DNA of 62,373 nt from Gemmatimonadota bacterium (GTDB taxonomy: Bacteria; Gemmatimonadota; Gemmatimonadetes; Longimicrobiales; Gaopeijiaceae), in contig JAQBXY010000020.1 in assembly GCA_027623325.1 (NCBI GenBank), positions 1 through 62,373 of the forward strand, written 5' to 3'. Position numbers and translations under genes: made by a program. Below the pieces are notes generated by a model. The model saw only the letters and a list, made by a program, of their open reading frames with translations. It was not told the DNA's origin and searched no databases. Of this stretch, positions 1 to 62,373 are shown piece after piece (position 1 is the first letter of the stretch; each line of letters begins with the position of its first letter).

Positions 1-738
1 GACCACGCGGTCACCGGCCTCCAGACCTGCCACATCCGCCGGAGAACCAGGATTTGCGAAACCGACCCCCGCTTCCAGCCACACCTCGACAGCTCTCGCC
101 AGAGCGCGTCGTTCGGGCTCGTGCACCGGAATCCGGACCTCGATCTGTCGGCTCGGTTCGACGAGTTCGATTCGAATCGGCCCGGGTGAACTCTCATAGA
201 GGCCAGATCGAACCTGTCCCCAATGCTCGGTGCCCTGGTCGCCGATCTTCACGATCCGGCTTCCCAATTCGACGGTTCCAAGCGCTTCGGTACCGGGCGG
301 AAGCGACTCGACGTCCACCATGCCGATTCGAGTCGACGCGTATTCCTGCACGCCGTACTCGGCCGCAAGATAGGTGTACACGCCGAATGCGAAGAGCATG
401 TTCATGATCACGCCGGCAGAGATCACAAGAGCCCTCGCCCAGATCGGCTTCGCGTCGAAGTCGCGGTCGCTGGGTTCCCGGGGCGCGGCGCCCTCGGACC
501 CGCCCTCGACCCGGTCCATCACCTCGTCGTCCATGCCACCCATCTTCACATAGCCACCGAGGGGGATGGCACTCACGACGTACTCGGTCTCGCCGCGTTG
601 GAAGCCAAATAGTCTCGGCCCCAACCCGATAGAAAAGCGCTGAACCTCGATCCCGACCGCCTTGGCCGCCCAGAAATGGCCAAGCTCGTGTACGAAGATC
701 AAGACGCCGAGTACGATGATTGTCGCTAGAACCGTCAT
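1..738 (-). CDS. rseP: RseP-type site-2 intramembrane zinc protease (3' part missing)
   Basis: Inner-membrane site-2 protease of the RseP/YaeL (M50) family, which cleaves anti-sigma factors or signal-peptide remnants inside the membrane. The zinc motif HELGH is at residues 17-21 within the first membrane segment. A second hydrophobic segment follows at about residues 102-120. The visible 246 codons stop inside a PDZ-like region, and the C-terminal half with the third metal ligand lies beyond the left edge. The chosen ATG is 10 nt after the dxr stop, with an AAGGA-like ribosome site in the end of dxr. It is the last visible gene of the rplM-to-rseP operon, and the order dxr-rseP is common in bacteria. 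Confidence 0.9.
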   Translation of the reverse strand, partial: MTVLATIIVLGVLIFVHELGHFWAAKAVGIEVQRFSIGLGPRLFGFQRGETEYVVSAIPLGGYVKMGGMDDEVMDRVEGGSEGAAPREPSDRDFDAKPIWARALVISAGVIMNMLFAFGVYTYLAAEYGVQEYASTRIGMVDVESLPPGTEALGTVELGSRIVKIGDQGTEHWGQVRSGLYESSPGPIRIELVEPSRQIEVRIPVHEPERRALARAVEVWLEAGVGFANPGSPADVAGLEAGDRVV

Positions 739-748
739 GAAGTCGTTC

Positions 749-1906
749 TCATCCTTGCTTGCCCAATCGAGCGGCCGCCTGTGCCGCTTCGACCCGGGCC
801 GCCGCATCGGCGGCGATCACGTCGTCAATGTCGTGGACGGCATGGGTCCCCACGCTGTCCATAGTCAGTCGCACCACCTCGGCGATGTCGCCAAAACGGA
901 TCGAGTCTTCCAAGAACCATTGGACTGCGATCTCGTTCGCCGCGTTGTACACCGCCGGGGTACATCCGCTCCTTCGTCCTGCTTCAGCGCCCAGCGAAAA
1001 CATGGGAAAGGCCTCGTCGTCGATCTCTTCAAAGGTCAGCGGTGACGAGCGAACCGGGTCATAGCGCCGAAGCGTGGGGTCATCGACTCGGTTGGGATAC
1101 TCCAACGCGTACAGGATCGGCAGCTCCATGGTCGGAAACCCGAGTTGAGCGAGCACCGACCCGTCAATGAACTCTACGAAGGAATGGATCACCGACTGCG
1201 GGTGCACGACCGCATCGATCGCATCGTAGTCGAGGCCATACAGGAAGTGAGCCTCGATGACCTCGAGAGCCTTGTTGGCCAACGTCGCGGAGTCGATCGA
1301 GATCTTGGCCCCCATGTCCCAAGTCGGATGCTGAAGTGCTTCCGCAGCCCCTACGTTCGAAAGCTCTTGAGAGTTCCGACCCCGGAAAGGACCGCCGGAG
1401 GCAGTCAGAACCACCCGTTGAACGGACTCGATCGCGTGTCCCTCTAGGCATTGAAGGATGGCACTGTGCTCTGAGTCGATCGGAATGATCTCACCCCCGC
1501 CCGCCCGAGCAGCATCGAGGACCAGTGCCCCGCCCGCGACCAGAGACTCCTTGTTCGCCAGGGCCAAGCGGTGTCCCGCCTTCAGCGCGATCAGGGTCGG
1601 CTCGAGGCCTGCTGCGCCGACCAGCGCGTTTAGGACGACGTCGATGTCGGGCCGAGCCGCGAGCGCGAGCATCGCGTCGCGGCCCGAGGCCCAGGATGTC
1701 CGGCCGACCCCGTTGGGGAGGTCGAGGGTCGCGTCGCACAGAACGGCCGACTCGGGGCCGAATGTCGCCGCCTGAGCCGCGAGCACATCCACATTTTGGT
1801 TGGCAGCCAGTCCAACGACCTCGAAACGGTCGGGATGCCTCGAGATGACCTGCAGAGCACTCCGACCGATCGAACCCGTGGAGCCAAGAATTGCGACTCG
1901 AATCAC
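749..1906 (-). CDS. dxr: 1-deoxy-D-xylulose 5-phosphate reductoisomerase
   Basis: Cytosolic NADPH-dependent enzyme of the MEP isoprenoid pathway, converting DXP to 2-C-methyl-erythritol 4-phosphate. The N-terminus carries the Rossmann motif GSTGSIG. The active-site region SEHSAILQCL, the LTASGGPF motif and HPQSVIHS are all present. At 385 residues it has the usual family length. The start is taken as a GTG that overlaps the cdsA stop as GTGA, because the conserved protein begins there; a longer reading would run far into cdsA. Tight coupling to cdsA and uppS links isoprenoid supply with undecaprenyl carrier and phospholipid synthesis. Confidence 0.95.
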   Translation of the reverse strand: MIRVAILGSTGSIGRSALQVISRHPDRFEVVGLAANQNVDVLAAQAATFGPESAVLCDATLDLPNGVGRTSWASGRDAMLALAARPDIDVVLNALVGAAGLEPTLIALKAGHRLALANKESLVAGGALVLDAARAGGGEIIPIDSEHSAILQCLEGHAIESVQRVVLTASGGPFRGRNSQELSNVGAAEALQHPTWDMGAKISIDSATLANKALEVIEAHFLYGLDYDAIDAVVHPQSVIHSFVEFIDGSVLAQLGFPTMELPILYALEYPNRVDDPTLRRYDPVRSSPLTFEEIDDEAFPMFSLGAEAGRRSGCTPAVYNAANEIAVQWFLEDSIRFGDIAEVVRLTMDSVGTHAVHDIDDVIAADAAARVEAAQAAARLGKQG

Positions 1907-2781
1907 CCTGCAGACCCGAACACCGCTAGTACCAAATAGGCGGTCGGAACCGTGAAGATCAACGAATCGAGGCGATCCAGCACTCCGCCGTGCCCCGGGA
2001 AGAACACCCCTGAGTCCTTCACCCCAGCCTCCCGCTTCAGCAACGATTCCACGAGATCGCCGACGACCGCCGCGATCCCCAGAAGCACGCCAGCCCCGAG
2101 GATCACGAAGACATTTGCGGACAACCCTGGGACGAACGAGCGCACTACCGCGTTCCACCCAAGGGCGGCGATGGCGGCACCAATCAGGGCGGCCCAGAAG
2201 CCGACCCAGCTCTTATTGGGACTGATCGACGGAGCAAGCTTCTTCTTGCCCCACGCCGTACCGGCGAAGAGCGCCGCAGAGTCGCCGATCCAGGTCGCGG
2301 CCAGAGGCAGCATCACGGCGAGAAGCCCTGCAGCGGCAGGCGACGCGCCCATGTCCCACCCGCGCGCCGCGGGGAGCGCATGGAGGAGCGGAAAGAAGGC
2401 CAGCGAAAGCCCGATGTAGACCGCGCCGAAAACCGTCACAGCGACGTCGGCCAACGGGCTTCGATCGCAACCGCGTAGAACGAGCGCGCTGACCAGACTC
2501 ACCATGAGCACGCCGGCGAGGAGCCCCAACGCCCATGGTGCGAACGTCGAATAGGAGGTCCGCCAGCCCGCGAGCAAAACGAGGCTTATCGCCGCGGGAC
2601 ATCCGATGACCTTCAAGGCATACACGTTCCGGTGCGCGGCCATGCGAAAGAGTTCGTGGGCACCGAGCCCCGCGAATCCCGCGAGGGGAACCGCCATGAA
2701 CCACCCACCCATGTAGGTCAGGCCGAGCACCGTCGGAATACCGACGATCGCGACGAGCCACCGCTTCTGTAGTTGTGTCAC
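1903..2781 (-). CDS. cdsA: Phosphatidate cytidylyltransferase
   Basis: Integral membrane enzyme that makes CDP-diacylglycerol from phosphatidic acid and CTP, the branch point of phospholipid synthesis. The protein has 292 residues and about eight hydrophobic segments. The C-terminal CdsA signature is visible: GKKKLAPSISPNKSW, then GVKDSGVFFPGHGGVLDRLDS. The gene lies 25 nt after uppS and overlaps dxr by 4 nt. Its product class feeds pgsA, which lies elsewhere in this window at 41.2-41.8 kb. Confidence 0.93.
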   Translation of the reverse strand: MTQLQKRWLVAIVGIPTVLGLTYMGGWFMAVPLAGFAGLGAHELFRMAAHRNVYALKVIGCPAAISLVLLAGWRTSYSTFAPWALGLLAGVLMVSLVSALVLRGCDRSPLADVAVTVFGAVYIGLSLAFFPLLHALPAARGWDMGASPAAAGLLAVMLPLAATWIGDSAALFAGTAWGKKKLAPSISPNKSWVGFWAALIGAAIAALGWNAVVRSFVPGLSANVFVILGAGVLLGIAAVVGDLVESLLKREAGVKDSGVFFPGHGGVLDRLDSLIFTVPTAYLVLAVFGSAG

Positions 2782-2806
2782 CTGAGGGCACTCCCGACGT
2801 CAGCGC

Positions 2807-3559
2807 TCACGGGGACGCGACCCGGCCGAATCTCCGTTCGCGGCCCTGGTAATCCAGGAGAGCCTCGAAGAGGTCCTCACGATCGAAGTCGGGCCACAAT
2901 ACGGGCGAAACGTGGAGCTCGGTGTACGCGAGTTGCCACAGCATGAAGTTGCTGAGCCGGCGCTCGCCCGAGGTCCGGATGAGCAGGTCGGGACTGGGCA
3001 CACCCCGGGTGAAGAAAGCGTCCTCGAACGCAGCTTCGTCGATCTCTTCAGCCGACAGCTCCCCACGCCTCACACGCTCGGCTAGGACCCGGGCGGCGTG
3101 GAGGATTTCCTCTCGGCCTCCATACGAAATCAGGAGGTTCAAGTTCAGCGCGGTTCCACCGCGGGTGCCCTCAACGATGTCGTCTACGGCACGGCGTGTC
3201 GCCTCGTCGATTCGAGACAGGTCTCCGAGGACCTTCACCTCGACACCCTGCTTGCGCAGCTCAGCGCGCTCCTTCCGGGCATAGAGCTGAAGGAGGCTCA
3301 TAAGTGCGGACACCTCCGCCGCAGGCCTCATCCAGTTCTGGGTCGAAAACGCGAACAGAGTGAGATTGGGCACGCCCGCGTCTACCGCTGCCTGTATCAC
3401 CTCACGGACCGCCTTCATCCCCTCGCGATGGCCGAGGTGTCGGGGGAGTCCGCGCTCGCTGGCCCACCGACCATTCCCGTCCATTATGATCGCGACGTGC
3501 GATGGCACGTCGCCAGAGAGGCGAATTCGGTCGAGGCGATCGGAGGACATGCGGTCCAC
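2807..3559 (-). CDS. uppS: Undecaprenyl (polyprenyl) diphosphate synthase
   Basis: Cis-prenyltransferase that condenses isopentenyl diphosphate onto farnesyl diphosphate to give the C55 lipid carrier of cell-wall synthesis. The protein has 250 residues. The catalytic aspartate lies in IIMDGNGRW (Asp27), followed by the H-x-x-G-H-R-E-G motif that binds pyrophosphate. The C-terminal RTSGERRLSNFMLWQ and the ELHVSPVLWPDF block are typical. It starts 7 nt after the frr stop. A second in-frame ATG at codon 4 could also serve. The order frr-uppS-cdsA-dxr-rseP is a classic bacterial arrangement. Confidence 0.95.
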   Translation of the reverse strand: MDRMSSDRLDRIRLSGDVPSHVAIIMDGNGRWASERGLPRHLGHREGMKAVREVIQAAVDAGVPNLTLFAFSTQNWMRPAAEVSALMSLLQLYARKERAELRKQGVEVKVLGDLSRIDEATRRAVDDIVEGTRGGTALNLNLLISYGGREEILHAARVLAERVRRGELSAEEIDEAAFEDAFFTRGVPSPDLLIRTSGERRLSNFMLWQLAYTELHVSPVLWPDFDREDLFEALLDYQGRERRFGRVASP

Positions 3560-3566
3560 AGCAGGC

Positions 3567-4121
3567 CTAAATGGCCATGACCTCTTCTTCTTTGTGCTTT
3601 AGAAGGTCGTCGATCTTCTCGGAGTATTCATGAGTGACCTTCTCCAGCGCGTCTTCGCGGCGACGTCCCTCGTCTTCACCGAGTTCGTGGTCCTTGACCA
3701 AAGCATGGAGCTCATCCCGTACCGTGCGCCGAGCGTGCCGAATCGAGATGCGACCCTCCTCCGCCATCTTGTGGAGGACCTTTACGAATTCCTTGCGACG
3801 CTCTTCGTTCAGCGGCGGGATCGGCACCCGAATGATGTTGCCGTCGTTCATCGGGTTGAGTCCCAGATCCGCCACCATGATGGCCCGTTCGATATCGCTC
3901 ATCAGCGACTTGTCGAACGGCTGCACCACGATCATGCTCGGCTCGGGCGTGCTGATCGTCGCGACCTGATTCAACGGCATTTTGGCGCCATAAGCGTCCA
4001 CTCGAACGGTATCGAGGAGGGCCGGCGTCGCCTTGCCGGTGCGTACGGTCCCAAACTCTCGCCGAAGAGCGTCCAGCGCCGCATCCATTCGCAGTCTGGC
4101 TTCTTCCACGGTCGGCATCAA
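3567..4121 (-). CDS. frr: Ribosome recycling factor
   Basis: Cytosolic factor that, with EF-G, splits post-termination 70S ribosomes. At 184 residues it matches the family. Visible signatures are the N-terminal FGTVRTGKATPALLD, the central YGAKMPLNQVATIS and the C-terminal coiled-coil helices with RRTVRDELHAL. The protein begins with two methionines, either of which may be the start. It sits between pyrH (22 nt upstream) and uppS. Confidence 0.96.
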   Translation of the reverse strand: MMPTVEEARLRMDAALDALRREFGTVRTGKATPALLDTVRVDAYGAKMPLNQVATISTPEPSMIVVQPFDKSLMSDIERAIMVADLGLNPMNDGNIIRVPIPPLNEERRKEFVKVLHKMAEEGRISIRHARRTVRDELHALVKDHELGEDEGRRREDALEKVTHEYSEKIDDLLKHKEEEVMAI

Positions 4122-4143
4122 GACCTCCGAAGTGGTGAGTGTC

Positions 4144-4866
4144 CTAGAATACTAGCGTCCCTATGGCCTCTCCACGAATCGCTGCTGCGACCGCGCCGAT
4201 GTGGCTGAGGTTGAGCACGATGATGGGAAGCTGGTTTTCCTTACACAGGGCCACGGCGGCAGCATCCATGACTGCCAGTTCCCGGGTAAACACTTCCTGA
4301 AAGGAGATGGCCGGAATGAACTCGGCGTCGGGGTCCTTGGCCGGATCAGCGGAGAACACCCCCTGAACCTTGGTTGCCTTGATCACGACGTCCGACTCCA
4401 TCTCGATCGCACGAAGGACCGCTGCGGTATCCGTGGAAAAATACGGATTCCCGGTGCCTCCCGCGAAAAGAACTACCCGCCCCTTCTCCATGTGACGCAT
4501 CGCCTTGCGCCGGATGTACGGCTCCGCGATCTGCTCCATCCGGATCGCGGTCATCACACGCGTCTCGACGTTCTTCGTCTCCAGAAGATCCTGAACCGCG
4601 AGTGCATTGATGACGGTGCTGAGCATCCCCATGTAGTCCGCCTGCACACGATCCATCCCCTTCTTGGACGCCATCGCACCTCGGACGATGTTGCCGCCCC
4701 CGATGACGATCCCCAGCGACACCCCCATCTCGACCAACGAACGAATCTCGTCCGTGAGCTGATCGACGACTGCGGGTTCGATACCGAAGCCCCGATCTCC
4801 GGCAAGTGCCTCTCCAGAGATCTTGAGTAAGACTCTCTTGTACCGAAGCTCGGGACGTTCGCTCAT
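4144..4866 (-). CDS. pyrH: UMP kinase
   Basis: Hexameric bacterial uridylate kinase of the amino-acid kinase fold, phosphorylating UMP to UDP in pyrimidine synthesis. The protein has 240 residues. Typical blocks are YKRVLLKISGEAL near the N-terminus, VIGGGNIVRG, the nucleotide-binding FAGGTGNPYFSTDTAA and the C-terminal LNLSHIGAVAAAIRGE. It lies 38 nt downstream of tsf, in the conserved order rpsB-tsf-pyrH-frr. Confidence 0.96.
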   Translation of the reverse strand: MSERPELRYKRVLLKISGEALAGDRGFGIEPAVVDQLTDEIRSLVEMGVSLGIVIGGGNIVRGAMASKKGMDRVQADYMGMLSTVINALAVQDLLETKNVETRVMTAIRMEQIAEPYIRRKAMRHMEKGRVVLFAGGTGNPYFSTDTAAVLRAIEMESDVVIKATKVQGVFSADPAKDPDAEFIPAISFQEVFTRELAVMDAAAVALCKENQLPIIVLNLSHIGAVAAAIRGEAIGTLVF

Positions 4867-4904
4867 CGCTGCCTCTTCTCGTGGCCTGCCGGCAGGAACG
4901 GCTG

Positions 4905-5516
4905 CTAGGCGCGCTCGCCGACCTTCATGCGCGAAAAGCGCGCGACTTCGATCTTCTCACCCGTCCGCGAAGAAACCTCATTAATGAGATCCAGGATCGT
5001 CTTATCGGGGTCCTTCACGAACGACTGCGCGAGCAACGTGTTCTCCTTGAAGAACCGCTGCATCTTCCCCTCCACGATCTTGTCGGCGATTTGCTCAGGC
5101 TTACCCTCTTCCTTCACCTGTTGCACATATACGGCCCGCTCCCGTGCTACGACATCGGGATCGATCTCGTCCGGGGAGATCGACAGCGGCGAAGTCGACG
5201 CGATGTGCATCGCGAGATCGCGTGCGAGACCCTTGAAGTCGTCTGTATTGGCGACGAAGTCGGTCTCACAATTCAGCTCGATAATGACGGCAGTCTTGTT
5301 GTCGAAGTGAATGTAGCTGCCGATGATGCCCTCGTTCGCGCTCTTGTCCGCGCGCTTGGCAGCCTTCGCCGCACCCTTGGAACGCATGAGGTCGACGGCC
5401 TTCTCGAGGTCACCGCCCGTATCCTCCAGGGCCTTCTTGCAATCCATCATCCCCGCGCCCGTCATGTCGCGGAGCTTCTTGACGTCCTTTGCACTGATCA
5501 TCGTGGTTTCACCCAT
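4905..5516 (-). CDS. tsf: Translation elongation factor Ts (short form)
   Basis: Guanine nucleotide exchange factor for EF-Tu. The N-terminal UBA-like segment contains LRDMTGAGMMDCKKAL, and the core has the conserved IELNCETDFVANTDDF. At 203 residues it is the short, Thermus-like form (about 200 residues) with a single compact dimerisation domain, unlike the roughly 280-residue E. coli form. The start is the ATG preceded by GGAGAG at good spacing; codon 6 is an alternative ATG. A 155-nt gap separates it from rpsB. Confidence 0.95.
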   Translation of the reverse strand: MGETTMISAKDVKKLRDMTGAGMMDCKKALEDTGGDLEKAVDLMRSKGAAKAAKRADKSANEGIIGSYIHFDNKTAVIIELNCETDFVANTDDFKGLARDLAMHIASTSPLSISPDEIDPDVVARERAVYVQQVKEEGKPEQIADKIVEGKMQRFFKENTLLAQSFVKDPDKTILDLINEVSSRTGEKIEVARFSRMKVGERA

Positions 5517-5671
5517 CTCGCTCTCCGTTCATCATCACCCGGCCATCGCCGGCTCGTGAAAAGAGGCGGCGGGTCCGAAGCACCGGGCCGGTTGCCGCCT
5601 CCTTCGGGCGCCGGTCGTACCGCCGCCCTCCAACAGTTCCCTCAGCGCCCAACAGGCCGCTGACCCTCCAT

Positions 5672-6574
5672 CTACTCTTCCGAGCTCTCGTCGCTCTCAG
5701 CTACGTCCGCGTCGTCGCCGTCATCCTCTTCGGTGCCGTCGCGCAAATGCGCCGCGATGACCTCAGGACGGGGCCGACGCTTGCGCCGGGGCCGACGCCG
5801 CTTCGGCGCCTCCTTCTCTGTGGTCTCGCCCGTCTCCGTCGAGTAGGTCGTCGCCTCAATCTCGTCGATGCGGCGGCGCTCGTCGTCGGGGACATCCCGG
5901 CGTGCCGCCGCGATGGAGTCAGCGATTGCCTTTCCGATCAGGGTGACGGAGCGGATCGCGTCGTCGTTCCCGGGGATCGGGTAGGTGATCAGGTCCGGAT
6001 CGGCGTTCGTGTCTGCGATGGCGATGATCGGAATGCCGAGCTTCGCAGCTTCCTTGACAGCGATCATCTCGCGGCGTGCATCAACGACGAAGATGGCGCC
6101 TGGTAGCCGACCCATCTCCTTCAGACCCCCGAGGTACTTGTCGAGCTTGATGCGCTCACGCTCGAGGAGTAGGCGCTCTTTCTTGGTGTAGAACTCGAAA
6201 GAGTTTTCTTCGGCTCCGCGCTCAAGTTCCTTGAGTCTCCGGATCTGCTGACGGATCGTCTGGAAGTTCGTCAGCATACCGCCGAGCCACCGTTCGGTGA
6301 CCCAGAAGGCCCCACAGCGCTGAGCCTCGACCTCGACGACGGACCGCAACTGCTTCTTCGTGCAAACGAAGAGGACGCGATCACCACGCAGGACCACCTC
6401 TCGCACGGCCTGCTGGGCGAGCTTGAGGCGATCGAGCGTCTTACGCAGGTCGATGATGTGAATGCCGTTGCGTTCCGTGAAGATGAAGGGCTTCATCTTC
6501 GGATTCCAACGGCGAGTCTGGTGGCCGAAGTGTACTCCGGCCTCGAGCAACTGATCGAGACGTACGTCAGACAT
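5672..6574 (-). CDS. rpsB: Small ribosomal subunit protein uS2 with long charged tail
   Basis: Ribosomal protein S2. The N-terminus [19 protein letters not shown], the central [13 protein letters not shown] and [10 protein letters not shown], and the C-terminal [14 protein letters not shown] blocks are diagnostic. The core ends at about residue 228. It is followed by about 70 extra residues, first strongly basic ([12 protein letters not shown]), then acidic ([19 protein letters not shown]). Most S2 proteins stop at 240-260 residues, so the tail is lineage-specific. An 84-nt gap precedes it, containing a GC hairpin around positions 6586-6612. Confidence 0.95.
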
Positions 6575-6658
6575 ATGTTCGCTCTACGTGGGGCCGATGT
6601 ACGCCCCGGTCAGGATGTGACGTGGACCGAAGTCGACGCCGTAGGTACTGCTCGTCGA

Positions 6659-7060
6659 TTAACGCTTGGAGAACTGGAACCGCTTACGCGCCTTCGGACG
6701 GCCGGGCTTCTTCCGTTCCACCTGGCGTGCGTCGCGGGTCATCATGCCCTTGTCACGCAGCGGCGCACGGAGTTCCTCGTCGTGTTGAACCAGTGCACGG
6801 GACAGTCCCATACGCACCGCGTCGGACTGCCCAGTGAGGCCCCCGCCGCGGACTCGGACCATAATGTCGAACTCACCGGTCAGGCCTGCGACCTTGAGCG
6901 GCTCCTCGATACGAATCTGGTGGGTCGGACGCGGAAAGTAGTCCTGCATCGTGCGACCGTTCACGCTCCACTCGCCCTTTCCGGGACGAAGGAGGACACG
7001 GGCGACCGACGTCTTGCGACGTCCGACAGTCTGGATCTGGTTCGTCACTTCACCGGCCAT
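6659..7060 (-). CDS. rpsI: Small ribosomal subunit protein uS9
   Basis: Ribosomal protein S9 of 133 residues. Visible signatures are the N-terminal TVGRRKTSVARVLL, the central GGGLTGQSDAVRMGLSRAL and the strictly conserved C-terminal KARKRFQFSKR, which reaches the P-site tRNA. It lies 16 nt after rplM, the usual L13-S9 pair. Confidence 0.97.
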   Translation of the reverse strand: MAGEVTNQIQTVGRRKTSVARVLLRPGKGEWSVNGRTMQDYFPRPTHQIRIEEPLKVAGLTGEFDIMVRVRGGGLTGQSDAVRMGLSRALVQHDEELRAPLRDKGMMTRDARQVERKKPGRPKARKRFQFSKR

Positions 7061-7076
7061 TCGTTGCTTTCCGTTC

Positions 7077-7505
7077 TCAGATGTCCAAGGGCTCGGGCTG
7101 TTGGCCCTGATGCGGATGCTCCGCCCCCGCGTAAACCTTCAGTTTCTTCCGAAGGACGCGTCCCAACGCGTTTTTCGGAAGCATTCCCTGCACCGCTACC
7201 TCAATGATCCGCTCGGGGTGCGTCTCCACCATGCGGCGGAACGGGATGTGCTTCTCGTGACCCATGTAGCCGGTGTGCCGGAAGTACGTCTTCTGATCTG
7301 CCTTGTTGCCCGTGAGGCGCACCTTCTCTGCATGGATGACGACTACGTTGTCACCCGTATCGAGATGTGGCGTGTACATCGGCTTCCGCTTGCCACGAAT
7401 GACGCTCGCGATTTCCGTAGCGAGTCGGCCAAGCGGCTTGTCGGTCGCATCGACGATCCACCAATGGTGGACGATGTCGTCAGCTTTCGGTGTGAAGGTT
7501 CTCAT
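7077..7505 (-). CDS. rplM: Large ribosomal subunit protein uL13
   Basis: Ribosomal protein L13 of 142 residues. It shows [18 protein letters not shown] near the N-terminus, the [16 protein letters not shown] block, and [20 protein letters not shown] near the C-terminus. It is the first gene of the long operon running to rseP. A promoter with near-consensus boxes lies about 45-70 nt upstream. Confidence 0.97.
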
Positions 7506-7547
7506 ACCTGCAGTCTTAAATTAAGGCGCGTCCAAGAATAGCTATGA

Positions 7548-7576
7548 AGGATATCCGAGATCGAAAAGGGCGTCAA
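7548..7576 (-). promoter_or_regulatory. Candidate sigma-70 type promoter of the rplM operon
   Basis: On the minus strand a TTGACG box (7571-7576) is separated by exactly 17 bases from TATCCT (7548-7553). This would start transcription near 7541, about 36 nt before the rplM ATG. The -35 box matches five of six consensus bases and the -10 box four of six. Its place ahead of a highly expressed ribosomal operon supports it. No experiment is implied. Confidence 0.55.
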
Positions 7577-7651
7577 CGCCTGCCTGGCCTTATGCGATGA
7601 GGGTTTTTTCGACCTGCTGACCCTCTGGGCGGCGTCGCCTGGTGCTCGCCC

Positions 7652-8503
7652 CTACCGGTACGTCTCCAGGAAGCGCGCGCGTGAAGCATGACGCAGCCGG
7701 ACCAGTGCCTTTTCCTTGATCTGACGTACGCGTTCTCGGGTGATCCCGAGGATCTCGCCGATCTCTTCGAGCGTCATCGGATCCTGGTCGTCGAGTCCGA
7801 AATACAGCCGGAGGATCTTGGCTTCGCGCTCCTTCAGCGTCGCGAGCGCTTCTTCGATCGTCTCCTTGAGCGCGTGCTCGAAGGCTTCGTCCTCGGGTCC
7901 GGGGGACAGCTGGTCCGGGAGGTAGTCGAGAAGTCGGTTGTCTTCGCCGGGCGTCATCGGCGCGTCGAGGGACAGGTGCGAGTGTGAGATCGCAAGTGTG
8001 CGTTCGATCTCTTCCTTCGAGACGTCGAGATCTTCCGCGATCTCGTCTACGGTCGGCTCACGCCCCAGTTCTTGAAGAAGCGTTGAGCTGCGCCGTCCGA
8101 TTCGGTACAGCGCGCCGGCGCGATTGAGCGGCACGCGAACGATCCGGCTCTGCTCGGCCAACGCCTGCAGGATCGCTTGGCGAATCCACCAAACCGCATA
8201 GCTGATGAACTTGATGCCCTTCGTCTCGTCGAACTTGTGGGCAGCTCGGATCAAGCCGAGGTTGCCCTCGTTGATCAGATCGGAAAGGGGCACACCCTGG
8301 TTCTGATATTTCTTGGCCACCGAGACCACAAACCGAAGGTTCGAGCGAACCAGCTTGTTGAGCGCCTCTTCATCTTTGGCGCGAATGAGTTTCGCGAGGC
8401 GGGCCTCTTCGGCACGGTCGATGAGGGGATACTGACTGATCTCCTTGAGGTACTGGTCCAACGAGCCTTCCTTGGAGGAAGCTCGGCGGGAGGAGAAGGT
8501 CAT
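7652..8503 (-). CDS. rpoD: Primary (RpoD/SigA-type) RNA polymerase sigma factor, short form
   Basis: Housekeeping-type sigma factor. It contains region 1.2 (SLDQYLKEISQYPLI), region 2 (NLRFVVSVAKKYQNQG, DLINEGNLGLIRAA, FISYAVWWIRQAI), region 3 and region 4 with the helix-turn-helix MTLEEIGEILGITRERVRQIKEKAL. There is no region 1.1, and the 283-residue layout closely resembles the SigA of Bacteroidetes, which supports an FCB affiliation. The start is placed at the ATG just before the conserved MTFSSRR segment. A GTG 31 codons upstream (8596) is possible but would put the 8565-8581 inverted repeat inside the gene. It lies downstream of lepB in the same direction. Confidence 0.9.
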   Translation of the reverse strand: MTFSSRRASSKEGSLDQYLKEISQYPLIDRAEEARLAKLIRAKDEEALNKLVRSNLRFVVSVAKKYQNQGVPLSDLINEGNLGLIRAAHKFDETKGIKFISYAVWWIRQAILQALAEQSRIVRVPLNRAGALYRIGRRSSTLLQELGREPTVDEIAEDLDVSKEEIERTLAISHSHLSLDAPMTPGEDNRLLDYLPDQLSPGPEDEAFEHALKETIEEALATLKEREAKILRLYFGLDDQDPMTLEEIGEILGITRERVRQIKEKALVRLRHASRARFLETYR

Positions 8504-8564
8504 CTGAGCGGGTGCCTGGATTGGTGCGAGAAGGCCATACCGACGTTCGACTGTTACGAAGCCC

Positions 8565-8581
8565 CGCTTAGGATCTAAGCG
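8565..8581. repeat. Perfect 7-bp inverted repeat upstream of the sigma factor gene
   Basis: CGCTTAG, three spacer bases, then CTAAGCG. It lies 62 nt upstream of the chosen sigma-factor start, between lepB and the sigma gene. It could be an operator or a small RNA hairpin in the leader. It lacks a T-run, so it is not a good intrinsic terminator. Confidence 0.4.
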
Positions 8582-8616
8582 TTGGAGAAATCGCACAACG
8601 GGTCGGACCCGTAGGG

Positions 8617-8638
8617 TCCCGACATCCCCCCGGACAGC
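8617..8638 (-). terminator. Weak hairpin downstream of lepB
   Basis: On the minus strand GTCGGGACCC pairs with GGGTCCGAC around a short loop, with one bulged G, about 10-30 nt after the lepB stop. No U-tract follows. It may attenuate or pause transcription between lepB and the sigma gene; a true terminator is uncertain. Confidence 0.3.
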
Positions 8639-8648
8639 CTTCCCCCGG

Positions 8649-9488
8649 TCAGCTGATCACGGTGCCGAGTCGAGACCACCGGACACGCGACAGCCAGGGC
8701 ATCGCAGCCGTCGGCGGCGGCCGCTGCGAATAATATACCAACCACGGCCGACCACGGATCTGATCGCGCGACACGAACCCCCAATAGCGGGAGTCTTCAC
8801 TGTTGTCCCGATTGTCTCCGAGGACGAAGTACCCACCGAAGGGAACCACGATCGGGCCCCAGTTGTCCCTCGTCGGGTGGTATCTCTTCGGTTGGGACGC
8901 GATGAGGTGAGTCGACTGCCACTCCATGTCTGGATGCGCGGCGTCCCCACGGGCGTCAGCGTAGCGCGCGTAAGGCTCGTACACCGGCGCTCCATTCAGG
9001 TAGAGTCGCTTGTCGCGCATTTCGAGCGTGTCTTCAGGAAGGCCGACGAGCCGCTTCACATAGTTCTTCTCGGGCTCGTGTGGAGGATGAAAGACGATCA
9101 CCTCTCCACGGGCCGGCTCTGCGAACGGAGTCAACGTGATGTTCGTCCCGGGAATCCGAGGCCCATAGACGGCCTTGTTCACGAGAAGGAAATCGCCCAC
9201 CAGCAGCGTGCCTTCCATCGACGCCGTCGGGATCTTGAACGCCTCCACGACGGTGGCGCGAACACACAGAAAGAGCACGAACGCGATCGCGATCGATTTC
9301 GCCCAATCCGCGAGACTCTCCATTAACCGGGCAGGCCGTGGCGCTTCTTCCGCCAACAGCCTCTCCACAAATCGGTCGTTTTCGCGATCCGGTTCTTGCA
9401 CTCCACCCCCGCTTCTCAGACCCGATGATCGTTCGGTCTCGAAAGAGGCCACCCCTTCAGCCTGCTCCCGAGCAGGCACTTTCGTCAA
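8649..9488 (-). CDS. lepB: Signal peptidase I
   Basis: Membrane serine protease that removes signal peptides from Sec and Tat substrates. A hydrophilic N-terminal stretch of about 55 residues precedes a single membrane segment near residues 62-80. The catalytic serine is in KIPTASMEG (Ser90) and the catalytic lysine in NYVKRLVG (Lys145). The C-terminal GDNRDNSEDSRYWG box is present. Total length is 279 residues. An internal ATG at codon 56, just before the membrane segment, is an alternative start. The active site faces the periplasm. Confidence 0.94.
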   Translation of the reverse strand: MTKVPAREQAEGVASFETERSSGLRSGGGVQEPDRENDRFVERLLAEEAPRPARLMESLADWAKSIAIAFVLFLCVRATVVEAFKIPTASMEGTLLVGDFLLVNKAVYGPRIPGTNITLTPFAEPARGEVIVFHPPHEPEKNYVKRLVGLPEDTLEMRDKRLYLNGAPVYEPYARYADARGDAAHPDMEWQSTHLIASQPKRYHPTRDNWGPIVVPFGGYFVLGDNRDNSEDSRYWGFVSRDQIRGRPWLVYYSQRPPPTAAMPWLSRVRWSRLGTVIS

Positions 9489-9748
9489 TACACGGACCCG
9501 TCGGGCGCGTTCCGGGGCCCCATCGGTTTCGGGGGGATCGCGAACTTTCGCTCCACCACACTAGCTTCACGAGCCGCCACGACTGCCGCCCTTCCGCCGT
9601 CCTTCACGATGCCCCGACTGTCGAAGCCCAGCCCTCTCGGCCTTGTCGCCCTCGTCCTTGTCGGGGGTGGCCTGATAGGGATGCTCTCCGCGAGCGGGGC
9701 CCGGCGGGCGAGGCCGGACCCGCATGCGATCCCACGGACGCGTCCTGT

Positions 9749-10369
9749 ATGAACGCCGCGGACCCGGTCGCGCTTGCGGCGAGCCCCCGCGGGCCTGGAA
9801 ACGTGCTGAACGCCGCCGATGTGTGCATCGACGTCGGCTATCTCTGCGCCGAGCTCGCGAACCAAGAGATGATCCGCCTTCAACGTTGGAGGGACTTCGA
9901 GGGGACGATCGTGGTACACGTACCGCTTCCGACACACGAGGAACCCGCCATCGCCCGTGACCTTCAACGCGCGGCCGCCCAGGGACTACAAGCTTGGAAC
10001 GGACAGCCCTTCCCTATTCTCGCCGACCTTCGTGGCGATCGCGGGCCTCACTTCGAAGTGACGTGGAGCCCAGGACTCGGTGGCTCACAGATCGGCGTCG
10101 CCCGTACGAAGTGGTCTCAAGGCGAAGGACTGACGGTCGTCGCGATCGAACTCTCGACTCGCAGCCCCTTCAATGGGCAGACCGCTTCCGCCCTTCAGGT
10201 GCGCCTCACCGCCGCGCACGAGATGGGACATGCTCTGGGACTCCTCCACAGCGACTCACCGCGAGACGTGATGTATCCCTCCAACACCGCGACATCGATG
10301 AGCGCGCAGGACTACCGGACCATCGAAGTCCTGTATCGGTTGGAGGACGGCACTCAAATCCGCCGGTAG
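9749..10369 (+). CDS. Matrixin-like zinc metalloprotease (N-terminus uncertain)
   Basis: The C-terminal half is a matrixin/metzincin catalytic domain. It has the zinc motif HEMGHALGLLHS (HExxHxxGxxH) and a downstream DVMYP that fits the Met-turn. Such enzymes are normally exported. The only in-frame ATG after the lepB overlap gives 206 residues without a signal peptide. In the neighbouring frame, an ATG at 9609 encodes a convincing signal or anchor sequence (LGLVALVLVGGGLIGML) that runs into a stop near 9750. This suggests a frameshift around 9690-9745, either natural or a sequencing error. The open frame also extends upstream into antisense lepB, which I do not believe is translated. Confidence 0.72.
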   Translation: MNAADPVALAASPRGPGNVLNAADVCIDVGYLCAELANQEMIRLQRWRDFEGTIVVHVPLPTHEEPAIARDLQRAAAQGLQAWNGQPFPILADLRGDRGPHFEVTWSPGLGGSQIGVARTKWSQGEGLTVVAIELSTRSPFNGQTASALQVRLTAAHEMGHALGLLHSDSPRDVMYPSNTATSMSAQDYRTIEVLYRLEDGTQIRR

Positions 10370-10420
10370 CCCACCGCGGCCAGCGGTCCTGAGAGGAGCG
10401 GAGTACGGTGCGCGACCTCA

Positions 10421-12400
10421 TCACGGGCGCCCCCCGAGTCCAACCCGGCCACCGAGGTACAGGCCTCGCCCGGGAGCCCAAAAGCCCAGCACTTCCTCAT
10501 AGTCGGCGTCGAGAAGATTTTCGCCCCGAAGCTGGATCGAGAGGCGTGGCCGACCATCCACACCTGCGAGAAGCCGCCACTCTCCCCCCAGAGTGAGGAG
10601 TCCAAATCTTGGGAGCACGACCGGGGTCGCGGGAAACGTCGCGAAGTCGCGGTCCGATCGTTCGCCGGTGACGGCCAGCCTCGCCCACACGTCGACCTCC
10701 CGCCACACAGCCGATGCATGAAGTGCTCCCGCATCAGCCGGTCGCCGGAGGAGCGGCTCCCCGGTCACGAAGCTGGCCCCCGGTCCATCGTCGAAACCCG
10801 AGTCCGACACGTTCGTGTCGAGCCGTGTCCACGCCAGGCCGCCGCTGAATCGCCCCGCTGTAGCCGAGATGTCCACCTCGAGCCCCCGGGAACTCGCCGA
10901 CGCGACGTTGAAGAAGTTCGGACCGCCCGGATTGGCCGGCGCGAACGTGTACTGAATGAGATCATCGAACGCCTGATCGAAGAAGGTGACGGCGGCCGTC
11001 ACACGGTCACCAATGAGCGCCTGTTCGACGCCCACCTCCCACGACAGCGTCCGCTCGGGATCAAGGTCCGGATTCCCGACCGCGAAACCCGTCGCGAAGT
11101 TCTCGAAGAAAGTCGGTTCCTTGATGGCGCGACCCACCGCCCCGCGCACAAGAGTTCCGAAGGCACCCGGCGCCCGCCATGTAGCACCGGCCTGCCAGGA
11201 CACGAATCGTCCAAAGCGTTCGTTGTCCTCGAGTCGTGCCCCTGCGTTGACCGATACTCCGGACCCACCGCCCGTCGCGTGCACGAAGTACGCCTGGTTG
11301 CCGCGTGCGCTCTCACTGCGATCGTGGAACGGACCGAAGGCGCTGAGCGACTCGGTGAAAGACCGCTGACGCTCCTCCTCGACCTCAGCCCCGACCGTCA
11401 TGACTCCGTGGTCGGACCGCACATGGGCCCGCACCTCCGCCGTCCCGCGCCGGAAGTGGTCGAGGCTCGCGAAGCCAAAGAAGCCCAACGTGTCGGCCGG
11501 TCCGTCGGGCGCATCATCCGTTCCCCCGTCCGTGCCGTTGACCCCCAATAGGACCTGCGCCGAAAAGCGATCGGACAACACGTGCGCGACAGAGAGCTGA
11601 GCGACGGTCTGGTCCGAAAAGCTGAACGAGTTGCTGTCCACCGTGGCCCCGCTCGCGTCGGTCGGATAGTGGAAAGCACGATCCGTGATCCGAAGACTGA
11701 GTCCGATATCGGTACGCTCGTCCGCCTGGAGTCGCGCTCTGCCCGAAAGGACGGTGTTGACGTGGCGATTATTGAACGCGAGCACTCCGTCCGTCGACTG
11801 CCGCGCCACCGCCAGTGAGTACCCGGCCCGATCGGTCCCGGCTACCAGGTCCGCGTTCCAATCCTGGCGTCCGAACGAGCCGCCGAGAAGTGACATCGTC
11901 ATCGACGGCCCACCCCGCCCCGTTCGTGTGATGACGTGGATGACGCCAGACACGGCGTCGGACCCGTACAACGCGCTGCTCGGGCCACGCACGATCTCGA
12001 TCCGTTCGACGTTCTCGACGCTCAGCGACGAGAAATCGAATCCACCCCCGGCTTGATTGACCTGAACACCGTCGACCAGGACGAGCGTGTAGTCACTTTC
12101 GCCACCCCTCATGAAGACTGATGTGACCGCGCCGAACGAGCCCCCGCGGACGACGTGGAGTCCCGGCACGTCCCGAAGGGCGTCGGCAAGGGACTGCACC
12201 CCGGCGCGACGGAGCCACTCGCCCGGCAAGACGGTGACGTGATTCGCAACCGCATCGGACGATCGAGGAGTCGGGCTCGCTGAAACGATGAGCCCCTTCA
12301 GGGTAAAGGCATCCTGCTGGGCAGCGACGGACTGCGTCGAGGCGCTCGCGTGGGCGAGAAACAGAGCTGCGGTGACAACAACAACGCGACGTAGGTTCAT
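10421..12400 (-). CDS. btuB: TonB-dependent outer-membrane receptor, probably for cobalamin (BtuB-like)
   Basis: Outer-membrane transporter of 659 residues. A signal peptide (VVVVTAALFLAHASAS) is followed by a plug domain with SLADALRDVPGLHV, SVFMRGGESDYTLVLVDGVQVN and ERIEIVRGPSSALYGSDAVSGVIHVITR. A 22-strand-type beta-barrel follows, with the C-terminal receptor motif LSIQLRGENLLDADYEEVLGF. The start at 12400 is chosen because it opens the signal peptide. A longer reading from 12658 would begin inside the riboswitch terminator. The upstream cobalamin riboswitch is the main reason to call it a B12 or corrinoid receptor. No BtuCDF genes lie nearby. Confidence 0.85.
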   Translation of the reverse strand: MNLRRVVVVTAALFLAHASASTQSVAAQQDAFTLKGLIVSASPTPRSSDAVANHVTVLPGEWLRRAGVQSLADALRDVPGLHVVRGGSFGAVTSVFMRGGESDYTLVLVDGVQVNQAGGGFDFSSLSVENVERIEIVRGPSSALYGSDAVSGVIHVITRTGRGGPSMTMSLLGGSFGRQDWNADLVAGTDRAGYSLAVARQSTDGVLAFNNRHVNTVLSGRARLQADERTDIGLSLRITDRAFHYPTDASGATVDSNSFSFSDQTVAQLSVAHVLSDRFSAQVLLGVNGTDGGTDDAPDGPADTLGFFGFASLDHFRRGTAEVRAHVRSDHGVMTVGAEVEEERQRSFTESLSAFGPFHDRSESARGNQAYFVHATGGGSGVSVNAGARLEDNERFGRFVSWQAGATWRAPGAFGTLVRGAVGRAIKEPTFFENFATGFAVGNPDLDPERTLSWEVGVEQALIGDRVTAAVTFFDQAFDDLIQYTFAPANPGGPNFFNVASASSRGLEVDISATAGRFSGGLAWTRLDTNVSDSGFDDGPGASFVTGEPLLRRPADAGALHASAVWREVDVWARLAVTGERSDRDFATFPATPVVLPRFGLLTLGGEWRLLAGVDGRPRLSIQLRGENLLDADYEEVLGFWAPGRGLYLGGRVGLGGRP

Positions 12401-12632
12401 GGATCGATTCCACTGGAGGGGTGCCATGCGGTTGATGCGCGGCAAGTGATGTCTCGGGGGCCACAAAGAGCGGCGGCACCGGGGAGCGCGGGGACGACGT
12501 GGCGTTGACCCGGGTCGACGCGAGGCGCACCCGATGCCGGGAACCGCGCCGAGCGGGAGAAGACCCTCCTCCCCGCCTCGTCGCGATTTCACACCGTCAT
12601 TTCCGCCGACTCGACCCGCGCGAGCTAGCGCC

Positions 12633-12670
12633 ATAAAAACATCCGTCCCTTCCTGCACGGAAAGAACGGA
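12633..12670 (-). terminator. Intrinsic terminator, expression platform of the cobalamin riboswitch
   Basis: On the minus strand TCCGTTCTTTCC pairs with GGAAGGGACGGA: 12 pairs, of which two are G-U, around the loop GTGCA. TGTTTTTA follows directly. It lies about 60 nt after the B12 box and about 230 nt before the receptor start, so it would stop leader transcription before btuB. The stretch from here to the btuB start (12401-12632) holds no gene I recognise. Confidence 0.8.
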
Positions 12671-12727
12671 CTACGTCGGAGTTACCCGACCCAGGCCGCC
12701 TCCCCACGGAGGTGTTTGGCATGGCTC

Positions 12728-12905
12728 GGGTGGGTCACGTCTCCTGGCTCGAGGCCGCTTGCTCGCCTTCCCGGGGATTTCTCCCCAGTGGCATTTCCGA
12801 GCAACCGTTTCCGCCCGCTATCCGGACGAACCTCTTACAGTGGCGGGGCCGCGCCGGTCTCTCACCGGCTTCCGTAACGACCCACCCGCCTTATCTATTG
12901 CGCAA
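12728..12905 (-). ncRNA. Cobalamin (B12) riboswitch
   Basis: Read on the minus strand, the conserved pieces occur in the expected order: GGAAGCCGGTGAGAGACCGG (P3-P4 region), GCGGCCCCGCCACTGT, then GCCACTGGG with GGGAAGGCG, and finally the B12 box AGCCAGGAGACGTG. The outer closing helix is perfect: GGGTGGGTC (12879-12887) pairs with GACCCACCC (12728-12736). An intrinsic terminator follows, so adenosylcobalamin binding is expected to shut off the TonB receptor by premature termination. The boundaries are approximate by about 20 nt on the 5' side. Confidence 0.93.
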
Positions 12906-12983
12906 CGAAGTTAGCCGCGGGACGGAGAAAGGCAACTCGCCTGCTACGGCGTAGGGCAGCTTATGCGCGGTCAGCCTGCCGCG

Positions 12984-14345
12984 TCACGCGTCTCGCACCA
13001 GCCCGTACTTTTCGATCTTCTTGTACAGGTTCGAACGGGGCATGTCGATGCGCCTCGCGGTCTCCGCCACGTTCCAGTCGTTCTCGCGCAGCTTTTGGAG
13101 GATATACGCTCGCTCCGCCACCTCCTTGAAGTCCGAGAAGTTGTCCGTCGCCAGGAGCTCCCCTCCAATTCCCGCGCTCGAGGTTCGGCCGGTGGCTAGA
13201 AGCTCGACGTCCTCGGCGCGCACGGTATCTCCGCCGGACAAGATCAACAGGCGTTCGACGGTGTTGCGCAGTTCGCGGACGTTGCCCGGCCAGGACAGCG
13301 CCTGAAGCTTGTCGACCGCTGGAGCTTCGAAGCGTCGAGGCGTGATGCCCTCGCGTTTCGCCATCAGGTCCGTGAAGTGCTGAATGAGCATCGGAATGTC
13401 ATCGCGACGCTCCCGAAGGGGCGGAACGTGAATCGGCACGACGTTGAGGCGGTAGAAGAGGTCCTCGCGGAACTCCCCCTCCTCGATGCGCCGCGCCAAA
13501 TCCTTGTTGGTCGCCGCAATCACTCGTACGTCGACTTCGATCGCCTTCGAACCACCGACCCGAGTGATTACACCCTGCTCCAACGCACGAAGGACCTTGG
13601 CCTGCGCATCCCGGGACATGTCCCCGATCTCGTCCAAGAAGAGGGTGCCGCCGTCGGCCTGCTCGAACTTTCCGGCCCGGTCCGCTACCGCTCCAGTAAA
13701 GGAGCCTTTGATGTGCCCAAAGAGCGCTGACTCGATCAGCTCAGACGGGATGGCCGCACAGTTTACTTCGACGAAAGGCTGATCCGCGCGGGACGAGAGT
13801 CGATGGATCGCCCTCGCTACAAGCTCCTTCCCCGTACCGTTTTCTCCGGTGATGAGGACCCGAGCCTCCGTAGGCGACACCTTCTCGACCCTCTCCAAGA
13901 CCTGCCGGACCGCATACGACGTTCCCACGATCTCGTATCGACTCTCGACCTGATTTCTCAGGTCGGCCATGCTTTGCGTCAGGCCCCGGAGCTCGAGCGC
14001 GCGGCTGAGCGTCACGAGAAGGCGATCGGTGTCGAGAGGTTTTTCGAGGAAGTCGTAGGCGCCCTTTCGCGTGGCCTCGACCGCAGTGTCGATCGTGCCG
14101 TGCCCCGAGATCATCACGACCAGAGCGCCCGGATCATCCTCCCGGAGCCGAGCCAGAACATCCAACCCGTCGAGCCCCGGCATCTTTACGTCCAGAAAGA
14201 TCACATCGGGCCGGAATTCGCTCGCCAGGGCGATGCCGTCATGTCCGTTCTCCGCCGCTCGTACGTCGTGCCCTTCATACTCGAACAGCTGTACGAGCGC
14301 TCCCCGAATCCCGCTCTCGTCATCTACCACCAACAATCGCGCCAT
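12984..14345 (-). CDS. NtrC-family sigma-54-dependent response regulator
   Basis: Cytosolic transcription activator of 453 residues with three domains. The receiver domain has phospho-acceptor Asp in VIFLDVKMPG (about residue 52). The AAA+ domain starts near residue 140, with Walker A GENGTGKE, the sigma-54 contact loop GSFTGA and Walker B GGTLFLDEIGDM. A Fis-type helix-turn-helix ends the protein (NVAETARRIDMPRSNLYKKIEKYGL). The domain layout matches NtrX/NtrC, whose partner is usually an NtrY kinase. A very large NtrY-like kinase lies 9.3 kb away in the same orientation. The gene abuts the upstream anchored-protein gene directly. Confidence 0.93.
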   Translation of the reverse strand: MARLLVVDDESGIRGALVQLFEYEGHDVRAAENGHDGIALASEFRPDVIFLDVKMPGLDGLDVLARLREDDPGALVVMISGHGTIDTAVEATRKGAYDFLEKPLDTDRLLVTLSRALELRGLTQSMADLRNQVESRYEIVGTSYAVRQVLERVEKVSPTEARVLITGENGTGKELVARAIHRLSSRADQPFVEVNCAAIPSELIESALFGHIKGSFTGAVADRAGKFEQADGGTLFLDEIGDMSRDAQAKVLRALEQGVITRVGGSKAIEVDVRVIAATNKDLARRIEEGEFREDLFYRLNVVPIHVPPLRERRDDIPMLIQHFTDLMAKREGITPRRFEAPAVDKLQALSWPGNVRELRNTVERLLILSGGDTVRAEDVELLATGRTSSAGIGGELLATDNFSDFKEVAERAYILQKLRENDWNVAETARRIDMPRSNLYKKIEKYGLVRDA

Positions 14346-15071
14346 CTACTTTCCTCCACTCCCGTCGACGGCCCTGTCCCGGGCCACGTCGAACCGTTCG
14401 AGTACCAACCGATCACCCCACACCGCGATCGTTTCGACCCCGTGCCGCCACGGAAGGCGCAATGAGGCAAGCACGTCGCTGCCCTCATCATCATCCCCGC
14501 CACGAACGACTGCCCCCGCTGGCGCCAAAGAGGCGACGATCGACTCGACCACCGCGGGCGGAAGCGGTACGCGACCCGCCGTCAGGTGGGTGATCAAGAG
14601 CACCACATCCTGGCCGCCCCCTCCTTCCAGGCGTCCCCGGACCTCGACCTCCAGAGTATCCGGAAGCACGCCGCTTACGCTTGCAACGATGCCGGAGCCG
14701 GCGACCTCCACCGTCGCGACGCGGGCTCTCACCCGCACACCACCCTCCAGAAGTTCTATGGTCGGCTCGGTCACCCCCCTGGGGATGAGCGCCGGCAAAG
14801 CGAAGCGCAACACCGAGGACAGATCCGATCCTTCGAGAACGAGCTGCTCGCCACCGTTCCCGGTCTGAAACAGCTGAAAGAGGGTGACGACCCGGTCCGC
14901 GACCTGCGAGCTGACGAGGCTTCCGTCGGACGAGGGCACGACCGGCGGGAGGGCCCCGAACTTCGCAGATTCGCCTTCCTCACTGCCGTTCGGCCACGCA
15001 AGAGCCAGCGCGAGTACACCCAGAGCCAGCCCCGGTGCGGCTAGAGTCCGGACCGCCGACGCTGCGGTCAC
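14346..15071 (-). CDS. Uncharacterised protein with N-terminal membrane anchor
   Basis: I do not recognise a family. The 241-residue protein begins with a hydrophobic segment (LAAPGLALGVLALALAW) that is a signal anchor or uncleaved signal. The remainder is a soluble, beta-rich region with repeated valine-rich strands (GVRVRARVATVEVAG, TLEVEVRGRLEG), loosely like periplasmic lipid-binding or LmeA/DUF2993-type proteins. That resemblance is weak. The GTG start overlaps the thpR stop as GTGA and the stop abuts ntrC, so it is co-transcribed between them. Confidence 0.7.
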   Translation of the reverse strand: MTAASAVRTLAAPGLALGVLALALAWPNGSEEGESAKFGALPPVVPSSDGSLVSSQVADRVVTLFQLFQTGNGGEQLVLEGSDLSSVLRFALPALIPRGVTEPTIELLEGGVRVRARVATVEVAGSGIVASVSGVLPDTLEVEVRGRLEGGGGQDVVLLITHLTAGRVPLPPAVVESIVASLAPAGAVVRGGDDDEGSDVLASLRLPWRHGVETIAVWGDRLVLERFDVARDRAVDGSGGK

Positions 15072-15631
15072 GTCGACGCCAACTTGGCGGTCGAGAGCAC
15101 GGTATAGTGAGCACCGTCCCGCGACACATGGCTGCGCATGAGATCGAGCGTGTGGACTTTGAGTTCGTCCTCGAAATCGAGTTCAGCCATGATCGTATCG
15201 AGTCCTCGAAAGGCCCCGGCGCCCCCGGCCTCGTCTGCCCGCCCCAGCGTGACATGGGGGTGGAAGGCGCGCGTTTCGGCGCCGAACCCGATGTCTCCCA
15301 GAGCCCACTCCAAGTCTTGCTTCAGGCAGCGGAGTTCCGCGTTCGCCCCTACCCCTAGCCAAATGACACTAGGTCGACGAATCGTCGGAAATGCCCCGAA
15401 CCCCGACAACCCCGTCGAGAATGCCGTAGTCTCAGCCGCCACGCGGCCAATCGCCTGCTCGACGGCCTCGACCTTCTCGCGCCGAACATCTCCGAGGGTT
15501 TTCAACGCGATGTGAAAATGGTCGGGGTCGATCCACCGGACAGGCAGCTCGGCATCCCTCATCACCCGCGCGGCCCGCTGGATGCGGGTCCGAAGCGTCT
15601 TGGGAAGGCTGATGCCGATGAAAAGGCGCAT
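15068..15631 (-). CDS. thpR: RNA 2',3'-cyclic phosphodiesterase (2'-5' RNA ligase family)
   Basis: Two-histidine phosphoesterase of the ThpR/LigT family, 187 residues. The protein starts MRLFIGISLP as is typical. The second catalytic motif is canonical (HPHVTLGRA). The first reads HFHIALKTLG, so the usual threonine of H-x-T is alanine. Family members hydrolyse 2',3'-cyclic phosphates on RNA ends and can join tRNA halves in vitro; the cellular role is poorly known. It is the first gene of the thpR-unknown-ntrC cluster. Confidence 0.88.
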   Translation of the reverse strand: MRLFIGISLPKTLRTRIQRAARVMRDAELPVRWIDPDHFHIALKTLGDVRREKVEAVEQAIGRVAAETTAFSTGLSGFGAFPTIRRPSVIWLGVGANAELRCLKQDLEWALGDIGFGAETRAFHPHVTLGRADEAGGAGAFRGLDTIMAELDFEDELKVHTLDLMRSHVSRDGAHYTVLSTAKLAST

Positions 15632-15743
15632 GGACGCGGCTGGGGGGTGGATGGTTCGGATGAGCCGGCGGTTTGCCCCGCGCCAACTTACCCGATCGGC
15701 GGGTCGAGACGCTACACCTCCGGGCTGGCAGCCCTCGTAGTTC

Positions 15744-16724
15744 TCAGTCTACCTCGACCGGAAGCCCCACAGGTCGAACGACTCCGCGCGGACCACCGGG
15801 CTCCAATGTGATTACGACGACGGAGCCCAGAATGATGATGGCCGCAAGGATCGACCTGAAGGTCAGAGGCTCGTCGGCCAACCCCCAGCCGAGCAACATC
15901 GCGACGAGCGGGTTCACATAAGCGTACGTCCCCACGCGCGCCGGAGTCGTAACGGTGAGCAACCAGATGTACGCGACGTATCCGATCAGTGCCCCCGCCA
16001 CGATCAGATAGACGAGCGCCGCGATCGACCTCCCGGAAACCCCAGCGATGTCGAAGTCGGCGGGTTCTCCCATGGCGAGCGACATGCATCCGAGGACCAC
16101 TCCGCCACAGAGCATTTGCATCCCCACGAGCACCCGCGGAGGTGGTGGATTCCGGGCGTGCCTGGTGTAGAGCGAACCGGACGCCCACGCCAGGGCACCG
16201 AAGAGGACGACCACAACACCGACCAACTCCTGGCGTCCACCTGCGCCAACGCCCGGCGAGCCCGCGAGCACCCCCACACCAACAAAGCCGATCACCAGGC
16301 CGGCACTTGTGCGGAGCGTGGGTCTCACCTTCGACCCGAAAAGCGTGTCGAGGATGACCAGCCAAAGCGGCACGGAGGCGACGAGCAAGGCCGTCAGCCC
16401 CGAAGGCACCCACTGTTCAGCCAGGACCACCGCCCCATTGCCCCCGGCGAGCAGGAGAGTTCCCGCAACTGCGGCATCCCGCCATTGGCGGCCCGTCGGT
16501 CGAGGAGCCCCTCGCGATAGCGCCCAGACGAACAAGAGACTGCCAGCGATGAGGAACCGGACGGACGCCATCCCGAGGGGTGGCATCGTCTCGATGGCCC
16601 ACAGGATCGCGAGATAGGTCGAGCCCCAGATGAGATAGACCGCGGCGAAGGCGAGAACGACCTTGAAGAGTCGGGGCTCCGGGGAACCCGAGCCGCTCGC
16701 AGACTGCGAGGAAGTCTGTTGCAT
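15744..16724 (-). CDS. EamA-family (drug/metabolite) transporter
   Basis: Inner-membrane exporter of 326 residues with two EamA repeats and about ten membrane segments. Typical family motifs are VYLIWGSTYLAILWAIETMPP in the first helix and the second-repeat ending YVNPLVAMLLGWGLADEPLTFRSILAAIIILGSV. Members of this RhaT/YedA-like group export amino acids or other small metabolites, but the substrate cannot be read from the sequence. It stands alone between thpR and the ComM-like gene. Confidence 0.88.
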   Translation of the reverse strand: MQQTSSQSASGSGSPEPRLFKVVLAFAAVYLIWGSTYLAILWAIETMPPLGMASVRFLIAGSLLFVWALSRGAPRPTGRQWRDAAVAGTLLLAGGNGAVVLAEQWVPSGLTALLVASVPLWLVILDTLFGSKVRPTLRTSAGLVIGFVGVGVLAGSPGVGAGGRQELVGVVVVLFGALAWASGSLYTRHARNPPPPRVLVGMQMLCGGVVLGCMSLAMGEPADFDIAGVSGRSIAALVYLIVAGALIGYVAYIWLLTVTTPARVGTYAYVNPLVAMLLGWGLADEPLTFRSILAAIIILGSVVVITLEPGGPRGVVRPVGLPVEVD

Positions 16725-16767
16725 GCGGCAAAGCTCTTCACGATCTCCATCGCGTTCAATCCTGGGG

Positions 16768-18315
16768 TCAGCGCCGTGTGACGCACCGACCCGGAGCCCG
16801 GTCGAGCGCCCGGTAGTGCAGGGCCTCGGCGGCGTGTTCTTCCCTGATCTCCGACTCGCCCGCGAGATCGGCGATCGTACGAGCCACCCTCAGGAGCCGG
16901 TCGTGACCCCGGGCGGACAGTCCGGCCCGCTCGACGGCGCGATGCAGGAGCGCCGTCACCGCTCGTGACCGCCCGCACCATCGCCGCAGATCCTGTGTCG
17001 TCAGATGCGCATTCGCGTACCTCCCTGTAACACCTGCGAGGCGCTCCGTCTGGATCCGGCGGGCCCGCCGCACCCGATGTGCGACGTCGGCACTCGATTC
17101 ACCGGCGCTAGAATCGTGAAGCTCTTCGATCGACACGGCCGGCACTTCGACGTGAAGGTCGATGCGGTCCGTCAACGGACCCGAGACGCGGCCTCGATAG
17201 CGTGCCAAGGCTGAGGAATCGCACAAGCACCGATCGGAGCCGTCGCCCCGATACCCGCACGGGCAAGGGTTCATGGCCGCGACTAACAGGAAGCGCGCGG
17301 GAAAGACGGCGGAGCCACGGGCCCGACAAAGCGTGACCGAGCCTTCCTCGAGTGGCTGGCGGAGCACCTCGAGGACGCTCCGGCGGAACTCCGGCAGCTC
17401 GTCCAGGAACAGGACGCCATGGTGGGCGAGGCTGATCTCGCCGGGCCGGAGCGGAGTACCTCCCCCCACAAGGCCAGCGTAGCTCACCGAGTGATGGGGG
17501 GCCCGGAAGGGGCGTCGATTGACCAGCGGGCCGTCCCCCAAGAGACCGGCCACCGAATGTACACGCGTGACCTCCATCGCTTCTCCAACCTCGAGCCGAG
17601 GCAGAATTCCGGGCACACACCGGGCCAGCATCGTCTTGCCAGATCCGGGCGGGCCGGTCATCAACACATTGTGGGAACCGGCAGCGACGATCTCGAGCAC
17701 CCGCTTCGCCATCGCCTGACCCTTGATGTCCGAGAGGTCCGGCCCCGACCGCGATGCCGATTCGAGAAACGCGCCGGGATCAAGCGTCAGCGACCCTAGG
17801 CCCTGCCCGCCCCGGAGGTGCTCGACAACGGCCCCGAGGTCGTCGGCACCAAAGACCTCCAAACCTTTCACGACCCCTGCCTCGGCGGCATTCCCTGAAG
17901 GGACGATGAGTCCCTTGAGACCGTGATCGCGCGCGCGTGTCGCGACGGAGAGTACACCGGGGACCCTCCGGAGCGCGCCGTCGAGCCCCAACTCTCCGAG
18001 CAGTACGATGCCGCTCAGGGCCGACGCGGGGAGATGTCCGGCCGCCGCTAGGATCGCGACGGCGATCGGCAGGTCGAACGCCGTCCCCTCCTTCCGGACG
18101 TCGGCCGGGGAGAGGTTGACCGTGATTCTACGAAGGGGCAACGCGAAGCCGCTGTTTCGGAGGGCCGCCGCCACTCGTTCACGTCCCTCGCGCACCGATC
18201 CCTGGGCAAGGCCGACAACGTTGAACGCGGGCAAACCGGAAGAAATGTTCACCTCCGTTCTGACCATCAATGCATCGATGCCGTGGACGGCTCCGGTGTG
18301 CGCATGAGCAAGCAT
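16768..18315 (-). CDS. comM: YifB/ComM-family Mg-chelatase-like AAA+ ATPase
   Basis: Protein of 515 residues in the YifB/ComM family. The N-terminal Lon-like ChlI domain (GLPAFNVVGL, AAALRNSGFALPLRRITVNLSPAD) is followed by an AAA+ module with Walker A GPPGSGKTMLAR, Walker B GVLFLDELPEF and the C-terminal Mg-chelatase helical domain. It contains the cysteine-bearing NPCPCGYRG loop. In naturally competent bacteria ComM is a hexameric helicase that promotes branch migration during transformation. The role in this organism is inferred by family only. Confidence 0.92.
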   Translation of the reverse strand: MLAHAHTGAVHGIDALMVRTEVNISSGLPAFNVVGLAQGSVREGRERVAAALRNSGFALPLRRITVNLSPADVRKEGTAFDLPIAVAILAAAGHLPASALSGIVLLGELGLDGALRRVPGVLSVATRARDHGLKGLIVPSGNAAEAGVVKGLEVFGADDLGAVVEHLRGGQGLGSLTLDPGAFLESASRSGPDLSDIKGQAMAKRVLEIVAAGSHNVLMTGPPGSGKTMLARCVPGILPRLEVGEAMEVTRVHSVAGLLGDGPLVNRRPFRAPHHSVSYAGLVGGGTPLRPGEISLAHHGVLFLDELPEFRRSVLEVLRQPLEEGSVTLCRARGSAVFPARFLLVAAMNPCPCGYRGDGSDRCLCDSSALARYRGRVSGPLTDRIDLHVEVPAVSIEELHDSSAGESSADVAHRVRRARRIQTERLAGVTGRYANAHLTTQDLRRWCGRSRAVTALLHRAVERAGLSARGHDRLLRVARTIADLAGESEIREEHAAEALHYRALDRAPGRCVTRR

Positions 18316-18470
18316 CAGGGAGAGTCACATATGAATCTGGGCGGAGCGATGCGAGGATCGGCCACGCATCAGGTGATCGTTGATCACGATTCAAGCGGTT
18401 CGCTTGTGTACCCACGGGCCCGCCGGTACCATGGCCTCCGATTCAACCCGAAACCGAGTGGAGAGCGCGC

Positions 18471-19622
18471 ATGAAGGTTGCTGTCGTGAAGGAGACACGT
18501 CCCGGAGAGTCGAGGGTGGCTCTGGTACCTCTCGGGGTACAGGCGCTCCTGAAGGCCGGACTGGAAGTCACGGTAGAGAGCGGAGCCGGCATTTCGGCAG
18601 GGGTCTCCGACGCCGACTATCTGGCGGCCGGCGCGACCGTCGCCGACTCCGCGGCGGACACGATCCGCGACGCGGGGATCGTGCTCCACATCAATCCACC
18701 GTCTCTCAGCGAACCCGACGAAGTCGCCGGCCTCAAAGAGGGGACGCTGCTTCTTTCCTATCTGAATCCCCTCGGCGATCCTGCCCTCGTTCGTCGGCTC
18801 ACCGAAGCCCGAGTGTCCGCGGTTTCGATGGAGATGGTACCCCGTATTACCCGCGCCCAATCGATGGACGCGCTCTCATCCCAGGCGACGGTCGCAGGCT
18901 ACAAGGCCGTACTTTTGGCCGCCGATCACCTCCCGAAGTTCTTGCCGATGTTCACTACCGCGGCCGGAACCATTCGGCCCGGACGAGCACTGGTGCTCGG
19001 AGCGGGAGTCGCAGGGCTCCAAGCCATCGCGACGGCTCGCCGGCTGGGAGCGATCGTCGAGGCGTTCGACGTCCGGCCGGCGGTCAAGGAACAGGTCGAG
19101 AGCCTTGGTGCGACGTTCCTCGAGGCCGACGAGGAAGTCACGGCCGAGGGCGACGGCGGCTACGCCAAGGAGCTGTCCGAAGACCAGCACAAGAAGGAAC
19201 TGGACCTGATCGCCAAGGCGATCGTGAATGCAGACATCGTCATCACGACTGCGCAGATCCCGGGCCGCACCGCGCCCTTGCTCATCACGAGGGAGATGGT
19301 GGAGTCCATGCGGCACGGCTCCGTAATCGTCGACCTCGCAGCGGAAAGTGGCGGCAATTGTGCGCTCACCGTGAGCGGAAAGACCATCGTGGCCCACGGG
19401 GTCCAGATCATGGGCCCCGAGAACCTCCCGAGTGCGATCGCGGTCCACGCGAGCCAGATGTACTCGAAGAACATCGTAACGCTGTTGGGTGAGTTCCTGA
19501 GCAAGGACGGGACGGTGACGCTCGACTTCGAAAACGATGTCGTCGGACCGGCGACCGTGACGCACGCCGGCGAAGTCCGTAACGAACGCGTGCGCTCCGC
19601 GCTCGAAGGTGCTTCCGCATGA
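18471..19622 (+). CDS. pntA: NAD(P) transhydrogenase alpha subunit, domain I (PntAA type)
   Basis: Soluble NAD(H)-binding subunit of the proton-translocating transhydrogenase, 383 residues. It shows the N-terminal KVAVVKETRPGESRVALVP, the alanine dehydrogenase/PNT signature and the nucleotide-binding VLGAGVAGLQAIATARRLGA with FDVRPAVKEQVESLGATF. It lacks the membrane part, which is encoded by the next gene, so this is a three-subunit enzyme as in Rhodospirillum. The ATG is preceded by a GGAGAG ribosome site. It is divergent from the ComM-like gene. Confidence 0.95.
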   Translation: MKVAVVKETRPGESRVALVPLGVQALLKAGLEVTVESGAGISAGVSDADYLAAGATVADSAADTIRDAGIVLHINPPSLSEPDEVAGLKEGTLLLSYLNPLGDPALVRRLTEARVSAVSMEMVPRITRAQSMDALSSQATVAGYKAVLLAADHLPKFLPMFTTAAGTIRPGRALVLGAGVAGLQAIATARRLGAIVEAFDVRPAVKEQVESLGATFLEADEEVTAEGDGGYAKELSEDQHKKELDLIAKAIVNADIVITTAQIPGRTAPLLITREMVESMRHGSVIVDLAAESGGNCALTVSGKTIVAHGVQIMGPENLPSAIAVHASQMYSKNIVTLLGEFLSKDGTVTLDFENDVVGPATVTHAGEVRNERVRSALEGASA

Positions 19623-19668
19623 TGACACCCTGCACCGCCACCCTGTTCGCACCTTCCGAGGAGATTCG

Positions 19669-19947
19669 ATGGGCGAGTTGATGATCGGACTTTATGTCTT
19701 CGTGCTCGCGACGCTGGCCGGTCGTGAGGTAATCACCAAGGTGCCTCCGACCCTCCACACACCGCTGATGTCGGGCGCCAACGCCATCTCGGGCATCGCG
19801 ATCGTCGGTGCGATCGTCGTCGCGGGCAGAGCGGAGGGGACGACACAGACGGTTCTCTGCATCGCGGCAATCGCGATGGCGATGATCAATGTGATCGGGG
19901 GCTTTCTGGTGACCGATCGGATGCTCGCCATGTTCCGGAAACGGTAG
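19669..19947 (+). CDS. pntAB: NAD(P) transhydrogenase alpha subunit, membrane part (PntAB type)
   Basis: Small membrane subunit of 92 residues with three hydrophobic segments. It contains the family blocks VITKVPPTLHTPLMSGANAISG and NVIGGFLVTDRMLAMF. The start at GATTCGATGGGC has a good AGGAG ribosome site; a longer reading would extend into pntA. It forms the proton channel together with PntB, whose gene starts 6 nt downstream. Confidence 0.94.
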   Translation: MGELMIGLYVFVLATLAGREVITKVPPTLHTPLMSGANAISGIAIVGAIVVAGRAEGTTQTVLCIAAIAMAMINVIGGFLVTDRMLAMFRKR

Positions 19948-19953
19948 GACGAA

Positions 19954-21345
19954 ATGAACTTCGAGATCCTTATCGAACTGACCTACCTCGCTTCGGCCGT
20001 CCTCTTCGTCGTCGGACTGAAGCGACTCCAATCGCCAGCAACAGCCCGCGGCGGCAACGCCCTCGCTGCGCTGGCGATGCTGGTCGCGATCGTAGCCACC
20101 CTCATCGATACCGAGATCCTCTCATGGACCGGAATCCTGGTGGGAATGGCGATCGGTGGCGCGATCGGCGGATTCGCGGCTTATCGGGTCAAGATGACCG
20201 ACATGCCCCAGCTCGTGGGCATCTTCAATGGATTCGGTGGCGCCGCTTCCGCGCTCGTCGCGGTAGTGGAGTTTGTCTCGAATCCGTCGATCGGAATGGG
20301 AGCGACGGGTGTCACGATCATGCTCGGGACGCTGATCGGTGCGGTCACCCTAAGCGGGTCCTTCATCGCCTTCGCGAAGCTCCAAGAGATCATGACCGGC
20401 AACCCGATCACCTTCCCGGGTCAGAATTGGGTCAATCTCGGTCTCTTCTTCGGCGTCCTCTTCCTCGGTGCTGCCAGTTTGGGTGTCGGCGGCCTCGCGC
20501 TCTCCCCGCTCTCGCTGTTCTACCTGTTCGTCGGGGGCGCGCTCATTCTCGGTGTGCTCATCGTGATTCCCATCGGCGGCGCGGACATGCCGGTGGTGAT
20601 CTCGCTGCTGAACTCCTATTCAGGGCTCGCAGCCAGCGCCGCCGGATTCGTGATCGGCAACATGGTTCTGATCATCTCGGGCGCATTGGTCGGCGCCGCA
20701 GGGCTGATCCTCACGCAGCTCATGTGCAAGGGCATGAATCGATCCCTCGCGAACGTCGCGTTCGGCGGTTTCGGTGGTGGCGCGGGAGTCGATCGAGCCC
20801 TGATCGGCAAGCGTCCGGTCAAGAGCGCGGACGCCGAAGGGGTCGCCGCAGAGCTGGGATACGTGAATTCCGTAGTCATCGTACCTGGATACGGACTCGC
20901 GGTGGCGCAGGCCCAACACGAATTGCGCAAGATTGGTGACCTCCTCGAGGCGCGCGGGGTTGATGTGAAGTACGCGATCCATCCGGTGGCGGGCCGCATG
21001 CCTGGGCACATGAACGTCCTCTTGGCGGAGGCGGATGTCAGCTACGACAAGCTCTACGACCTCGAAGAGATCAACGACGATCTCTCCAAGACCGACGCCG
21101 TGCTGATCGTGGGCGCGAACGATGTCGTGAACCCGTCGGCCCGCGACCCACGGTCGATCATCGCTGGTATGCCGATTCTGGACGTCGACCGGGCGCGCCG
21201 GGTGATCGTGATGAAACGCAGCCTGTCACCAGGCTTCGCCGGCATCGACAACGATCTCTTCTATATGGACCACACGCTCATGTTCTTTGGCGACGCCAAG
21301 GAGTCGATGAGCGATCTGGTGCGCGAGGTACGCGACCTGGCATAG
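19954..21345 (+). CDS. pntB: NAD(P) transhydrogenase beta subunit
   Basis: Integral membrane subunit of 463 residues. About nine hydrophobic segments form domain II, and the C-terminal domain III binds NADP(H), with VIVPGYGLAVAQAQHELRKI, FAIHPVAGRMPGHMNVLLAEA-like and IVGANDVVNP motifs. The complex uses the proton gradient to reduce NADP+ with NADH and supplies NADPH. It ends the three-gene operon and converges on the PLP decarboxylase. Confidence 0.96.
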   Translation: MNFEILIELTYLASAVLFVVGLKRLQSPATARGGNALAALAMLVAIVATLIDTEILSWTGILVGMAIGGAIGGFAAYRVKMTDMPQLVGIFNGFGGAASALVAVVEFVSNPSIGMGATGVTIMLGTLIGAVTLSGSFIAFAKLQEIMTGNPITFPGQNWVNLGLFFGVLFLGAASLGVGGLALSPLSLFYLFVGGALILGVLIVIPIGGADMPVVISLLNSYSGLAASAAGFVIGNMVLIISGALVGAAGLILTQLMCKGMNRSLANVAFGGFGGGAGVDRALIGKRPVKSADAEGVAAELGYVNSVVIVPGYGLAVAQAQHELRKIGDLLEARGVDVKYAIHPVAGRMPGHMNVLLAEADVSYDKLYDLEEINDDLSKTDAVLIVGANDVVNPSARDPRSIIAGMPILDVDRARRVIVMKRSLSPGFAGIDNDLFYMDHTLMFFGDAKESMSDLVREVRDLA

Positions 21346-21362
21346 CGGATTTCGAGGCACGC

Positions 21363-21391
21363 CGCGTAGGGAGTGTCCGTCTCCCTACGCG
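21363..21391. terminator. Bidirectional hairpin between convergent pntB and decarboxylase genes
   Basis: CGCGTAGGGAG and CTCCCTACGCG form a perfect 11-bp stem with a 7-base loop, 18 nt after the pntB stop and overlapping the decarboxylase stop codon. There is no clear T-run on either strand, so it may act as a transcript-end barrier or with Rho. Confidence 0.5.
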
Positions 21392-22896
21392 CCCGAAGCG
21401 GGATGCACTTCGGCTTCCGCCGCCGCGCGCAGCGCGCTCCAGGCGCCTTCGACATGGGCGCGCGACGTCTTGACGTTCCCGATCGCGAGCCTGAGAGCGA
21501 TGCGCCCCCCGACGCGCGTGTGCGTCAGGAACGCGTCACCTGATGCGTTCACCCGTTCGAGGATGCGGTGGTTCGCGGCGTCCGCCGACTCCCCATTACC
21601 GAGTTCCGGCACGAAGCGATACACCACGGTGCCGAGGTGGACAGGAGCGACGACTTCCCAATGCGGGGCCGCCCTTACCCACCCCGCGAAGTCGGTGGCT
21701 AGTCGCACGTGCTCCCGCAGGCGATCGATGAGGCCCTGGCGACCGAAATACCTCAGGACGAACCAGAGCTTCAAGGATCGGAAGCGCCGGCCCAACGAGA
21801 CTCCGTAGTCCATGAGGTTCCGAGTCACGCCCTCGTCGGGTGCCGTCAGGTATTCAGGTACAATGGAGAACGCTCGGACCAGCTCAGCCGGACGGCGGCA
21901 GTAGAGTACGGAGCAGTCGATCGGAGTGAAGAGCCATTTGTGCGGATTCACGACGATGGAGTCCGCCTGCTCCCAGCCACGCAGTAGCGGTCTGAACTCC
22001 GGCACGATCGCCGCCGGACCACCGTAGGCCGCATCCACGTGCAACCACGCACCGAATTCACGGGCCACCTGTCCGATTTCATGGATCGGATCCAGCGACG
22101 CGGTTGACGTGGTGCCGGCCGTCGCCACAACCGCAATCGGACGCACCCCGGCGTCGACGTCAGCACGCATCGCGGCGCGAAGTGCCTCCACGTCCATGCG
22201 GAACTCGGAATCCGAGCCGATGGCTCGAAAACCATCTCGGCCGAAGCCGAGCGCCATCACCCCCTTCTCGACGGAAGAGTGCGCCTGGTCCGACGCATAC
22301 ACCCGGCCCGGAGGGCAGCCGAACAATCCGCCTTGGTGCGCCTCGGGGTAGCGAAGCTCTCGTGCGGCTGCGAGCGCATACATCGTGGACGATGACGCGG
22401 TGTCGTTGATGACCCCTTCGAAGTCTTCCGGGAGACCCATGATCTGGCGCAGCCAGTCGGTCACGACGTCCTCGAGTTCCGTCGCCGCGGGCGACGAACG
22501 CCAGGTCATCGCGTTCACATTGAGGACCGCAGCCAACATTTCGCCCAGCACGCCGGGCCCGGACGCGCTCACGGAGAAGTAGCCAAAGAAAGCCGGGTGG
22601 TTCCAATGGTTCAGTCCGGGAACGATGACCTCGCGGAAGTCCGCGAGAACGTCGTCCATCGCTTCGCCGAGCTCAGGAGCGGAAGCCGGCAAGCGGCGGC
22701 GAATGTCCCCCGGATCTGTGTTCGGGAATACGGCTCGTTCCCCCACAGAAGCGAGATACTCCGCCATCCACTCGGCGGTCTCGTGTGCGAGGCGCAGGAA
22801 CTCCTCGGCCGGGAGATCTCCGACCGACCGATCCGCCGGCGCGTTCAATCTGTGGTCATCGGGCAAGATGCGGTTCAGCCATTCCGGGGTGAGCAC
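21385..22896 (-). CDS. Group II pyridoxal-phosphate-dependent amino acid decarboxylase
   Basis: Cytosolic PLP enzyme of 503 residues in the aromatic L-amino acid/tyrosine decarboxylase family. Landmarks are FFGYFSVSASGPGVLGEML, NVNAMTWRSSPAATELEDVV, the cofactor-contacting WLHVDAAYGGPAAI and the Schiff-base lysine in NPHKWLFTPIDCS. Substrate preference (Trp, Tyr, DOPA or other) cannot be read with confidence. The GTG start overlaps the previous gene by 22 nt, so the two are translationally linked. Confidence 0.9.
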   Translation of the reverse strand: MLTPEWLNRILPDDHRLNAPADRSVGDLPAEEFLRLAHETAEWMAEYLASVGERAVFPNTDPGDIRRRLPASAPELGEAMDDVLADFREVIVPGLNHWNHPAFFGYFSVSASGPGVLGEMLAAVLNVNAMTWRSSPAATELEDVVTDWLRQIMGLPEDFEGVINDTASSSTMYALAAARELRYPEAHQGGLFGCPPGRVYASDQAHSSVEKGVMALGFGRDGFRAIGSDSEFRMDVEALRAAMRADVDAGVRPIAVVATAGTTSTASLDPIHEIGQVAREFGAWLHVDAAYGGPAAIVPEFRPLLRGWEQADSIVVNPHKWLFTPIDCSVLYCRRPAELVRAFSIVPEYLTAPDEGVTRNLMDYGVSLGRRFRSLKLWFVLRYFGRQGLIDRLREHVRLATDFAGWVRAAPHWEVVAPVHLGTVVYRFVPELGNGESADAANHRILERVNASGDAFLTHTRVGGRIALRLAIGNVKTSRAHVEGAWSALRAAAEAEVHPASGA

Positions 22897-23495
22897 GTCG
22901 CGTTAGCATGCTCGGGTCCGAGAACCGCGTCGACCTCGCTCTGGATGCTGCGGAGCTGACTCGAGGCCTCATCCGCGACATCGTCGCCGCTCAGCAAGAT
23001 CTTCGGGTCGTCCGTCTCGAAGAACTCGAAGAACATCGCATCCAGGTGACCGACGCTGGCGTGCGTCACCGCCCGGTCGAGCGCTCGGTTCAGGCGCAGG
23101 ATCTCGCGGAGCGACAGTGGAACTCTGCCTCCAAGCGGAGGATCCCGGTACAGATCCCGGATAACGAGTTCACGCAGGATATGCAGCTCCTCGATGGCCT
23201 CGCCGGCGGCGAGTCCTCGCTTCGCCGCGACAGATCCGAATAGCTCCGCGGAGCGATCCCACAACGGCTGAATCTGATCTCGAAAGGGGCCCAGCAGTGG
23301 CGGAAGAAGACCTACAAGCTGGTCGACGAACATCCCGACGACCGCATCGATGGGTGGGTCTTGCCCGAGCCCGCGCGCGCGAATTTCCTCTCCCCACATC
23401 TCTCGCAGGGCGGGCACACGGGCGTAGAGCCACGTTGAGAGATCCACGCGAGCCGCGAACGCCTGCGCGTCGGTATCGGTCGACTCATGCGCCAT
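22875..23495 (-). CDS. Uncharacterised helical protein, RsbR N-terminal-like
   Basis: No confident family. The protein is almost entirely helical and soluble. Segments such as STWLYARVPALREMWGEEI and the later LNRALDRAVTHASVGHLDAM resemble the N-terminal sensor domain of RsbR-type stressosome proteins and some histidine kinases, but no STAS or kinase domain follows. The start is set at the ATG ahead of the conserved-looking helix; a GTG at 23612 would add 39 residues. It lies between the NtrY-like kinase and the decarboxylase, same strand, 22-nt overlap with the latter. Confidence 0.65.
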   Translation of the reverse strand: MAHESTDTDAQAFAARVDLSTWLYARVPALREMWGEEIRARGLGQDPPIDAVVGMFVDQLVGLLPPLLGPFRDQIQPLWDRSAELFGSVAAKRGLAAGEAIEELHILRELVIRDLYRDPPLGGRVPLSLREILRLNRALDRAVTHASVGHLDAMFFEFFETDDPKILLSGDDVADEASSQLRSIQSEVDAVLGPEHANATCSPRNG

Positions 23496-23636
23496 TACCG
23501 ATTCCGTAAACGTGCGACCAGGTGGAAGTCTCGGCATCGCGCTCGGGCTGGAGTCCATAGGCCGCGCTTCGTGCGTTCTGGAGGCGGCAACGGACGGAAA
23601 GGTACCGGTCACCCCCGACCACGAGCCAGGCGAGCT

Positions 23637-26600
23637 CTATTCAGGCCAGACCCGAAGCGTGACGGACACGGTCGTGCCCACCCCCAGTTCGCTCTTCACG
23701 GCCACGCTGCCACCCCAGGCTCGTACTACACGCTGAACGATTGCAAGCCCGAGGCCCGTTCCGGTCGAACGAGTGCTGAACTGCGGCTCAAAGATGCGGG
23801 GCAGGACGTCTTCGGGGATGCCCGCTCCGTCATCCACGACGGACAGCACGACGCTCTGTCCATCCTCGCTCCTCCGACCCTTGATGATGACCCGCGTGCC
23901 CTCCTGGCCTGCGAGGCGCGCGTTCTCGAGCAGGTTGACGAGCACCTCCTTCAACTCCGCGGGTCGGGCCACCACGGGTGGCAGGGCCGCCTCCAACTCC
24001 TGCTCGAACCGTACCTGAGCATTCGACCCACCATACAGCGCCATCAACTCGGTGACCACCTCCCTCAAGGAGACCGCTGCGAGGGGAACGATCTGGTCGC
24101 CGCCCGGGGTTCCGAAGCGAGAGAACGACTGCGCGATCCCGGCGAGGCGATCGATCTCGATCAGCATCGCATCAGCATTCTTGATGAGAATGTTCTCGAA
24201 GTCCGGGTGCCTGTCGTCCCAAGCACGGCGGACGTGTTGAATACTCAGCTTGATCGGGGTCAGGGGATTCTTCACCTCATGTGCGACCTGCCTCGCCATC
24301 TCCCCCCACGCGATGACGCGCTCGGCACGCAGCTCATCGGTGACATCGTCGAGCGCGACCACCACGCCTCGTCGGGTACCGAAGCTCCCGAGGCGACGGA
24401 CACGGACGCGGATCCGGCGATCACCCACCTGGAAGTCGGAATTCGCCTCGTCCGCCGCCGTATGCATATAGCTAGCCAGCCAGCTCGTCAGAGCATCTCC
24501 GACCTCGCCGTCGGACGGGAGCTGCCGGCCGACGAATACCTCCACTCCCATCAACTCCTCGGCCCGCGGATTCACGAGGGTTACGCGCCCGCCGGGATCC
24601 AGCGCCACCATTCCCACCGCCGCCTCATCCATGATGAGCTGGGTGCGTCGGGACGTGCGGACGAGTTGGCGTCGGGCGCGCCGAACCCGACCCACCATCC
24701 GGTTGAAGGCGCGGAAGACCGCCCCGAACTCATCGGTACGATGCGCCGGTAGGCGGAGCCCAAGATCACCCGAACCCACACTCTCGGACGCCACCTGCAG
24801 CGCGTGGATCGGGCGAGTCAATGCACGACCCGCGATCATCGCCAATCCGAGCGAAAGGGCTGCGCCGAGGAGAATCACAAAGCCAAGGAGCTCGATGAGG
24901 TCGGTCGTCTGGAGCGCGCTCGTACCCGCCTGAAGCGGGACTTGAGCGGCCAGAACATCACCGTCCGCTAGTCGCCGATAGGCGGTCACATACTGCCAGC
25001 TGCCGACGGAGGTCTCGGTGAACTCCTGCACGACCTCACGACTCGCGAGGCGTTCGTGCACCTCATACGGGGTCCACGCCTCATACATGCCGAGCTCGAC
25101 CAACTCGTCGACGGACCCCTCTCGAAGCTCACCATCCCGGTATTCGAGCAGCTCGGCCCCTACCTGACTCGCCAACCGGTCCATCTGACCACCCAGCGCC
25201 CGATACCAGCCAGCCGCGTCCTCCACGACGCGTTCGGCGATCACCTGCGCGGACCGATGCGACGCCTGAGCAAGCGTGCGGTAGGCCACCGTACCGAACA
25301 GAGCGTTCGCGAGGGCGAAAAAGCCAAAGAGCGCCAACGTAACACGGGCTCGAAAAGAAATAACGAGACCGGAGATCCGCATTTCGGCTCTCGCCGGACT
25401 CCCCAGCAGACCCCGGCCGCCAACCCAGAAGGCGAGAAACAGAGCGAGGTTCAGGACCATAAGCAGCGTCGCGCGGGCCAGGCTCAGCGGGACGCCAGGA
25501 AGGTCGACCAGATAGTGCGCGTGATACGCCGTGTGGTTCGAGAACGAAAGCCCAATCTCCGCCTGCCATCCTCGCCGGGTTCGCATCCGTGACGCGCCGC
25601 CCGGAAGCGCCTCTTCATCGCCCGCCAACGGCAGAACGGCCAGGGCGTCCGTGGCCCCGTCGGTGGCCACCCGCAGCAAGGGTCCGAGCGCCGATCGGCC
25701 CGTGCTCTCCGGAAACGGCGGAGCGACGGCTACCACCATCCGGTCGTTGGAGAGGGCCGTGGTCAGGATGTAGCGGGCGTCGTCCTGGTTGAGCTGAACC
25801 AACCTGATGCCACCTGCTACCCTGCCCTGCGCGAGGATATCCTGGTACGGCTCCGGCTCGCCCCCGCCCACTCCCACCCGGAGTCCCTCCCCTGGCGAGC
25901 CATCGCGAAGCTCCATTTGGAGCCACACGGGCTGACCCAGATCCGAGAGACCACTCAAGCGCCATCCATCGTACAGGATGCTGACGTCCTCGGCACCAAC
26001 CAGGTCCAGTGAATCTGCTAGCCGACCGAATGCGAGCAGCCGATTCTCCATTTCGACGTCTTCGACCGCCGCCAGACTCTGGAGGCGCTGAGTCCCCTCT
26101 TGAAGACGGGCCTCGATCGCGTCGCCCCAAGTGAGGGGAATCGTCGCGGTGGCGCCCATGACGATCGCTGCGGTCCACCCGAGGAGCGAACGCCGCCAGC
26201 CATCCCAGGCTCGTACCCCGTAAGCAGCGACACCGACCGGGATGACCCACGCCACCGAAAGCAGTTCCAGCCCCTCCGCTTTGAAGTACACCCAGGCGCC
26301 GCTTCCCACCCCAAGGAGCAGGGCGAAGGCGATCGCACCGAGAACGGCCGGCCTCGACCCATCTCCCTCGCGAGTGAACGCGATCGCCGTGCCGGCCAGG
26401 AGGGAAAGAAGGGCCGCTCCCGTCAGTTCGTACGCGATCCAGTCCAGCCGCCCGGCCGACAGGGCCCCGGGGCCCAGGCCGGACTGGATCCACATGAGGA
26501 TGGCCGGAAACCCCACACCGGCCAGCACGCCTGCTCCCCACGGGGGGAGTGAGATCGCCGGCCGGGGCAGTACCGCGACAAGAGCGAAACCAGCCATCGA

Positions 26601-27668
26601 AACCAGCGAGAGCGTTCCCAGGGCGAGGGGGATCGGCCCCGGGAGAGTGAACAGTGTCGGGTCGAAGAGGTGCCGGGCGACGGCCAATTGATCGACCGGG
26701 ACCCAAGCGGCTGCCGCGACGAGGGCGACCGCAGCCGCGATGGCCTCGGTCAGCCTGAAGGCACCCCCGATCGCGATCAGCAGCCACCCGACGACCAGCA
26801 TCAGAGCGACGGCTGCGGCCCATCGATCGCGGATCGTCGCGGCGCGGATATCGCGATCGGGTCGTTCGAGCACCACGCTCAGCAGGCGATCGTCGTCGAG
26901 CGCCAGATCCCACACGGCCTCGGCGATTCCCGGGTCCTCCTCCGTGATCCGGATGCGCTCCCCGGTCTCGCGATAGAATCGGGTAGCGAGGTCGCCCATG
27001 TCCGCGCCGAGGCCTTCCGGGAGGGAGGCCCTCAGCAGGTATGCTGCCACCGCCACGCCGCCGTCGGGCGCAGTCGACGTCAGATAGAGGTATCCGAACA
27101 GGGGCAGGTCCCGGTACGACTGCCTCCTCTCTCCCCGCTGTACCGTCTCGGGGATCTTGCCCCTGTGCGTCCCATCCCAGACCAACAAGTTGCCGTCGCG
27201 GTCGTACAGCCCCAGCGCGGAGGTGCCGTGTCGGCCTCGAATCTCCGAAACGACCGAGGCATCGACACCCGAAGCACTTTCGGTCGCTGCGATCAACGCA
27301 TCCGCCGCCGCCTCGCCCGCCAGCTGGCGCCGGTCCAGCTCCCCACTTAGGAGTTCCCCGATCTCGGTGACGCGCTTCGCCCAGTACCCATCCCAATCGC
27401 TTCGTACCGAATGCACCTGGCGTTCGGCATGGAATCCCACGAGGATGCCCAAAAGAAGCATCACAGTGCCGATTCCGGACCAACGCCCCCGACCTCGAGG
27501 TCCGAGCAGTACGCCGCCCATCAGGCCGATCGCGGCGACGAGCAAGACCGCGGGACCGCCCCCTCCGGTCCAGAGCGCGAGCGCCGCGGTCGCGACCCAC
27601 GGACCCAGGGATCCAAGTCTTCGGACCCCCGAAACCTCAGCGGAAGGTGTAGGAGAACGAGATGTCAT
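23637..27668 (-). CDS. Very large NtrY-like membrane sensor histidine kinase
   Basis: Sensor kinase of 1343 residues, about twice the usual NtrY length. Two membrane segments near the N-terminus are followed by an extracytoplasmic region (about 75-285). A block of seven or eight membrane segments comes next (about 285-500), then a second periplasmic region (about 500-770), two more segments, a third periplasmic loop and a last segment at about 925-950. A HAMP linker (LTRPIHALQVASESVG), a PAS domain, HisKA with the phospho-acceptor in VAHEVKNPLTPIKLS (about His1130) and HATPase with VNLLENA and GTGLGLAIVQRVV complete it. The C-terminal half is typical NtrY. Its start overlaps the divergent creatininase-like gene by 7 bp. 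Confidence 0.88.
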   Translation of the reverse strand: MTSRSPTPSAEVSGVRRLGSLGPWVATAALALWTGGGGPAVLLVAAIGLMGGVLLGPRGRGRWSGIGTVMLLLGILVGFHAERQVHSVRSDWDGYWAKRVTEIGELLSGELDRRQLAGEAAADALIAATESASGVDASVVSEIRGRHGTSALGLYDRDGNLLVWDGTHRGKIPETVQRGERRQSYRDLPLFGYLYLTSTAPDGGVAVAAYLLRASLPEGLGADMGDLATRFYRETGERIRITEEDPGIAEAVWDLALDDDRLLSVVLERPDRDIRAATIRDRWAAAVALMLVVGWLLIAIGGAFRLTEAIAAAVALVAAAAWVPVDQLAVARHLFDPTLFTLPGPIPLALGTLSLVSMAGFALVAVLPRPAISLPPWGAGVLAGVGFPAILMWIQSGLGPGALSAGRLDWIAYELTGAALLSLLAGTAIAFTREGDGSRPAVLGAIAFALLLGVGSGAWVYFKAEGLELLSVAWVIPVGVAAYGVRAWDGWRRSLLGWTAAIVMGATATIPLTWGDAIEARLQEGTQRLQSLAAVEDVEMENRLLAFGRLADSLDLVGAEDVSILYDGWRLSGLSDLGQPVWLQMELRDGSPGEGLRVGVGGGEPEPYQDILAQGRVAGGIRLVQLNQDDARYILTTALSNDRMVVAVAPPFPESTGRSALGPLLRVATDGATDALAVLPLAGDEEALPGGASRMRTRRGWQAEIGLSFSNHTAYHAHYLVDLPGVPLSLARATLLMVLNLALFLAFWVGGRGLLGSPARAEMRISGLVISFRARVTLALFGFFALANALFGTVAYRTLAQASHRSAQVIAERVVEDAAGWYRALGGQMDRLASQVGAELLEYRDGELREGSVDELVELGMYEAWTPYEVHERLASREVVQEFTETSVGSWQYVTAYRRLADGDVLAAQVPLQAGTSALQTTDLIELLGFVILLGAALSLGLAMIAGRALTRPIHALQVASESVGSGDLGLRLPAHRTDEFGAVFRAFNRMVGRVRRARRQLVRTSRRTQLIMDEAAVGMVALDPGGRVTLVNPRAEELMGVEVFVGRQLPSDGEVGDALTSWLASYMHTAADEANSDFQVGDRRIRVRVRRLGSFGTRRGVVVALDDVTDELRAERVIAWGEMARQVAHEVKNPLTPIKLSIQHVRRAWDDRHPDFENILIKNADAMLIEIDRLAGIAQSFSRFGTPGGDQIVPLAAVSLREVVTELMALYGGSNAQVRFEQELEAALPPVVARPAELKEVLVNLLENARLAGQEGTRVIIKGRRSEDGQSVVLSVVDDGAGIPEDVLPRIFEPQFSTRSTGTGLGLAIVQRVVRAWGGSVAVKSELGVGTTVSVTLRVWPE

Positions 27669-28372
27669 ATGCGCTGGACGAAATGTCTTGGCAGGCCGTG
27701 GGCGCAGCCCTCAAGGAGAATCCGCGTCTCATCCTCCCGGTCGGGGCGCTCGAGCAGCACGGTCCACACCTCCCACTGGGGGCGAATATCGTCATCACAA
27801 AGCGCGTGGCGCACGAAGTTTCTCAGCGACTCGGCATTCTCCGAGCTCCCACGTTCTCTTACGGTGTGACCGTGGGCGGGGGTCCCTTTCCGGGTCGCGC
27901 AGGCCTGAGTCGCAAGACGTTGCACCGGGCCGTCAATGGACTCCTTGGTACCTGGGAAGACCAGGGCGTCCAGGACTTCGTGATCATCACCGCACATCGG
28001 TTCGAACCCCATCTGGAGGCCCTGCTCATGACGCCGTCCGGGCCGTCCACGAAGTCCGTCTACGACCTCTACCAAATCGACGTCTCCGACATCATCGAAA
28101 CGGACCCCGAAGTCGAACACGCGGGTGAGCTCGAAACATCCCTCATGCTTCACCTGGCCCCCGAGTTGGTGGATATGAAGCAGGCCAGGGACTTCATGCC
28201 CCAGGGAGGGGCGCTTCGAAAGTACACCCGCCGAAGGGTGCCGACACCCCCGCCCACCTCGGGTGGCGTGGTCGGGTCTCCGACGCTCGCCTCCGCAGAG
28301 AAGGGCTCGCTCGTGTTCTCGCGTTATGTCACGATGCTGTGCCAGGCGGTGGGCCAGCGTGGTGTGGAGTAG
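27662..28372 (+). CDS. Creatininase-family protein with altered metal site
   Basis: The 236-residue protein has the creatininase/MftE fold markers: LPVGALEQHGPHLPLGAN near the N-terminus and EHAGELETSLML later. In the family, the first motif normally ends in Asp (PLGTD), a metal ligand; here it is Asn42. The usual GHGGN or GHYEN loop reads AHRFEPH (His112 and Glu115 present). It may therefore be a divergent amidohydrolase or have reduced metal binding. The ATG has an AGGAGA ribosome site. Relatives include creatinine amidohydrolase, MftE and riboflavin-pathway amidases, so no substrate is assigned. Confidence 0.78.
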   Translation: MSYALDEMSWQAVGAALKENPRLILPVGALEQHGPHLPLGANIVITKRVAHEVSQRLGILRAPTFSYGVTVGGGPFPGRAGLSRKTLHRAVNGLLGTWEDQGVQDFVIITAHRFEPHLEALLMTPSGPSTKSVYDLYQIDVSDIIETDPEVEHAGELETSLMLHLAPELVDMKQARDFMPQGGALRKYTRRRVPTPPPTSGGVVGSPTLASAEKGSLVFSRYVTMLCQAVGQRGVE

Positions 28373-28421
28373 ACGCGCCTTGGGGCGAACACCTTGGGTC
28401 CTCGCGGGGTACCATCGCGTC

Positions 28422-29117
28422 ATGAACATTCGGATCTTGGTGCTGGCATTGACCGTCTCCCTCGTGACGGCGCCCGGCGCCGTCGGCCAGGGTGTCGTGG
28501 TCGATCAAGGAGCATTCTCCGTTCGGCTGCGGGGACAGGCCGTCGGCACCGAGGATTTTGTGATCCGGCGCGCCGGAATGGGTCGGGAGGATGCCGTCTT
28601 TGCAAGCGGCGTCGTCCGGACCCGGATCGGGACTGCAACCCAGGAGGTTAAGCCGCTCCTCAGGGCCTCACCGCCTGACTGGAGTGCTGTGAGCTACCAG
28701 GTCGACGTGACCGGACCCGATGCGATCGACGTTCGAATCAGTCGCACCGGACGCCGATATGTCGCCACGATTCGCTCGGAGATTGGCGATGAAGATCGCG
28801 AATTCCAGGCTCAGGCCAACACCCGGGTGGTCGAGCTTGGCGTCGCCCATCACTACTATTTTCTTCGAGACGTGCGTGAGGGAGTTGCCGTTCACGTACT
28901 CGAACCGCGGAGCCGCCGACAGGTCACCCTGACTTCGAGCGCACCGTCGGACGTCGACCTCACCCTCGGCCCCAGTCTCGTCTCTGCGCGCCGGGTCCAG
29001 TTCGATTCGGATCAAGGTGACCTTCGGATCGTCTGGTTCGATCGCCAGGGTCGTGTCCTGCGCGTAGAGATTCCCTCTTTGGGTTACGTCGCCGAACGAA
29101 CCGACCTCGTCGGCTGA
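28422..29117 (+). CDS. Uncharacterised secreted protein
   Basis: Family not recognised. The 231-residue protein starts with a clear signal peptide (ILVLALTVSLVTAPGAVGQG). The mature part is beta-rich and begins GAFSVRLRGQAVGTEDFVIRR, ending with a REIPSLGYVAER-like strand pair. This pattern resembles small periplasmic or outer-membrane-associated beta-proteins (DUF3108/DUF6134-like), but I cannot confirm it. The start was chosen at the signal peptide; an upstream ATG would overlap the creatininase-like gene. It lies 49 nt after that gene. Confidence 0.7.
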   Translation: MNIRILVLALTVSLVTAPGAVGQGVVVDQGAFSVRLRGQAVGTEDFVIRRAGMGREDAVFASGVVRTRIGTATQEVKPLLRASPPDWSAVSYQVDVTGPDAIDVRISRTGRRYVATIRSEIGDEDREFQAQANTRVVELGVAHHYYFLRDVREGVAVHVLEPRSRRQVTLTSSAPSDVDLTLGPSLVSARRVQFDSDQGDLRIVWFDRQGRVLRVEIPSLGYVAERTDLVG

Positions 29118-29329
29118 TCGAAAGCAGTTCGCAAAAGGACGTGGCTCGTTAGCTTCAACGCTCCCGACAAAGTCCGACGCTTGCGGTGAAGAAGTCGGAC
29201 ACTGCCGGCGTACGGCATTCGGAGCCCGGAAGCGGCGCGGAACCGATCGAAACCGTGACCTTCCGAAAGGAGTACGGGTGTGGGGCGCCCGACGTCCATC
29301 TTTTCGTCAGTGACAGGGGGATTGTGAGG

Positions 29330-30826
29330 ATGAAGACTCGTGCACGCGGCGTCCTGGTCGCGTCGCTTCTCGTCGCAGGTCCGATCTCCGCTCAAGAAGC
29401 GGTGCCATCTTCGTTATCCCTCGGTCAGGCGATCGAGATCGCGCGTACCACGAACCCAGGCTTCCTGCAGACTCGGAACGACGAAGCCATGGCCGACTGG
29501 GACGTGCGCCAGTCGTGGGGAGCGCTCATGCCCTCGGCCAGCGCGACGGGGGGCCTGTCGTGGCAGGGATCGGGTGAGACGCAGTTGGGTGGTAGCCTGA
29601 CGTTGGGGGACCTCGGCTTCGGAAATCGACCGTCCTACTATGGGTCGAGTTACAATCTGGGGCTCAACTACTCCCTCGACTGGGCCACGCTACTGGGCCC
29701 GAGGCAGTCCAAGGCGCAAAGGCAGACGACGATCGCGGGAATCGGCGTGGCCGAGGCCAACCTCGTGTCGTCCGTGACGACTGGGTACGTCGAGATCCTC
29801 AGGCAGACCGACGCCGTGAGAATCTCCGAGCTTCAGCTCGAGAACAGCGCGTTCAACCTTCGCCTGGCCCAGGGTCAGCTCGAAGTCGGCCAGGTCACGG
29901 CCATCGACGCCGGTCAGGCTGAAATCCAAGTGGGTCGCGCCGAGGTCACGCTGCTGCAGGCTCGCAACCGTCTGGCGACGTCGCGGATGCGACTGCTCCA
30001 GATGCTGGGTCTCCCGGTCAACCAGGATTTCGAGGTGACGACCCTGTTCCAGCTGACGGAGCCGACGTGGAATATCGAACTCCTGACCTCGCTGGCTCTC
30101 GAGGACAACCCGGAGCTGAAGCGCCGGCGTCTCGCCACCACGTCCGCCGATGTGAGTGTCAGCTCCGCGTGGTCGTCGTACCTCCCGTCCATGTCCATTT
30201 CGACGGGATGGAGCGGCTTCACCAACCAACCGAGCAGTACTGATTTTCTGGTCACCCAGGCCGAAGTCGGAGTCGCGAGCACGATCGCGCAGTGCGTCCG
30301 GACGAACGACCTGTACGCGCGACTCGCGAACCCGCTGCCACAGGTCGACTGCTCGCAGTTCGTCTTCACGGACGTTCAGCGCCAGAGCATCATCTCCGGG
30401 AACAACCAGTTCCCGTTCAACTTCACGGGCTCGCCGCCGTCTCTTCGTCTGTCGATGAGCATCCCGATCTTCTCGGGCTTCAGTCGCCAGAGGAATCTCG
30501 AGGCAGCGCGCCTTCAGCGTGACGATTTGCGAGAGCAGCTTCGTGAGCAGGAGCTCGCGGTGCAGGCCGACCTCGCCATCGGGCTCGCGAACGTTCGCAC
30601 CGCCTATGAGAGCGCACTCCTCGCGGAACGGAATCGGGTCCTCGCCGCTCAACAGATGAACCTGGCCCGCGAACGCTACCAGCTCGGGGCCATCACGTTC
30701 GTCGAGTTGGCCGACGCGCAGACGATATTCGCTCAGGCCGAGTCGGACCGGACGATCACCGTCTTCGCCTATCATGATTCCGTTACCACCCTCGAGGCGC
30801 TCGTCGGCACCTCGCTGCGATTCTAG
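29330..30826 (+). CDS. tolC: TolC-family outer-membrane efflux protein
   Basis: Outer-membrane channel of 498 residues with signal peptide (VLVASLLVAGPISAQEA). The two OEP repeats show LSLGQAIEIARTTNPGF at the first helix and a second-repeat coiled-coil region ending LARERYQLGAITFVELADAQTIFAQAE. It would form the exit duct for the MacA-type adaptor and permeases encoded immediately downstream. The start was chosen at the signal peptide behind GTGAGGATG. The 213 nt before it hold only a weak 7-bp stem near 29171-29199. Confidence 0.9.
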   Translation: MKTRARGVLVASLLVAGPISAQEAVPSSLSLGQAIEIARTTNPGFLQTRNDEAMADWDVRQSWGALMPSASATGGLSWQGSGETQLGGSLTLGDLGFGNRPSYYGSSYNLGLNYSLDWATLLGPRQSKAQRQTTIAGIGVAEANLVSSVTTGYVEILRQTDAVRISELQLENSAFNLRLAQGQLEVGQVTAIDAGQAEIQVGRAEVTLLQARNRLATSRMRLLQMLGLPVNQDFEVTTLFQLTEPTWNIELLTSLALEDNPELKRRRLATTSADVSVSSAWSSYLPSMSISTGWSGFTNQPSSTDFLVTQAEVGVASTIAQCVRTNDLYARLANPLPQVDCSQFVFTDVQRQSIISGNNQFPFNFTGSPPSLRLSMSIPIFSGFSRQRNLEAARLQRDDLREQLREQELAVQADLAIGLANVRTAYESALLAERNRVLAAQQMNLARERYQLGAITFVELADAQTIFAQAESDRTITVFAYHDSVTTLEALVGTSLRF

Positions 30827-30842
30827 GAAGAACGCCAATTCA

Positions 30843-32090
30843 ATGCAGACTCGAACGAAGGTCATCGTAGGAATCGTGGTCGTGGCGGTCCTCGGCACCG
30901 CCGCTGCGCTGTCCGTGACACGCGGACGCGACCGCGGCATCGAGGTCCGAACCGAAGCGATCGAACGGAGAGATCTCAAGGAGATCGTCACAGCGAGCGG
31001 GAACATCCGGGCTCGCCGCACCGTCGACGTCAGTTCCGACGTCTCGGCCAAGGTCGCCTCGCTGTTGGTCGAAGAGGGTGACGACGTGGTCGCCGGCCAG
31101 GTGCTCCTCCGGCTCGTCCCGGATCAGTATCAAGCGGTCGTCTCCCGGACAGAGGCATCTCTGGCGCAGGCTGAAGCGCAGGAGGCGCAACAATCGGCGA
31201 ACATGATCCGATCGGAGCGCAACCGCGACCGACTTCTGCAGCTGCGGGCGAGGGATTCGATTCTCGTCAGCCGGCAGCAAATCGATGACTCTGAGACCGA
31301 CGTGAAGGTCGCCGAGGCAATGCTCGCCTCAGCCGGGCACGGGGTTTCTCAGGCACGCGCCGCGGTTCGCGAAGCGGCCGATCAACTCGCGAAGACAATC
31401 TTTACCGCTCCAATGGACGGCAAGGTCACCCGCCTGAACGTGGAAGAGGGTGAGACGGTCATCATCGGAACGATGAACAACCCCGGCAGCCTCGTCTTGA
31501 CGATTTCGGATCTGTCGGTGATCGAGGTCGTGGTTCAAGTCGACGAGACGGAAGTCTCGAAGATCGCTCTGGGAGATAGCGCCACAATTCGTATCGACGC
31601 CTTCACTACTCGCGAATTCACGGGAACGGTCACGGAGATCGGCAACTCGGCGATCAATCCCCCGAGCCAGCAGGCCGGAAATCAGCAGGCCGCCATCGAC
31701 TTCGAGGTGGTGCTCACCCTGACCGCCAGTGATGCTCCTCTGCGACCTGATCTGTCCGCAACGGCGGATGTTGTGGTCGAGAGGCGGGACGGTGCCATCG
31801 CAGCCCCGATCATCGCGCTCACGGTGCGAGATCAGGAAGAGGATTCTACGAATGCAGCGACGCCGGCCACCGGCCAGCCGGACGACGTCGAGGGCGTGTT
31901 CATTGTCCGCAACGGAACCGTGACGTTCACACCGGTGCAGATCGGCATCGCGGGCCAGGAGTTCTTCGAAATCCTCTCCGGTCTCGCGGAGGGCGACACG
32001 GTCGTCTCCGGACCCTATCAGCGTATCCGGCAGCTACGAGACGGTGACGCGATTCGCGTGACCACCGACGACTCCCCCGGGAACGGGTAG
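30843..32090 (+). CDS. macA: MacA/HlyD-type periplasmic adaptor protein
   Basis: Membrane-fusion protein of 415 residues. An N-terminal membrane anchor (VIVGIVVVAVLGTAAALSV) is followed by the lipoyl halves (GNIRARRTVDVSSDVSAKV and IFTAPMDGKVTRLNVEEGE). An alpha-hairpin coiled coil lies between them, and beta-barrel and membrane-proximal domains follow. It links the inner-membrane permeases to the TolC channel. It starts 16 nt after tolC and ends 9 nt before the first permease gene. Confidence 0.9.
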   Translation: MQTRTKVIVGIVVVAVLGTAAALSVTRGRDRGIEVRTEAIERRDLKEIVTASGNIRARRTVDVSSDVSAKVASLLVEEGDDVVAGQVLLRLVPDQYQAVVSRTEASLAQAEAQEAQQSANMIRSERNRDRLLQLRARDSILVSRQQIDDSETDVKVAEAMLASAGHGVSQARAAVREAADQLAKTIFTAPMDGKVTRLNVEEGETVIIGTMNNPGSLVLTISDLSVIEVVVQVDETEVSKIALGDSATIRIDAFTTREFTGTVTEIGNSAINPPSQQAGNQQAAIDFEVVLTLTASDAPLRPDLSATADVVVERRDGAIAAPIIALTVRDQEEDSTNAATPATGQPDDVEGVFIVRNGTVTFTPVQIGIAGQEFFEILSGLAEGDTVVSGPYQRIRQLRDGDAIRVTTDDSPGNG

Positions 32091-32099
32091 GCGCGAAAG

Positions 32100-33341
32100 G
32101 TGCACCTCTGGGAAGGGGTTTCGCTCGCGTTCCAGCAACTGCGAACCGAGAGGCTCAAGTCGCTCTTCAGCCTCCTGGGTGTGATTCTCGGCGTGATGTT
32201 CTTGATCGTAGTCGTCACCGTCGTCGAGGGGCTCGATCGGTACGTGCGGGAGGACTTCACTTCACAGGTCTTCGGCGTCAACACGGTGACGCTGCGCCGC
32301 ACGGAGCAGATCGGGGCCAACCTGAATCGGGAGGATTGGCGTGCCCGCAGCCGGCGACCCCGACTTCGATTCGACGATGCCGACGCCATCCGCGCCCGCC
32401 TCACCATTCCCGCTCGCGTTGCCGTCGAGAGCGATACACAAGCGAGCGCGGTGGGCGACAATGGGCGGGCGGTCAGCGGCGTCCGCGTCACTGGCGCCTC
32501 CCCCGAGATCTTCATCATCCGCGACCTGACGGTCACGGAAGGGCGGGCGTTCACGACCCAGGAGAACGACGCGGGAGCACCGGTGATCGTAATCGGGTCA
32601 GAGACGGCGGAGGTGGTGTTCGAGGGCCTGGCTCCGGTCGGTCGTTCCATCCGAATCAATGGCTTCCCCTACCGGATCATCGGTGTGCTGGAGGAGCGGG
32701 GATCGCTCTTCGGCCAGTCCTTGGACAACCTCGTCATCGCGCCGGCGCGATCCCCGATCCGCGCCATCACCGCGCCGCGTGGGTACATAAGCGACATCAT
32801 CATCCAGGCGATCGACCCTGAGCAGCTGCGGGACGTTCAGCTCGAGGTGGAAGGCATCATGCGTGTGCGACGCGGCCTGCGCCCCGCCGAGGATCCCGAT
32901 TTCTCGCTCGAGACCGCGGACGAGGCGATCAGCTTCTGGAACAACATCTCCCGGATGCTCTTCCTGGCGCTGCCGATGCTCGTGTCCATATCGCTGGTCG
33001 TGGGCGGCATCGTCATCATGAACATCATGCTCGTGTCGGTCATGGAGCGAACCCGGGAGATCGGTGTCCGAAAGGCTCTAGGCGCCCGCCGTCGAGACAT
33101 TCTCGCCCAGGTGCTGATCGAGTCGGCCACGTTGTCGACAGTCGGGGCGGCCTTCGGAGTGGGGGTGGGGTTGGCGATCGCGAAATTCATCGCAGCGGTG
33201 TCGATCATACCCGCTGCGGTGGCGCCCCGCTGGATCGTACTGGGTGTGAGCCTCGGACTCACGGTCGGAATCGTCGCTGGCGTCTACCCCGCTGCGCAGG
33301 CGTCGAAGCTCGATCCGGTGGATGCGCTCCGATATGAGTAA
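32100..33341 (+). CDS. MacB-like ABC transporter permease (FtsX domain), first copy
   Basis: Membrane protein of 413 residues with the MacB/LolC topology: one membrane segment at 20-42 (LLGVILGVMFLIVVVTVV), a large periplasmic core, and three C-terminal segments forming the FtsX domain, including IVIMNIMLVSVMERTREIGVRKALGARR. No ATP-binding domain is fused. It starts with GTG after GCGAAAGG. The second permease overlaps its end by 8 nt, suggesting a heterodimer. Confidence 0.9.
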   Translation: MHLWEGVSLAFQQLRTERLKSLFSLLGVILGVMFLIVVVTVVEGLDRYVREDFTSQVFGVNTVTLRRTEQIGANLNREDWRARSRRPRLRFDDADAIRARLTIPARVAVESDTQASAVGDNGRAVSGVRVTGASPEIFIIRDLTVTEGRAFTTQENDAGAPVIVIGSETAEVVFEGLAPVGRSIRINGFPYRIIGVLEERGSLFGQSLDNLVIAPARSPIRAITAPRGYISDIIIQAIDPEQLRDVQLEVEGIMRVRRGLRPAEDPDFSLETADEAISFWNNISRMLFLALPMLVSISLVVGGIVIMNIMLVSVMERTREIGVRKALGARRRDILAQVLIESATLSTVGAAFGVGVGLAIAKFIAAVSIIPAAVAPRWIVLGVSLGLTVGIVAGVYPAAQASKLDPVDALRYE

Positions 33342-34623
33342 CCGGAGCGACGATCGCGGGGCGGGCGGGCTCGCCGCCCTTTCCGAGGGGCTCGGCATCG
33401 CGCTGGACGCAATGAACGCGAATCGGGTCCGTTCGGCATTGACGGTTCTCGGTGTCGCGGTCGGCGTCTCGGTTGTGGTGGCGATCGGCGCGCTGATGAC
33501 GGGGCTGCGGTCCAGCGTCATGGACGCCTTCACCGCCGCGGGTCCGAACAACTTCATCGTGACCCGAATCGACTTCTCGGCGATCACGATCTCCTTCGGA
33601 AACAATCGACCTGCGTGGGTCGGCCGACCGGAGATCACATCAGCCGAAGCCGACCGAATCGCATCGCTTCCGAGTGTCGAGGCCGCGTTATACGACCTCA
33701 ACAATTTTCAGGTCGAAATCGAGTTCGAAGGCGAACGCATGTCCGACGTCTTCGCGAGCGGGACATCGTCCGGATGGCCGGCGTACAACGCGGGCGACTT
33801 CGCCAGCGGCCGGGACTTCACGCCGGCGGAGGTTCAGGAAGGTCGCGCGGTGGTTGTTCTCTCCTCCGGACTCGCCGAGCAGCTGTTCGGACAGCGGGAC
33901 CCGATGGGCCGCCGCATCCGCGTGGTGAATCGGTTCCGGGGCACACAGGAGCCGTTCACCGTCATTGGGGTGTACGAACTGGAAACGAACATCTTCTCCC
34001 AGGCGTTCCAGAATTGGGCCGTCTTCCCCTGGACCTCAGCGGTGCGCCGGCTGAGACAGAGCCAATTCCAGGCTCAAATCCTGGTCGTGCCCAACGACTC
34101 GGTTTCGGCTCAGCGCGCGCAGGACGACGCCATCGCGACGATGCGAGGGCTTCGCGGCCTCGGTCCGAGTGTGGCGAACGACTTCTCGATCATGGCGTCC
34201 TCTCAGATCCTGGACATGTTCAACCAGCTCACGAGCGTGTTCTTTCTCGTGATCCTCCTTCTGGCGTCCGCAGGGCTCCTGGTCGGCGGGGTTGGAGTGA
34301 TCGGCATCATGTTGATCTCGGTGACCGAACGAACCCGCGAGATCGGGGTCCGAAAGGCCGTCGGTGCAACCCGACGGGAGATTCTCTGGCAGTTCCTGGT
34401 GGAAGCTTCGGTCCTGACCGCCAGCGGGGCCGGAGTAGGGCTCTTCCTCGGTTGGGCCATGGCTTCGGCTGTCGCCCGATTCAGCCCGCTTCCGGCCGAG
34501 ATTCCCCTCTGGGCCGTCGGCGCGGCCTTGGGCATGGCGGTCATGACGGGTATGCTGTTTGGACTTCTCCCCGCGTACCGCGCCAGTCGCCTCGAGCCGG
34601 TGGCAGCGCTTCGATACGAGTAG
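33334..34623 (+). CDS. MacB-like ABC transporter permease (FtsX domain), second copy
   Basis: Paralogue of the preceding gene: 429 residues, one N-terminal membrane segment (ALTVLGVAVGVSVVVAIGALM), periplasmic core, and C-terminal FtsX domain with GVIGIMLISVTERTREIGVRKAVGATRREI. Both proteins end in the same motif (ALRYE). No ATPase is fused, and none is encoded between tolC and the next gene, so the nucleotide-binding subunit must come from elsewhere. The start overlaps the first permease; an ATG four codons upstream is also possible. Confidence 0.9.
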   Translation: MSNRSDDRGAGGLAALSEGLGIALDAMNANRVRSALTVLGVAVGVSVVVAIGALMTGLRSSVMDAFTAAGPNNFIVTRIDFSAITISFGNNRPAWVGRPEITSAEADRIASLPSVEAALYDLNNFQVEIEFEGERMSDVFASGTSSGWPAYNAGDFASGRDFTPAEVQEGRAVVVLSSGLAEQLFGQRDPMGRRIRVVNRFRGTQEPFTVIGVYELETNIFSQAFQNWAVFPWTSAVRRLRQSQFQAQILVVPNDSVSAQRAQDDAIATMRGLRGLGPSVANDFSIMASSQILDMFNQLTSVFFLVILLLASAGLLVGGVGVIGIMLISVTERTREIGVRKAVGATRREILWQFLVEASVLTASGAGVGLFLGWAMASAVARFSPLPAEIPLWAVGAALGMAVMTGMLFGLLPAYRASRLEPVAALRYE

Positions 34624-34626
34624 GTT

Positions 34627-35361
34627 ATGCCCGACACTGCAGCCCCGCTCGACATTCTGGCCATCATGGCCCACCCGGACGACGCCGAACTGCTGTGCGG
34701 CGGCGCGCTGATCAAGAGCGCGGGGCGAGGAAGGCGCGTCGGCGTCCTGGACCTGACCGCAGGCGAAATGGGGAGTTCCGGATCGGTCGCCACACGGTCG
34801 CGTGAGGCCACGGCGTCGGCAGCACAGATGGGTCTCGTACACCGCCGATGCGCGGGCCTCCCCGATTCAGCCTTGGAGAACGACTCCGGGTCCCGGAGGA
34901 TCGTCGCCGAACACATCCGTGCGCTCCGGCCCGACATCGTCATCACGCACTGGCGGGTCGGCCGGCATCGTGATCACCGCGTGGCATCGGAGTTGGTGCG
35001 TGACGCGTGTTTCCTCAGCGGTCTCCACAAGCTCGATGTGGCCGGCGAGCCGTTCCGGCCCAACAAGCTGGTGTACGCCACCGCCTTCCGAGAGGATGCG
35101 GGCCCGCCTGACTTCGTGATCGACATCACCGAACAGCTAGAGCGAAAGCTCGACGTCATCTCGCTCTATGCGTCGCAGTTCGACGGCGTCCGCCAGGCAG
35201 GCGAGGTCTACCCTGGGGGAGATCGTCCGCTGCTCGAGCAAATCCGAGTGCAAATGGCACACTACGGCTCTCTGATTCGCGTCCGGTACGGCGAGCCGTT
35301 TCGCGTGGACGAGGCCCTGGAGGTGGACGAATTGTCGTCGCTCGGAGTCTCGACGTTCTAG
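34627..35361 (+). CDS. bshB1: BshB1-type PIG-L deacetylase (bacillithiol synthesis)
   Basis: Zinc-dependent GlcNAc-malate deacetylase of 244 residues. The metal-site motif is AHPDDAELLCGG, followed by DLTAGEMGSSGS with REATASAA and the RHRDHRVASELVRDACFLSGL block. The C-terminal FVIDITEQLERKLDVISLYASQF is characteristic of BshB1. The usual GTRGT appears as GSSGS and HPDH as HRDH. This supports bacillithiol as the low-molecular-weight thiol, although bshA and bshC are not in the window. It starts 3 nt after the second permease stop. Confidence 0.85.
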   Translation: MPDTAAPLDILAIMAHPDDAELLCGGALIKSAGRGRRVGVLDLTAGEMGSSGSVATRSREATASAAQMGLVHRRCAGLPDSALENDSGSRRIVAEHIRALRPDIVITHWRVGRHRDHRVASELVRDACFLSGLHKLDVAGEPFRPNKLVYATAFREDAGPPDFVIDITEQLERKLDVISLYASQFDGVRQAGEVYPGGDRPLLEQIRVQMAHYGSLIRVRYGEPFRVDEALEVDELSSLGVSTF

Positions 35362-35396
35362 CAGCTCGTTTCGGCCCGCTCAGGCCGAGGGGCGCG

Positions 35397-35738
35397 CTAC
35401 TGCACCCCGCACGACACTTCCAACAGGACGCGTCTCCACGAGGGCACCTCGGCTCCTCGCACCTTGAGCAGGCGGGCTCGCGCGATCCCACCGTGGGCGA
35501 GCCAAGGCCAGAGCCAGTGAGCAATGTCGGGCGGGAGATGACCGATGGGCTCGCCCGACTCCAGATGGACCCATACCTCGGGTGCCTCCTGAACCGGTGG
35601 GTCCGGCACGAGCCGTAGCGGATCACCGGCGGCCAGCCCATCGACGTACCGATCCCTTCCCGCAAACACGATGCCGTGGACCGTCGAACGAAAGCGCTTG
35701 GGTTGTCCTTCCGGAAAGGGCGGAGATGGACGGGTCAT
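35397..35738 (-). CDS. Stand-alone HIRAN-domain-like protein
   Basis: Protein of 113 residues that looks like a single HIRAN domain: VHGIVFAGRDRYVDGLAAGD, LRLVPDPPVQEAPEVWVHL and GEPIGHLPPDIAHWLWPWL match the domain pattern (Gxx..Y...l..Gd.l.L..eP.N....v.V....g..iGylp...a..l). HIRAN domains bind 3' single-stranded DNA ends in HLTF and appear alone in many bacteria with unknown role. Transcribed alone, convergent with bshB1 and divergent from the cysteine desulfurase gene. Confidence 0.68.
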   Translation of the reverse strand: MTRPSPPFPEGQPKRFRSTVHGIVFAGRDRYVDGLAAGDPLRLVPDPPVQEAPEVWVHLESGEPIGHLPPDIAHWLWPWLAHGGIARARLLKVRGAEVPSWRRVLLEVSCGVQ

Positions 35739-35838
35739 CAGCTTCGCTCACATATGTGATCGGTAGGGCGACACGCTCTGGCGGGTTAACTTATCGGCCC
35801 CCTCTCCCCGAGCAACCTGACGGAGCGCCATTCTGGGC

Positions 35839-37005
35839 ATGAGCGCAGTCTATCTGGATCACGCCGCGACGACCCCGGTGCGACCCGAGGTCGTGGAGGC
35901 CATGGAGCCGTTCGCCACCGCGAACTTCGGAAACCCTTCCAGCCTCCACCGCTGGGGCCAGGCGGCAGCGGCAGCGCTGGAAGATGCCCGCGCGGAGATC
36001 GCGACGGCGCTTGGAGCCAAGGCTTCGGAAGTCCACTTCGTCCGCGGCGGTACCGAGTCCGACAACCTAGCGATCCTCGGATCCTGCCGGGCGCTAGCGC
36101 GGCCCGGCGTCGTTCCCACCGTGGCGTTGAGCGCGATCGAACACAGCGCCGTACTGGAAGCGGGGCGCCATCTGGAGAAGGGGGGCGAGGCGAGGCTCGT
36201 CGTATTGCCGGTGTCCCTGGAGGGGCAAATCTTGAGCGGTCCGCTGGAAAGCGCTCTCTCCGCGAGCCCGAGTCTCGTTTCAGTGATGTGGGTCAACAAT
36301 GAGACCGGCATGGTCCTCCCGGTATCCGAGGTGACGACTGCCGCGGCGGCCCACGGTGCGACGGTGCATTCCGACGCCTCTCAGGCTATCGGCAAGGTGC
36401 CCGTCCATCTCGGCAAGGTTCCGGTCCATTTGTTGACCGCCACGGGTCACAAGATCAGCGGGCCGAAGGGCATGGGCATTCTGTTCGTGCGCCGAGGAAC
36501 CAAGATCCGCCCACTCATCCACGGCGGCGGGCAGGAACGCGGCATGCGGCCGGGCACCCAGGACGTCGCCGGTGCGGTGGGCCTCGCGACCGCTATCCGA
36601 CTCGCGGTATCCGAGCAAGAAGAGGAAGCGGCGCGCCTCGGAGGGTTGCGAGACGTGTTCGAACATGGACTGCTCCGAGAACTCCCCGACGTCCGAATCA
36701 ATGCTTCGCCGGCTCCACGGGCCCCACACGTTTCGAGCATAGGAGTCCCTGGACTCTCCGATGGGGACGCACTGCTCATGGCGCTCGACCTCGGCGGCGT
36801 GGCCGTGTCGGGTGGGTCGGCATGTATGAGCGGCGCCGGCCATGGGAGCCACGTGATCGCGGCGCTCTATGGCGACGATGACCCCATGGCGAACGTCCGG
36901 TTTTCGTTCGGCCACACCACCCGGGAGTCGGACATTGACCTGGCGATTGCGGTAACCGCCGGGGTGGTCCGTCGCCTGCGGGGCGAAGGAATGTACCGCG
37001 CATGA
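35839..37005 (+). CDS. Cysteine desulfurase (NifS/IscS family)
   Basis: PLP enzyme of 388 residues releasing sulfur from cysteine as an enzyme persulfide. It begins YLDHAATTPVRPEV, has the PLP-contacting VMWVNNETG and HSDASQAIG, the Schiff-base lysine in TGHKISGPKG and the persulfide cysteine in GGSACMSGAG. It overlaps the next gene, mnmA, by 4 nt (ATGA), so its likely job is sulfur delivery for tRNA 2-thiouridine. No iscU or iscA is nearby. Confidence 0.93.
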   Translation: MSAVYLDHAATTPVRPEVVEAMEPFATANFGNPSSLHRWGQAAAAALEDARAEIATALGAKASEVHFVRGGTESDNLAILGSCRALARPGVVPTVALSAIEHSAVLEAGRHLEKGGEARLVVLPVSLEGQILSGPLESALSASPSLVSVMWVNNETGMVLPVSEVTTAAAAHGATVHSDASQAIGKVPVHLGKVPVHLLTATGHKISGPKGMGILFVRRGTKIRPLIHGGGQERGMRPGTQDVAGAVGLATAIRLAVSEQEEEAARLGGLRDVFEHGLLRELPDVRINASPAPRAPHVSSIGVPGLSDGDALLMALDLGGVAVSGGSACMSGAGHGSHVIAALYGDDDPMANVRFSFGHTTRESDIDLAIAVTAGVVRRLRGEGMYRA

Positions 37006-38117
37006 GTCGTGTCCTGGTCGCCATGTCTGGGGGCGTCGATTCCTCGGTCGCCGCCGCGCTCCTCGTCGACGCCGGCCACGATGTGGTCGGCGTCACGATG
37101 AAGACATTCTGTTATTCCGACACTTCCGGGCACGGCAAGACGTGCTGTGGTCTCGACGGGATCAGCGACGCAAAGAGGGTCGCCGCCGCGCTCGGAATCC
37201 TCCATTACGTGTTCGACGTGGAAGAGGACTTCACCCGGGATGTGATCGACGATTTCGTCAGTGAATACGCACGAGGTCGAACGCCGAACCCGTGTGTGCG
37301 GTGCAACAGCAACACGAAGTTTCCCGACCTGCTCGCTCGCGGGAAAGCCCTCGAATGCGATCGGATCGCGACGGGCCACTACGTACGCGTCGAGCACACC
37401 GAAACAGGTTCGTTTCTGAGTCGCGGAACGGATACCTCGAAGGATCAGTCGTACTTCCTCTGGGGACTTCCCCCGTCGATCCTGCCCCAACTGCTCTTCC
37501 CGCTGGGTGAGCTCAACAAGCCTGAGGTGCGCTCCCGCGCCCGGGCCCTCGAACTGGCCACAGCCGACAAGCCCGAGTCTCAGGAGATTTGTTTCGTGCC
37601 GTCCGGCGACTACCGCGATCTGCTCAAGCGGCGCTTGGGCCCGATTCACCCCGCACTGGAAGCTGGCCCTCTGGTGCGGCGAGATGGTCGGATCGTTGGC
37701 GAACACAGCGGCTTCGCTGGCTTCACAGTCGGGCAGCGCAAAGGCCTGGGCGGAGGCTTCTCCGAACCCATGTTCGTACTCGAAATCCGGCCGGACACGC
37801 GGGAAGTGGTGGTCGGGACCCAGGAAGAAACCTTCTTGGATCGTGTGGTGGTGGCTGACCTCAACTGGTTGACCGATGCCCCCGCGCCCGAATCCTCCGT
37901 TCGTGTCCAGCTTCGGTACCGGTCACCGGCGGTGGAAGCCACCGTCACGGCCGCCGGAGGCCGCCTGACGCTCCAACTCGCTGAACCGCAGGCCGCAGTA
38001 ACTCCTGGCCAGTCCGCAGTCGTGTTCGATGGAGATCGCGTACTCGGGGGCGGTCGGATCGAAAGCGCGGGATCACTCGCTCCGACCAGCGGCGTGCCGA
38101 GTCCCCCTAGTGCTTGA
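37002..38117 (+). CDS. mnmA: tRNA-specific 2-thiouridylase
   Basis: ATP-dependent enzyme that thiolates U34 of tRNA Lys, Glu and Gln. The 371-residue protein has the PP-loop SGGVDSS (residues 9-15), the first catalytic cysteine in NPCVRC (Cys98), the second in ESQEICF (Cys197), and the C-terminal beta-barrel with GQRKGLG. It is coupled to the upstream cysteine desulfurase. Its 3' end overlaps the 3' end of dnaJ on the other strand by 11 bp. Confidence 0.95.
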   Translation: MSRVLVAMSGGVDSSVAAALLVDAGHDVVGVTMKTFCYSDTSGHGKTCCGLDGISDAKRVAAALGILHYVFDVEEDFTRDVIDDFVSEYARGRTPNPCVRCNSNTKFPDLLARGKALECDRIATGHYVRVEHTETGSFLSRGTDTSKDQSYFLWGLPPSILPQLLFPLGELNKPEVRSRARALELATADKPESQEICFVPSGDYRDLLKRRLGPIHPALEAGPLVRRDGRIVGEHSGFAGFTVGQRKGLGGGFSEPMFVLEIRPDTREVVVGTQEETFLDRVVVADLNWLTDAPAPESSVRVQLRYRSPAVEATVTAAGGRLTLQLAEPQAAVTPGQSAVVFDGDRVLGGGRIESAGSLAPTSGVPSPPSA

Positions 38118-39249
38118 GGCCTGTCGCGTCCGCAAACTCCTCCATCGCACGCCGTTCGTCGTCGGATAACTTCTCGGGAACGGACACCACCACCTCGACA
38201 TACTGGTCTCCGACCCGGTCACCCTTATCGACCCCCTGGCCCCGCACTCGGAATTTCGTCCCCGACTGGGTGCCTTTCGGGATGTTCAGTACAACTTTCT
38301 TCCCAGAAATCGTGCTGACACGAATCTTCGATCCCAACGTCGCTTGCACGATGTTGATCGGGACGCTGACATGAATGTCGAGGCCCTCGCGCTTGAAGAA
38401 GCGATGGGGCAGGACCTTGAAGCTGATGATCAGGTCTCCCGCCGGCCCCCCATTCTTTCCTCTCTCGCCCTGTCCGGACAAGCGCACCTTCGAGCCCGTC
38501 TCCACGCCGGGATTCACCGCGATCTGAATCTTGCGCTGCTGGCGTACCGCGCCGCGCCCGGCGCACGATGGGCACGCAACCTCGGGGATCTTCCCCCGAC
38601 CGAAACAGGCCGGACAGGGACGATTCACAGCGAAGCCGCCTTGTCCGAACGAGACGTTGCCCGTGGCCCGACACTCTTCGCACGCTCGGACCGCCGCGCC
38701 GGGCTTCCCACCATCCCCGCCACACGTGGTGCAGTCCTCCGTGATGGAGACATCAACGGAAATCTTTCCGCCCCCGACGCCCGTCAGGAAGGGGATCTCA
38801 ACCACGTATTCTACGTTCGCGCCCTTCTGCTTTCCCGATTTCGGCTTGCCCCCCCCAACTCCCGGTCCGTCCGGTCCTTTCTTGCCGAGATCGAACAGCG
38901 AGCTGAAGAGGTCCGAGATATTCCCGAAGCCGCCCTGGAGGTCGTCGAACGTAAAGCCCGGATCCGCACCCGGCCCACCGCGGGGCGGTGGGGCTCCGCC
39001 ACGGCCGCCCCCGAATCCGAGTGACCCCATACGCCGCATCTGGTCGTATTGCTTCCGCTTCTTGGGATCGCTAAGCACGGCATACGCCGAACCGATCTCC
39101 TTGAAACGCTCTGCTGCCTTGGGATTACCCTGATTCGCATCGGGGTGGTGTGCCTTGGCAAGCTTCCGATACGCCTTCTTGATCTCACCTGGGTCGGCTT
39201 TCTCGCCGACGCCGAGGATCTGATAGAAGTCCTTCCCCGCCCCAGCCAT
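38107..39249 (-). CDS. dnaJ: Molecular chaperone DnaJ
   Basis: Class A Hsp40 co-chaperone of 380 residues. The J domain has HPD at residues 35-37. A Gly/Pro-rich linker follows (about 73-140), then four zinc-finger repeats (CTTCGGDG, CEECRATG, CPACFGRG, CPSCAGRG) and the C-terminal substrate-binding domains. The second repeat departs from C-x-x-C-x-G-x-G because Gly is Ala in CRATG. It starts 4 nt after grpE, and dnaK is not between or beside them. Confidence 0.94.
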   Translation of the reverse strand: MAGAGKDFYQILGVGEKADPGEIKKAYRKLAKAHHPDANQGNPKAAERFKEIGSAYAVLSDPKKRKQYDQMRRMGSLGFGGGRGGAPPPRGGPGADPGFTFDDLQGGFGNISDLFSSLFDLGKKGPDGPGVGGGKPKSGKQKGANVEYVVEIPFLTGVGGGKISVDVSITEDCTTCGGDGGKPGAAVRACEECRATGNVSFGQGGFAVNRPCPACFGRGKIPEVACPSCAGRGAVRQQRKIQIAVNPGVETGSKVRLSGQGERGKNGGPAGDLIISFKVLPHRFFKREGLDIHVSVPINIVQATLGSKIRVSTISGKKVVLNIPKGTQSGTKFRVRGQGVDKGDRVGDQYVEVVVSVPEKLSDDERRAMEEFADATGLKH

Positions 39250-39253
39250 CTCC

Positions 39254-39838
39254 TTAGCCCTTCGTGTACACGCTCACCCGTGCCGGCCGGATGAGAGTGC
39301 CTTTCAAGGAATACCCTTTCTGGAACACCTGTGCGACGTGATCGACCTGATCGTCCGACTCGGCAGGCACGCGCATCATCGCTTCCATCCCGGTGGGATC
39401 GAACATCTGACCGGCGGGGTCGATCATCTCCACGTTGGAATCGCCAAGTGCGCGGACGAACTTCCGCTCTACCAGGTCGATTCCTTCCATGATCGCCTCG
39501 ACGGTCGCGTTCGTGAGGTCGAGTTCCGCCACCCGGTGCAGGTCGTCCAAGAGATCGACGAACTTCTCGACAAGATCCGCTTGTGCGCGGGCCCAAGCAC
39601 TCAGTCGCTCCTGTTCTGTCCGGCGGCGATAGTTGTTGAACTCGGCGACCAGACGGAGGTGGCGATCGTTGAGTGCTTCGAATTCGTCCTGAGTCGAGCC
39701 GCCGACTCCCTCCGATTCCGCGTCGGGAGCGTCGTCGTCGATCTCCTGTTCAGCTTCAGGGGCGTCCGCCTCGTCGGACGCGGGAGCGTCCACTTCCACA
39801 ACCTCAGGCTCGAGTTCACTGGCGTCGTTGTTCGTCAC
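39254..39838 (-). CDS. grpE: Nucleotide exchange factor GrpE
   Basis: DnaK nucleotide exchange factor of 194 residues. A very acidic N-terminal 55 residues precede the long coiled coil (FEALNDRHLRLVAEFNNYRRRTEQE) and the C-terminal beta-wing, with MIDPAGQMFDPTGMEAM-type motif and QKGYSLKGTLIRPARVSV. I looked for a CIRCE operator in the 90 nt upstream and saw none. Confidence 0.94.
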   Translation of the reverse strand: MTNNDASELEPEVVEVDAPASDEADAPEAEQEIDDDAPDAESEGVGGSTQDEFEALNDRHLRLVAEFNNYRRRTEQERLSAWARAQADLVEKFVDLLDDLHRVAELDLTNATVEAIMEGIDLVERKFVRALGDSNVEMIDPAGQMFDPTGMEAMMRVPAESDDQVDHVAQVFQKGYSLKGTLIRPARVSVYTKG

Positions 39839-39928
39839 GGGGATTCAGACTAGAGGGGCGTGGTGATCCTTATCCCAACGATCTCGGTGACCGCGGAACG
39901 TACAACATACAACGGAGTCCCCTGGGGT

Positions 39929-41137
39929 TCAGCCCCGAGAGGCTCGCGCGACCAACCTCCGGTGCAACTGGGCGAGGGCACCCTGAGCGGCGCGTTCCCG
40001 CACCGCCTCCCGATCCCCTTCGAATCGGTGGAGCTCGGCGTGAACCGATCCGTCCATCATGACACCGATCCAGACCGTGCCGACCGGCTTCTCATCGCTC
40101 CCGCCGCCAGGCCCCGCCACCCCGGTCACTCCGACGCCGATGTCCGCGTGCATTCGTCCGGCGATCCCAACCGCGAGTTGGCGAGCGACGATTTCGGAAA
40201 CTGCACCGCTCCGATCGAGGTCCGAGGCGACGACCCCCACCTGGTGGACTTTTACGTCGTTCGAATACGCCACGACTCCGCCCAGGAATACGCGCGAGGC
40301 GCCCGGGCGATCGGTGAGGCGTTTGGCGAGCAGGCCTCCGGTACAACTCTCGGCCACGGCGATCGTCAGCCCTGCTCTTCTGAGGGCCTCCGTGACGGCG
40401 TCGGCCAAGTCGCCGGTTTGGGCCTGGAAGCTCCACGGGCCCAGCACCGAGGCCAACTCTTGAATCAGGCGATCGAACCTCTGCCCGGCCTCCCCTGCAC
40501 TTCCACCCTCGATCGTGAAGCGTAGATCCACGCCGATGATGTCCGGAAGGTATGCGAGCGTAATCCCATCGGTGGTCACGCTGTCGAGGGCATCCAGCTT
40601 GGCGTCGATGAGCTGCGCCAGGGCGGGCTCCGGGAGTCCCGTCGTGTGGACAAGGCGATGATGGATTCCCGTGTCCCCCTCTCTGCCTGTGAAATCGTTC
40701 AGTAACTCCTGAACCTCACCGCGGAAGATCGACTCGAGCTCGCGCGGCACTCCCGGCAAGAGGATGACGACCGCGCCCCCATGAGAAAAAGCCACCCCCG
40801 GCGCGGTGCCAAGCGGGTTCTTCAGCAGCCTCGCGCCCTCAGGGACATCGAACCGGCCCTCGCTCACCCACCGGGACACCGCCCGGAGGGTCACGTCGTC
40901 TCGGGTAGGACCGAGTCCTCCCGAAACAAAGACCAGACCCGCAAGGCGCACCGCCGCGTCCGCAGCCTCCTGGATATCGGCCTCGACGTCCCGGACCGTG
41001 AATCGACGCACCACCGGGATGCCGCGCGACCCAAGAGCCCGCCCGAGCCACGCCGCGTTCGTGTCGACGGTCTCGCCATGCAGCAATTCATCGCCCACGG
41101 AGATGATCACGGCTGAGGTGGACGGGCGAGGCGACAC
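39929..41137 (-). CDS. cinA: CinA family protein (NMN deamidase / competence-damage)
   Basis: Two-domain protein of 402 residues. The N-terminal MoaB-like COG1058 domain starts VIISVGDELLHGETVDTNAAWL with FVSGGLGPTRDDVT. The C-terminal CinA domain has VAVAESCTGGLLAKRL-like (IAVAESCTGG) and GVTGVAGPGGGSDEKPVGTVWIG. The C-terminal domain is an NMN deamidase in pyridine nucleotide salvage, and the N-terminal domain acts as an ADP-ribose pyrophosphatase in some species. It lies between pgsA (12 nt upstream) and grpE. Confidence 0.93.
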   Translation of the reverse strand: MSPRPSTSAVIISVGDELLHGETVDTNAAWLGRALGSRGIPVVRRFTVRDVEADIQEAADAAVRLAGLVFVSGGLGPTRDDVTLRAVSRWVSEGRFDVPEGARLLKNPLGTAPGVAFSHGGAVVILLPGVPRELESIFRGEVQELLNDFTGREGDTGIHHRLVHTTGLPEPALAQLIDAKLDALDSVTTDGITLAYLPDIIGVDLRFTIEGGSAGEAGQRFDRLIQELASVLGPWSFQAQTGDLADAVTEALRRAGLTIAVAESCTGGLLAKRLTDRPGASRVFLGGVVAYSNDVKVHQVGVVASDLDRSGAVSEIVARQLAVGIAGRMHADIGVGVTGVAGPGGGSDEKPVGTVWIGVMMDGSVHAELHRFEGDREAVRERAAQGALAQLHRRLVARASRG

Positions 41138-41149
41138 GGGGCGGGCCGG

Positions 41150-41794
41150 CTAGTCCCGGATGCCTACCAGCGTACGGTAGGACCAGAGGTAGTCGAGCAT
41201 CGAATACACCGTAAGAACAACTGCCGTCGCGAGGGTGATCAGAACGAAGCCCGCGAGTCCCTGGGAGAAGAACGTCCATGGGCCGTTCGACCACGCGCGC
41301 TGCTCAGCCACTTCGAGAAGCGGATACCAGAGCAGCAGGGCCCCGATGAAGAGCATCTGGAATAACGTCTTGCGCTTCCCCGCCCAGCCGGCGGCGATGA
41401 CCACGCCCTTCCGAACAGCATAGCTCCGAAAGCCCGTGATGAAGATCTCGCGCCCAAAGATGACTCCGAGAATCCAACCCGGTAGCGGCCCCAAGAACGG
41501 TACCGGGTCGAGCGCCCCCCCCCGGTGAGAAATCACATAGAACGGGATCAGAGTCGCTGCCAGGAGGAGCTTGTCCGCGACGGGATCGAGCAGCTTCCCC
41601 ATGTCCGTGATCAGATCATAGCGACGGGCGAGGTAGCCGTCCCAGACATCGGAGAGCGCCGCGACGACAAAAAGTGCGAAGGCCCAAAAACGAGCGCCGA
41701 GGTCCGGGGATATCGCGAGCCAGAAGATCAGCGGGCACGCGCTGATACGCGTGACGGTAATGACGTTCGGGAGATTGAGGCGACTCCCAGTCAC
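41150..41794 (-). CDS. pgsA: CDP-diacylglycerol-glycerol-3-phosphate 3-phosphatidyltransferase
   Basis: Inner-membrane CDP-alcohol phosphatidyltransferase of 214 residues with five or six membrane segments. The diagnostic motif DxxDGxxAR...GxxxDxxxD is present as DVWDGYLARRYDLITDMGKLLD followed by PVADK. The N-terminal LNLPNVITVTRI is typical of PgsA. It uses the CDP-diacylglycerol made by CdsA to form phosphatidylglycerophosphate. It begins 7 nt after the MglA-like gene. Confidence 0.9.
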   Translation of the reverse strand: MTGSRLNLPNVITVTRISACPLIFWLAISPDLGARFWAFALFVVAALSDVWDGYLARRYDLITDMGKLLDPVADKLLLAATLIPFYVISHRGGALDPVPFLGPLPGWILGVIFGREIFITGFRSYAVRKGVVIAAGWAGKRKTLFQMLFIGALLLWYPLLEVAEQRAWSNGPWTFFSQGLAGFVLITLATAVVLTVYSMLDYLWSYRTLVGIRD

Positions 41795-41801
41795 GGGAAC
41801 C

Positions 41802-42380
41802 TCAGGCGAGCGTTGCGACGACCAGCTTGCTCACACACGAGAGCGTTTCGAAGACCCCCGTGCCATCGACCGCGACGCCCTCGAAGTCCGGCACGCCCAG
41901 CGGATTGATCTGCCCTCGCAGCTCCTCTGGGGACAGGATGTTGGGCATGTCACGCTTGTTGTACTGGATCGCGAACGGGATCGTCGAAAGATCATAACCG
42001 TACGTTTCGAGATTCTCGTACAAGTTGTGCATCGACTCGATGTTGGCTTCGGCTCGGGAAGCCTGGGAGTCTGCGACGAAAATCAGACCGTCGACCCCCT
42101 TCAGAATGAGCCGGCGGCTCGCGTTGTAGCAGACCTGACCGGGGACGGTGTAGAGATGGAAACGCGTCTTGAAGCCCCGCACCTCACCCAGATCGATCGG
42201 CAAGAAATCGAAGAAGAGCGTCCGCTCGGTCTCCGTTGCGAGGGAGATCATCTTCCCCTTCGTGTCCGGATTCACCCGGGAATAGATGTACTCGAGGTTG
42301 GTCGTCTTGCCCCCGAGACCGGTCCCGTAGTACACGATCTTGCAGTTGATCTCACGCGAGGCGTAGTTGATCATCGACAT
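41802..42380 (-). CDS. mglA: MglA-like Ras-superfamily GTPase
   Basis: Small GTPase of 192 residues in the MglA clade. It starts [24 protein letters not shown], with the P-loop at residues 19-27 (GTGLGGKTT). A switch region has [28 protein letters not shown] split over switch I and II, and the guanine-specificity motif is YNKRD. MglA governs polarity and gliding motility in Myxococcus and is found widely in FCB bacteria. No MglB (roadblock) gene is adjacent; the co-directional neighbours are pgsA and cinA. Confidence 0.92.
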
Positions 42381-42550
42381 GGGTCGACGCTACCTCCCCC
42401 GATGTGTGATTCGTGGAGCCACAGAGTCTCCGATCCCTTCCAAAAAGAAGAGGCACGTAAAGCAGACCATCGCACGTACCTCGAGTCGCCCGGGACGGGC
42501 GGCAAGCCATAAACTCGGCACGCCCGCCGCAGCGGGCAAGGCTGCTGCGC

Positions 42551-42871
42551 TCAAGCCGTCTCGGCCCGCGGCTCGATCCCGAGACGGGCGGCGTCGTCGA
42601 GCATGCGGTCTACGATCGCCTGGGCGCGCTCCCTTAGCATCTTCCGTGGCTCCCAAACGATGAAGTCCTGCAGGAGTCGGATCAGGTAGATCGAGGCCGG
42701 CTCCTTACCGATATGACCCAGCGCCGCGAGCCGCTTGAAGGCTCGTGGGCTGAAGAGGTCCCGCTGATGCCGGCTGATCTGTCCACGGATGATCAGGGCC
42801 GCGAGCGCGCCCGCCGCGGCAGCCGCGAGTACCGTGAGTCCCGCCGTTCGTAACCGTCTATTCATGTTCAC
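42551..42871 (-). CDS. Small uncharacterised membrane-anchored protein
   Basis: Family not recognised. The 106-residue protein has one N-terminal membrane helix (AGLTVLAAAAAGALAALII) and a basic, helical soluble part containing RAFKRLAALGHIG and the helices SIYLIRLLQDFIVWEPRKMLRERAQAIVDRML, which look HEAT-like. Its GTG start overlaps the recR stop as GTGA, so it is translated in the dnaX-recR operon. The 170 nt between it and mglA contain no gene I can see. Confidence 0.68.
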   Translation of the reverse strand: MNMNRRLRTAGLTVLAAAAAGALAALIIRGQISRHQRDLFSPRAFKRLAALGHIGKEPASIYLIRLLQDFIVWEPRKMLRERAQAIVDRMLDDAARLGIEPRAETA

Positions 42872-43461
42872 ATTTCCCGGCGCCCGGCCAAAGCCTGGGC
42901 TATCGTCGTCCCATCAACGTATTCGAGATCGCTGCCAACGGGAATTCCTCTCGCCAGACGCGTCACTCGAGGCCCCAGGGGACGGATCTCCTGTTCGAGG
43001 AACACCGACGTGGCTTCGCCCTCGACGCTGGCATTCGTCGCTACGATTACCTCGTGAATCTCCCCTTCCGATTCAACGATCCGTCTCAAGAGCGAGGCGA
43101 AATTGAGCTCTTCCGGACCTACTCCATCGAGCGGAGACAGTCTCCCGCCCAGGACGTGGAAGATTCCCCTGTATTGTCCGGTTCGTTCGATCGCCCCCAC
43201 CTCATAGGCTTCTTCGACCACGCAGAGCATCGATTGGTCCCGCCTCGGGTTCGCACAAATCGAACAGAGTTCGAGCTCGGAGAAGTTCCCGCACACGTCG
43301 CAACGCCGGACCTTCTCGGCCAGGTCCACCAACGATCGGGCTAGCCTCCGGGTGTCGTCCTTCGAGCCCTTCATGAGATGATGCACGAGCCTCAGCGCCG
43401 ACTTCGAGCCGATGCCCGGAAGACGAGAGAACTCATCCGTAAGTCGATCGATCGCCGACAC
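42868..43461 (-). CDS. recR: Recombination mediator RecR
   Basis: DNA repair protein of 197 residues acting with RecF and RecO to load RecA on gapped DNA. It has the helix-hairpin-helix (LPGIGSKSALRL), the four-cysteine zinc finger (CDVCGNFSELELCSIC) and the Toprim domain (MLCVVEEAYEVGAIERTGQYRG). The order dnaX-ybaB-recR is widely conserved. It lies 15 nt after ybaB. Confidence 0.96.
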   Translation of the reverse strand: MSAIDRLTDEFSRLPGIGSKSALRLVHHLMKGSKDDTRRLARSLVDLAEKVRRCDVCGNFSELELCSICANPRRDQSMLCVVEEAYEVGAIERTGQYRGIFHVLGGRLSPLDGVGPEELNFASLLRRIVESEGEIHEVIVATNASVEGEATSVFLEQEIRPLGPRVTRLARGIPVGSDLEYVDGTTIAQALAGRREM

Positions 43462-43476
43462 CTGGATTCCGCCGCG

Positions 43477-43803
43477 TCAGAAGAGCTCGGGCAAGCCCGG
43501 GATGTTCATCGGCAAGCCGCCCGTCGCCTTTCTCATTTCCTGCTCGTACTCGGCTTGAGCCTTCCCCTGAGCCTCACTGACCGCAGCGAGGACCAGGTCC
43601 TCGAGCATCTCGACGTCGCGAGCATCGACGCAGGTCGGGTCGATCTGCACACGTTTGACGTGCCCTTTCCCGTCGACCGTAACCGTGACCATGCCCCCTC
43701 CGGAAGACGCCGAGATCGCCCTGTTCCCCAGGGATTCCTGGAGCTCGGACATCTTGGCCTGCAGCTGCTGACTCAACTGCATGAGCTGGGAAAAGTCGGT
43801 CAT
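43477..43803 (-). CDS. ybaB: YbaB/EbfC nucleoid-associated protein
   Basis: DNA-binding dimeric protein of 108 residues. An N-terminal coiled-coil helix (LMQLSQQLQAKMSELQESL) is followed by the beta-sheet core (ISASSGGGMVTVTVDGKGHVKRVQI) and the C-terminal helix. Members bind DNA as a pincer-like dimer and shape the nucleoid. It lies 39 nt downstream of dnaX. Confidence 0.95.
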   Translation of the reverse strand: MTDFSQLMQLSQQLQAKMSELQESLGNRAISASSGGGMVTVTVDGKGHVKRVQIDPTCVDARDVEMLEDLVLAAVSEAQGKAQAEYEQEMRKATGGLPMNIPGLPELF

Positions 43804-43842
43804 CGTTGCTCGGCGGGTTGGGGAGAGGAGCGCAGGACGACC

Positions 43843-45543
43843 TCAGTCCATCAGCTCAAGATCGAGTTCTTCTACCGCCCGCTCTAGGCGGGGTTCCTGT
43901 CGAAAGAGCGCCTTCATCGTGTCGGAGCGGACCTCTTCCTGGGTCACTCGCGGGGCACCCTCGGAAGCCGCTTCACCCGCCTCGACGACCACATCCGGCC
44001 GACGGCCGAGGTAGGGGCTCAGTCCTTCGACGATCTCCAGAATCACGGACCGATCCGAGAGTCGCTCGATTGCTGGACCCGGTAGCGGACTCACGATGAG
44101 CTTCCCGTCACCTCGCTCGACCACATGGGACGAGCGCAGGAACGCGGAAAGGCCCTTGGGCACGCCGCTAGCGCTGTCCAACCAGCGCGTCCACGCTTCT
44201 TTAACGTCCGCGGACGGCGCCACAGGCGCCGGTGCTGTCGTTGCCTTGGGTGCGACAGCATCCGTGGACGGCGCCACAGGCGCCGGTTCTGACGTGGCCC
44301 TGGCTGCGGTAGCAGCTGTGGGGGTAGAGGTGGGCTCGCCTCGCGTCGCCGTCTGTCTGCCCGCTCCACCCGCAGGCTCCGGTGCCCCACCGAGGGCCCC
44401 GATCAGCTCCTCGAGGGAAACGGTCCGATCGAGATAGCTGATGCGAAGGAGCAACATCTCGATGGGGAGTCGCGGATTCGGGCTCCTCCGGAGGCTACCT
44501 TGGCTCTCGAGGTCCGCGGCCGCCGTCAACATTCGGACGAGATCGCCGGGCGCGAACGCCCCGGCGCGTTCCGTCAGCTCTTTCCGGACGTCGTCCTGGA
44601 CGTCGACATCCGCGTCGGGAGAGAGTCTGAGGCGCAGAAGCAGTCGAAAAACGTCGAGCAGTCCGTGATAGAACTCCACGAGATCGTAGCCCTCATCGAC
44701 CAGCCGCTGCACAAGACCGAAGACCTCACCGTGTCGGCCCGTTTGCAGGATGTCCAACAACTCGAGGTAGCGTTCATCCTCCACGAGCCCCAGGACGCGG
44801 CGCACGGAGTCGATGTCTACTTCACCACCCGTGAGCGAGAGCACCTGGTCGAGAAGCGAGAGGGCATCTCGCATACCGCCGTCGGCCTTTCGAGCGATGA
44901 GGCGCAACGCATCGGGGGGCGCACCCGCGCCCTCCTCTTCGAGAACCCGGGTGAGCTGGGCCACGATGTCCGGCACCCCGATCCGTCTGAAGTCGAAGCG
45001 TTGGCATCGGGAAAGAATCGGAGCCGCCATCTGCTGGATCTTTTGCGGCTCCGTCGTGGCGAAAACGAAAATCACCCGTGGAGGTGGTTCCTCGAGAATT
45101 TTCAGTAGCGCGTTCCACGCCTCGCGCGTGAGCATGTGGGCTTCGTCGACGATGTAGACCTTGGACTTCCCTTCACCGGACGGTGCGTACATCGCCCGCT
45201 CGCGGAGGTCGCGCGCATCGTCTACTCCCCGGTTGGACGCGGCGTCAATCTCGACGACGTCGAGCGCGGTATGTCCTCCCCAGATGCGCGCACAACTCTC
45301 GCACGTTCCGCAGGGCTCACCGTCCTCGCGGCGGTCCGGGCAATTCAGCGCCATCGCGAGCACTCGGGCGAGTGTCGTCTTCCCTACACCGCGGGGCCCA
45401 CAAAAGAGGTACGCGTGGCCGACCCGATCGCTCGCCACGGCTCGTCGGAGCGTCTCAGACACATGCTCCTGAGTGGCGACTTCCGCGAAAGACCGGGGCC
45501 GGTGCTTCCTAGCTAACGCCTTGTGACTCAATCCGTTGGCCAC
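43843..45543 (-). CDS. dnaX: DNA polymerase III gamma/tau subunit
   Basis: Clamp-loader ATPase of 566 residues. The AAA+ core has ALARKHRPRSFAEVATQEHV, Walker A GPRGVGKTTLAR, four zinc cysteines (C-x8-C-x2-C-x2-C: CPDRREDGEPCGTCESC) and the DEAH box in IVDEAHMLTREAWNALLK. A central helical domain and an Ala/Pro/Thr-rich linker (about 395-450) precede a tau-like C-terminal domain. I saw no A-rich slippery site that would make a gamma form. The GTG start lacks a strong ribosome site; a TTG four codons later (SHKALARK) is an alternative. The SRP RNA lies just upstream. Confidence 0.95.
   Translation of the reverse strand: MANGLSHKALARKHRPRSFAEVATQEHVSETLRRAVASDRVGHAYLFCGPRGVGKTTLARVLAMALNCPDRREDGEPCGTCESCARIWGGHTALDVVEIDAASNRGVDDARDLRERAMYAPSGEGKSKVYIVDEAHMLTREAWNALLKILEEPPPRVIFVFATTEPQKIQQMAAPILSRCQRFDFRRIGVPDIVAQLTRVLEEEGAGAPPDALRLIARKADGGMRDALSLLDQVLSLTGGEVDIDSVRRVLGLVEDERYLELLDILQTGRHGEVFGLVQRLVDEGYDLVEFYHGLLDVFRLLLRLRLSPDADVDVQDDVRKELTERAGAFAPGDLVRMLTAAADLESQGSLRRSPNPRLPIEMLLLRISYLDRTVSLEELIGALGGAPEPAGGAGRQTATRGEPTSTPTAATAARATSEPAPVAPSTDAVAPKATTAPAPVAPSADVKEAWTRWLDSASGVPKGLSAFLRSSHVVERGDGKLIVSPLPGPAIERLSDRSVILEIVEGLSPYLGRRPDVVVEAGEAASEGAPRVTQEEVRSDTMKALFRQEPRLERAVEELDLELMD
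44212..44287. repeat. 22-bp direct repeat in the dnaX linker
   Basis: The 22-base unit GGACGGCGCC-ACAGGCGCC-GGT occurs at 44212-44233 and 44266-44287, 54 bases apart and in the same frame. It duplicates an Ala-Pro-Val-Ala-Pro-Ser segment in the flexible tau linker. It looks like a small internal duplication in low-complexity coding sequence. Confidence 0.8.
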
Positions 45544-45573
45544 ACACAGTTAAGGTAGGACTCGAATAAAAAT

Positions 45574-45669
45574 GCCCCAGGCAACCCGCAGCGACGATCA
45601 CCGCACTTACCGCTGCTACCTGCGGGGTCCTGACGGGATTCGTGAGCTTTCGCCCTGCGGACCTGGGGC
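45574..45669 (-). ncRNA. ffs: Small signal recognition particle RNA (4.5S type)
   Basis: A 96-nt minus-strand RNA whose ends pair: GCCCCAGG + CCGCAG at the 5' end with CTGCGG + CCTGGGGC at the 3' end. The Ffh-binding core is recognisable: ACGAATCCCGTCAGG on one side and AGCAGCGGTAAG on the other. ATTTTTATT follows the last base, a good terminator. The position directly upstream of dnaX is the usual place of this gene in many bacteria. The apical part is ACC-CCGCA-GGT instead of the usual stem capped by GGAA. No covariance search was run; identity rests on core sequence, helix and context. Confidence 0.85.
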
Positions 45670-45762
45670 ACTCAGGAAGCTACCCGGGGCCCGACCACCG
45701 GTCAACGCGATGCGGGCCCATCCGGTCATGTTCGGACCCCATCCGCGGTGTGATCCTAGTCG

Positions 45763-46143
45763 ATGGCCACAGCGAAGACACATGCCCCCCACGCGCTCGG
45801 GGTCTGGGGTGAGGAAATGGCGACCCGGCGCCTCGAAACCGATGGGTGGCATGTGCTCGAGAGGAACTACCGCCATGGACGACACGAAGTCGACCTGATC
45901 GCGGTGCGCCGCGGCATTCTCGCCTTCGTAGAGGTCAAGACGCGGTCGGGCGACACGTTCGGCCCGCCGGAAGAGGCCGTTACCCACCGAAAACGCCGCG
46001 AAATCGAGAAGGTCGCGCGTGATTTCCTCCGCCGTCACACGCCGAGAGACTTATGCGTGCGCTTTGACGTCGTCGCGATCGTCGTCACGCGAGGCACTCA
46101 CCTCGTACGCTACGAACACATCGAGGACGCCTGGAGGCCGTGA
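45763..46143 (+). CDS. yraN: YraN/UPF0102 family endonuclease-like protein
   Basis: Protein of 126 residues with the UPF0102 restriction-endonuclease-like fold: GVWGEEMATRRLETDGWHVLERNYR, the putative catalytic HEVDLIAVRRGILAFVEVKTR (D-x-E-V-K pattern) and a C-terminal FDVVAIVV strand. Function is unsettled; it is predicted to be a Holliday-junction-resolvase-like nuclease. It is divergent from the SRP RNA and dnaX and convergent with aroF. Confidence 0.92.
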   Translation: MATAKTHAPHALGVWGEEMATRRLETDGWHVLERNYRHGRHEVDLIAVRRGILAFVEVKTRSGDTFGPPEEAVTHRKRREIEKVARDFLRRHTPRDLCVRFDVVAIVVTRGTHLVRYEHIEDAWRP

Positions 46144-46173
46144 TTCGCGACCCGAGGGGACCCTCTAGCTTCC

Positions 46174-47220
46174 CTAGTCTGCAGCGACCGCCTCGAGCGG
46201 TGAGACCACGTCTCGGCCGATCGCCCGAGCGATGACATGGATCTGATCCATCATCTGCTGAAACTGATGGGGATAGAGCGACTGCGCGCCGTCGGACATG
46301 GCCTGGGGTGGATCCTGATGCACCTCGATCATCAGTCCGTCGGCGCCGGCCGCCACGGCGGCGCGAGCCATGGGAATCACCTTCGACCTCAGCCCCGTTC
46401 CGTGGCTCGGATCGGCAATGATCGGCAGGTGGGACAGCGAGTGCACGACCGGGATCGCGGCCAGATCCAGGAGATTTCGAGTGTGTCGATCGAAGCTGCG
46501 GACACCGCGCTCGCAAAGGATCACGTCGTGATTCCCCTCCGCCAGTACATACTCGGCGGCGAGCAAGAACTCCTCGATGGTGGCGGCCATTCCCCGCTTG
46601 AGGAGGACCGGCTTCCCAGCACGGCCCGCACGCCGCAACAGCGGGTAGTTCTGCATGTTGCGTGCGCCGATCTGAATGATGTCGGCGTACTCGGCTACGA
46701 GATCCACACCCTCGGAATCGAGCGCCTCGGTCACGATCATCATTCCCGTTTCTTCCCGCGCTCGGGCCAGGTATCGCAGCCCTTCCTCACCAAGACCCTG
46801 AAACGAGTACGGCGAACTACGCGGCTTGAAGGCGCCGCCGCGCAAGACGGTGGCCCCCATTTCTCGAAGCTGGTGCGCCACCTCGATGATGGGGCGCTCG
46901 CCCTCGACGGCGCAGGGGCCCGCCATGATCACGACATCGGAGCCGCCTACGACGGTCCCGTTCGGTAGCGTGATGACGGTGTCCTCTTCCTTCCACTCGC
47001 GCGACACCTGTTTGTACGCATGCGTGACCGCGATAACCTCGAGCACACCCTCGAGCCCTTCGAGCCGGGCCGCGTCGACGCCGCCGTCGTTGCCGATCAG
47101 GCCGACCGCGGTACGCTGCCCACCGGGGATCGGACGGGCGTCGTATCCCATTCCCTTGATCGCGCGCACTACGCCCGAGATCTGTTCATCGGAGGCGTTG
47201 TGCTTCATTACGACGAGCAT
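46174..47220 (-). CDS. aroF: DAHP synthase (3-deoxy-7-phosphoheptulonate synthase, type I-beta)
   Basis: First enzyme of the shikimate pathway, condensing phosphoenolpyruvate and erythrose 4-phosphate. The 348-residue protein has an N-terminal ferredoxin-like regulatory domain (MLVVMKHNASDEQISGVV...) of about 70 residues, as in the Thermotoga enzyme. The catalytic barrel follows, with VIMAGPCAVEGERP, LRGGAFKPRSSPYSFQGLG, VLLKRGM and ADPSHGTG. The ATG at 47220 was chosen at the regulatory-domain start. It lies 94 nt after smc in the same direction. Confidence 0.94.
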   Translation of the reverse strand: MLVVMKHNASDEQISGVVRAIKGMGYDARPIPGGQRTAVGLIGNDGGVDAARLEGLEGVLEVIAVTHAYKQVSREWKEEDTVITLPNGTVVGGSDVVIMAGPCAVEGERPIIEVAHQLREMGATVLRGGAFKPRSSPYSFQGLGEEGLRYLARAREETGMMIVTEALDSEGVDLVAEYADIIQIGARNMQNYPLLRRAGRAGKPVLLKRGMAATIEEFLLAAEYVLAEGNHDVILCERGVRSFDRHTRNLLDLAAIPVVHSLSHLPIIADPSHGTGLRSKVIPMARAAVAAGADGLMIEVHQDPPQAMSDGAQSLYPHQFQQMMDQIHVIARAIGRDVVSPLEAVAAD

Positions 47221-47314
47221 CGAACCTGTTGGATTGAGGAAATCACGGCGCTGAAGTCTATACGGCACCTGCGACTGGGGCCACAATCTCCCGCGTGGTG
47301 GCCGATCCTAGACT

Positions 47315-50300
47315 TCAGGCGACGCCAGCGACGTGCAGCGCTTCCTGGAGTTTGACGCCGACGATCGTGCTCACGCCGGGCTCCTCCATCGTGACGCCGT
47401 AGATCCAATCAGCCGCCTCGATGGTACGCGGGTTGTGCGTGATCACCACGAATTGGGTTTGCGCCTTGAACTCCTGCAACAACCGAATGAATCGGCCGAT
47501 GTTGTTTTCGTCGAGCGGGGCGTCCACCTCGTCGAGCACACAGAACGGGCTAGGCTTCACGAGGTAGATCCCGAACAAGAGCGACAGCGCCGTCAACGCC
47601 CGTTCCCCTCCGGACAGCAGGTCGATTCGCTGCGTCTTCTTGCCGCGCGGAGAAGCATGGATCTCGATGGGTGACTCCAACGGGTCGTCTGGATCCTGCA
47701 ACCAGATTTCAGCCTCGCCCCCCTCGAAGAGACGGACGAAGGTCTTTCGGAAATTCTCACGAATCAGCTCAAAGGTGCCGGTGAAGAGTTCCGTCGCGGT
47801 CTTGTTGATTTCGCGAATGGCGGAGCGCAGGTCGTTGCGAGCCTCGACCAGATCCGCCCTCTGCTCCGAAAGGAACGTGAGGCGAGCACTCTCCTCTTCA
47901 TGCTCCTCCACGGCGAGCATGTTGACGGGTCCGAGACGATCGAGAGCCACGATGAGCTCATCGAGCTCTGCCTGGAGCACCTCCGGCTCACCCTCGACCG
48001 GTTTGGCATTCTCCAGCAGGACTTCGAGCGTACGGCCCCACTCCCCCTCGAGTCGTTCGCGGATCCGATCGAGGCGCCCCGTGATCTCCTGCCGCTCCAA
48101 CTCGAGGCCGTGACGGTGGTCGGACGCAGCCCGTTCAGCCGTCCGAGCCTCGCGCGCGCGCCGTTCCGCTTTGCCGAGCGCATCCGAAATACCGTGTAGT
48201 GCCTCGTCCCGCGCCTGGACGGCAGCCTCCGAGGTGGTCCGCTCGGCAAAGAGTCGTTCCGTGGCGGCATCCCCCTCTGCACGAAGCTTGCGCGCCTCAC
48301 CCTGCTCGCCGCGAAGACCTGCCTCCTCGACGTCGAGAGCCTCCACCCGTTTGGCACCCAGGTCCCTCGCCGCCGAAATGGCCTCGAGTCGATCACTGAG
48401 TCTCGTTACGTCTCCTTCCAGCCGGGCCACATCAACCGCGAGGCGGGCCTCTTCCGCTCGGGCCGTCTCCCATTCCTCCTGCACCTTCTCGACGGCCTCA
48501 CGGGCATTCTCCCGCTCCGCCTGAAGGCCGGATTCCTGAGCACGCAAGACCTCTCGGTCCTCGCGTGCTTCTTTTCCTCGCTCGATCGCACGAGCTCGCG
48601 CTGCCTTCGTCCCCTCGACTTGACGGGCCAATTCGTCGCGCAGTCGATCCATGCGGCCGAGATGATCAGCCTGTGCGGACAAGTCCCCGTGCACCTTGCG
48701 ATGCTCGTCGTCTGCGACCTGACGCGCAGCGCGGGCTAGCTCGAGGGCCGCCTCCGCGGCCTGGAGCGCCTCCTCGGCCGCGACCCGAGCCGCCTCAGCC
48801 TTCGCCGTCTCACGCAGGGCCTCGGCATGCTCAGCGGTGACTCGCTTGAGTTGTTCTTTCCGCTCGAGGACGCCCGATCCCCCCGACGGGTTTCCCACAC
48901 GCACGATGCCGCTACGCTCCGTCACCGGCACATCGGTCTTCCCGGTCGCCGAGGTCGAGACCCCGTCGAGAAGCGCACGAACCCAGGGGGCTCCCTCGCC
49001 CTGCGGCTTGATGCCGCTCAAGAGCGCTCCCGCGGGCGTGCCGCTGGGAACTCGATCGAGCGGTAGGACGATCAGTCCTCCGCCGCCCTGCCAGTGGCTT
49101 CCGAACCACTCGAGTGTACGGTCGAGCGCGGGGCCGTCTCGGACCACCAGTGCCGTCGCCAGCGGCCCCAGGAAGGCCTCGACGGCCGTGGTTGCGGCGG
49201 CATCGGCCTCGATGAAGTCGGAAACGACGCCGAGGATGCCTTCGTCCCCGAGTTCGAGGACCGCACGAACGACGGGCTCCACGCCCTCCCGGTCCCGATC
49301 CAGCCCGTCCAGAGCCGTCTTGCGGGCCGCGAGCGTGGCGGCGCGATCGGCTGCGGCGCGATCTGCTCCGCGCGCGCCCTCAAACGCCTGCCGTGCCTCG
49401 TCCACCCGTGCAACGCAACTCTCGAGATGCGCCCTGGCAGATGCGAGTCCTTCTTTCAGTTCGTCGAGACGACCGGAAAACAGATCTCCCTGCGAGGCGA
49501 GGTCGGACAACGTACTGGACGTGCTCGCGAGTTCCTCGCTCGACTGTTCGAGTCGGCGTTCCAATTCCTTGGCCTGGCCGTCGGACCCCGCCGCGTCCCC
49601 CTCGAGTTGTGCACCTCTCCGGGCGATCTCGCGGCCACGGGACTCTACTCCCTCGTACGCTTCCCGTACTTCCCGGAGACGTTCTCGCACACCCTGTACG
49701 TCAAGCGCCCGCTGCGCGGCGAGTTCCTTCAGACCATCGAGATCCGCCGCGAGCCGATCGCGGTCTTGAACGAGCTCGGCCTCGTCCTTCTCCATGCCAC
49801 TCACGCGCTCCCGCGCGTCGGCACGTTCTTCGTCGATCTGGGCCAGGCGGCGCTCGGCGTAGGCTGCCCGTTCATCGGCAACGGCGAGGTCACGTTCCCA
49901 TTTCACGAGTTGCGTCCGCACTTCCTCTAGAACGCGCGCCGCAGCGATTCTCTCCTTTTCGGCATCGACCTCCCGCAGCCGAAGCGTTTCGAATTCGGAC
50001 TCGGCGGCGGCCACCTCCGCAACCATGCCCTCTCCGGTCTGAACGTCTCCGGCGAGGTCCTTCTCCACGACCGCCAGGCGAGTCGCGAGCGTGTGCAGTT
50101 GGTGCCGGACGACCGAAACTTCGACGTCCAGGCGCCGCTCCCGATACTCCGTGAATCGCTGTGCCTTGCCGCGCTGCCTTGCCAGCGACCGAACCTTGGT
50201 CTCGACCTCGGCGATGACGTCCTCAAGGCGCTGCAGGTCCATTTCAGCTCGTTCGAGCCGGCGTACCGCAGCTTTCCGGCGATCCTTGTACTTCCCGATC

Positions 50301-50797
50301 CCCGAAGCCTCCTCGAAGAGCCCCCGACGCTCTTCCGCACGGTCCGAAAGGATCGCGTCGATCATTCGGCCCTCGATCATCGCGTAGGCGTTGGCACCGA
50401 GCCCTGTATCGCGATAGAGGTCGGTGACATCGCGCAAACGAACGACCGAGCGATTGATCGAGTATTCGCTCCCGCCGTCCCGGAAGACCTGCCGGCCGAT
50501 CTCGACTTCTTCAAACGGAACCGGCAGCATCCCATCTTCGTTGCTCACGGTCAGGGATACGAACCCGCGGTTTACCGGTCGCCGGTTCACCGTCCCCTGG
50601 AAGATGGCCTCTTCCATCTTCGCACCCCGGATGGCCGTCGGCCGCTGCTCGCCGAGCACCCAGCGGATGGCATCTGAGATATTGGACTTCCCGCAACCGT
50701 TCGGTCCGACGACGGCGGTGATTCCGTCATGAAATTCAACCGACGTGCTGTCTGCGAACGATTTGAAGCCGTGGATCTTCAGCGACTTGAGCTTCAT
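47315..50797 (-). CDS. smc: Chromosome segregation ATPase SMC
   Basis: Condensin subunit of 1160 residues. The N-terminal ATPase half has MKLKSLKIHGFKSFAD and Walker A GPNGCGKSN (31-39). Two long coiled coils (about 165-500 and 660-1000) flank a hinge around 510-620 (GILGVVSDFIEADAAATTAVEAFLG). The C-terminal half has the signature LSGGERALTALSLLF and Walker B CVLDEVDAPLDENN. The start overlaps the stop of the upstream CpsD-like gene as ATGA. scpA and scpB are not in the window. Confidence 0.95.
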   Translation of the reverse strand: MKLKSLKIHGFKSFADSTSVEFHDGITAVVGPNGCGKSNISDAIRWVLGEQRPTAIRGAKMEEAIFQGTVNRRPVNRGFVSLTVSNEDGMLPVPFEEVEIGRQVFRDGGSEYSINRSVVRLRDVTDLYRDTGLGANAYAMIEGRMIDAILSDRAEERRGLFEEASGIGKYKDRRKAAVRRLERAEMDLQRLEDVIAEVETKVRSLARQRGKAQRFTEYRERRLDVEVSVVRHQLHTLATRLAVVEKDLAGDVQTGEGMVAEVAAAESEFETLRLREVDAEKERIAAARVLEEVRTQLVKWERDLAVADERAAYAERRLAQIDEERADARERVSGMEKDEAELVQDRDRLAADLDGLKELAAQRALDVQGVRERLREVREAYEGVESRGREIARRGAQLEGDAAGSDGQAKELERRLEQSSEELASTSSTLSDLASQGDLFSGRLDELKEGLASARAHLESCVARVDEARQAFEGARGADRAAADRAATLAARKTALDGLDRDREGVEPVVRAVLELGDEGILGVVSDFIEADAAATTAVEAFLGPLATALVVRDGPALDRTLEWFGSHWQGGGGLIVLPLDRVPSGTPAGALLSGIKPQGEGAPWVRALLDGVSTSATGKTDVPVTERSGIVRVGNPSGGSGVLERKEQLKRVTAEHAEALRETAKAEAARVAAEEALQAAEAALELARAARQVADDEHRKVHGDLSAQADHLGRMDRLRDELARQVEGTKAARARAIERGKEAREDREVLRAQESGLQAERENAREAVEKVQEEWETARAEEARLAVDVARLEGDVTRLSDRLEAISAARDLGAKRVEALDVEEAGLRGEQGEARKLRAEGDAATERLFAERTTSEAAVQARDEALHGISDALGKAERRAREARTAERAASDHRHGLELERQEITGRLDRIRERLEGEWGRTLEVLLENAKPVEGEPEVLQAELDELIVALDRLGPVNMLAVEEHEEESARLTFLSEQRADLVEARNDLRSAIREINKTATELFTGTFELIRENFRKTFVRLFEGGEAEIWLQDPDDPLESPIEIHASPRGKKTQRIDLLSGGERALTALSLLFGIYLVKPSPFCVLDEVDAPLDENNIGRFIRLLQEFKAQTQFVVITHNPRTIEAADWIYGVTMEEPGVSTIVGVKLQEALHVAGVA

Positions 50798-51516
50798 CCG
50801 CCACCCAGAAGATTGACCAAGAGGAAGCCCAGGGCCGCTGCACCCCCGGCGGCGACCACCACGAACCCCACCATCCGCCCAACTCCGCCTGTCGTGGGTT
50901 TCGGGCCTCGCGCTCCTTCGACTGCCCCGCCCTGCTTCTCGGCACCCACTGCAGGGCCGGTCACGGCACGTACGAGGGGCTCCAGATCGCGGACAGCGTT
51001 GGGCGCCCGTTCCCCCTTCGCTGCCAGGACGACGATGTCGGACGCGGACCCGAGGAAGGCCGCTGTCCCGCTTTCGCCGTCTCTCACATAAAGCGCTACG
51101 GTCACTCCGGCCTCCGCCATCCCCGACGAAAGCCTGTGCCAACGAGCGCTTCGAACCACCGTGTTGGTGTCGGCTACCACGGTACCGGCGGAGATGAGGA
51201 AGAACGCTCCGTCATCGATCGCCTGGGACACGCGCCCTACGGAGGCCCCAAAAAGCGTTGCATCCGTAAGCCCTTCCCGGTTCGGGACACCCGCTGCCTG
51301 ATGGAGCGTGGGCTGCTGAAGGGCCCCGTCTATGAGGATCACCCGCTGCCCGGAGCGACTCCAGGACCGGGCCAAGTCTAGCGCGGCGGAAGCTGCCCAC
51401 CCTTCGGCGACCGCCTGCTCCGACGCAACTACCACCACGACTCGTCCCGCGCCACCGGCGTCGGGAAGCGAGGGAGCGGCTCCGCTGAGGGGTCGCCAAT
51501 CGGGAAGTTGGGCCAT
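50794..51516 (-). CDS. CpsD/ParA-like protein without Walker A, C-terminally anchored
   Basis: A 240-residue protein that aligns by eye with the SIMIBI fold of CpsD/BY-kinase and ParA proteins: the segment VILIDGALQQPTLHQAAGV, then PNREGLTDATLFG, is close to the family LIDADLRRPxxHxxFGxxNxxGL. At the Walker A place there is ASEQAVAEGWAASA, with no GKT or GKS, and the Walker A' second Asp is Gly. ATP binding is therefore unlikely. A single membrane helix (MVGFVVVAAGGAAALGFLLV) ends the protein. The stop overlaps the smc start, so they are translationally coupled. The function is unknown. Confidence 0.75.
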   Translation of the reverse strand: MAQLPDWRPLSGAAPSLPDAGGAGRVVVVVASEQAVAEGWAASAALDLARSWSRSGQRVILIDGALQQPTLHQAAGVPNREGLTDATLFGASVGRVSQAIDDGAFFLISAGTVVADTNTVVRSARWHRLSSGMAEAGVTVALYVRDGESGTAAFLGSASDIVVLAAKGERAPNAVRDLEPLVRAVTGPAVGAEKQGGAVEGARGPKPTTGGVGRMVGFVVVAAGGAAALGFLLVNLLGGG

Positions 51517-51700
51517 CACACGCTCGGGCGGGATCGTTGCGAGCCAGGGAGATCAGGGGGCGGACCAGCCCGGCCATGGACACCGGGAGACGGCATAACT
51601 TAGAGAGGACTCCACAGGACGGCAAATCTGAGAAAATGCCCGAAAGTGCAGTATTGTCGCGGCTTCCCATGGCCTTGCGACGGGATCGCCAGGCTCGTGT

Positions 51701-52072
51701 TCACGCCGAAGGCGCTTCCCAACTGGGGGCGTCTCCCCAGAGGTTCTCCAATTGGTAAAACTGTCGCGCCTGCGGATGGAACACGTGCACGATGAAGTCC
51801 ACGTAGTCGATCAGCACCCAGCGCCCCCCGCGGGATCCCTCGAGATGGGTGGGACGGACCCCATCCTTCTTGAGTTCTTCCACCACGTGGTCCCCGATCG
51901 CCTTCACCTGGACATCCGACGTACCGCTCGCGATCACGAAGAAATCCGTGGCCGTCGAGATTCCGCGGAGGTCGAGCACCACCACATCATGTCCCTTCAG
52001 TTCCACCGCGAGTTCAGCAGCCCGCCTGACCTCGGACGGGAAGTCGTCAGGATCCGTGGTTGGGAGGCTCAC
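51701..52072 (-). CDS. rsfS: Ribosome silencing factor RsfS
   Basis: RsfS/YbeB/Iojap protein of 123 residues that binds uL14 and blocks subunit joining. It contains KGHDVVVLDLRGISTATDFFVIASG, HVVEELKKDGVRPTHLEG and RWVLIDYVDFIVHVFHPQARQFYQLENLWGDA split across the C-terminal half. The start is a GTG 7 nt after the rplI stop, at the beginning of the conserved region; a longer reading would run into rplI. Pairing with bL9 is unusual but fits a ribosomal operon. The 180 nt downstream hold no gene I can see. Confidence 0.92.
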   Translation of the reverse strand: MSLPTTDPDDFPSEVRRAAELAVELKGHDVVVLDLRGISTATDFFVIASGTSDVQVKAIGDHVVEELKKDGVRPTHLEGSRGGRWVLIDYVDFIVHVFHPQARQFYQLENLWGDAPSWEAPSA

Positions 52073-52079
52073 GGCGCCT

Positions 52080-52535
52080 TCAGCCCTCCTCACGCTCCAC
52101 TCTGACTTCGATCTCGATTTCAACTTCGGCATGCAGCCGGAGGGTGACATTGCTCACACCGAGCACCTTGAGCGCCTCGTCCAACTGCACGGCCTTCTTG
52201 TCGAGCTCGAAGTCCAGAGAGCCTCCGTTTACCTGATCCACGATATCGGCCACGGTGACAGAACCGAACAGCTTCCCGTCGTCACTCGCACGCTCCAAGA
52301 ACGTGAGGGTGAGCCCCTCGAGCTGCGACGCACGACGGCGAGCTTCGAGGAAGTCGCGCCGCGAACGTTCCTGGGCCAGAACATGCTCTTCCTCGAGGCG
52401 CTTCATGTTCGCCTCGCTGGCCGAATAGGCCAGACCCTGGGGAATGAGGTAGTTGCGCCCATAGCCCTTCTTTACCTGAACGACCTGGCCCGCTTCGCCG
52501 AGGTTATAAACCGTCTTCTTCAGAATGAGCTTCAT
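52080..52535 (-). CDS. rplI: Large ribosomal subunit protein bL9
   Basis: Ribosomal protein L9 of 151 residues. The N-terminal domain MKLILKKTVYNLGEAGQVVQVKKGYGRNYLIPQG (shown only as a landmark region, residues 1-34) is diagnostic through its G-x-G-Y-G-R-N-Y-L-I-P segment. The connecting helix and the C-terminal RNA-binding domain with GKLFGSVTVADIVDQV follow. It lies 19 nt after the DUF2232-like gene. Confidence 0.96.
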   Translation of the reverse strand: MKLILKKTVYNLGEAGQVVQVKKGYGRNYLIPQGLAYSASEANMKRLEEEHVLAQERSRRDFLEARRRASQLEGLTLTFLERASDDGKLFGSVTVADIVDQVNGGSLDFELDKKAVQLDEALKVLGVSNVTLRLHAEVEIEIEVRVEREEG

Positions 52536-52554
52536 GCTTCCTCCGACTTGGGTC

Positions 52555-53490
52555 TCAAGCGGTCAGAGCCGCGCGGGCGCGCAGGTCCAACCACGTGTCA
52601 GCAATTCCAATGAACACCGCGAATCCGATCACGACCGGAGCCGCGAAGACGAATCCCAGCGCGAACATCACATACGTCAAGAGCGAGAGGCCGCCGGTCA
52701 AGAACAAAAAGACCCCGGCTCCCCGTACTGCATACAGCGCACCCATGAACACCGATACATTAGCGCCCACTCGCGTAAGCGCCTCCCCAGATCGGACGGC
52801 CATGAGAAAAAGCCCGACGATCATCAACCACACCAGGTGGTCGTTGAATCGGAAACCACTCAGCGGACCCAGTCCGCGATCACTCCCCTGCACCAGGCGA
52901 ACATACAGCCACCATGCCACCCCCAAGGCGGCGACGGATTCCAGCGCGACCATCGCCGGAAACACCGCCGCTTGGGCTTCCACCGTCTGATAAATCGCGG
53001 AAACCATTGCCGGGGGTACAGCCTCGCCCTGTCGAAGGACGACCATCGCGTCCATCCACGTGCTGAACCCCGTTCGAAGCCGATCCGTCACGCTCCAGTC
53101 GATCGCGGCCCAAGCACCAGTGCGAAGGGTCAGGATGCCGCCCCACACCGCTGCGGTCCCGATCACCGACGCCAGAGCCCGCGAAGCGAGCCCCCACCGA
53201 GGTACCGCCATGGTTAGTGCAACAAAAACGCCCCCGAGCATGAGCGCCCATGCCCTCTCGGTGAACCAAAACGCGTCTTGCGTGCCAACGACGGTTACCA
53301 ACACCGCCATGCCCGTGACGAAGAACACTGGAGCTCCGCGCCCACCTCTCAAACCCAGGAGCACGAGCAGCGGTACGGCGACAAGAACCGAGGGCTGTAC
53401 GACCGAAGTCGCCATCGCGACCGCGAAGAGCCCGAGGGCCCTGCGCCATCCTCGCGAAGTATCGTCCCCCACGGTTCCCGAACGCTCCAT
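52555..53490 (-). CDS. DUF2232-like integral membrane protein
   Basis: Membrane protein of 311 residues with about eight hydrophobic segments. The layout and the motif LSGFRFNDHLVWLMIVGLF resemble DUF2232/YybS, which in Firmicutes also sits between rpsR and rplI. YybS-like proteins have no established function. It starts 6 nt after the S6-S18 gene stop. Confidence 0.78.
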   Translation of the reverse strand: MERSGTVGDDTSRGWRRALGLFAVAMATSVVQPSVLVAVPLLVLLGLRGGRGAPVFFVTGMAVLVTVVGTQDAFWFTERAWALMLGGVFVALTMAVPRWGLASRALASVIGTAAVWGGILTLRTGAWAAIDWSVTDRLRTGFSTWMDAMVVLRQGEAVPPAMVSAIYQTVEAQAAVFPAMVALESVAALGVAWWLYVRLVQGSDRGLGPLSGFRFNDHLVWLMIVGLFLMAVRSGEALTRVGANVSVFMGALYAVRGAGVFLFLTGGLSLLTYVMFALGFVFAAPVVIGFAVFIGIADTWLDLRARAALTA

Positions 53491-53496
53491 CAGACG

Positions 53497-54150
53497 TCAG
53501 CCGTCGTTGCGCCGAGTGTAAGGCAGCAGCGCCAGGTACCGAGCCCGCTTGATGGCACTCCCCAGCTGACGCTGGAAGGCCGCCGTCACCTTCGTCGTGC
53601 GCTTCGGTAGGATCTTCCCTTGCTCCGTCACGAAGTGTGCGAGCGTGTTCACATCCTTGTAGTTGAGCACGAGAATGCGAGGGCCTTCCATTCGACGGCG
53701 GCGGCCACGCGACCCCTGGAACTCCGGCGGACCACCATCGTGATCACGGTCCCCGCGATCACGGTCGCCGCGGTCGCCGTCATCGTCCTCTTCCTCCTCG
53801 TCGTCGTCGTCCTTCCGATCACGAACGGGGACATCGGCCATGATGGACTGGCCGTCCGTCGGCTCACCCTCATTGAGAACGAGGAGGTAACGCATCACCT
53901 CTTCGTCCAGCTTGATGAGGCGTTCGAATTCCGGGAGTGCATCGGCAGCAGCCGTGAACTGAGCCACGACGTAATACCCGCTGGAGAGCTTGTTGACGGC
54001 ATACGCCAGTTGGCGCACACCCCAGTGCTCGACACCGGAGATTTCGCCACCCTGGGAAAGCGCGAGCGCGTGGAACTTCTCGAGCTTGGTGGTCACGGCG
54101 GCTTCTTCGAGCGCCGGATCCAGGATATAGACAACTTCGTACAGTCGCAT
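53497..54150 (-). CDS. rpsF-rpsR: Fused ribosomal proteins bS6-bS18
   Basis: One open frame of 217 residues encodes two ribosomal proteins that are normally separate. Residues 1-95 are S6 (MRLYEVVYILDP, WGVRQLAYAVNKLSSGYYVV, FERLIKLDEEVMRYL). Residues 96-145 are a linker, strongly acidic (RKDDDDEEEEDDDGDRGD) then Gly/Arg-rich. Residues 146-217 are S18 (NYKDVNTLAHFVTEQGKILP, RTTKVTAAFQRQLGSAIKRARYLALLPY). The usual ssb gene between them is absent. S6 and S18 form a heterodimer on the 30S platform, so a tether is mechanically plausible. The start was chosen at the S6 N-terminus behind GAGGG. An ATG at codon 104 could in principle start a separate S18. Confidence 0.93.
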   Translation of the reverse strand: MRLYEVVYILDPALEEAAVTTKLEKFHALALSQGGEISGVEHWGVRQLAYAVNKLSSGYYVVAQFTAAADALPEFERLIKLDEEVMRYLLVLNEGEPTDGQSIMADVPVRDRKDDDDEEEEDDDGDRGDRDRGDRDHDGGPPEFQGSRGRRRRMEGPRILVLNYKDVNTLAHFVTEQGKILPKRTTKVTAAFQRQLGSAIKRARYLALLPYTRRNDG

Positions 54151-54182
54151 CTTCGTTTCCCTCGGTCCGTGAGTTCCTACGG

Positions 54183-54230
54183 GCTCCGTCAGCGGGGCAC
54201 CTCTCATGCGGTGAGGGCGCCCGACGGAGC
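54183..54230 (-). promoter_or_regulatory. Structured leader, candidate S6:S18-binding autoregulatory RNA
   Basis: On the minus strand GCTCCGTC (54223-54230) pairs perfectly with GACGGAGC (54183-54190). Inside, GGGCGCC-CTCA pairs with TGAG-A-GGTGCCC (one bulged A, one G-U) around the loop CCGCA. A 3'-side bulge reads (C)CGCT. A closing stem, a bulge containing CCG and an inner hairpin is the arrangement described for the S6:S18 mRNA motif. It ends 32 nt before the start of the fused S6-S18 gene. Confidence 0.6.
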
Positions 54231-54339
54231 GGGATGATTTTTTACAGCCGCGCCATACGTGGCGCGGCGATTAACCTAGTGGAAGCCCCCAACACGGGGA
54301 AGCCGACTCTAGTGCGGAAGCCTTCCTCGTATCGGCAGC

Positions 54340-55542
54340 CTACGGGGCAGCGATCGCCGTTTGCACTGCCGCGACCAGCATCGGGTAACGCCCGAACCCC
54401 CACCGCGCCTCCTCCACATCGATGCGCTCGCGGTTCGTGTGCGCAAAACGCTCTTCACCGGGTGCGAAACCCACCGTCGGGATCCCGTGCACGCCGCACG
54501 ACCACCCCCCATCCGTCGCAAACTTCCAGGGTCGAATGGTCGCCGCTCCCGCACCGTCCCTTCGACCGACCGCCTGTGCGGCGGCGAGGACCATGGGGTG
54601 GTCCTCCGCCATCAGGAAACCGGGGGTCAGTAGATTCCTTGTCTCTCGTATGCCGGTGTAGGTCCGCTGGTGTTCGGAGGCCATGCGAACGACATAGGAG
54701 AGCCCTTCCGGCAAGACCGGCAATTGTCTCTCGATGGCTCCCCTCACCCGCGCCTTGAGCGACTCGTCCGTATCTCCCGGCAGAATTCGCCAGTCGATCG
54801 TGATGACGGCGGAGTCGGGGATCACGTTACGACTCTGCGGAAGCACATCGATCATCGTCGTGACGAGGCTCGACGTCCCGAGGACCGGGTCCGAACCCTG
54901 CTCCTCGGACAGCGACCGGATCGCGAGCAGCACGTCACCCACCAGATCCAGAGCGTTTCTCGCTTGAGCGGGAACACTGGCATGTCCGGCGAGCCCCGTG
55001 ATGGCGACCTCGACCTCGGCTCGCCCACGATGCCCAATGCAGACGTCTCCGTGTGTCGCCTCCCCGATAATGACGACACCGGGATCGACGGAGCCTGACT
55101 CGAGCAGGAGCTTCATCCCGAGTCCACCCCGTTCCTCCAGCACCGTGTGGGCGACGATCACATCGCCCGGCGCCTCGCCCTTGAGCGCCGCAGCGGTATA
55201 CGTCTGGATGGCGAGGGGTCCCTTGATATCCATCGCCCCACGCCCGTGCAGAAAGCCGTCCTTCACCTCACCCGAGAAGGGAGGAACCTCCCACTCGCTG
55301 TGGTCCCCTTCAGCGACCACGTCCATGTGACAGTTGAGCAGGGCCGCTGGCGCATCACCCCTACCCCTCGCGACACCGATCACATTCCCCGCGGCGTCCA
55401 CGCGCACGTCATCGAGCCCGAGCGCCTCCATCTCCTCCACCACTCGTCGCGCGACGTCGCCTTCCTGACCCGGTAGTCCCGGAATACGAATCAGGTCGGC
55501 GGCGAACGCCAGAGCGTTTTCGAACGATGCTTCGCGGGACAT
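54340..55542 (-). CDS. M20-family metallohydrolase (ArgE/DapE-like)
   Basis: Di-zinc hydrolase of 400 residues. The metal ligands lie in LLNCHMDVV, GRGAMDIKG, the catalytic LEERGG, and GEATHGDVCIGHRGRAEVEV. The dimerisation domain is present, and the last ligand is in RFAHTNRERIDVEEA. It resembles acetylornithine deacetylase, succinyl-diaminopimelate desuccinylase and YgeY-type hydrolases, and the substrate is not determinable here. The start was chosen after the hppA stop, 7 nt apart. It closes the prs-to-hppA transcription unit. Confidence 0.88.
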   Translation of the reverse strand: MSREASFENALAFAADLIRIPGLPGQEGDVARRVVEEMEALGLDDVRVDAAGNVIGVARGRGDAPAALLNCHMDVVAEGDHSEWEVPPFSGEVKDGFLHGRGAMDIKGPLAIQTYTAAALKGEAPGDVIVAHTVLEERGGLGMKLLLESGSVDPGVVIIGEATHGDVCIGHRGRAEVEVAITGLAGHASVPAQARNALDLVGDVLLAIRSLSEEQGSDPVLGTSSLVTTMIDVLPQSRNVIPDSAVITIDWRILPGDTDESLKARVRGAIERQLPVLPEGLSYVVRMASEHQRTYTGIRETRNLLTPGFLMAEDHPMVLAAAQAVGRRDGAGAATIRPWKFATDGGWSCGVHGIPTVGFAPGEERFAHTNRERIDVEEARWGFGRYPMLVAAVQTAIAAP

Positions 55543-55549
55543 GCGACCG

Positions 55550-57673
<2,124 letters not shown>

Positions 57674-57721
57674 CGAATCAGTCTTCCTTTGGTTCGTCGT
57701 GCTGGTTCGGTTCTCGAATCA

Positions 57722-58285
57722 CTATCGGTTGAAGCGGTTCATCGCCGCCTCCACTCCCTCATCGACCCATGCCTCGACGGCCTCGGTCAGCTCCGGGAGC
57801 AATCCCACTACCACATCCTCGTCTTCCGGGGGCATCTCGGACAGAACCCAATCTGCCAGGTCTTCCCCTTCCGGCTTCTGTCCGACCCCCACTCTCAATC
57901 GCGCAAACGCGTTCGACTGAAGCGCTCCGGAAATCGACTTGAGTCCGTTATGCCCTCCGGCCGAGCCCTCGGGACGGAAGCGAACCCTCCCTACTTCGAG
58001 CGTCGCGTCGTCCACAACTACCAGGAGGTCCTCACCCGGTACAAAGCCCGGGACTCCGAGCAACGGACGCAGAGCGAGCCCACTTCGATTCATGTAGGTC
58101 GTGGGCTTCAAGAGCCTGACCCGCGTGTCGCAAGCCGTGCCCTCGCTGACGAGCGCACCGCCGTCCCTCTTGAACGCGCCAAAGCCCCAGTCGAACGCGA
58201 GCCTGTCCACAACCCACCAGCCCACGTTGTGCCGGTGGGAGTCGTACTCGGGCCCGGGATTCCCGAGCCCGATCACGACTTTCAT
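57722..58285 (-). CDS. pth: Peptidyl-tRNA hydrolase
   Basis: Enzyme of 187 residues that releases peptides from stalled peptidyl-tRNA. It starts MKVVIGLGNPGPEYDSHRHNVG, where the conserved Asn and catalytic His are present. KPTTYMNRSG and the DDATLEVGRVRFRPEGSAGGHNGLKSI block also appear. The order prs-rplY-pth is highly conserved. It lies 21 nt after rplY. Confidence 0.96.
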   Translation of the reverse strand: MKVVIGLGNPGPEYDSHRHNVGWWVVDRLAFDWGFGAFKRDGGALVSEGTACDTRVRLLKPTTYMNRSGLALRPLLGVPGFVPGEDLLVVVDDATLEVGRVRFRPEGSAGGHNGLKSISGALQSNAFARLRVGVGQKPEGEDLADWVLSEMPPEDEDVVVGLLPELTEAVEAWVDEGVEAAMNRFNR

Positions 58286-58306
58286 GCTGCGAGGCGTTCA
58301 GGCAAC

Positions 58307-58957
58307 TCAGTCCTCGCCGTCACCATCAGTGTCCTTACCAACCAACTCCGGATCTTTCGCTTCATGGTCCTCGGCCCCAGCAGCGACCTCGGCTCGGGGC
58401 AGCGAGACGGAGCAGATCGTAGTGTCCTGCGGCACCATGACCTCGACGCCCTCCGAGAACACGATGTCGGCGACATGGATGACGTCGTTGAGGTCCAAGC
58501 CGGTGACGTCCACCTCGATCGAGTCTGGAATCATCGAAGGGATACAACGGATGGGGAGATCGTGGATGACCTGCTCGATGATTCCACCACCGATCCGCAC
58601 ACCGATCGGCGTACCCACCAGGTGAACCGGGACGTCCATCTCGACCGCAACGCCCTTCTGGATTCGAATGAAGTCGACGTGGAGGAGCGAGGCCTTTGCT
58701 GGGTGGGTCTGAATCTCCCGAACCAGCGTCTGGAAGGACTCCTTCGTCCCCTCAACAGCAAGCTCGACGATCGTGTTGTCGACCGAGATGCTATGGAAGA
58801 GGTATTCGGCCTCTCTCGTGTTGAGCGAAATATGGATCGCGTCCATTTCCCGCCCGTACACCACGGCCGGAATTCGGCCGTTCAGCCGGAGTTGCCGCGC
58901 GACGCCCTTGCCGGTGCCCTCGCGCTTTTCTGCCTTCAGTGTAACCGTCGTGGACAT
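58307..58957 (-). CDS. rplY: Large ribosomal subunit protein bL25 (CTC form)
   Basis: 5S-rRNA-binding protein of 216 residues. The L25 domain (GKGVARQLRLNGRIPAVVYG) is followed by the C-terminal TL5/CTC domain (VPVHLVGTPIGVRIGGGIIEQVIHDLPIRC) and an acidic tail. The longer CTC form is stress-associated in several bacteria. It follows prs after about 50 nt that contain a GC-rich hairpin. Confidence 0.95.
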   Translation of the reverse strand: MSTTVTLKAEKREGTGKGVARQLRLNGRIPAVVYGREMDAIHISLNTREAEYLFHSISVDNTIVELAVEGTKESFQTLVREIQTHPAKASLLHVDFIRIQKGVAVEMDVPVHLVGTPIGVRIGGGIIEQVIHDLPIRCIPSMIPDSIEVDVTGLDLNDVIHVADIVFSEGVEVMVPQDTTICSVSLPRAEVAAGAEDHEAKDPELVGKDTDGDGED

Positions 58958-58976
58958 AGTGTTTTCCTCTGATTAT

Positions 58977-59001
58977 CGGCCCCCAGGGTCTCCTGGGGCC
59001 C
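58977..59001 (-). terminator. GC-rich hairpin between prs and rplY
   Basis: On the minus strand GGCCCCAGG pairs with CCTGGGGGCC around a few bases, with one bulged G, just after the prs stop. No U-tract follows and the next start is about 20 nt away. It may be a processing or attenuation element instead of a true terminator. Confidence 0.35.
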
Positions 59002-59007
59002 TTTCCC

Positions 59008-59973
59008 TCAGTTGTCTGGAAGCATCTCGAAGAGCTGACTTACCGACTCGTTCGAATGCACATGGTCGATCGCACTGGCCAGAAGACCGGCCACGGAGAG
59101 GATCCGAAGATTCTCGAACTGCTTGTCTTCGGGGATCGCGATCGTGTTCGTGACCACCATCTCCTCCAACGGCGCCTCCCGGAGGCGATCGACCGCCTCA
59201 CCCGAGAAGAGCGCATGGGTCGCCGCCGCGTACACCGCTTTGGCGCCCCGCTCCTTCAACGCATAGACCGCATTGGACAAGGTCCCTGCGGTGTCCACCA
59301 TGTCATCGACCAGCAGACACGTCATACCCTCTACGTCACCGACCACATTCAAGACCTCGGACTGGTTCGCCTTGGGCCGTCGTTTGTCGATGATCGCGAA
59401 CGTCGCCCCGAGTCGCTTTCCGTAGCCACGGGCCATCTTGGCCGAACCCACGTCGGGAGCGACCACGACGAGGTCCTCTAACTCGAGATCCCTGAAGTAT
59501 TTAGTGATGACCGGCGCCGCGTAGAGATGGTCCACCGGGATGTCGAAGAAGCCCTGGATCTGATGCTGATGGAAGTCGATCGAGATGACGCGATCGGCCC
59601 CCGCAGCGACAATCAGGTTCGCGACGAGCTTGGCTCCGATCGCGACTCGCGGTTGATCCTTGCGGTCCTGCCTGCCGTACCCGAAGTACGGGATTACGGC
59701 CGTAACTCTCGCCGCCGAGGCCCTTCGAGCCGCGTCGATGAGCAACAACAACTCCATGATGTTCTCAGCGGGCGCGTTCGTGGACTGCACGATGAAGATG
59801 TCTCGGCCCCGAGCGTTCCTGTCGATTCGTACGAAGATCTCGCCGTCCGCGAACAGCTTGATCGTCGCGCCGTCCGGAGACTTTCCGATGTGCTCACCGA
59901 TCTCCGCCGTGAGGTTCGGATTCGACCGACCACACAGCAGTTGGAGCGGGCCCCGTCTGAAGGTGTCGTCCAT
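59008..59973 (-). CDS. prs: Ribose-phosphate pyrophosphokinase (PRPP synthase)
   Basis: Hexameric enzyme of 321 residues making PRPP from ribose 5-phosphate and ATP. It shows LLCGRSNPNLTAEIGEHIG, the FADGEIFVRIDRNARGRDIFIVQST block, the ATP loop PYFGYGRQDRKDQPRVAIGAKLVANL (split landmark), and the PRPP motif LLVDDMVDTAGTLSNA. It is the first gene of the prs-rplY-pth-hppA-M20 unit. Confidence 0.96.
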   Translation of the reverse strand: MDDTFRRGPLQLLCGRSNPNLTAEIGEHIGKSPDGATIKLFADGEIFVRIDRNARGRDIFIVQSTNAPAENIMELLLLIDAARRASAARVTAVIPYFGYGRQDRKDQPRVAIGAKLVANLIVAAGADRVISIDFHQHQIQGFFDIPVDHLYAAPVITKYFRDLELEDLVVVAPDVGSAKMARGYGKRLGATFAIIDKRRPKANQSEVLNVVGDVEGMTCLLVDDMVDTAGTLSNAVYALKERGAKAVYAAATHALFSGEAVDRLREAPLEEMVVTNTIAIPEDKQFENLRILSVAGLLASAIDHVHSNESVSQLFEMLPDN

Positions 59974-60061
59974 GAACTCGGTGTCGGAGTCAAGGGAAGC
60001 GTGAATGACAGCCTGAAAACCTAGACAGGACGCCGGGAGGGGTCAACGTGGGGGCCGCGGC

Positions 60062-61864
60062 TCACCGAGACTCATTTGAGACGATGAAGGCCAAGGTCGA
60101 CACCACGTCACTGCGATCGAGCGTCCGCATGACCAGACGGAGTTCGTAGACGCCTTCTTCCAACGCCGGAAGATCCAGGTTCAGGGACCGATACATGTGT
60201 GTCGGACGGTCAGGCCCCACCTCTTCCCACGACAGCGCGAGCGGTCGTGCTCGCTCATTCAGGCCCAAGAATTCCCCCACACGCCTCAACACGCCACGGT
60301 CCGTTCGTCGAACGGATAGCTCGAAATCGAGCACCTCGGGCCTGAATCCCAGCCCCACCACCTCCCAGACGATCCCGAACGACTCACCGGGTCGGATCGC
60401 CGCTCTCGGCAGGGCTCGCTGCACCGCCTCCTCCAGCGACTCGGGGTCGGGCCTACCCGGGCGAACGAGGAGTATGTCCGACAGGGTCGCCACATCCTCC
60501 GGTGCCGGTCGCGCTGCGACGCCTCGGCGAAGCCGACCCGCTCTCCTCCGTGTGGGACTCCAACTCTCGGCCGAAATCACATAGGCCCCTGTGGGTACTT
60601 CGAGCATCAATGCTCCGTCGGTCGTGCCGGAGCGGATGGTCTGCCGCGGCGCTCCCCCTTCGATCGGGTCGGCAAACAGCCCAATCCGATCGGCCATGCC
60701 TTCCTGATCGCCGGCCTCCATCCACGGCAGCGGGTGGAGGTGGCCAACGTGGTAGGTCGTATCCTCCGGCAGGAAGAGTGACGCAACCACCCACGTGGTC
60801 TGCCCTCTGGGGAAGAACGCGACTTGACCCTCCATGGGGAGCAACACGGGGGCGTACTCGGGCGCGTACAGGCTGCGCGGCCGAATCCGACTCGCGGTCA
60901 GGGACGCGGGAGTCGCCGACACTGGGTCGGCGACCACTCGGCCGGACGGTAGGAAGTCCCTTCCCTCCGGGTGCTTGTGGCCGACCACGTTGTCGAGCGC
61001 GGTAAAATCACGGGTCGGTGTCCGCTCCCAACCCACTTCCCAGCCATGGCGCACCGTGAGTTGGTCTAGGTCCGGACCCCACCGGATGTGGAACGGATTG
61101 CGAGCCCGTTCCCGAATCGTCGCCACGGTCCAACGAGCATAGTGGGCTGTACGCCTGTCGTTCCCTTCCACGAGATAGAGCGGGTCGGCGAGTCGCCACA
61201 AGCGCTCCAAGAGTCGTGCTTCCGCGCCCGGATCGTGCTCGGCGTCTTCCAAGAGATCACGCGCGGTCCCGTCGAGGCCCCATCGGGGAACGCGCCACTC
61301 TCGGGCGCGTTCGTCGTCCATCCCCCGCAGCGCTTCAGCGAAAGCGGCCTCGGACTCGCGATAGCGTCCGGCGCCGTGCAGGGAGAATCCCTCCAGCGCG
61401 CGGCACCACCACCGCTCGACCCGCCCGCACCCGCGAGCCGCCTCGACTGCTCCGGTCCAATCCCCCGCCTCGGAGCGATACCAAACCCGCTGCCCGAGAA
61501 TCCAGCCCTCCTCGAGGACCACCCCCTGGAGGGAATCCAAGCTGGCGAGGAGGGTCCGACGCAGATGCACGATCTCCGGCACTTCCTCGAGGGGGAACCA
61601 CTCGCCCTCTCCGTACGAGATGCAGAAGCGGCCGACGTTCTCGTCACAGTGTCCGCCACCTGGCTCTGCGGATAGGGGCAATAGCCGGACCCTTCGGCGC
61701 TCGAAGAGCGCCTGAGCGGCGCGAGCGGCCCCGAGGGCGTCGCCGCTTCCAACCTCGACCTCGAACGTATCGGGCGACTGGGTCGCGACCTGCCCGGTCA
61801 GCGGCGTTGACCCGACCAGCGGCGCGACGACGATCAGTAGCAAGAGTCGAAAGGCGACCGACAT
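60062..61864 (-). CDS. Large secreted protein, GWxTD-like
   Basis: A 600-residue protein with a signal peptide (FRLLLLIVVAPLVGSTPL). The middle has tetratricopeptide-like helices (CRALEGFSLHGAGRYRESEAAFAEAL). The region DPLYLVEGNDRRTAHYARWTV and VRHGWEVGWERTPTRDF resembles the GWxTD domain common in Gemmatimonadota and related phyla. Two beta-sandwich-like segments follow. There is no enzymatic signature. The start is the ATG of the signal peptide, because a longer reading would pass through the tRNA gene on the same strand. Confidence 0.72.
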   Translation of the reverse strand: MSVAFRLLLLIVVAPLVGSTPLTGQVATQSPDTFEVEVGSGDALGAARAAQALFERRRVRLLPLSAEPGGGHCDENVGRFCISYGEGEWFPLEEVPEIVHLRRTLLASLDSLQGVVLEEGWILGQRVWYRSEAGDWTGAVEAARGCGRVERWWCRALEGFSLHGAGRYRESEAAFAEALRGMDDERAREWRVPRWGLDGTARDLLEDAEHDPGAEARLLERLWRLADPLYLVEGNDRRTAHYARWTVATIRERARNPFHIRWGPDLDQLTVRHGWEVGWERTPTRDFTALDNVVGHKHPEGRDFLPSGRVVADPVSATPASLTASRIRPRSLYAPEYAPVLLPMEGQVAFFPRGQTTWVVASLFLPEDTTYHVGHLHPLPWMEAGDQEGMADRIGLFADPIEGGAPRQTIRSGTTDGALMLEVPTGAYVISAESWSPTRRRAGRLRRGVAARPAPEDVATLSDILLVRPGRPDPESLEEAVQRALPRAAIRPGESFGIVWEVVGLGFRPEVLDFELSVRRTDRGVLRRVGEFLGLNERARPLALSWEEVGPDRPTHMYRSLNLDLPALEEGVYELRLVMRTLDRSDVVSTLAFIVSNESR

Positions 61865-61909
61865 CACGGAATCTTGGGAAAGGGGCTTCCGTATGCGTAC
61901 GCAGATGTA

Positions 61910-61980
61910 TTGGCCCGGGTGGATTCGAACCACCACTGCCGGATCCAAAGACCGGTGTCCTGCCGTTAGACGACGGGCCA
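61910..61980 (-). tRNA. tRNA-Gln (anticodon TTG)
   Basis: Seven-base acceptor stem TGGCCCG with CGGGCCA, D-stem GTC/GAC, anticodon stem CCGG(T)/(T)CCGG with loop CTTTGGA, and T-arm GGTGG-TTCGAAT-CCACC. The anticodon is TTG. The 3' CCA is not encoded. The TGGCCC... and anticodon features match tRNA-Gln. It is encoded about 45 nt before the secreted protein gene on the same strand. Confidence 0.95.
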
Positions 61981-62112
61981 GCAGGGTACGAACTACAGCG
62001 TTTCTGGACGGTTCATTTCGACGAGGGACAATAAAGCATCGTCGACAAGATGAAAGTACCCCATGGCGATGGAGGTGGCCCTCCGTCGGCTCATCCAGCC
62101 ACTCCACGAAAG

Positions 62113-62143
62113 ACGACCGGCCCCATCGTTCGGGACCGGCCGT
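62113..62143 (-). terminator. Hairpin after the edge-truncated gene
   Basis: ACGACCGGCCCC and GGGACCGGCCGT form a 12-bp stem (two G-U pairs) around a 7-base loop, starting 20 nt after the stop codon of the truncated gene. A TTTT run follows on the plus strand and only CTTT on the minus strand. It most likely ends the transcript entering from the right edge. Confidence 0.6.
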
Positions 62144-62163
62144 GTTTTCTGTCGCGCAACTGC

Positions 62164-62373
62164 TTACAGGGACCCGCTGTTCCGGACGCTGTACATGTTG
62201 TCCTTGTGGAGCGTGCACAGCGCGTCGTACTCCGCGAAGACCCCCGGTTGGGCCGCACCCAATCTGCGGCGGAACTCATCCCAGAAATCGAGCCAAGCAC
62301 GGTCGCTCGCGGCGATGGTCACCATCCCGACGTTCCACTCGTCACCCCAGCCGTGGCGCAGATCATACCAATC
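62164..62373 (-). CDS. C-terminal part of an unknown protein (cut by window edge)
   Basis: The last 69 codons of a minus-strand gene whose start lies beyond the right edge. The visible residues include DLRHGWGDEWNVGMVTIAAS, AWLDFWDEFRRRLG and KDNMYSVRNSG before a TAA. Tryptophan and aspartate are frequent and codon use is like the neighbours, so it is probably real. No family is recognised; it is too short to judge export or domains. Confidence 0.6.
   Translation of the reverse strand, partial: DWYDLRHGWGDEWNVGMVTIAASDRAWLDFWDEFRRRLGAAQPGVFAEYDALCTLHKDNMYSVRNSGSL

What the first reader, a model, noticed from the sequence alone, without database searches (positions are those of the whole stretch)
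54183..54230. Leader RNA ahead of the S6-S18 fusion resembling the S6:S18 autoregulatory motif
Seen: an 8-bp closing stem, inner 11-pair hairpin, and CCG both in the 3' bulge and in the loop, ending 32 nt before the start codon. Known: the S6:S18 complex represses its own operon by binding a leader with a CCG-containing bulge. Inference: here the regulator would be a single fused protein, a natural test case of that circuit.
Basis: partly seen in the sequence, partly recalled or inferred. Interest (0 to 1): 0.6.

Follow-up and report, generated by a model that had tools for sequence, protein, structure and literature searches.

The report
Operator RNA before fused S6-S18 gene
Just upstream of a gene in which two ribosomal proteins (S6 and S18) have merged into one, a lineage of Gemmatimonadota bacteria keeps a conserved RNA fold that very probably lets the merged protein switch off its own production; it is a modified form of a known bacterial RNA switch and is larger than the hairpin first noticed.

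Summary
The 48-nt hairpin is real, but it is only one helix (P2) of a larger conserved leader (54158-54234, minus strand). In 80 distinct leaders of the same Gemmatimonadota family the constant parts are P1 (UCCC/GGGA, overlapping the Shine-Dalgarno tract), the base of P2, a second hairpin P3 (CCGU/ACGG), and an unpaired ACC(G/A)N just before the P1 3' strand; its CC is invariant (80/80). A covariance model trained without the window finds the leader at E 7e-13. Split-gene relatives share the architecture, with two-sided changes in P1 and P2. It matches the published rpsF-leader topology (CCG in a 3' bulge, SD in the closing stem), although Rfam RF02893 itself does not match. The gene is a true S6-S18 fusion, the genome's only S18, with the S18 KRAR and S6 RQLAY residues kept; the fusion arose once. 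Best reading: an autorepression operator of the rpsF-leader kind, in a P3 variant, answering to a fused repressor. Binding and repression are inferred, not shown.

The parts
54231..54234 (-). P1 5' strand, UCCC
   Evidence: MFE; CC(C/U) in 80/80 family leaders; aligned by model R1
54183..54230 (-).
54167..54182 (-). P3 hairpin CCGU-AGGAACUC-ACGG, inserted in the 3' bulge
54162..54166 (-). J3/1, unpaired ACCGA; CC at 54164-54165 invariant in 80/80; proposed S18 contact
54158..54161 (-). P1 3' strand GGGA; with 54162-54163 forms the Shine-Dalgarno-like GAGGGA
53497..54150 (-). S6-S18 fusion gene, 217 aa; S6 about 53875-54150, S18 53524-53670, acidic linker between
   Evidence: single origin in the tree (100/99)
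52555..53490 (-). DUF2232 membrane protein, next gene downstream
52080..52535 (-). rplI (ribosomal protein L9), downstream on the same strand

Best explanation
The leader is an S6:S18-type autoregulatory operator. Free S6-S18 fusion protein binds the CC(G) of J3/1 (mimicking C719/C720 of 16S rRNA) together with the P1/P2/P3 junction. This stabilises the short P1 helix, whose 3' strand is the Shine-Dalgarno tract, and blocks translation of the fused gene and, by coupling, of its operon. When 16S rRNA is being made, the fusion binds rRNA instead and translation resumes. Shown here: the fold, its conservation, covariation in P2 and (between families) P1, the invariant CC, the overlap with the SD, the fusion and its conserved RNA-contact residues. 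Inferred: binding, repression and the direction of the switch.
For: Independent fold by RNAalifold and 94.2% of cells paired, 18 two-sided changes versus 3.5 in shuffles, 34-50% paired when slid; model trained without the window finds it at E 7e-13, and in the whole genome at 3.7e-11 with the next hit at 0.12; CC 80/80 and GGG 80/80, GGG 4-16 nt from the start codon; same P1-P2-bulge-CC-P1' layout in split relatives, with U-A in place of C-G in P1; same layout and CCG-to-P1' spacing as the E. coli leader in RF02893; in E. coli the cytosines, S18 K60/R61/R63 and the S6 44-49 loop are needed for full repression (PMC4647458), and the fusions keep KRAR invariant and RQ(L/M/F)AY in 36 of 39.
Against: RF02893 does not match the window even at E 10, and the split-gene model R2 does not find it either. 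P1 and most of P3 hardly vary inside the family, so covariation there is thin. P1 is only 3-4 bp. J3/1 third base is G in 61 and A in 19. No binding or expression data exist here.
Confidence: 0.75

Rival explanations
1. One reading: the protein recognises the CCG in the bulge or loop of the 54183-54230 hairpin itself.
For: CCG is in the P2 loop, and CCGC(A/U) is conserved at the apex in 32 of 40 long-P2 leaders against a shuffled mean of 3.8, so a second contact there is possible.
Against: Half of the family has a short P2 without that apex; CC in the bulge in 11 of 40, CCG in 7 of 40; split relatives put the CC next to the SD.
Confidence: 0.06
2. A structural leader without a protein ligand: P1 tunes access to the SD or P2/P3 protect the mRNA.
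For: The fold is stable on its own and P1 covers the SD; covariation alone does not name a ligand.
Against: The unpaired CC is invariant in 80/80 and kept beside the SD in split relatives, which simple occlusion does not need; the position and layout equal the proven operator of E. coli (PMC4647458).
Confidence: 0.14
3. The leader answers to another ribosomal protein or factor, for example L9 from the same operon.
For: The operon also encodes L9, and r-protein leaders differ between phyla (PMC4647458).
Against: The CC + SD layout is that of the S6:S18 leader (PMC10931766 section 2.4); no other Rfam family matches.
Confidence: 0.05

Closest known systems
RpsF leader / S6:S18 complex-binding motif (Rfam RF02893; Matelska 2013, Fu 2014, Babina 2015)
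   Same: 5' UTR of rpsF; closing stem holds the SD; hairpin contiguous on the 5' side; 3' bulge ending in CCG plus one nucleotide before the closing strand; downstream genes S6, S18 and L9.
   Different: Bulge holds an extra hairpin P3 (17-23 nt bulge region instead of 12); third base of CCG may be A; short G-C P1; the regulator is one fused chain; no score with RF02893.
16S rRNA platform site of S6:S18 (C719/C720 next to helix 23a)
   Same: Conserved CC in an unpaired segment beside a helix, contacted by S18 K60 and R63 (PMC4647458).
   Different: Only the CC context is compared, from the paper; the 16S of this organism was not readable here.
L10(L12)4 leader of rplJ-rplL
   Same: Autorepression by a complex of r-proteins.
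   Different: Different RNA (kink-turn, PMC10931766) and proteins; partners are not fused.

Membership tests
RpsF leader (S6:S18 operator) | Located in the 5' UTR of rpsF, just before the start codon | tested here: met
   54158-54234, 8 nt from P1' GGG to the ATG
[quoted passage not shown]
   CC 80/80, third base G 61 / A 19; layout as in RF02893, with extra P3
RpsF leader (S6:S18 operator) | Closing stem includes or overlaps the Shine-Dalgarno | tested here: met
   GGG of P1 lies in GAGGGA, 4-16 nt before the start in all 80
RpsF leader (S6:S18 operator) | Helices supported by compensatory change | tested here: met
   P2 inside the family; P1 between families and in split relatives
RpsF leader (S6:S18 operator) | Score above the gathering cut-off of Rfam RF02893 | tested here: not met
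   No match at E 10; E. coli scores 110.1 bits. None of 13 split and 3 fused relatives matched either, so that model looks narrow
RpsF leader (S6:S18 operator) | Binds the S6:S18 complex and represses translation | not testable with these tools
   needs gel shift and reporter assay
S6-S18 fusion protein | Both domains in one uninterrupted frame, with no separate S18 gene | tested here: met
   that the product stays uncleaved was not tested

The most novel reading that the evidence does not exclude
This family's operator is a distinct three-way-junction class (P3 plus fixed J3/1) read by a single-chain repressor, so that regulation no longer depends on free S6 meeting free S18; in long-P2 members the conserved CCGCA apical loop makes a second contact.
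Probability: 0.2. Interest if true: 0.65.

Novelty: new variant of a known kind. Interest (0 to 1): 0.5.

Why it matters
In E. coli the S6:S18 heterodimer is the effector, which ties regulation to the balance of two proteins. Here the two halves have become one chain, yet the operator is kept across a whole family. That is a natural test of whether the circuit senses complex assembly or only spare rRNA-binding capacity. It also extends the rpsF leader to Gemmatimonadota, in a structural variant that the current Rfam model does not see.

Tried and rejected
Rfam as sole judge: RF02893 is too narrow here. CCG in P2 as the operator: rejected by the short-P2 half of the family. Translation start at the in-frame ATG 54205-54207 inside the P2 apex: rejected, the listed relatives carry other letters there and S6 starts at MR(L)YEVV. 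Internal start for a separate S18 at the Met before EGP: position not conserved (M 23, V 7, I 2, H 2, L 1, no match 4), so one polypeptide is the simpler reading. P3 as a consequence of the fusion: not supported, since G396 has split genes with a P3 leader. The 28.6-bit R1 hit in G023 is not before an S6 gene. 16S comparison failed because no 16S was readable. AlphaFold2 of the fusion folds both domains with a disordered linker (mean pLDDT 78.8, pTM 0.70), and the S6 part matches solved S6, but coordinates could not be read, so the S6-S18 contact was not tested. My first automatic assignment of P1/P2 in split relatives was too loose and was redone with limits. The founding papers (Matelska 2013, Fu 2014) were not held.

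Full report
Observation. The hairpin at 54183-54230 (minus strand) is as described: 8 outer pairs, 11 inner pairs, 32 nt from the ATG at 54150. It is far more stable than shuffled sequence (z = -4.97). The loop is CCGCA; the 3' bulge is CGCU, so 'CCG in the bulge' needs a paired C. Folding the whole leader gives more: UCCC (54231-54234) pairs with GGGA (54158-54161), and a second hairpin CCGU-AGGAACUC-ACGG (54167-54182) follows P2, leaving ACCGA (54162-54166) single-stranded.

The gene. The 217-aa product holds S6 (PF01250) and S18 (PF01084) in one frame, and is the only S18 in a genome rated 100% complete. The linker is acidic. In the search of 394 genomes of the phylum, about 75 genomes of the same family show one uninterrupted match across both domains (my count of the listed rows). 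The 29 loci examined from other families are all split. Titles of close relatives name the phylum Gemmatimonadota. A tree of the two domains gives one origin of the fusion (100/99).

Comparative leader. Leaders from 96 loci of the family gave 80 distinct ones. Constant: P1 CC(C/U)/GGG, the base of P2, P3 CCG(U/C) with (A/G)CGG in nearly all, and J3/1 = NCC(G/A)N with CC in 80 of 80. The ten positions upstream carry only 0.03-0.84 bits each. P2 length is bimodal (19-28 and 44-54 nt, 40 each), so the upper part of P2 is dispensable. The regular expression used to extract the leaders itself asked for CC in J3/1, GGG, and GC at the ends of P2; all leaders of the family that were tried matched it, so the 80/80 counts are not a product of dropped leaders.

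Structure test. On 38 short-P2 leaders RNAalifold returns P1, P2 and P3 unaided. Pair counts give 94.2% standard pairs, 18 two-sided changes against 3.5 +/- 1.7 in shuffles, and 34-50% paired when slid; 17 of the two-sided cells are in P2, one in P3, none in P1. Shuffles do not remove relatedness, so I lean on the slid controls and on changes between families. A covariance model from these 38 (window and all long-P2 leaders left out) finds the window leader at 47.9 bits, E 7e-13, and is specific in the whole genome: E 3.7e-11, next 0.12.

Split-gene relatives. The same model finds the rpsF leaders of most f2, f3 and f9 loci at 19-33 bits, but not those of f4, f5 or f7, nor E. coli. By direct search, 27 of 28 split-gene leaders could be given the layout P1-P2-bulge ending in CC(G/A)-P1', though for L027, L120 and L125 the automatic assignment is doubtful. 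CC(G/A) followed by the SD occurs in 26 of 28 against a shuffled mean of 9 and maximum of 15. The P1 pair next to P2 is U-A in 18 and C-G in 3 of 27 split leaders, but C-G in 76 of 80 family leaders: a two-sided change, though possibly one event. A 12-leader alignment of split relatives has two-sided changes in both P1 and P2. The reverse model R2 finds f5 and f11 leaders and a few family members weakly, not the window and not E. coli, so detection between groups is partial.

Comparison with the known motif. Rfam RF02893 scores E. coli at 110.1 bits; its structure is a closing stem with the SD, a hairpin contiguous on the 5' side, and a 12-nt 3' bulge ending CCG-U before the closing strand. 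The window has the same order and the same spacing (CCG + one nucleotide + P1'). [quoted passage not shown] Babina et al. showed in E. coli that both proteins are needed for repression, that changing the two cytosines abolishes it, and that S18 K60, R61, R63 and the S6 loop 44-49 matter (PMC4647458). The aligned fusions keep K-R-A-R invariant, and 36 of 39 keep RQ(L/M/F)AY. But RF02893 does not match the window, so I do not file it as an Rfam member; the claim is that it works like one and has the same defining anatomy.

Mechanism. Most likely, surplus fusion protein binds J3/1 and the junction, holds the SD in P1 and represses the operon; new rRNA draws it off. Fold, conservation, SD overlap and contact residues are shown; binding and repression are inferred. 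P3 in the CCGU/ACGG form is peculiar to this family among the relatives seen (f9 has a different, longer insert in the bulge). It is not strictly tied to the fusion, since G396 has a P3 leader with split genes.

Novelty. No paper on an S6-S18 fusion or on this leader in Gemmatimonadota came up in a library limited to open licences, and no fused chain is in the PDB list shown. I rate it a new variant of a known kind.

Noticed in passing
54207-54211 (P2 apical loop) and long-P2 relatives: Long-P2 leaders share an apical CCGC(A/U) loop in 32 of 40 (shuffled mean 3.8) on a stem of varying sequence: a second conserved element of unknown role.
   Followed up: partly
54247-54268 minus strand: A GC-rich hairpin lies upstream of P1 in the window; most same-genus leaders have a hairpin there with different letters, possibly near the mRNA 5' end.
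   Followed up: partly
   Followed up: partly
L144 (genome G102): A fusion of about 345 aa, with an Ala/Asp/Gly-rich linker far longer than in the other fusions (206-257 aa).
   Followed up: no
L139 (genome G377): S6 and S18 parts lie in overlapping different frames near the end of the linker, probably a sequencing frameshift in a fused gene.
   Followed up: no
53524-53670 minus strand: The fused S18 lacks the Cys-rich N-terminus (CPxCE type) that most split relatives carry.
   Followed up: partly
12717-12899, 45571-45669 and 61910-61980, minus strand: Cobalamin riboswitch, small SRP RNA and a tRNA, all over the Rfam cut-offs.
   Followed up: no
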